Part shown: in pieces, positions 1 through 23,207 of the stretch
Layout of the letters: every line of letters starts with the position of its first letter
Position numbering within the stretch: the stretch's first letter is position 1
IMG/VR virus record: IMGVR_UViG_3300046532_001357
Span: 1-23,207 of that record
Length of the DNA stretch: 23,207 nt
DNA from: a virus
Reading direction: 5' to 3' (one strand)
Made by a program: the position numbers and the translations under genes
Notes under the pieces: model-generated
Database searches by the model: none
The model's input: the letters and a program-made list of their open reading frames with translations, nothing else
What the model was told of the DNA's origin: nothing

Positions 1-162
1 ATTGTAAACCTTTCACCTTCGGAAGAATGGATGGAACGTATAGTAGAAATACATCCTATGAAACAAATCTTTTGGGCTACCATAGTGCAAGTCTGTGTTT
101 TTGGATTCATGATGTTAGCATTCTCCTTAATAAACTTCTTTTTGAAAACACCTATATACTAG
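1..162 (+). CDS. Small membrane protein, 5' end cut by the window
   Basis: The frame is open from base 1 to a TAG at 160-162 and gives 53 residues with no start inside the window, so this is the C-terminal part of a gene. A charged stretch (SPSEEWMERIVEIHP) is followed by a hydrophobic segment of about 22 residues (around IFWATIVQVCVFGFMMLAF), then a short tail ending in PIY. That suggests one membrane-spanning helix near the C terminus. The next gene follows after 44 bases in the same direction. I do not recognise the family. The open frame alone is weak proof, but the membrane-like composition and the clean stop just before the next ribosome binding site support it. Confidence 0.5.
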   Translation: MVNLSPSEEWMERIVEIHPMKQIFWATIVQVCVFGFMMLAFSLINFFLKTPIY

Positions 163-206
163 GTAAGAATAATTTTACAACACACATATACACACAGGAG
201 AAACAT

Positions 207-425
207 ATGTCAAACACATCAAAATCAGGCTTCGAAATCCGAGCCGAACTACTATCCCTATCAGAAGGTCTTTTGACCTCTAACTACCAAAGGGAAGTCG
301 ACGCCATCTACGCCCACAACGATTCATTCCCAAATGATAAGAAGCCCTTACCATTAAGAGAAATCACAGGTGAAGAAGTTATTAGAACTGCAAGACAATT
401 GAATGAGTTCGTAACAGAGAAGTAA
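207..425 (+). CDS. Small conserved-type phage protein, 72 aa
   Basis: The start is the ATG at 207, which has AGGAG at 196-200 with a 6-base spacer. The same frame stays open upstream to base 27, but that part overlaps the preceding gene and has no ribosome binding site. The product is soluble and mostly helical, begins MSNTSKSGFEIRAELLSLSE, and ends in a segment (EITGEEVIRTARQLNEFV) of the kind found in short uncharacterised proteins near gene 55 in marine T4-like phages; that resemblance is from memory. Function unknown. It precedes the gp55 operon but is separated from it by a 143-base gap carrying an inverted repeat and a promoter, so it probably belongs to the upstream transcript. Confidence 0.75.
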   Translation: MSNTSKSGFEIRAELLSLSEGLLTSNYQREVDAIYAHNDSFPNDKKPLPLREITGEEVIRTARQLNEFVTEK

Positions 426-488
426 TCCTAGCTAAGTATATCCCCCTTGGGACATATTCATTTTATCACATATTTCTCAGAAGTCTAT

Positions 489-533
489 AGGCTTTTTAAA
501 ATAAACTTAATAAAGTATAAACTTAAAAAGCCT
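489..533. repeat. 11-bp perfect inverted repeat with internal direct repeats, upstream of gp55
   Basis: AGGCTTTTTAA at 489-499 is the exact reverse complement of TTAAAAAGCCT at 523-533. Inside and overlapping the right arm, ATAAACTTAA occurs twice, at 501-510 and 517-526. The right arm ends one base before the -35 box of the gp55 promoter (535-540). No run of T follows the stem on the + strand, so it does not look like a classical terminator of the upstream gene. An operator or an mRNA-end hairpin is possible. This palindrome fills most of the 426-568 gap. Confidence 0.6.
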
Positions 534-534
534 C

Positions 535-562
535 TTACAATACGACGATAAACAGGTATAAT
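535..562 (+). promoter_or_regulatory. Sigma70-type promoter for the gp55 operon
   Basis: The -35-like TTACAA at 535-540 and a perfect TATAAT at 557-562 are separated by 16 bases. The predicted start of transcription, seven bases after the -10 box, is base 569, the A of the gp55 ATG. The gp55 start lacks a well-placed Shine-Dalgarno sequence; the only candidate is AGG at 554-556, 12 bases away and inside the promoter. A leaderless message is therefore predicted. This is a pattern call; no transcription data were available. Confidence 0.6.
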
Positions 563-568
563 GTATAC

Positions 569-1129
569 ATGACTACGAAAAAAGACCCCAAGAAAGCAGA
601 ACACTACGTCAATAACAAAGAGTTTACCGCTGCAGTTGCAGAGTTCAACACCCTAGTTAAAGAAGCAGTTGCTGCAAACCAAGTACCACCACGTATGACT
701 GAATATATCGGAGAGTGTATCTATAAGATTGCAACTCGATTATCCACTCGACCTAACTTCATCAACTATACTTACCGTGACGAAATGATTTGTGATGCAA
801 TCGAAAATTGTATCCAATATATCCGTAACTTTAACGTTGAAAAATCAAGTAATGCATTTGCCTATGTTACTCAGATTTGTTACTATGCATTCTTAAGAAG
901 AATTCAGAAAGAAAAGAAACAGGTCTACATCAAACAAGCGCAAATCATGGAATCATCTATTACCTTAGATTCATTCTCTACTATCGATGGTCAACATGAC
1001 CCCACCCTTTCCAACTCTAATGTAGATTGGATGCAAGAGAATATGAATCGTGTAGAATATGAACCACGAAAATCCAAAAACAAAAAAGTAAAAAAAGAAA
1101 AGTCACTAGAGAAATTCACTAAAGAATGA
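569..1129 (+). CDS. gp55: Late-transcription sigma factor gp55
   Basis: The product is 186 aa, essentially the length of T4 gp55 (185 aa). It shows the typical gp55 core around MTEYIGECIYKIATRLSTRP, then YRDEMICDAIENCIQYIRNF and NAFAYVTQICYYAFLRRI, which correspond to the sigma region 2-like helices that bind core RNA polymerase and read the late -10 box. The C terminus is lysine-rich and degenerate apart from a short tail. In T4, gp55 directs host RNA polymerase to TATAAATA late promoters, with gp33 and the gp45 clamp acting as co-activator and activator. Matching ATAAATA boxes occur elsewhere in this window, and gp45 is encoded at 13009. Its stop overlaps the gp47 start (ATGA), so the two are translationally coupled. 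Confidence 0.93.
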   Translation: MTTKKDPKKAEHYVNNKEFTAAVAEFNTLVKEAVAANQVPPRMTEYIGECIYKIATRLSTRPNFINYTYRDEMICDAIENCIQYIRNFNVEKSSNAFAYVTQICYYAFLRRIQKEKKQVYIKQAQIMESSITLDSFSTIDGQHDPTLSNSNVDWMQENMNRVEYEPRKSKNKKVKKEKSLEKFTKE

Positions 1130-2196
1130 AGATAGCGATTCTAAACGATACCCATTGTGGTGTCCGCTCTGATATGATTCAAATGTCTCAGTATCAAGGA
1201 CGTTTTTATGAGGAAGTATTCTTTCCATATCTAGACGAGCATAACATCAAACAGATTATCCACATGGGTGATTACTTTGATAGACGTAAGTATGTAAACT
1301 TTGCATCGATGAAAGCAAACATCGAACACTTTGTTAAACCAATGAACGAAAGGGGAATCAAGATGGACTTGATTCTAGGTAACCATGATACATACTATAA
1401 GAATACAAACGATGTTAATAGCCCAGAACTATTATTATATAATGAACCTAACATTACCGTATATGCCGACCCTATTGTAAACGAATATGATGACTTTCCA
1501 ATTGCACTTGTTCCATGGATTAATTCCGAGAACTATGCAGACATGGTAGACTTCATGCAGAAGGCAGCTGCCACTCACTGTATGGGTCACTTCGAGATAG
1601 AAGGTGCATTACTATTACCTAACATGACATGTCAACACGGACTGGATGTATCGTATCTTAAGAGATTCGAACAAGTCTATAGTGGCCACTTCCATCATAA
1701 ATCAGAAGTAAAGAATGTCAGATACCTAGGTTCACAAATGGAATTCACTTGGTCAGATTATAATGACAAGAAGTACTTCCACATTTTTGATACAGAAACA
1801 AAGGAACTTACACCAGTTCATAATCCTTTAACAATGTTTGAGAAAGGATATTACGATGATGCTAAGATAGAAAATTTCGAGGCCCTTCAAGATATGGATT
1901 TCTCAAGATTCGAAGGCAAATTTGTAAAGGTTATTGTGGTTAACAAAGACAATCCTTATTGGTTTGATTCATACCTAGATAAGGTACATGCATCTAATCC
2001 GATACACGTTGCAGTTGTAGATGACAACAAACACATGGACTTCTTTGACGATGATGAAATCGAAGGAGTCGACGATACCCTAACCATATTATCCAAGTAT
2101 GTTGATGGGTTAGAGATACAAGGAAAGAAAGAAAAGCTCGACGAGATAATGAAGTCCTTATATAATGAAGCATTGGATGAACATACCTACTTATGA
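1126..2196 (+). CDS. gp47: Recombination nuclease subunit gp47 (SbcD/Mre11-like)
   Basis: The product is 356 aa. The calcineurin-like phosphoesterase motifs of Mre11/SbcD are all present: DTH at residues 8-10, GDYFDRR at 48-54, GNHD at 85-88, GHFE from 154 with H155, and the late metal-binding GHFHH at 187-191 (H188, H190). With gp46 it forms the ATP-dependent nuclease that resects DNA ends, supporting recombination-dependent replication and host DNA breakdown in T4-like phages. It starts within the gp55 stop codon (ATGA) and its own stop overlaps the gp46 start in the same way. The three genes therefore form a tightly coupled operon. Confidence 0.96.
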   Translation: MKIAILNDTHCGVRSDMIQMSQYQGRFYEEVFFPYLDEHNIKQIIHMGDYFDRRKYVNFASMKANIEHFVKPMNERGIKMDLILGNHDTYYKNTNDVNSPELLLYNEPNITVYADPIVNEYDDFPIALVPWINSENYADMVDFMQKAAATHCMGHFEIEGALLLPNMTCQHGLDVSYLKRFEQVYSGHFHHKSEVKNVRYLGSQMEFTWSDYNDKKYFHIFDTETKELTPVHNPLTMFEKGYYDDAKIENFEALQDMDFSRFEGKFVKVIVVNKDNPYWFDSYLDKVHASNPIHVAVVDDNKHMDFFDDDEIEGVDDTLTILSKYVDGLEIQGKKEKLDEIMKSLYNEALDEHTYL

Positions 2197-3908
2197 TAAT
2201 ATTTGAAACGGTACGATGGAAAAACTTACTTTCATCGGGTAATAAATTTACTGAAATAGAATTAAACGGTCACCAAACCACACTCATTCTAGGTGAGAAT
2301 GGTGCTGGTAAATCCACACTGTTAGACGCATTATGTTTTGCATTGTATGGACGTGGGTTCAGAAACCTTAAGAAAGAATTACTTATTAATAGTATCAATG
2401 AGAAAGGATTGGTAGTAGAATGTGAATTCAAAGTAGGTAAAAAACAATACAAGATTATCCGTGGCGCAAAACCAAACATCTTTGAACTGTACGTAGATAG
2501 TGTATTTGTAAACCAAGACGCAACAGTAAGAGACTATCAAGACCATCTAGAACGTAACATTCTAAAGATGTCTTACAGGTCATTTACACAGGTTGCAATC
2601 CTAGGTTCTGCTAACTTCACACCCTTTATGCAATTAAGAGCAAAGGATAGAAGGAAATTAGTTGAAGACCTACTAGACATCAACATTTTTACTACTATGA
2701 TGCAACTACTTCGTAAGAAGAAGTCAGCTCATGCAATCGAACTGAAGGATACCCAACATCAAGTTGAAATTCTAGAAGAAAGACTCAGTGGCTTAAACGA
2801 ACAAGTTAAAGTGATGACTGAGAATAGGATGCAAAAGATTACTCAATTCGAACAAACTATAATAGATACCAACGTTCACATCGGTGAGCTGATGGATGTC
2901 ATAGATATTAACGGAAAGGAAATTAAAGAGATTCAATCTACCATTTCCGACAAAGATTCCATCACCAAGAAGTTGAAAGACTTACAGGATATGGAAAAAC
3001 AACTTACAAATGCTCGTAAGAAAGCACTGAAAGAAGTTGAGTTTTATGAAGAGAATGACGAATGTCCAACATGTAAACAAGGGTTAGATGAAGAACACAA
3101 GGAAGAGCATCTCAAGTCAAAGACAAAGAAGGCAACGGAGATTGCATCAGCACTCCAGCAAATTGAAACTGGAACTACCGATTCAACAAACAGACTCATC
3201 GAAATCAGTACTATCCAACACGACATTGATGACATCCAACGACAAATAGGATTGCATCAAACAGAAATCCTATCCAATCAAAAGTACATTCAAAAAATCA
3301 ATGGTGAAATTGAGGGAATGAAAATTGAATCCACTAGTGGCACAGACGTACATGAACGTATTGCTAAAGGTGAAGATGAACTGGATGTCCTACATACCAA
3401 ACACAAAAGCTTAGTTGACAAGACTCACTACTATGAGATTGCAACCATGTTGCTCAGAGACCAAGGTGTTAAAGAGAAGATTATTAAACAGTACGTTCCC
3501 ATCATGAACAAACTTATTAATAAGTATCTAGCACAACTTGAGTTCTATGTTGGATTCGAACTAGATGAATCCTTTGACGAAACAATCAAATCAAGATTCC
3601 GTGACGTATTCAAATACGAAAACTTTTCACAAGGTGAGAAGATGAGAATCGACCTTGCACTACTATTCACATGGAGAAGTGTTGCAAGAATGAAGAACAG
3701 TGTAAACACTAACTTGCTTATTCTAGATGAGGTATTCGACTCGTCACTAGACGTTACAGGAACAGATGAATTCTTAAAGCTATTAAATACCTTGACAGAT
3801 GGAGTGAATGCATTCATAATTAGTCATAAAGGTGATACATTATACGATAAGTTCAGCAATGTATTGAGATTTGAGAAGCATAAAAATTTCTCTAGACTCG
3901 CAGACTAG
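2193..3908 (+). CDS. gp46: Recombination nuclease ATPase subunit gp46 (SbcC/Rad50-like)
   Basis: The 571-aa product is close to T4 gp46 (560 aa). The order of parts is that of SbcC/Rad50: Walker A GENGAGKST at residues 34-42, a first coiled-coil arm, the zinc-hook CPTC at 291-294, a second coiled-coil arm, the ABC signature FSQGEKM at 478-484, and Walker B LLILDE at 508-513. It is the ATPase and DNA-tethering partner of gp47. The start overlaps the gp47 stop by four bases. The C-terminal codons are followed at once by a late-type box (3909-3917), where a new transcription unit appears to begin. Confidence 0.96.
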   Translation: MIIFETVRWKNLLSSGNKFTEIELNGHQTTLILGENGAGKSTLLDALCFALYGRGFRNLKKELLINSINEKGLVVECEFKVGKKQYKIIRGAKPNIFELYVDSVFVNQDATVRDYQDHLERNILKMSYRSFTQVAILGSANFTPFMQLRAKDRRKLVEDLLDINIFTTMMQLLRKKKSAHAIELKDTQHQVEILEERLSGLNEQVKVMTENRMQKITQFEQTIIDTNVHIGELMDVIDINGKEIKEIQSTISDKDSITKKLKDLQDMEKQLTNARKKALKEVEFYEENDECPTCKQGLDEEHKEEHLKSKTKKATEIASALQQIETGTTDSTNRLIEISTIQHDIDDIQRQIGLHQTEILSNQKYIQKINGEIEGMKIESTSGTDVHERIAKGEDELDVLHTKHKSLVDKTHYYEIATMLLRDQGVKEKIIKQYVPIMNKLINKYLAQLEFYVGFELDESFDETIKSRFRDVFKYENFSQGEKMRIDLALLFTWRSVARMKNSVNTNLLILDEVFDSSLDVTGTDEFLKLLNTLTDGVNAFIISHKGDTLYDKFSNVLRFEKHKNFSRLAD

Positions 3909-3917
3909 CATAAATAG
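3909..3917 (+). promoter_or_regulatory. Late-type promoter (ATAAATA box) for the 511-aa protein
   Basis: CATAAATAG at 3909-3917 contains ATAAATA (3910-3916), seven of the eight bases of the T4 late consensus TATAAATA. If transcription starts six bases after the box, as in T4, the first base is 3922, exactly the A of the next ATG. No Shine-Dalgarno sequence precedes that ATG. The overlap with the gp46 stop region and the match to the phage's own gp55 support the call. Confidence 0.55.
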
Positions 3918-3921
3918 TTAT

Positions 3922-5457
3922 ATGAAATCATTTAACCAAGTAGTAAACGACGAGATAGACTTGACCATCAAAGTTGGCAACCGAGTCCACAATATCACTG
4001 AAAATGTTAATGTTGCATTGAATCTCGATGAGGGGTCTATTGGACTGGATGATTTATTCAAGAGAAAAAACAGAACAACATTCATCAACAGAGCAGAGAG
4101 TGGTGAGCTGGTAACCATGACTGGAGAAAAAATCTCCATCAAGGACAAATCTTTTTGGACACAACTCAAGAGTGACCTTCTTGCAGCTAATGATGAAGCT
4201 GACATTCCACACTTTGGAAAATCGGGAGGCCTCATCAAGAAAGCATTAGGTGTTACTGCAGGCAACATTGATAAGATTGCAAATGGTATGTCAACTCATA
4301 CTGGTAAAAACCCATCAGGCGAAGACTGGGAATCTGTTATTGCATGTGCAGTTAATAGAATCAAAGGTCATAAGGATTGGATGACAGGGCCCGAATGGAA
4401 TAGGGCTCAAAAGTTTTGGCCAGATTGGGAAGACCAAGCAATGTTACTGGGAGCTGATTTCATTAAGACACTCAAAGTCAACAAACTAACACAATTGGGT
4501 GCATCAACTCTACCGATTAGTCAAGCTTGGATGGATGCTGGCGCAACAAACAAGACACCTAAAACAGATTTAATAGACAATGGTAATACTAATATTTCAC
4601 TCAAGAAAGCTGGTGGTTCACAATTATTGTCCGCAGGTAAGAATGAAACTATTGCAACAGTTCAAGCTGCAATGAGCAGTTTTACAGATAGTCCAAGTGG
4701 ACAGAAGGTTGTAAACTCACTTCTAACTGATATTGAATCGAAGATGATTACATTACAAGAGAAGGGAACTATCGACTCTCTTAATAAGCTTGCAGACCAA
4801 GACCCTAAAACATTATCTAAGAAAGACTTAGATAGAATTGCAGAGATGGAACAGGGTCAAATAAATGCAAAATATCTCACAGATAAACTACAAGATATGT
4901 TTAATAATTCTTCCGATATGAAGAAGTTCTTTTGTTGGGAAGCTGCAACAGGTTCGGTCAAGTTCAAAGATAGTCCCGACGCAATTGCAGATGTTATTGC
5001 AACCTTTAAGGAATCGGGTTCACTTAAGAGTACACTAACACTAGACTCACCAAACAACGCAGGTTCAAAACTTGCTGCAGGAAATAGTTTCTATGTATCG
5101 TTTAAGACTGGTGGTGGAAAATCCAAACCATATCTTGCACTAAGAAGTAAGAAAATATCTTTAAAAAACTCCTATGCAGATGATACTTTTCGTAGTATAA
5201 TAATGGAAGAAATGAGTAAAGAAGGTTTTCTCACAGAAGAAATGTCACAACTTGATGAGTTTGCTATGCTGAAACGTCTTGGAAACAAAGTCAAAGCACA
5301 AGCTAAGAAAGTTTTAGATGCAATTGTTGGAAGACTTAAGAGTGCCTTTACATGGATTAAGAAACAGGGTGCAAAGATGTGGAGTGCAATACTCAACTTC
5401 TTCGACCTTAAAATCCAACGTGTGAGTATTAAGAGTGGTGGAAACTTCCCTCTATAA
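3922..5457 (+). CDS. Unknown 511-aa phage protein, late-type promoter
   Basis: The frame is open from 3871, but the upstream part lies inside gp46. ATG 3922 follows directly after the late-type box and is the better start. The 511-aa product begins MKSFNQVVNDEIDLTIKV and is soluble-looking. It has a central helical part (about residues 240-330), a segment around residues 330-410 with FFCWEAATG and FYVSFKTGGGKSKPYLALR that hints at an alpha/beta fold, and a basic amphipathic C-terminal region (about 450-495, rich in K with W). There is no signal peptide or convincing membrane helix. I do not recognise a named family. Late expression would fit a virion, internal head or DNA-packaging role, but this is inference. 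Confidence 0.85.
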   Translation: MKSFNQVVNDEIDLTIKVGNRVHNITENVNVALNLDEGSIGLDDLFKRKNRTTFINRAESGELVTMTGEKISIKDKSFWTQLKSDLLAANDEADIPHFGKSGGLIKKALGVTAGNIDKIANGMSTHTGKNPSGEDWESVIACAVNRIKGHKDWMTGPEWNRAQKFWPDWEDQAMLLGADFIKTLKVNKLTQLGASTLPISQAWMDAGATNKTPKTDLIDNGNTNISLKKAGGSQLLSAGKNETIATVQAAMSSFTDSPSGQKVVNSLLTDIESKMITLQEKGTIDSLNKLADQDPKTLSKKDLDRIAEMEQGQINAKYLTDKLQDMFNNSSDMKKFFCWEAATGSVKFKDSPDAIADVIATFKESGSLKSTLTLDSPNNAGSKLAAGNSFYVSFKTGGGKSKPYLALRSKKISLKNSYADDTFRSIIMEEMSKEGFLTEEMSQLDEFAMLKRLGNKVKAQAKKVLDAIVGRLKSAFTWIKKQGAKMWSAILNFFDLKIQRVSIKSGGNFPL

Positions 5458-5469
5458 CAGGAAATAAAT

Positions 5470-6084
5470 ATGTATGAATTGATAGAAGAAGCAAGTAAGG
5501 TTTTAAGAACACCCCCACAAAAATTTGATTTCGAAACTCGAACAGATGCAGAAGAGATAGAGAAAGCTCTGTCTGACGCAATGGCAAACTTTGGTGGTAT
5601 AGGTTTGAGTGCAAACCAAGTAGGACTTGATGCAAGAGTTTTTGTAATGAAATCACAAGACCAAGGTGTTGTTGCATTTTTCAATCCCGAGATAACAAAG
5701 TTATCACAAGAAACAGATTTAATGAAAGAAGGTTGCTTATCGTTTCCCGATATGTACCTTATGATAAAACGTGCAAAGATGATAGAGTTAAAGTATCAGA
5801 ATGCACTAGGTGAAGACAAGGTTGTTACCCTAGAAGGTTTAGCATCTAGATGTGTCCAACATGAAGTTGACCATCTTAATGGTATCATCTTCTTACAACG
5901 TGCTTCAAGATTGAAACTAGACCGTGCGTTGAAATCACGACCTAAAGAAAGAGCGAGAAGAATAGACTATGAAAAACGACAAGCACTTGCAAAATACATT
6001 CAAAGTGTATCAGCCGATAAAGCTTCAGAATATGTTGAGTCCAACGGACTGCCAGAGTCTGATAAGATATCATCTAACGCATAA
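5470..6084 (+). CDS. def: Peptide deformylase
   Basis: The 204-aa product carries the three peptide deformylase motifs: GIGLSANQ at residues 43-50 (motif I), EGCLS at 87-91 (motif II, metal-binding C89) and HEVDH at 131-135 (motif III, two histidine ligands and the catalytic glutamate). It removes the formyl group from new N-terminal methionines. The start has AGGAA at 5459-5463 with a 6-base spacer. Deformylases are frequent in marine T4-like phages, where many are short. This one continues about 60 residues past motif III with a charged helical tail (KSRPKERARRIDYEKRQ), nearer or beyond bacterial length. Its last 116 bases are also read in another frame as the start of the next gene. Confidence 0.94.
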   Translation: MYELIEEASKVLRTPPQKFDFETRTDAEEIEKALSDAMANFGGIGLSANQVGLDARVFVMKSQDQGVVAFFNPEITKLSQETDLMKEGCLSFPDMYLMIKRAKMIELKYQNALGEDKVVTLEGLASRCVQHEVDHLNGIIFLQRASRLKLDRALKSRPKERARRIDYEKRQALAKYIQSVSADKASEYVESNGLPESDKISSNA

Positions 6085-6637
6085 ACATTTAAGAACAGTT
6101 GGTGATGGTTCTGATTACCGTGCAATAGACTTCGTACACATACGAACTTCATGGGTTCGTGATTGTATTAGAAGAGCAGCTCAACAATGTACATCCCACA
6201 TATTCCAAGCAACAGGACAACATTTCTATCCCGAAATGATTGCTCTCAATGAATGGGACATAGGTGGAGTCCAAAAACCACACTTCGATACCTATTCTAA
6301 CTCAGAGATTAATGAGAATGCAGTACCCGAGGAAGGAAACTCTAGGGAATGGACTTGTATTCTGTATCTAAATGACAATTTCAATGGTGGTGAGACCTAT
6401 TTTCCACCCAGTGAGACCTATCCAATAGGCCATACGCATCCCATAGCACCCGCTGAGGGTCTTCTATTCCAAGGTCTTTACCTTGAACATGGCGTGAATA
6501 CTGTGAGAAGGGCCCCAAGACACACCATTTCAATGTGGTTTACCGACCTAGAATCCAAAATGATTATTGATGAGAGAATAAACCTCGACGAGAATCAACA
6601 CCAAATCCAAGAAAGAAACTCCCACATCCCCCGCTAA
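5969..6637 (+). CDS. 2-oxoglutarate/Fe(II)-dependent oxygenase (prolyl-4-hydroxylase type)
   Basis: The 222-aa product has the double-stranded beta-helix signature: iron ligands H105 and D107 (KPHFDTYS), a third histidine H174 (LEHGVNTV), and R184 ten residues later for 2-oxoglutarate. NGGETYFP at 139-146 and the C-terminal HTISMWF strand are typical. Such enzymes hydroxylate protein side chains or other substrates; the target here is unknown. The start at 5969 overlaps the deformylase by 116 bases. I keep it because the family normally has an N-terminal strand and 'LSPTDC' helix that the alternative ATG at 6032 would cut short. The nearest ribosome-binding sequence is a weak GAGAAG. Confidence 0.88.
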   Translation: MKNDKHLQNTFKVYQPIKLQNMLSPTDCQSLIRYHLTHKHLRTVGDGSDYRAIDFVHIRTSWVRDCIRRAAQQCTSHIFQATGQHFYPEMIALNEWDIGGVQKPHFDTYSNSEINENAVPEEGNSREWTCILYLNDNFNGGETYFPPSETYPIGHTHPIAPAEGLLFQGLYLEHGVNTVRRAPRHTISMWFTDLESKMIIDERINLDENQHQIQERNSHIPR

Positions 6638-6645
6638 ATCATGCC

Positions 6646-6675
6646 TTGACGATGCCTCTGGCTTTTTGTTATACT
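6646..6675 (+). promoter_or_regulatory. Promoter cassette copy 1
   Basis: TTGACG at 6646-6651 and TATACT at 6670-6675 are separated by 18 bases, with TG at 6667-6668 making an extended -10. The box is followed by ATGTATATAATGAAAAA, also found after copy 3 at 9943. The cassette shares CCTTGAC, ATGC, GGCT and a T-rich spacer with copies at 7193 and 9919. It starts nine bases after the oxygenase stop. Probably an early or middle promoter read by the host sigma70-type factor. Confidence 0.75.
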
Positions 6676-6708
6676 ATGTATATAATGAAAAATCAAGAGG
6701 AAAAAGAC

Positions 6709-6834
6709 ATGACTATTCAAGAAATCTGTTCAAAACTGAACGTAGAAAACATCAAATTGGTGTCAAAATATACTGGTGCCGAGGGTGTTTCCATGAAGGA
6801 ATACGCAGCTGCACTATTGAGGAGTCAGTCATAA
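6709..6834 (+). CDS. Small phage protein, 41 aa
   Basis: The start is ATG 6709, with AGAGGA at 6696-6701 and a 7-base spacer. The in-frame ATG at 6685 lies only ten bases after the promoter -10 box and has no binding site. The peptide begins MTIQEICSKLNVENIKLVSK and is small, soluble and helical, with no motif that I recognise. It starts a three-gene chain (6709, 6834, 6998) whose stops and starts share bases (TAATG). It may be a short regulator or host-takeover peptide, as many early T4-like small genes are, but nothing in the sequence proves this. Confidence 0.65.
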   Translation: MTIQEICSKLNVENIKLVSKYTGAEGVSMKEYAAALLRSQS

Positions 6835-6998
6835 TGAAACAGGATAAATTCTTAAGAGTATTGTCTTGGATTGAGTCCGACATAGGTGTTAAACTTACTA
6901 AGGACAATGTGATGCAACACTATAGAGAGATTATACGAATGCCAAATATTGGTAAGGTATATGTCAACCAACTTAGAACATATTTGGACACTGCATAA
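6834..6998 (+). CDS. Small phage protein, 54 aa
   Basis: ATG 6834 overlaps the preceding stop (TAATG) and has AGGAG at 6820-6824. The frame is open further upstream, but that part lies out of frame over the previous gene. The product begins MKQDKFLRVLSWIESDIGVK and continues with a helical, basic segment (TKDNVMQHYREIIRMPNIGKVYVNQLRTYLDTA) that could be a small helical nucleic-acid or protein-binding fold. I do not recognise it. Its stop overlaps the next ATG. Confidence 0.7.
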   Translation: MKQDKFLRVLSWIESDIGVKLTKDNVMQHYREIIRMPNIGKVYVNQLRTYLDTA

Positions 6999-7189
6999 TG
7001 GAACTAACTTACTTAAAAGAAATTACAGATTGGTCTGAGTCTAAAGTCTCAGTACCAAATCACACTTACATTGTAAACAAACAATTACAACTCGTAGGAT
7101 ATATCAAGACTGGAACCAAAGAAGAAATCATCTTCAAATCTCCAATGAAACAGTTTGCTAAATCAAGAAGGAAATTTATTACGCTCTGA
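6998..7189 (+). CDS. Small phage protein, 63 aa
   Basis: ATG 6998 overlaps the previous stop (TAATG), so translation is probably coupled. The product has the look of a small beta-rich fold: EITDWS, then PNHTYIVNKQLQLVGYIKTG and a basic C-terminal part ending KSRRKFITL. Short proteins with this 'NHTYI..LVGYIK.GT' pattern occur in marine T4-like phages in my recollection, without a known role. It is the last gene before the second promoter cassette. Confidence 0.7.
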   Translation: MELTYLKEITDWSESKVSVPNHTYIVNKQLQLVGYIKTGTKEEIIFKSPMKQFAKSRRKFITL

Positions 7190-7192
7190 GCC

Positions 7193-7222
7193 TTGACAAT
7201 GCATCAGCTATTTTGATATACT
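7193..7222 (+). promoter_or_regulatory. Promoter cassette copy 2
   Basis: A perfect TTGACA at 7193-7198, an 18-base spacer and TATACT at 7217-7222 with an extended TG at 7214-7215. The spacer repeats the ATGC ... GCTATTTTGA pattern of the other two copies. The predicted transcript start is near 7229, giving a leader of about 22 bases before ATG 7251. It begins four bases after the previous stop. Confidence 0.8.
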
Positions 7223-7250
7223 ATAGTCTGAATCGGGAAACAAATTAAAT

Positions 7251-9647
7251 ATGACAAATAAAAGAAACCAAAAAGACCAACTTGCAAAATTGATGGCAAC
7301 TGAGAACATTACTATTGTTCACAAGCCAATCCCTACTGCATACTTTGATGTTAAGAATAGGATACTTGCTTGTCCTACTTTCAAAGATGACATTTCAGAT
7401 GAACTTTATGACTTATTCATGGGTCACGAAGTTGGTCATGCATTGAATACACCTTACGAGGGTCTTCACGCTGCAATGACTAAAAACAAAACACTTAAAG
7501 GATATCTTAATGTTGTCGAAGACGTTAGGATTGAGAAAGCAATCAAGAACAAATTCCAAGGATTGAGAAAATCTTTCTACACTGCATACAATGAGTTGAT
7601 GGAAAAGGATTTCTTCGGAGTTGCAAAAAGAGATTTATCAACCCTATCAGTAATCGACAAAATTAATTTGATTACTAAGTGTGGTTCAAGAGTTAACATT
7701 CCATTAAACAAACAAGAACAAATATTCCTAGACATGGCAGAAGCTTGTATGTCTTGGGACGAAGTTGTGGTTTGTGCCGAGGCAATCTACGAGTGGTCTA
7801 AAGAAAACGAAACAAGAACTGACGACGATGAGAGATTGGTTCCACAAATGTTTGACCTTGGTGATGATGAAGAAGACGAAGACCAAGAAGGTGAAGAAGG
7901 ACAAGGTGGTGACGAAGAGTATGATGATGAGACTTCAGATTCAGAAGACGATGATGGTGAAGACGATGATGGTGAAGATTCAGACTCACTTCCAAAAGCA
8001 CCCGAGTACGGTGACGGTGACCAAGACGAAGACGGTGAAGAGGATGACGTAGAAGAGTCAGACTCAGAAAAGAAAACTACTGGTACCATTTCTAAAGAAG
8101 GTGGTGTTGGAAGACCCGAGGATTACGACGACGCAGAAGGTGCTAGAGAATCTATCACTGAATACAATGCACATAACAACGAAGACACATTTCTTGATGA
8201 CAAACCTGCTTGGAGAGAGCAAATCAATCTAAGAGAGAGATTCAAAGCAAATGATATGGATATTGTTATTGGTCATGACCAAATGCTTGCAGACTGGAAA
8301 GAATATTGGAAGAAGTTAAACAACGAAAACATGGATGGTTACAATAAAGCATATCCTAAAGCAGTCTTCACTGCAAAAAGAATTCAAGATAGAAACAAAA
8401 AACTAGTTGCTCACATGGCAAAAGAATTTGAGATGAGACAAACTGCAATGAGAAGTGTTAAAGCTTTCAGTGGTAAAACTGGAAAGTTAGACATGAACAA
8501 ACTTGCAAAGTATCAAATTGTTGATGATGTCTTCAAAAGAGTTACAATGATACCCGATGGTAAAAACCATGGAGTGAATGTCTTATTAGATTGGAGTGGT
8601 TCAATTGGTAACAGTTGTGCAGAGTTAATCGAACAAACTATTGTCCTTGCAGAGTTCTGTAGAAAGGCAAACATTCCTCACAGAATGTATCTGTTTAGTG
8701 ACTCATATTCTGTTAAAGACGAATACGAATGGGGTAATAATGATGAAGGTTTCTTAATAGAAGTATTCTCTAACGAGATGAATTCTAAGAAGTATAAAGA
8801 GCAGTTAATCAACGTTGCTACTTTGTGGATGAACCATTTCCAAGGAAAGTTCGGATGGAGAAATTCTAATAAAGTAACGGAGATACATAATGCATTTTAT
8901 GACTCACCCGAGTTCTTGATTGACCCAGAGCAACAACACTACATTTACTTCGACACAAACATTAGACCTATGAATTACAGATTAGGTGGTACACCACTTG
9001 ACCATTGTTTAATTGCCATGAGAAAGTTGTTGCCTGAGTTCAACAAAGCTTACAATATTGAGAAGTCAATTCTTACAGTTATTACAGATGGGTTTTCACA
9101 TCAAAGTTCTTTCCTAAATGTTTGTAGCGACGAAAAGAATGCATGGGCCAAGGAGCAGGGTATAGAGTATTCATGGGATGTCAGTGAGTGTGTAGAAATT
9201 CTAGACCCTTATGATAACAAAGTCTTCCCACTTAAAGAAACTAAAAGAGGCTACAGCAGGCATGACAATGCTTTCAAAAGAACTCAGAACATATTATCTT
9301 GGTTAGGTAAAACTTGCAACGTGGTTGTGACTGGTTACTTTGTTCTTGATAAGAAAAGAGACATGCACGACATCATGGGTTACACTAGTTTAAAAGATAC
9401 ATGGTGGGACAATGACAGACAACTTTGGGGTGAGATTAGAAAGAATGGTTTAGTAGTCGACTGCCACGGATATAACAAAATGTTTTTAACTGCAACCTCT
9501 TCACTTGGTGTCGATGGTTCGGATGAATTACAAGATGACTTGGTCGATGCCAAGAAGTCAAAAGTGATGGCAGCCTTCAAGAGAAATCAGAAAGCTAAAA
9601 CCACATCAAGATTTTTAACAAATGAATTTATAAAGGAAATATCATGA
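7251..9647 (+). CDS. CobT-like protein: metallopeptidase-like and VWA domains
   Basis: The 798-aa product has three parts. The N-terminal domain has a zinc-protease motif HEVGH at residues 59-63 and, about 30 residues on, NVVEDVRIEK, which can supply the third ligand as in gluzincins. The middle (about 204-274) is a very acidic D/E/S tract. The C-terminal part is a von Willebrand A domain with a complete MIDAS: D447-W-S449-G-S451, T581 (GGTP) and D613 (VITDG). This architecture matches CobT of the aerobic cobaltochelatase and, more broadly, VWA partners of MoxR-type AAA+ ATPases; the CobS-like partner is two genes downstream. Without CobN, cobalt chelation is unlikely to be its role. Start: ATG 7251 with a weak GGGA site. 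Confidence 0.85.
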   Translation: MTNKRNQKDQLAKLMATENITIVHKPIPTAYFDVKNRILACPTFKDDISDELYDLFMGHEVGHALNTPYEGLHAAMTKNKTLKGYLNVVEDVRIEKAIKNKFQGLRKSFYTAYNELMEKDFFGVAKRDLSTLSVIDKINLITKCGSRVNIPLNKQEQIFLDMAEACMSWDEVVVCAEAIYEWSKENETRTDDDERLVPQMFDLGDDEEDEDQEGEEGQGGDEEYDDETSDSEDDDGEDDDGEDSDSLPKAPEYGDGDQDEDGEEDDVEESDSEKKTTGTISKEGGVGRPEDYDDAEGARESITEYNAHNNEDTFLDDKPAWREQINLRERFKANDMDIVIGHDQMLADWKEYWKKLNNENMDGYNKAYPKAVFTAKRIQDRNKKLVAHMAKEFEMRQTAMRSVKAFSGKTGKLDMNKLAKYQIVDDVFKRVTMIPDGKNHGVNVLLDWSGSIGNSCAELIEQTIVLAEFCRKANIPHRMYLFSDSYSVKDEYEWGNNDEGFLIEVFSNEMNSKKYKEQLINVATLWMNHFQGKFGWRNSNKVTEIHNAFYDSPEFLIDPEQQHYIYFDTNIRPMNYRLGGTPLDHCLIAMRKLLPEFNKAYNIEKSILTVITDGFSHQSSFLNVCSDEKNAWAKEQGIEYSWDVSECVEILDPYDNKVFPLKETKRGYSRHDNAFKRTQNILSWLGKTCNVVVTGYFVLDKKRDMHDIMGYTSLKDTWWDNDRQLWGEIRKNGLVVDCHGYNKMFLTATSSLGVDGSDELQDDLVDAKKSKVMAAFKRNQKAKTTSRFLTNEFIKEIS

Positions 9648-9913
9648 GAGAACCAATGAGAGTAGACGAAGCATATTACATTAATCACAATACAGATTAT
9701 TCAAAGTTTGCTGATGCAGTGATGGATGTTGGGCCTGCCCCATGCACCTTCCACAATTGTCCAAAGATTAATGAATGTAAAACCGAAGAGAAGGAATGTT
9801 TTGCATTTAGAATTTGGGTCAACAAAGGTGAGAACTATTTGACTGAAAGAAATAAGAAAGGTGTAATCAAATGTATAGAGAAGATGGGAACTAGATTCGA
9901 GTCGCTGAAATAG
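9644..9913 (+). CDS. Cysteine-containing small phage protein, 89 aa
   Basis: ATG 9644 overlaps the previous stop by four bases (ATGA), behind GGAAAT at about 9636. Four cysteines are spaced C-x4-C-x5-C-x6-C in the middle (PCTFHNCPKINECKTEEKEC), which could hold a zinc ion or an iron-sulfur cluster; a fifth cysteine lies near the C terminus. The rest is soluble and charged. Small proteins with similar cysteine spacing sit near cobS/cobT-type genes in marine T4-like phages as I remember, so it may belong to that module. Function unknown. Confidence 0.75.
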   Translation: MREPMRVDEAYYINHNTDYSKFADAVMDVGPAPCTFHNCPKINECKTEEKECFAFRIWVNKGENYLTERNKKGVIKCIEKMGTRFESLK

Positions 9914-9918
9914 AAGCC

Positions 9919-9948
9919 TTGACAATGCCCACGGCTATTTGATATACT
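9919..9948 (+). promoter_or_regulatory. Promoter cassette copy 3
   Basis: A perfect TTGACA at 9919-9924, an 18-base spacer and TATACT at 9943-9948 with extended TG at 9940-9941. It matches copy 1 downstream as well: both continue ATGTATATAATGAAAAA. It starts six bases after the stop of the 89-aa gene and drives the CobS-like gene. Confidence 0.8.
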
Positions 9949-9990
9949 ATGTATATAATGAAAAAACAAATTGATAATAATGGAGAGACT

Positions 9991-11235
9991 ATGATAAATT
10001 CAATTGACGTAAACGGTAAGAAATTTTCTTACACACCCGATAGGGTGGAGTTCTTGGGAGAACTTGTCAACAAATTCCCTAACCAAGAATCCTTTGGAAG
10101 GAAAGAACTCAAAGATGCCTTTGATGGATATTTCCCTTCATGGATAAAATCCTCGAAGTATAACTTCAAAGAGACCCAAGACACTGGGCCTTTGTTGTAC
10201 AATCTTCAAGCGGTTATTACAGGTTACAATGGTGGATACTCAGATGGTTCTGAAGTTCCTGTCAGTGTTTCCAAACCAGCCCCAGTGGTTGCAATTGCTT
10301 CCCCAAGTAATATGCCAGTGGCTGCACAGACACAAAGTGTCAATCTTCTTGATGATGGTGTTAAAATCATTCCCGAGAAAATGATTAACTATGTTCCCTT
10401 TGGACATTTCAAAGATGTCAAGAACATCATTAAGTCCAAAATATTCTTTCCAGTATTTGTTACTGGTCTGAGTGGTAATGGTAAAACATTGATGATTGAA
10501 CAAACTTGTGCTGTTCTTAAGAGAGAACTTTACAGGGTCAACATCACCATCGAAACTGATGAGGATGATTTGATGGGTGGTCATACTTTGGTTAACGGTA
10601 ACGTAATGTTTAGAGAAGGCCCAGTCATCAAAGCGATGAGAAAAGGTGCCGTGTTACTTCTTGACGAAGTGGACTTAGGGTGCAACAAATTAATGTGCTT
10701 ACAATCAGTTCTTGAAGGTAAAGGATACCTTATCAAGAAAACTGGTGAGTGGGTTTCACCTAAAGAAGGTTTTACAATCCTTGCAACTGCCAATACAAAA
10801 GGTCAAGGTTCTGATGATGGAAAATTCATTGGTACTCAGATTATGAATGAGGCAATGTTGGAAAGATTTGCAATCACGATGCAACAAGAATATCCACCAG
10901 TGAAAACTGAAAAGATGATTCTTACAAAAGAAATGGAGTTGACTGGTGAAGTTGATTCAGAGTTCGTCGAGAAACTAGTTGACTGGGCAGACATCATTAG
11001 AAAAACATATTACGAAGGTGGTATCGATGATGTTGTGACTACAAGAAGGTTGGTTCACATAGTGAATGCATTCAGAATGTTTGGTGACAAACTCAAGTCA
11101 ATCACAATGTGTATCTCTAGGTTCGATGAAGAGACTAGGAATTCAATCCTTGACCTTTACTCCAAGATTGATGCAGGCATCGACTTGAATGCTGAGGAAA
11201 CTACAGAAGGTGATAACAGTGGCTATGAAAGTTAA
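9991..11235 (+). CDS. cobS: CobS-like MoxR-family AAA+ ATPase
   Basis: The start chosen is ATG 9991, with GGAG at 9982-9985. Earlier in-frame ATGs at 9949 and 9958 lie at the predicted transcript start and lack a binding site. The 414-aa protein has Walker A GLSGNGKT at residues 159-166, Walker B LLLDEVD around D225-E226, a sensor segment ATANTKG, and a C-terminal lid with TTRRLVH. The family is known as CobS in marine phages because of its similarity to the cobaltochelatase subunit. MoxR-type ATPases typically remodel a target together with a VWA protein, and the VWA protein at 7251 is the obvious partner. Its true substrate in the infected cell is not known to me. Confidence 0.88.
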   Translation: MINSIDVNGKKFSYTPDRVEFLGELVNKFPNQESFGRKELKDAFDGYFPSWIKSSKYNFKETQDTGPLLYNLQAVITGYNGGYSDGSEVPVSVSKPAPVVAIASPSNMPVAAQTQSVNLLDDGVKIIPEKMINYVPFGHFKDVKNIIKSKIFFPVFVTGLSGNGKTLMIEQTCAVLKRELYRVNITIETDEDDLMGGHTLVNGNVMFREGPVIKAMRKGAVLLLDEVDLGCNKLMCLQSVLEGKGYLIKKTGEWVSPKEGFTILATANTKGQGSDDGKFIGTQIMNEAMLERFAITMQQEYPPVKTEKMILTKEMELTGEVDSEFVEKLVDWADIIRKTYYEGGIDDVVTTRRLVHIVNAFRMFGDKLKSITMCISRFDEETRNSILDLYSKIDAGIDLNAEETTEGDNSGYES

Positions 11236-12178
11236 ACCAAAAGACTTATTGGCTGGGGTTCCTAAACAGAACCCTGTCATTTGTGTAAAAGGCCAAAAGG
11301 TTTTAAAATATGGTTGGGTAAAACTATCAGATATCAATTCAAAGAATTGTAACTGGGGCAGGTTTAGAGGAGTCAAGTCTACTGGAGTTCACAAGCTTAG
11401 AAGTCTAATTCAAACTGGTCAGTATAACCCAATTCATTATGAACCACCAGTGATAGATGAAGCCGGCAACTTGATTGCTGGAAAGCACAGGTTTGATGCA
11501 CATGACGCTGAAGGTGAGATTTATATGTGGGTTGCAATTTGTTCTTTCGTAGATGATACTGCAAAGAATGAGTATGCACTTGCAGAGAATATGAGAAATA
11601 CTTTTAAGACTATGGGGTCAGAAGAGGATTTCATTTTCTCTATTGCACAGATAGTTAAGAGAGGAGATATCAGTGAAACAAAAGGTGGCGTCAGAGGATA
11701 CATTCAAAAGAATTACCCCGACCTTCCTTCAAGTTTTAATAGTAGGATGAAACTTGCAGAAGATATATTGGTTGAAGCTGGAGTTAATTATACTCCAATC
11801 GAAGTAATGTCAGATGAAGACATCATCAAAGAATACCATGATGATTATGGAATTGATATCAATCAATCTACAGATACCATTATAAGGAAACTTACTGGTA
11901 AAAAGAATTTAAAGATGTCTGATAGGTGGATAAGATTACAAAGAGATTTAATAGAAGGTTTATCACAAGGAGTTGATTATACAGTTGTGACCACATTCAC
12001 AGAAGCAAACTCAGTTGATATTCCAAATCTAAGGAAGACTTGTTCAGAATTTATGAGTGATATGATTTCAAATGCTGAAAAGTTAATAACAGGAAAGAAG
12101 AGAGCAAAAGTTGGAACGGTGAAATTCATATTCACTAGACAGTTACCTAACGAGGATATTTTCAATGAAGAAGTCTGA
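11225..12178 (+). CDS. ParB-like nuclease-domain protein
   Basis: ATG 11225 lies 11 bases inside the end of the CobS gene. An earlier in-frame codon at 11189 has no support. The product is 317 aa. The N-terminal third resembles ParB/Srx domains: PPVIDEAGNLIAGKHRFDAH corresponds to the ParB box, followed by ALAENMRN like the ENLQR segment. The classical GERR is not preserved, so activity is uncertain. The remaining two thirds are helical and basic without a named domain. ParB-like proteins in phages may be nucleases, methylase partners or CTP-dependent clamps; I cannot choose. The stop overlaps the next gene by 14 bases. Confidence 0.75.
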   Translation: MKVKPKDLLAGVPKQNPVICVKGQKVLKYGWVKLSDINSKNCNWGRFRGVKSTGVHKLRSLIQTGQYNPIHYEPPVIDEAGNLIAGKHRFDAHDAEGEIYMWVAICSFVDDTAKNEYALAENMRNTFKTMGSEEDFIFSIAQIVKRGDISETKGGVRGYIQKNYPDLPSSFNSRMKLAEDILVEAGVNYTPIEVMSDEDIIKEYHDDYGIDINQSTDTIIRKLTGKKNLKMSDRWIRLQRDLIEGLSQGVDYTVVTTFTEANSVDIPNLRKTCSEFMSDMISNAEKLITGKKRAKVGTVKFIFTRQLPNEDIFNEEV

Positions 12179-12701
12179 GTCAAAAAAGAGAGTTTCATTT
12201 TCTGCAATTAGAGGTTGCATGGATGATGGACTATGGGATTTAGTATTACATAGGAGAGATATCACTAGGCAGTTCTATGAAGGTATTGGTAAAGCCAAAA
12301 CTGGTTGGATGAGCTTAGAAGTAATGGACTTAATTGGAAGTGGAACCTTACCTACAGACGACCATGTTCTCGCACCACAAACTACTGCATACTTTATATG
12401 TGACAACTGGGATACCTATTGTGACTTTGATAAGTATTGTAAAATTTGGGATATAGCTTCTCAAACTTGTGCAGTCACCAGCGAACAAAATCAAAGATTA
12501 AGACAGTGGACAGGTAAAACTTCAGCTGAGGTTCTATGTCCCATCAATGAAAGATACAATAGATGTGGTATCAGACTCTACAAAGAGAACACTGGGTTCA
12601 ATGATAGGGCCATTCAAGAACCATTCAACTATCCTTTTATAATACCCGAAGGTTATTTAGATTATGAATCAGAAACCCTATTGTCAAATAACATAACATG
12701 A
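12165..12701 (+). CDS. Conserved-type phage protein, 178 aa, unknown function
   Basis: ATG 12165 overlaps the ParB-like gene by 14 bases. The 178-aa product is soluble, with a basic N terminus, several tryptophans and cysteines (CDNWDTYCDFDKYCKIW) and a section DDHVLAPQTTAYFI that recalls uncharacterised marine phage proteins with a 'DH..SPQ' motif followed by a helix and 'CPxxxRYxxxGIxLY'. An endonuclease-like role is conceivable from the D-H pair, but I see no complete known catalytic site. The C terminus contains the -35 box of a promoter for the following gene. Confidence 0.7.
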   Translation: MKKSESKKRVSFSAIRGCMDDGLWDLVLHRRDITRQFYEGIGKAKTGWMSLEVMDLIGSGTLPTDDHVLAPQTTAYFICDNWDTYCDFDKYCKIWDIASQTCAVTSEQNQRLRQWTGKTSAEVLCPINERYNRCGIRLYKENTGFNDRAIQEPFNYPFIIPEGYLDYESETLLSNNIT

Positions 12702-12709
12702 GGTATACT
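12681..12709 (+). promoter_or_regulatory. Sigma70-type promoter inside the end of the 178-aa gene
   Basis: TTGTCA at 12681-12686, a 17-base spacer and TATACT at 12704-12709. The predicted transcript start is 12716, the A of the ATG chosen for the next gene, which has no well-placed Shine-Dalgarno. It would supply extra transcription for the clamp and clamp-loader genes downstream. It differs from the three-copy cassette. Confidence 0.55.
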
Positions 12710-12715
12710 AGTAAC

Positions 12716-13006
12716 ATGAGTAAAACTAATAAAATAGATTACAAATACAACGAAGAAGAGCTCTTAAAAGAGTTTAAACTCTACGTTGACAAAACATACG
12801 GTGAACATTATTCCAAAGATAAGTTTCAGGCAACTGAATTTATCATGGACGGTGGCCACGGTGAAGGATTCTGTATCGGGAATGTGATGAAATATGCACA
12901 ACGATATGGCAAGAAGGGTGGTTATAATCGTGCTGACCTTCTCAAGGTAATTCATTATGGATTCCTTGCTTTGTACAATCACGATAATTATAAGGAGACT
13001 AACTAG
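12716..13006 (+). CDS. DUF3310-like phage protein
   Basis: The 96-aa product has the core of the DUF3310 (SaV-like) family: GGHGEGFCIGNVMKYAQRYG, then KKGGYNRADLLKVIHYGFLAL. These proteins are widespread in phages and are sometimes named nucleotide-kinase-like, without a settled function. I prefer ATG 12716 (MSKTNK) to ATG 12698, which overlaps the previous stop (ATGA). If the promoter at 12681-12709 is used, only 12716 is on the message. The downstream gp45 start follows directly, with AAGGAG inside this gene's last codons (12992-12997). Confidence 0.75.
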   Translation: MSKTNKIDYKYNEEELLKEFKLYVDKTYGEHYSKDKFQATEFIMDGGHGEGFCIGNVMKYAQRYGKKGGYNRADLLKVIHYGFLALYNHDNYKETN

Positions 13007-13008
13007 TG

Positions 13009-13677
13009 ATGAAAATTAGTAATGATACGAAAGATGTTCTAAAGAACTTCTCAACAATCAACTCGGGCATTCGAGTCAAAACAGGCAACAAACTGGAAAC
13101 TATTTCCAATATGAAAAACATTCTTGCAGTAGCAACTGTGGCTGAGGATTTCCCTCAAGACTTCAGTATCTACAACTTGCCAGAATTCTTAGGTGCAACA
13201 TCTTTAATGGATGACCCCGACTTCCAATTCAATGATTCGTCATTGTCCGTGGCAGACAACAACTCTTCACTTGCATATTTCTATGCAGCGGAAGGTATGG
13301 TAACGGCACCCGACAAACTGATAACTATGCCAGCAGCAGAAATCGAATTCAAAGTAACGTCAACATTGTTGACAGATTTGAAGAAGGCTGCAGCGGTATT
13401 AGGAGTCAACGATTTGATACTTAAATCAGATGGTACTACTGTAACCCTAGTGGTAACAGATAAGAAGAGTCCTACTTCTAATACGTTCTCAAGAATCGTA
13501 GAAGCAGAAAGTAATGGAAAATCTTATGAGATGAATTTCAAGATGGAAAATCTTAAGATTCTAGATGGTAACTATGATGTTCAAGTATCATCAAAAGGTA
13601 TATCTCATTTTAAAAATGCAGATGTAGAGTTGGAGTATTTTATTGCACTGGAGCCAGATAGCAAATACAATGTATAA
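13009..13677 (+). CDS. gp45: Sliding clamp gp45
   Basis: The start MKISNDTKDVLKNFSTINSG matches the known T4 gp45 N terminus (MKLSKDTTALLKNFATINSG) closely, which sets the start at ATG 13009 and not at the GTG three bases earlier. The 222-aa product is near T4 gp45 (228 aa). It forms the trimeric ring that tethers the phage polymerase to DNA and that, in T4, also activates late transcription with gp55. AAGGAG lies at 12992-12997. The order gp45-gp44-gp62-regA is the T4 order, with one small gene inserted. Confidence 0.95.
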   Translation: MKISNDTKDVLKNFSTINSGIRVKTGNKLETISNMKNILAVATVAEDFPQDFSIYNLPEFLGATSLMDDPDFQFNDSSLSVADNNSSLAYFYAAEGMVTAPDKLITMPAAEIEFKVTSTLLTDLKKAAAVLGVNDLILKSDGTTVTLVVTDKKSPTSNTFSRIVEAESNGKSYEMNFKMENLKILDGNYDVQVSSKGISHFKNADVELEYFIALEPDSKYNV

Positions 13678-13697
13678 CCTATATATTAGTAGTGTGA

Positions 13698-13784
13698 ATA
13701 TTGCGCCAGTCTCTGCAATGTACGCGGGAGTCGTCCTCACTCATCATTGGGTGGACGGCACTGCAAACCCGGCGGGGGGTTTGC
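13698..13784 (+). promoter_or_regulatory. GC-rich structured RNA leader upstream of gp44
   Basis: The 111-base gap between gp45 and gp44 is far more GC-rich than its surroundings and folds by eye into three hairpins. Hairpin 1: 13698-13704 with 13715-13721 (seven pairs including one G-U). Hairpin 2: 13730-13736 with 13753-13759, continued across a two-base bulge by 13739-13742 with 13749-13752, loop ATCATT. Hairpin 3: GCAAACCC 13763-13770 with GGGTTTGC 13777-13784, loop GGCGGG. The G-run at 13774-13779, the only Shine-Dalgarno-like sequence before ATG 13789, lies in the loop and stem of hairpin 3. TTGC...AGT at 13701-13710 could instead pair with ACTGCAA at 13760-13766, which would break hairpins 1 and 3. 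A translational switch is inferred. Confidence 0.6.
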
Positions 13785-13788
13785 TCCT

Positions 13789-14727
13789 ATGAATGAATTT
13801 CTCTACGTAGAAAAGTATCGTCCTCAAACTATTGATGACACTATACTACCTAAAGACCTTAAGGAAACCTTTAAGGAGTTCGTAAAGAACGGAGAGATAC
13901 CTAACCTATTATTGTGTGGGTCAGCAGGTGTTGGTAAGACGACAGTTGCAAAAGCATTGTGTAATGAACTCAATGCAGACTTTATAGTAATCAATGGTTC
14001 CGATGAAGGACGATTGATTGACACACTCAGAACAAAGATTAAGAACTTTGCATCCTCGGTTTCATTATCGGGTGGTGCAAAAGTTGTTATCTTAGACGAA
14101 GCAGATTACATATCTGCAGACTCAGTTCAACCAGCTTTGAGAAACTTCATAGAAGAGTTCTCGTCCAACTGTAGATTTATCTTTACATGTAATTACAAGA
14201 ATAGAATTATTCCACCATTACATTCTAGAACTACGGTTATAGATTTTGGTATTACACCATCACAAAAACCTAAACTTGCACAGCAGATGTTACTCAGATG
14301 TAAAAACATTTGTGAGATAGAAAACATTCAGGCAGATGAACGTGTCCTTGCAGAACTTATTATGAAGTTCTTCCCCGACTTTCGAAGATGTCTAAATGAG
14401 ATTCAACGTTACGGTGTTAGTGGTGTTATAGATAGTGGGTTAATTTCAACTCTCTCCGAAGAGAAGTTAACCCCCTTGATAGATAATATCAAAGGAAAGA
14501 ATTGGTCTGCCATGAGAAAGTGGGTTGGTTCAAACTCTGATAATGATTTTAATACATTATTCAGAAAAGTTTTTAATGCACTGGAACAGAAATTGGAACC
14601 CCAATCAATTCCAGCTGCCGTGTTAATAATTGCAGACTATCAATATAAGGCTGCATTTGCAATGGATTCAGAGATAAACTTTGTTGCTTGTCTTACTGAA
14701 ATCATGGGAGAATGTAAATTCAAATGA
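13789..14727 (+). CDS. gp44: Clamp loader large subunit gp44
   Basis: The 312-aa product is close to T4 gp44 (319 aa). Features of AAA+ clamp loaders are in order: the N-terminal EKYRPQTIDDTILP, Walker A GSAGVGKTT, Walker B VVILDEADY, a sensor region FIFTCNYKNRIIPPLHSR with the SRT arginine finger, and a C-terminal helical part. With gp62 it loads the gp45 ring onto primer-template junctions. I use ATG 13789; the frame is open upstream from 13747, but that part is the hairpin leader. The stop overlaps the next start (ATGA). Confidence 0.95.
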   Translation: MNEFLYVEKYRPQTIDDTILPKDLKETFKEFVKNGEIPNLLLCGSAGVGKTTVAKALCNELNADFIVINGSDEGRLIDTLRTKIKNFASSVSLSGGAKVVILDEADYISADSVQPALRNFIEEFSSNCRFIFTCNYKNRIIPPLHSRTTVIDFGITPSQKPKLAQQMLLRCKNICEIENIQADERVLAELIMKFFPDFRRCLNEIQRYGVSGVIDSGLISTLSEEKLTPLIDNIKGKNWSAMRKWVGSNSDNDFNTLFRKVFNALEQKLEPQSIPAAVLIIADYQYKAAFAMDSEINFVACLTEIMGECKFK

Positions 14728-14990
14728 GTGAATACGATGATGTCGTAGATAGACAAAGGAGATTACTCCTTGCAGAAGAATGGGCAAGAGGTGTTAAGTC
14801 ACTCCATGCACATGCACTCACTTCCTGCTGGTACGATACTAGGGGTAACGATGGTTCAGTATTGGACATTGAATACAACAACGGTGTCGTCATGAGAGAG
14901 ATTAAAGAGACAGGTGAGACTGTATTCTTTGGTGAACCTCTTGAAGGTGATGCACTCCTATCAGCTTTCGGACAGAATACAGGAAAGTAA
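14724..14990 (+). CDS. Unknown 88-aa protein between gp44 and gp62
   Basis: ATG 14724 overlaps the gp44 stop by four bases and its own stop is directly followed by the gp62 ATG, so it is firmly inside the clamp-loader operon. The product starts with a charged helix (DDVVDRQRRLLLAEEWARGV) and then has a beta-rich part with short strands (GSVLDIEYNNGVVMREIKE, TGETVFFGEPLEG). It is acidic and soluble. I do not recognise a family. T4 has no gene at this place, so it is a local insertion and could be an accessory of the clamp loader or clamp. Confidence 0.75.
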   Translation: MSEYDDVVDRQRRLLLAEEWARGVKSLHAHALTSCWYDTRGNDGSVLDIEYNNGVVMREIKETGETVFFGEPLEGDALLSAFGQNTGK

Positions 14991-15383
14991 ATGCAGAAAC
15001 GAAATCCGTTCGATTTTGTTAAGTCGGTCTCTTCCGATAAAACTGATATCATGGTTGATGATATCGAAGAGAAAGCATATCAGCCATTCCTAATTAACAA
15101 ATCTTTGTCTTACCACCAAGATTCTGTTTTCTTTACTAACGAAATGAATTGTCGCCACGGTCTAGACAACCGTCTTCAGTATGTATTTTTCCTAAATACT
15201 TTACGAAAACGACAGAGATTTTCTAAATGGTCTAAACCATACGTTAGTAAAAAACTCGATGTCGTAAAAGAATATTATCAGATGTCAACAAGAGAAGCAA
15301 AAGAATTATACACTCTCTTATCTGATAAACAATTACGTGAGTTGAAGAACAGAATGAATATTGGTGGTAATAGCAATGGATGA
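14991..15383 (+). CDS. gp62: Clamp loader small subunit gp62
   Basis: The 130-aa product has the features of marine T4-like gp62: an N-terminal NPFDFVKSV, then YQPFLINKSLSYHQDSVFF with NEMN, followed by QYVFFLNTLRKRQRFSKW and a helical C terminus ending in GG. It is shorter than T4 gp62 (187 aa), as usual in marine relatives. It starts on the base after the preceding stop, with AGGAAAG at about 14981. It partners gp44 in loading gp45. Its last eight bases overlap the regA start. Confidence 0.9.
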   Translation: MQKRNPFDFVKSVSSDKTDIMVDDIEEKAYQPFLINKSLSYHQDSVFFTNEMNCRHGLDNRLQYVFFLNTLRKRQRFSKWSKPYVSKKLDVVKEYYQMSTREAKELYTLLSDKQLRELKNRMNIGGNSNG

Positions 15384-15786
15384 TGCACAAGAAAAAATAG
15401 TACAAGACCTCGTAGAGGTAACCTTCCCCGAAAAAGACGACTTCCTAAAGATTAGGGAGACACTTTCACGCATAGGTGTTGCATCTAGAAGAGAGCAAGA
15501 ACTATTCCAATCATGTCACATTCTACACAAACGTGGTAAGTACTACATCACTCACTTCAAAGAGTTATTCAAACTCGATGGCAAACCTACAAACATAGAT
15601 GAGTCCGATATAGGTAGACGTAATACTATCTGTAAGCTTCTAGAACAATGGAAACTCGTCACTTTAGTTGATGCAGCTAAGATAGAACAACCCACTGCAC
15701 CTCTTTCTCAAATCAAAATCATACCTTACAAAGAAAAGACCAACTGGAAATTGACCACTAAATACTCTATTGGTGGTACCAAATAG
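15376..15786 (+). CDS. regA: Translational repressor RegA
   Basis: The 136-aa product aligns by eye with T4 RegA (122 aa): DDFLKIRETLSRIGVASRRE, then QSCHILHKRGKYYITHFKEL, a middle ESDIGRRNTICKLLEQWKLV, and a terminal TNWKLTTKYSIG. RegA binds the start regions of early phage mRNAs and blocks their translation; in T4 the clamp operon is one of its targets. I use ATG 15376 and not the in-frame TTG at 15361, because 15376 gives a near-family N terminus and overlaps the gp62 stop by only eight bases. The residues before the family start (MDDAQEKIVQDLVE) are extra compared with T4. Confidence 0.93.
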   Translation: MDDAQEKIVQDLVEVTFPEKDDFLKIRETLSRIGVASRREQELFQSCHILHKRGKYYITHFKELFKLDGKPTNIDESDIGRRNTICKLLEQWKLVTLVDAAKIEQPTAPLSQIKIIPYKEKTNWKLTTKYSIGGTK

Positions 15787-15793
15787 ATAAATA
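15787..15793 (+). promoter_or_regulatory. Late-type promoter (ATAAATA) after regA
   Basis: ATAAATA at 15787-15793, with G before it, overlaps the sequence just after the regA stop. With T4 spacing the transcript would start near 15799 and give a 23-base leader with AGGAG before ATG 15822. It would drive the two small membrane-protein genes that end at the terminator at 16301-16327. Confidence 0.55.
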
Positions 15794-15821
15794 CTTCTGT
15801 TAACTTAAACAGGAGAAACTT

Positions 15822-16016
15822 ATGTGGGATTTTATTAGTAGTGTCTGGGCATTCATGTCTGCGATACCAGCAATCATATCAATATGTTCAGTGATAGTTA
15901 TGATGACGGATACACCGAAGGACGACGCCATGTGGGCGAAGTGCTATAAATACATTGAAGTCTTTGCACTTGCCATTGGTAAAGCAAAAGACAAGAATCC
16001 ATTATTGGATAAATAA
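15822..16016 (+). CDS. Small membrane protein, 64 aa
   Basis: ATG 15822 has AGGAG with a 7-base spacer. The first half (about residues 5-28, FISSVWAFMSAIPAIISICS onward) is hydrophobic enough for a membrane helix; the second half (TDTPKDDAMWAKCYKYIEVF) is an amphipathic segment of the type seen in small marine phage proteins. It could be a holin-like or envelope protein, but size and one hydrophobic segment are the only evidence. A perfect TATAAATA lies inside it at 15945-15952 and may be chance. Confidence 0.75.
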   Translation: MWDFISSVWAFMSAIPAIISICSVIVMMTDTPKDDAMWAKCYKYIEVFALAIGKAKDKNPLLDK

Positions 16017-16034
16017 AAAAATTAGGAGAACATT

Positions 16035-16283
16035 ATGGACGGAATAGTTATAGTAGCATTACTTGCTGTTGCATTCTTGTTTTTCGTTGTAAAGGGTAAG
16101 AAGAAGCAGGTTGCTTCTAAACCTTCAACTAAAGCTAAGCCAAGAGAGATACTAAGTGTTGCCGAGTTAAAGAAACTCACTAAGAACCAACTAGTAGAAC
16201 TTGCAGATAAGAAGAACCTTAAGGTTAAGAAATCTGGCGCAAAAGCTGCAGTCATCAGCGAAATTCGTGAACAATTGAAATAA
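16035..16283 (+). CDS. Membrane-anchored protein with a SAP/Rho-N-like domain, 82 aa
   Basis: ATG 16035 has AGGAG at 16024-16028 and a 6-base spacer. Residues 2-19 (DGIVIVALLAVAFLFFVV) form one membrane helix, followed by a basic linker (KGKKKQ ... KAK). The C-terminal 45 residues (SVAELKKLTKNQLVELADKK ... KSGAKAAVISEIREQL) match the helix-extended-helix pattern of SAP, HeH and Rho N-terminal domains, which bind nucleic acid. The positive-inside rule would place that domain in the cytoplasm, so the protein could tether DNA or RNA to the inner membrane. The domain call is by eye. Confidence 0.75.
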   Translation: MDGIVIVALLAVAFLFFVVKGKKKQVASKPSTKAKPREILSVAELKKLTKNQLVELADKKNLKVKKSGAKAAVISEIREQLK

Positions 16284-16300
16284 CTCTACACGAGTTGGGA

Positions 16301-16327
16301 AAGAGGGACGTTCATCGTCCCTTTTTT
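16301..16327 (+). terminator. Rho-independent terminator
   Basis: GGGACG at 16305-16310 pairs with CGTCCC at 16316-16321 around the loop TTCAT, and the stem is followed by TTTTTT. Flanking A and T bases extend the stem. It lies 18 bases after the 82-aa gene and separates it from the late-type unit that carries the curli-like genes. Confidence 0.88.
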
Positions 16328-16350
16328 ACGCGTACAACTAATCAAAAAAC

Positions 16351-16357
16351 ATAAATA
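16351..16357 (+). promoter_or_regulatory. Late-type promoter (ATAAATA) of the curli-like unit
   Basis: ATAAATA at 16351-16357 follows the terminator by 23 bases. With T4 spacing the transcript starts at 16363, exactly the A of the next ATG, and no Shine-Dalgarno sequence is present. No other promoter or terminator is obvious between here and 22976, where gaps are at most eight bases, so the whole cassette may be one late transcript. Confidence 0.55.
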
Positions 16358-16362
16358 ATTGC

Positions 16363-16659
16363 ATGAATGAGATATTTGAATTGATAGGTGAAGTGGGAGC
16401 CCCAATTGCTGGAAGCATGGTGATGGGTTTCTTTATATTTACTGTTATCAAACAAATCCTTGAGGGGGTTGTTGATGATATAAAAACGTTAACAATGTTC
16501 TGTAAATCATTAGAGAACCGTGCAAGAACTATGTCTAACGAAATGATTAAGATAGACTTACTAGTTTCCTCTGCACTTGAATTGAGACCCGATATAGAAC
16601 GCATAGCACGTGCAGAAAATTTTATAGAAGACGGTAAACTCGACGTAAGAAGAGATTAA
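16363..16659 (+). CDS. Membrane/coiled-coil small protein A, 98 aa
   Basis: The product begins MNEIFELIGEVGAPIAGSMV and has one strong membrane helix (about residues 15-35, including SMVMGFFIFTVIKQIL) followed by a long helical, coiled-coil-like stretch (DDIKTLTMFCKSLENRARTM ... EMIKIDLLVSSALEL). The layout and the G-x-P-I motif before the helix are repeated in the next gene, so the two look like diverged tandem copies. The pattern of a short lumenal start, one membrane helix and a cytoplasmic coiled coil resembles small holin-like proteins (BhlA/YvrJ type). Being first in the curli-like unit, it could instead be part of that assembly. Function unproven. Confidence 0.8.
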   Translation: MNEIFELIGEVGAPIAGSMVMGFFIFTVIKQILEGVVDDIKTLTMFCKSLENRARTMSNEMIKIDLLVSSALELRPDIERIARAENFIEDGKLDVRRD

Positions 16660-16660
16660 T

Positions 16661-16972
16661 ATGGAAAAGATTGACGTTGTAGTAAATACAGACCCTACAT
16701 TAGTAACTATACTTAATGACTATGGATTCCCAATCGTTATGATGGTTGGACTAGGATATTTCATCTATTATATTTGGTGGTTTGTAGGCAATAAGCTAGA
16801 ACCCGAAATAGAAAAACAACACTTTGCACTAATCAAAGTGATTGACCAAATCAGAATGTTAGACCAAGATTTAATACGTTTACAGCAGAAGGTGGACGTA
16901 GTTCTAGAGTATAAAGAGAATAGTAAAAAGCGAGAGGCAAACAATGCAAAAGATAGCAGCGATAATAATTAG
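16661..16972 (+). CDS. Membrane/coiled-coil small protein B, 103 aa
   Basis: It starts two bases after the previous stop. NDYGFPIVMMVGLGYFIYYI contains G-x-P-I and a membrane helix (about residues 23-44), then a heptad-like helix (EKQHFALIKVIDQIRMLDQD ... RLQQKVDVVLEY) and a polar tail (KKREANNAKDSSDNN). Compare G-A-P-I-A-G-S-M-V-M-G-F-F-I-F in protein A with G-F-P-I-V-M-M-V-G-L-G-Y-F-I-Y here. The last 29 bases overlap the csgF gene. It may be holin-like or a membrane partner of the export system. Confidence 0.8.
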   Translation: MEKIDVVVNTDPTLVTILNDYGFPIVMMVGLGYFIYYIWWFVGNKLEPEIEKQHFALIKVIDQIRMLDQDLIRLQQKVDVVLEYKENSKKREANNAKDSSDNN

Positions 16973-17405
16973 TTTAGTGTTTGCACTAGGTGTAAGTGCA
17001 GACGAAATTGTACATAAATTTAAGAGTCCTTCCTTTAATGGTATAGGAATCTCAGCACATTATCTCACGATTGAGAACCAAGAGAAGTCAAGACGTGACA
17101 AGATAAAGCAAGACCTTGAAGATGCAATTGCCAAGGCAGATAGAGAAGCACAGAACACAACGCTTGCAAAATTTTTAAGAAACGTAGAGAGTAGAATTTA
17201 CGCTCAGTTAGCAAAACAGTTAGTAGAAAATATGTTCTCTAACGGAACGGCTGCAGCTTACGGAACATTTGTAATGGAAGGAAACACAGTCACGTATGAA
17301 AGAATGACTGGAGAGGATGGAGTTGACTTTATCCGTTTAACCATTGTGACTGAAGATGGAACAACAACAGTATTAGATATTCCCGTAGGAACAGGAAGCT
17401 TTTAA
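16944..17405 (+). CDS. csgF: Curli assembly factor CsgF-like protein
   Basis: The 153-aa product has a signal peptide (MQKIAAIIISLVFALGVSA, cleavage probably after A19). The mature N terminus, DEIVHKFKSPSFNGIGISAH, matches CsgF in the F-x-x-P-x-F-x-G segment that inserts into the CsgG pore in E. coli (FRNPNFGG). A helical region with DNFTQ-type residues is replaced by KIKQDLEDAIAKADREA, and the C-terminal beta part (VTYERMTGEDGVDFIRLTIV ... TTVLDIPVG) fits the family. In curli systems CsgF sits at the outer-membrane secretion channel and attaches fibre nucleation to the surface. GAGAGG lies at 16932-16937. It is followed three bases later by csgG, the expected partner. Confidence 0.88.
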   Translation: MQKIAAIIISLVFALGVSADEIVHKFKSPSFNGIGISAHYLTIENQEKSRRDKIKQDLEDAIAKADREAQNTTLAKFLRNVESRIYAQLAKQLVENMFSNGTAAAYGTFVMEGNTVTYERMTGEDGVDFIRLTIVTEDGTTTVLDIPVGTGSF

Positions 17406-17408
17406 TTC

Positions 17409-18317
17409 ATGAGACTTTTTGGATTAGTAGGATTATTAATCTTGCTCACAAGCGGTTGTGCTAGTATTCCTAGCATGACAGACTCATGTGAATCTCTTGT
17501 TATGTCAAAGATTGGTGAGTGTGTTGAGAAGGCAGAGGTGGTAAATATACCTACCTATAAAGAACTTGCTGAATTACCCCCAGCAGACACAATGCCAGTG
17601 GTTGCAGTATACGCTTTCATGGATAAGACAGGACAACGTAAGAGTAAAGATGGAATTGCATCTTTCTCCACTGCAGTGACACAAGGTGCCGAATCATTTT
17701 TGATTGATGCACTTAAGACTGCAGCGAAGGGTAAATGGTTTAGAGTAGTAGAGAGAACAAGTTTGGATGCACTCGTAAGAGAGAGACAAATCATTCGTTC
17801 TACTAGAGAAGATTTTGCAAATCAGAAAGGTAATGAAGATGCCCCAACAGGTATTCAACCCTTGCTGTTTGCTGGAATCCTACTGGAAGGTGGGATTATT
17901 GGTTATGATGCTAACATTGAAAGTGGTGGAAGAGGCGCAAGATATCTAGGTATCGGTTCAAGTGTTTCCTACCGTAGAGATGTAGTCACCGTATCGTTGA
18001 GAGGAATATCAACTTTAACTGGTGAAATTTTACTAAATGTACAGACTCAGAAAACGATTCTTAGTACAGGCGGTGGTTATGATGTATTCCGCTTCGTTGA
18101 TATGGATACGAAGTTGGTGGAAATGGAAGATGGTAAAGCAGAGAACGAGGGTATTACGAAAGGAACACGTTCTGCAATTGAGCTTGCCGTTTTAGAACTA
18201 ATATACCAAGGACACGATAGAGGTTTTTGGGTAATTAAAGAAGGACATCGTCACCCCCATGGTCAACATGGAAGGAACGAATTACATCTTACAGAGGAAA
18301 AACTAAATGAAGAATAA
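17409..18317 (+). CDS. csgG: Curli secretion channel lipoprotein CsgG-like
   Basis: The 302-aa product starts with a lipoprotein signal peptide and lipobox LTSGC (C17). The CsgG domain is clear: VVAVYAFMDKTGQ, SFSTAVTQGAESFLIDALK, WFRVVERTSLDALVRERQII, then GARYLGIGSSVSYRRD, LTGEILLNVQTQKTILS, and FRFVD near the end, finishing HDRGFWVIK as in E. coli (DRGLW). CsgG forms the nonameric outer-membrane pore that exports curlin subunits. At the pore eyelet F86 keeps the E. coli F56 position, while N55 is S85 and Y51 aligns with D81. About 20 extra residues, histidine-rich (GHRHPHGQHG), follow the usual C terminus. Its stop overlaps the curlin-like gene by 11 bases. Confidence 0.93.
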   Translation: MRLFGLVGLLILLTSGCASIPSMTDSCESLVMSKIGECVEKAEVVNIPTYKELAELPPADTMPVVAVYAFMDKTGQRKSKDGIASFSTAVTQGAESFLIDALKTAAKGKWFRVVERTSLDALVRERQIIRSTREDFANQKGNEDAPTGIQPLLFAGILLEGGIIGYDANIESGGRGARYLGIGSSVSYRRDVVTVSLRGISTLTGEILLNVQTQKTILSTGGGYDVFRFVDMDTKLVEMEDGKAENEGITKGTRSAIELAVLELIYQGHDRGFWVIKEGHRHPHGQHGRNELHLTEEKLNEE

Positions 18318-19035
18318 ACTATTACTCATTATGTTAACATTAGGATTATCGACTACTGCATTTGCAGGAGCTGATGATAACGAAATTTGGTTACAGCAGA
18401 GTGGTACTGCACTAGTATTGAATTTCACACAGAAAGGTTATGGCAACAAAGTTGGCGGAGATGATTTCTCAGGCACTTCAATTGACATGGTTTTAACTGG
18501 TGCAAACAATACTTTGACGTTACTACAATATGGTGACACCAACAAACTGTACGGCCCTTTCCTTGCAGATACTTCAACAGTAAACTTAACGTTCACTGGT
18601 GATAGTAACTCGATGGATTGGAACGTAGGTTATGCTGGTTCAGCTGATAATATCAACATGTTAGGAGTCGTTACAGGTTCATCTAACACATTTGATATCG
18701 ACGTTGGTTACGAGGCATCTGCTGAATACTTAAACTGGGACTTAGTAACAACTGGTTCAAGTAACGTATTCACAACCAAAATTGATTCAGATAACGCTGT
18801 TTGGAACTGGACTGTTACAGGTTCAACAAACGACATCAACACTCAACAATCGGATGCAACAGATAACAAAATCACAGCAGTCTTAACTGGTTCTGCAAAT
18901 GATATTGACATCATTCAGAAGAGTGGTTCAGATACAGGTTGCCCAAGTGGTCAATCTTGTAGTGGTATTATCGACGTATCTTTCGTGACTTCTAATGCAA
19001 ATATTGACATCATTCAAAAAGACGATAACGATTAA
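18307..19035 (+). CDS. Curlin-like repeat protein 1 (candidate export substrate)
   Basis: The 242-aa product has a signal peptide ending AFA (cleavage after residue 20). The mature part is built of imperfect repeats of mostly 22-34 residues marked by TG-x-x-N (T64, T97, T123, T149, T171, T194, and TSNAN at 228). Two stretches match the curlin repeat Q-x-G-x-x-N: QKGYGN at 42-47 and QYGDTN at 74-79. Amide and glycine content, alternating hydrophobics (MVLTGANN, AVLTGSAN) and adjacency to csgG point to a beta-solenoid amyloid subunit. It is larger than E. coli CsgA (151 aa) and acidic. Two cysteines near 212 and 218 are unusual for curlins. AGAGGA lies eight bases before the start. Confidence 0.8.
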   Translation: MKNKLLLIMLTLGLSTTAFAGADDNEIWLQQSGTALVLNFTQKGYGNKVGGDDFSGTSIDMVLTGANNTLTLLQYGDTNKLYGPFLADTSTVNLTFTGDSNSMDWNVGYAGSADNINMLGVVTGSSNTFDIDVGYEASAEYLNWDLVTTGSSNVFTTKIDSDNAVWNWTVTGSTNDINTQQSDATDNKITAVLTGSANDIDIIQKSGSDTGCPSGQSCSGIIDVSFVTSNANIDIIQKDDND

Positions 19036-20134
19036 TTTTCTTCTTATCGGTTCATTAGCACTTGGTGCTGAACCGATAGGACAGATTATAGAACAGAAGG
19101 GATACGCTGGTTTACAGAGAGACGGTTCACAAACTATCTTATCTGCATCCGAGTTACCCGATGTGCTGATGTATGATACAGCACAGACTCAGAATGGGAG
19201 AATGAAAATCCAGTTCCAAGGAACTGAACAACTGGATTTGACAGAACACTCTAAGGTTTGGATAGACGAGGTTTACTATGACCCCGACCCATCCAAGTCC
19301 AAAATGGCCATCCGAATGGCACAAGGCACCGCCCGATTTGCTTCGGGTTTTGGTGGAAAGATTAAGAAAGCTAACATAAATATAACTACACCGACTGCAC
19401 AGATAACGGTTAACGGCACCGACTTCACAACTTCTATCGATGAGATTGGAAGGTCACTTGTGATTCTGCTACCCGATAAATGGGGAGCTCCATCGGGAAG
19501 TATCTTGGTTAGTAATGCAGGCGGACAAGTGTTATTGGATGAAGCTTATCAAGCAACGATGGTTTCAACCTATGATGATTCACCAACTAAACCAGTGGTG
19601 GTCAATGGGATAACACCTAACTTGATTGACAATTTATTCATTGTCAGTCCACCCGAAGAGGTGAATGAACAGGTTGCAGAAGAACAGAGTAAGAGTGAGA
19701 ACGATTCGAGTAACGTTCTTGACGTGGACTTCCTAGAGTTCAATGACCTAGAAGAGGATTACTTTGAAGACGATGAGTTAGAATACACAGAGCTCGACAG
19801 AGATTTATTAGATGTCGATTTCTTACAAGATTTACTAGACGTTGTTTTAGATATTGACCGTAAGGTTGGTCTCGATAGACAACAGTCTCAAGCATTCGGG
19901 GTTGTCCGTATTGACGGAACACTCCCAGGCTTTGACAAAGACACACAATATTCAACTATTGTAGATAAGGGTCTTGGTCAAATATGGTTCTACAGGGAAG
20001 TTAATGGAATTATATCTATTAAGATTCCAATGTTTGCACAAGCAAGTATTAGAACCATAACAGACGAAAAAGAGTCATCAATACAGGTGGGTGATGGTTC
20101 GTCTCTAAATATAACCATCACACAAACAAACTAG
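18995..20134 (+). CDS. Secreted FecR-domain protein
   Basis: The 379-aa product overlaps the curlin-like gene by 41 bases. Residues 1-25 form a signal peptide (INFLLIGSLALGA, cleavage near A25). Residues about 28-150 match a FecR domain: GQIIEQKGYAGLQRDG, then MKIQFQGTEQLDLTEHSKVW, MAQGTARFASG and the typical TPTAQITVNGTDF. The middle (about 235-290) is strongly acidic (EEDYFEDDELEYTELDRD). The C-terminal 90 residues contain small beta segments ending NITITQTN, which recall the curlin-like proteins. Exported FecR-domain proteins without the cytoplasmic helix are often found beside CHASE2 cyclases in bacteria, as here; it could be the periplasmic or surface ligand of the sensor. No Shine-Dalgarno is seen, so coupling to the upstream gene is likely. 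Confidence 0.83.
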   Translation: MQILTSFKKTITINFLLIGSLALGAEPIGQIIEQKGYAGLQRDGSQTILSASELPDVLMYDTAQTQNGRMKIQFQGTEQLDLTEHSKVWIDEVYYDPDPSKSKMAIRMAQGTARFASGFGGKIKKANINITTPTAQITVNGTDFTTSIDEIGRSLVILLPDKWGAPSGSILVSNAGGQVLLDEAYQATMVSTYDDSPTKPVVVNGITPNLIDNLFIVSPPEEVNEQVAEEQSKSENDSSNVLDVDFLEFNDLEEDYFEDDELEYTELDRDLLDVDFLQDLLDVVLDIDRKVGLDRQQSQAFGVVRIDGTLPGFDKDTQYSTIVDKGLGQIWFYREVNGIISIKIPMFAQASIRTITDEKESSIQVGDGSSLNITITQTN

Positions 20135-20142
20135 GAGAATAT

Positions 20143-20289
20143 ATGAATATTATAGAAAAACTTCGTTCATGGCATGAAACACAAATGTTTGGGTTTCAAA
20201 AAGCTATGAGACTTGACGACTACCACATGATGTGGTTGTGCTTCATGGAAGGAGTGGTCTTATGTTTAGTATTTCAATGGTTATTTTAA
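20143..20289 (+). CDS. 48-aa membrane peptide between fecR-like and curlin-like genes
   Basis: ATG 20143 has a strong AGGAG at 20133-20137 with a 5-base spacer, and the frame runs to TAA 20287-20289. The peptide begins MNIIEKLRSWHETQMFGFQK (amphipathic, basic) and ends with a hydrophobic segment (MMWLCFMEGVVLCLVFQWLF), so it is probably one membrane helix with its C terminus at or in the membrane. It fits precisely between two genes, with eight bases before and six bases after. I do not recognise it. The ribosome binding site is the best in this part of the cassette, which argues that it is expressed. Confidence 0.72.
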   Translation: MNIIEKLRSWHETQMFGFQKAMRLDDYHMMWLCFMEGVVLCLVFQWLF

Positions 20290-20295
20290 ACTAAA

Positions 20296-21099
20296 ATGAA
20301 AAGAATTTTATCATTATTAATAATGCTTCCCTTGTTAGTCATCGCAGATGATGACAACAAGGTTGATGTTAACACTACTGGGAGTCAGTCTAATGATTCC
20401 CTAGTGTTTAATCTAACACAAATAGGTTATAACAACGATACCGTCTTTACACTCGGTGGTTCTAATAACTCATTTCTAATTAAACAAGAAGGAAACAACA
20501 ACGAGATTTCCTTTGTAGATTACTGGGGTTCGGGAGAAGCTTGGGGTGGAGACCTCGATGGTAATAACAATGCATTACACTTCGAACAAAATTGTACTCG
20601 TGGTTCCAGTTGTGGTAAATCTGATATAGGATTTCACATTCAAGGAAATGATAACTCAGTTCGATGGGGTCAAGGAAAGACTCTAGCAAACGCTTCAGAT
20701 GAGACATTTTCACTCGATTCGGATGAGGGTGGTAATCATAAACTAAACCTAGACATTCACGGTAATAATAATTCAGTCGCAGGGTTTCAAAGAAATGGTG
20801 CTCAAAATCAATACTCGGGTCACACTGCAACCTTATACATCTATGCAAATGATAATTCACTTTGGGTGAAACAAGAGAATGATGGTGCAAAGACTTTAAA
20901 CTACACTAGTAGAACAGATGATAATACAGGACATATAGTTCAAATGGGTAGTGGGATTCACACTTCAACCATAAATCTCACTGGTACATACCCATCAACT
21001 TTGAATTTATTGCAAAACTCAAGTACAAATCAATCGTATACACTCACACAAAACTGCGTTACAGTAGGTGGATGTAGTGTTACAATAACTCAAGAGTAA
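20296..21099 (+). CDS. Curlin-like repeat protein 2 (candidate subunit or nucleator)
   Basis: The 267-aa product has a signal peptide (MKRILSLLIMLPLLVIA, cleavage near A17). It is closer to canonical curlin than protein 1: S59-x4-Q64-x-G66-x-x-N69 and Q42-x-G44-x-x-N47 fit the curlin repeat, with further G-x-N-N/D-N-S-type turns at 66, 89, 117 and 156 and ANDNS at 184. The protein is rich in N, G and S. Four cysteines occur in two C-x5-C pairs (C100/C106 and C254/C260), which could form disulfides in the periplasm. It may be the major subunit or the CsgB-like nucleator, with protein 1 in the other role. The stop shares a base with the next ATG (TAATG). Confidence 0.82.
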   Translation: MKRILSLLIMLPLLVIADDDNKVDVNTTGSQSNDSLVFNLTQIGYNNDTVFTLGGSNNSFLIKQEGNNNEISFVDYWGSGEAWGGDLDGNNNALHFEQNCTRGSSCGKSDIGFHIQGNDNSVRWGQGKTLANASDETFSLDSDEGGNHKLNLDIHGNNNSVAGFQRNGAQNQYSGHTATLYIYANDNSLWVKQENDGAKTLNYTSRTDDNTGHIVQMGSGIHTSTINLTGTYPSTLNLLQNSSTNQSYTLTQNCVTVGGCSVTITQE

Positions 21100-22976
21100 T
21101 GTACTCTTGGAAAGCGTGTCTTGTTACGATACTTGCCCTCTTTGCATTAAAGGTTACTAATCCTTATTTCATAGAGAACATATCTTGGTCATGGTTTGAT
21201 TACCTACACCAAACAAAAGGAGAATTTTATGTTGACGACATCGTTCTTGTCGATATCGACGAGAAATCTCTTGAAACTTTTGGACAGTATCCTATACGCC
21301 GTGGGATTTATCGTGACTTGCTTCTTGATACCCATCACAGCAATACTCATATCTTTGGTATGTTATTCTCAAAACCCGATAGAGACCCCACACAAGACGC
21401 GATATTCGCAGAGGGATTAGTCAACCGACTCACAATCCTTGGAGCTGCTCCAACATCACAAACTCAAAAAGGTTCTGCACCATTCGTAGGTAACTCAACG
21501 TTTGGGGGTGGTAATCCTAAAGATTTTCTATGGAACTTCGATGGAATTGTATCGCCCATCGCGATGCTGAAAGACAATACTTATGGGGTTGGAGTTGTGA
21601 CGGCTACTCCAGCGGTCACTGGAACACCAAATTTTGATGGAACTACGCGGTCTGTACCCCTATTGGTTACGGCAAACGATGAAGTATATCCCTCACTAAT
21701 GTTAGAAGCTTTACGAGCCTTACGCAACGAACCAAGTTATCAAACTAAAATTACTCCCGAGACTGGTGTAGAGTGGGTTCGGATGGGGAGAGACAAACCG
21801 ATAACCACCACTCCAACCAGTGATGTAATGATATCCTATTGGAACAAATTCCATAGAATTTCTGCAGTAGACTTACCCGATTCTAATTTTGAGAATAAAA
21901 TACTTGTATGGGGTTTGACTGCAGAGGGTTTGAATAATCCAGTTTCAACCCCAAGGGGAGTAATGTATCCCCATGAAGTGCAAGCGAACCTGCTTCAAAC
22001 CGTTTTGACAGGAGTTCAAATACAACAATCCTACTATCTTGAATCACTAGAGTCTGTTCTTCTTCTGTTAGTTCTGCTAATGATAGTTGCGATGGTTTAC
22101 AAGCTTCCCACAGTTCTTTCGGGGACAGGGTTTCTATTACTTGTAGTATGCCAGATTGGCGGGAGTTATTATATTTGGACTTCAGAGCTCGTTCTTTTCG
22201 ATACCTTCTTTTCATCGTTGGCCTCCTTAGTAGTTTTCGGTCATGCTTCGTTCAACAAATACTATGTGACTTTCCAAGAAAAGCAACAAATCAAGAAGCA
22301 GTTCCAAAAGTATTTATCTCCCGACATGATTGAAGAGCTCCAAAAAGACCCATCTAAATTAAGATTGGGTGGAGATAGAAAGGAACTTTCATTCCTCTTC
22401 GCAGACATCGTAGGGTTCACTCCAATCTCAGAAGCTTACATGAAGAATGACGACCCCGAGGGATTAGTTCTGCTCATTAATAGATTCCTAGATGGTATGA
22501 CTAAGATAGTAATTGCTAATGGTGGCACGGTTGACAAGTACATGGGCGACTGTTTGATGGCATTTTGGAATGCTCCTTTGGAATGTCCGAACCATGCTGA
22601 AATGGCAATCAAGACTGCGATGGAAATAGAGATACTTACAGAACAGATGAACAAAGATATCGTAGAAGAGGGGTTAGACTTACCACCAGTAGTCATAGGT
22701 ACTGGAGTTAACACAGGCCCATGTATCGTAGGTAACATGGGTTCAGAACTTAGGTTCGATTACAGTGTAGTAGGTGATGCAGTTAACCTTGCAGCCAGAC
22801 TAGAAGTACAGACACGAACTTACGACACACCAATACTATTCTCAGAGTTTACTAAAGACCAAATTGATATTGACTGGAAGTACATCGATGAAATCAAAGT
22901 TAAAGGTAAAGAGATACCAGTTAAAATCTATGCACCATTATTCGATGGTAAAACAAGATTGCTAAAAAAGACTTGA
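21099..22976 (+). CDS. CHASE2-domain membrane adenylate cyclase (class III)
   Basis: The 625-aa product has an N-terminal membrane helix (about 4-24), a periplasmic CHASE2 domain (about 25-290, with DIVLVDIDEKSLETFGQYPI and RGIYRDLL), three membrane helices between about 318 and 385, a linker (QKYLSPDMIEELQ), and a class III cyclase domain (about 430-610). Catalytic residues appear complete: metal-binding D436 (LFADIVGFT) and D484 (YMGDCLMAFWN), K480 and D554 (FDYSVVGD) as the pair that selects ATP over GTP, and N563/R567 (VNLAAR) for the transition state. It should make cAMP in the cytoplasm in response to an envelope signal. The start shares a base with the curlin-like stop. Confidence 0.92.
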   Translation: MYSWKACLVTILALFALKVTNPYFIENISWSWFDYLHQTKGEFYVDDIVLVDIDEKSLETFGQYPIRRGIYRDLLLDTHHSNTHIFGMLFSKPDRDPTQDAIFAEGLVNRLTILGAAPTSQTQKGSAPFVGNSTFGGGNPKDFLWNFDGIVSPIAMLKDNTYGVGVVTATPAVTGTPNFDGTTRSVPLLVTANDEVYPSLMLEALRALRNEPSYQTKITPETGVEWVRMGRDKPITTTPTSDVMISYWNKFHRISAVDLPDSNFENKILVWGLTAEGLNNPVSTPRGVMYPHEVQANLLQTVLTGVQIQQSYYLESLESVLLLLVLLMIVAMVYKLPTVLSGTGFLLLVVCQIGGSYYIWTSELVLFDTFFSSLASLVVFGHASFNKYYVTFQEKQQIKKQFQKYLSPDMIEELQKDPSKLRLGGDRKELSFLFADIVGFTPISEAYMKNDDPEGLVLLINRFLDGMTKIVIANGGTVDKYMGDCLMAFWNAPLECPNHAEMAIKTAMEIEILTEQMNKDIVEEGLDLPPVVIGTGVNTGPCIVGNMGSELRFDYSVVGDAVNLAARLEVQTRTYDTPILFSEFTKDQIDIDWKYIDEIKVKGKEIPVKIYAPLFDGKTRLLKKT

Positions 22977-23003
22977 AATTTCTAAATTAGTCCCCATATA
23001 TGC

Positions 23004-23011
23004 TATAAATA
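23004..23011 (+). promoter_or_regulatory. Perfect T4-type late promoter TATAAATA
   Basis: TATAAATA at 23004-23011 is identical to the T4 late consensus. With T4 spacing the transcript begins near 23017 and gives a 53-base leader with AAGGAG before the Hsp20 ATG at 23070. It lies 28 bases after the cyclase stop. No convincing terminator separates the two units. Confidence 0.75.
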
Positions 23012-23069
23012 CCATTGTAACGCTCATTAGAGGTTACATAACATAACTTGCTTAATAAAGGAGAAAACT

Positions 23070-23207
23070 ATGACAAGTAAACAGCTCGGAGACTTCGATG
23101 TCTTCAATTTCGGGAAATCATTCCCATTCGCAATCGGGTTCGACAGAACTCTTCAACTATTAGAACGTGCCAATCAGTCACCGACTAATACAAACTATCC
23201 ACCTTAC
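23070..23207 (+). CDS. Small heat-shock protein Hsp20, N-terminal part (cut by window)
   Basis: ATG 23070 has AAGGAG at 23058-23063 with a 6-base spacer. The 46 visible residues contain FPFAIGFDRTLQLLERANQS followed by NYPPY, the N-terminal signature of IbpA-type Hsp20 proteins (AIGFDR...LL...YPPYNI). The alpha-crystallin domain would lie beyond the right edge. Hsp20 genes are common in marine T4-like phages and are thought to help fold virion proteins late in infection, in keeping with its late promoter. Confidence 0.9.
   Translation, partial: MTSKQLGDFDVFNFGKSFPFAIGFDRTLQLLERANQSPTNTNYPPY

Follow-up and report, generated by a model that had tools for sequence, protein, structure and literature searches.

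Curli-type export genes have previously been described in several marine phages. CsgF/CsgG operons were reported in pelagimyophages (PMC7029224, 2020) and in the OM43 phage Melnitz (PMC9004378, 2022), and the complete set with curlin genes, FecR, and an adenylate cyclase was described in podo- and myo-pelagiphages together with metatranscriptome reads for the type VIII secretion system (T8SS) genes (PMC9599517, 2022). GenBank also annotates most of the combination in HTVC008M (KC465899) and Melnitz (MZ577097). An earlier note on the DNA studied here had rightly mentioned csgG/csgF-like genes in pelagiphages (PMC7029224 and PMC9599517), and its suggestion that the complete combination was unreported is overturned by the latter paper. 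Among bacteria, alphaproteobacterial curli operons (Sphingomonas, Azospirillum, Hyphomonadaceae, and others; loci L097-L163 and L194-L201) likewise join CsgF-CsgG to several curlin genes, but no mem1/mem2, FecR, or cyclase genes were found alongside, with a sole cellular exception, L090. The BiofilmReg operon of Burkholderia, which is needed for biofilm, encodes an exported FecR-domain protein beside a CHASE2 sensor, as the phage module does; unlike the latter, it has a histidine kinase and a response regulator as its output instead of a cyclase, contains no curli genes, and its FecR protein carries LysM (PMC5192318).

The window analyzed here, 23,207 nucleotides of the IMG/VR virus record IMGVR_UViG_3300046532_001357, holds a further member of this cassette type, known from publications on viruses that infect SAR11-type bacteria. 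As proposed earlier, nine open reading frames of a T4-like marine phage, all on the plus strand, are found between the regA and hsp20 genes in the order mem1, mem2, csgF, csgG, CUR1, fecR, a 48-aa peptide gene, CUR2, and the gene of a class III cyclase with a CHASE2 domain. Upstream of them are RegA (phrog_242, 1.2e-55) and the T4-like clamp and clamp-loader genes gp62, gp44, and gp45; the clamp loader resembles its counterparts in Prochlorococcus and Pelagibacter phages to about the same degree. At the contig edge, only a 46-aa stub of Hsp20 is present. The spacing had been put at eight bases or fewer for gaps and overlaps alike, which holds for the intergenic gaps but not for the overlaps, which reach 29 and 41 nt. 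The module shares with the pelagiphage T8SS the order small gene(s)-CsgF-CsgG-CsgA/B-FecR-CsgA/B-adenylate cyclase and the kind of phage. It differs in its position after regA and before hsp20, whereas that of HTVC008M and Melnitz follows ssb-region genes, and in an added gene for a 48-aa membrane peptide (20143 to 20289), which is hydrophobic in its C-terminal half by hydropathy and is kept in part of the relatives.

We consider it probable, with some reservation, that the module is a late-expressed, functional phage type VIII (curli) export cassette that places curlin-type fibers on infected cells. By sequence, it encodes a CsgG/CsgF pair, two exported proteins of the curlin family, a FecR protein that is exported, a CHASE2 cyclase whose active site is intact, and two phage-specific partners of inner-membrane type. 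Pfam searches bore out the identities assigned earlier to CsgF (16944 to 17405; 1.5e-12), the outer-membrane pore lipoprotein CsgG (17409 to 18317; 5.4e-47), the FecR domain of an exported protein (18995 to 20134; 1.7e-9), and the CHASE2 (3.8e-30) and Guanylate_cyc (5.7e-16) domains of the cyclase (21099 to 22976). CsgG further matches the solved E. coli CsgG at 3.6e-45; a CsgF profile built from 3 sequences only did not match the solved CsgF. The CsgE gate was found in none of 7 phage records, which is not decisive against a type VIII system, since alphaproteobacterial curli modules also lack CsgE, along with CsgC and CsgD (PMC9599517).

A scan of viral contigs revealed at least 586 that encode a CsgG relative of this cassette. 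The order mem1-mem2-CsgF-CsgG-CUR1-FecR-(48-aa peptide)-CUR2-cyclase is kept in 91 loci, as far as the contigs extend, so that the gene order, the conservation of which the earlier note had named as a check, is indeed conserved in related phages. Every readable locus joins the curli genes to FecR and usually to the CHASE2 cyclase as well. Scans seeded with mem1, the cyclase, and FecR, which retain the closest relatives and could miss distant stand-alone copies, returned the same module in 59/59 loci, 79/79 viral loci, and 70/70 loci with room, respectively. The module follows regA and two small genes in most loci and regA directly in others; given its several genomic positions, it moves as a block, and, judged from gene order, it is inherited as one unit. 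Compared with two relatives, the module genes show dN/dS values of 0.02 to 0.26, indicative of purifying selection on all measured genes; the value for CUR2 is 0.19 where measurable and is saturated in one pair.

A bacterial donor of the cassette was sought and rejected. Only L090, one chromosome-size contig of Hyphomonas sp. TMED17, has FecR and cyclase genes beside csg genes (CsgF-CsgG-curlin-FecR-cyclase), and it has neither mem genes nor the FecR tail described below; eight further Hyphomonadaceae loci have neither FecR nor the cyclase. The CsgG of L090 groups within the phage clade, though its branch is long, so that transfer may have gone in either direction. Three CsgG matches were obtained in the Pelagibacter family, all adjoining phage-type curli genes and two of them with mem genes.

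The earlier note had also placed the cassette under a late-type promoter. T4-late-type boxes in the window alone occur at chance level (40 matches versus 41 expected), but comparison with relatives upholds the claim. The box CATAAATA (16350 to 16357, plus strand, 1 mismatch) ends 5 nt 5' of the mem1 ATG, and of the 74 distinct upstream regions compared, 29 have a late-type box exactly at -13 from that ATG, against an expectation of 0.2. Since the upstream regions with a -13 box mostly have no Shine-Dalgarno-like sequence, this enrichment suggests a late, possibly leaderless cassette transcript. A terminator-like (intrinsic) hairpin, GGGACG..CGTCCC followed by a T run, can be read immediately 5' of the module (16304 to 16329, plus strand), and T-tracts precede mem1 in many relatives.

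Two curlin-type substrates had been proposed, a claim that is weak on the window proteins alone and is upheld by their homologues. CUR1 (18307 to 19035), the predicted conserved subunit, has no curlin Pfam match by itself, and CUR2 (20296 to 21099) scores 0.015, under the Pfam cutoff; Curlin_rpt is matched by 17/40 CUR1 homologues (best 8.6e-6) and 28/38 CUR2 homologues (best 5.2e-8). A CUR2 profile also matches the solved curlins 8c50 (1.6e-10) and 8enq, a major curlin subunit (0.0011). Thus, curlin-repeat substrates of a type VIII system are found via homologues and profiles. In structure prediction, which had been suggested as a check, the AF2 model of CUR1 is a solenoid of regular beta strands (pLDDT 82, pTM 0.79); CUR1 has no significant PDB fold match and no significant profile match. 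The three best viral matches of the model are proteins named "Curlin associated." CUR2 is the least conserved gene of the module, with a median identity of 0.43 where that of FecR is 0.7 to 0.8, and a PA14 domain lies within the CUR2 of HTVC008M; both features are as expected for an outward-facing, adhesin-like subunit.

The folded solenoid of CUR1, the PA14 domain, and the high variability of CUR2 could also be cited for exported soluble or tip-type beta-solenoid adhesins that do not polymerize into amyloid. Against this stand the matches of CUR2 homologues to the curlin repeat and of the CUR2 profile to solved curlins, and curlin subunits are themselves solenoid-like. We regard the adhesin explanation as unlikely, though of some weight.

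The cyclase, with about four transmembrane segments predicted by hydropathy, combines a CHASE2 domain with the class III catalytic residues (two metal Asp, Lys, Asn, and Arg). D436, K480, D484, S556, N563, and R567 are all present here, the catalytic set is kept in 102/105 sequences, and the nearest solved relatives are adenylate cyclases. The Lys/Ser specificity pair suggests ATP as the substrate, with cAMP as the predicted product. The proposal that the phage alters host cAMP signaling was left with no known receiver, since no cNMP-binding domain was detected in 138/147 genomes of the Pelagibacter family, which may not be the host family of this contig, and no phage-encoded cNMP-binding domain or cAMP receptor was detected in 7 phage records.

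The FecR protein has a Foldseek match to the PupR signaling domain (prob 1.0). In its model, a helix at residues 3 to 24 leads directly into beta strands, and no N-terminal cytoplasmic anti-sigma domain was found, nor any sigma-factor gene in the module; a role as an iron-citrate anti-sigma regulator was therefore rejected. The protein ends in a curlin-like strand, SSLNITITQTN, which is modeled with fair confidence as part of a C-terminal beta domain. Such a strand (ITITQTN here) occurs in 69/70 phage FecR copies versus 0/420 control ORFs, and in 135/136 copies of a second set that overlaps the first. As this likeness to curlins covers a short stretch and the cross-match between profiles is marginal (E 0.0014, domain 0.067), docking of FecR on the fiber is something that we infer.

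FecR and the cyclase may instead be an envelope-stress or infection-state pair that travels with the cassette without acting on it; the product would then go to a putative receiver, or the enzyme would serve as an ATP drain. Four FecR-bearing curli loci have no cyclase despite room for it, and in relatives other genes, e.g., an IscU-like gene, are inserted between CUR2 and the cyclase gene. Yet curli genes accompany every one of the cyclase-seeded viral loci with room (79/79), and FecR bears the curlin-like tail. We give this explanation a minor, though not negligible, chance. A more specific idea is that FecR is a curlin-tailed sensor, whose last strand joins the fiber or captures exiting curlin, so that the CHASE2 cyclase would read putative amyloid export directly. 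We hold it to be rather unlikely; if true, FecR and the cyclase would be signaling wired to fiber assembly, which a virus brings into hosts most of which have neither curli nor known cAMP receptors. For a sensing pair of FecR and CHASE2 cyclase in general, the FecR/CHASE2 kinase biofilm operon of Burkholderia offers a parallel (PMC5192318).

mem1 (16363 to 16659, 98 aa; phrog_18771, 5.2e-24) and mem2 (16661 to 16972, 103 aa; phrog_18771, 3.5e-25) are paralogues (hhalign 97.9%, E 5.9e-13), each with one transmembrane segment by hydropathy (residues 11 to 29 in mem1) and a conserved, probably coiled-coil helix. Two mem genes are present in all 91 mem-bearing loci and, judged by this occurrence, they are obligate genes of the module. 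mem1 has no Pfam match, and no kinase domain (HisKA/HATPase) was detected in mem1, mem2, or their 28 and 33 homologues, respectively. Thus, for proteins of this size, the histidine-kinase label published for the small upstream genes of the pelagiphage T8SS is, by homology, not supported in this lineage.

Small transmembrane-plus-coiled-coil proteins, together with a weak holin match of mem1 (phrog_4898, E 0.0052), would also suit the proposal of the Melnitz authors that CsgG/CsgF were repurposed as a lysis-timing or uptake pore of pinholin or secretin type, with the curlin-like genes secondary, for which models and a synteny argument were offered (PMC9004378). That work took csgA/B as missing, but Melnitz itself has curlin-family genes. 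Such genes are under purifying selection and occur in nearly all modules, and CsgG is still strongly similar to the solved export pore; we therefore judge repurposing to be quite improbable. A chimera of phage and bacterial DNA, the mis-assembly that the earlier note had named as refuting, is excluded with near certainty by the order in 91 loci, the agreement of cultured-phage genomes, and identical junctions, including the regA-side flank, in dozens of independent contigs.

In weighing the export reading, we counted for it the order in 91 loci, the seeded scans, dN/dS, the catalytic residues, the curlin matches and variability of CUR2 with PA14, the CUR1 solenoid model, the -13 promoter, the FecR tail, the Burkholderia operon, and the published metatranscriptome reads. 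Counted against it were the absence of CsgE (0/7), CUR1 with no significant PDB or profile match, the marginal FecR-tail cross-match, the lack of a cNMP-binding protein in the phages and most Pelagibacter-family genomes, and Melnitz. As for the cell aggregation suggested earlier, cultures of Melnitz were checked for it and showed no clumping (PMC9004378).

On the export reading, CsgG/CsgF would export CUR1 late in infection as the body of the fiber and CUR2 as its variable, outward-facing, adhesin-like subunit, and the infected cell would become coated with curlin-type fibers. FecR, on the periplasmic side, would dock by its curlin-like last strand on the fiber or its precursors and inform the cyclase, by way of its CHASE2 sensor, of export or of the state of the envelope. 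mem1 and mem2 may form the inner-membrane part, either as an anchor or as a gate replacing the absent CsgE. The likely benefit would be an altered surface of the infected cell, by which competitors are excluded or cells and virions are held nearby.

Beyond the published account, this analysis adds the obligate mem1/mem2 with no kinase match, the FecR tail, the hypervariability of CUR2, the intact cyclase with no known receiver, and the conserved late-type promoter. mem1/mem2, the FecR tail, CUR2, and the cyclase are handles that make the competing ideas testable. A virus that equips streamlined, very abundant marine bacteria with fiber export and with a sensor leading from the envelope to a cyclase would alter how infected cells encounter one another and other phages.

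In the window, an exact TATAAATA was found at positions 23004-23011, with the ATG of Hsp20 lying 66 nt downstream. A leader and an SD-like sequence precede this start codon, whereas the box of the curli-type module itself is located near its ATG.

The gene content of related loci varied between CUR2, the second curlin-like protein, and the CHASE2 cyclase, where different small genes fill the slot in further relatives. A putative IscU/NifU iron-sulphur scaffold gene, recognized by eye, is flanked by the two genes at L004:6075-6557, and a similar one occupies the same slot in L023, L028, L038, L039, L041, and L077. The catalytic set of the cyclases of Melnitz (L002:12544-14595) and L091 (L091:6672-8708) is divergent, with Ser replaced by Asp and the transition-state Asn by Ser. 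A csgF/csgG contig binned as Pirellulales (L095:780-5214) lacks the paralogous coiled-coil genes mem1 and mem2 and carries genes resembling, by eye, those for Hsp20, ClpS, and heme oxygenase.

The sole cellular instance found of CsgF-CsgG-curlin-FecR-CHASE2 cyclase is in Hyphomonas sp. TMED17 (L090:8459-14482), on a 705-kb contig with bacterial genes around it; its FecR is devoid of the curlin-like C-terminal strand. The phage module is present on contigs L084-L089 and L091-L095 and in genomes G002, G298, and G335, whose bins include Saprospirales, Sphingobacteriales, Rhodobacteraceae, and Pelagibacter genomes; two of these binned contigs measure 121 and 142 kb. Since their contigs bear the phage module, these bins hold phage contigs or proviruses.
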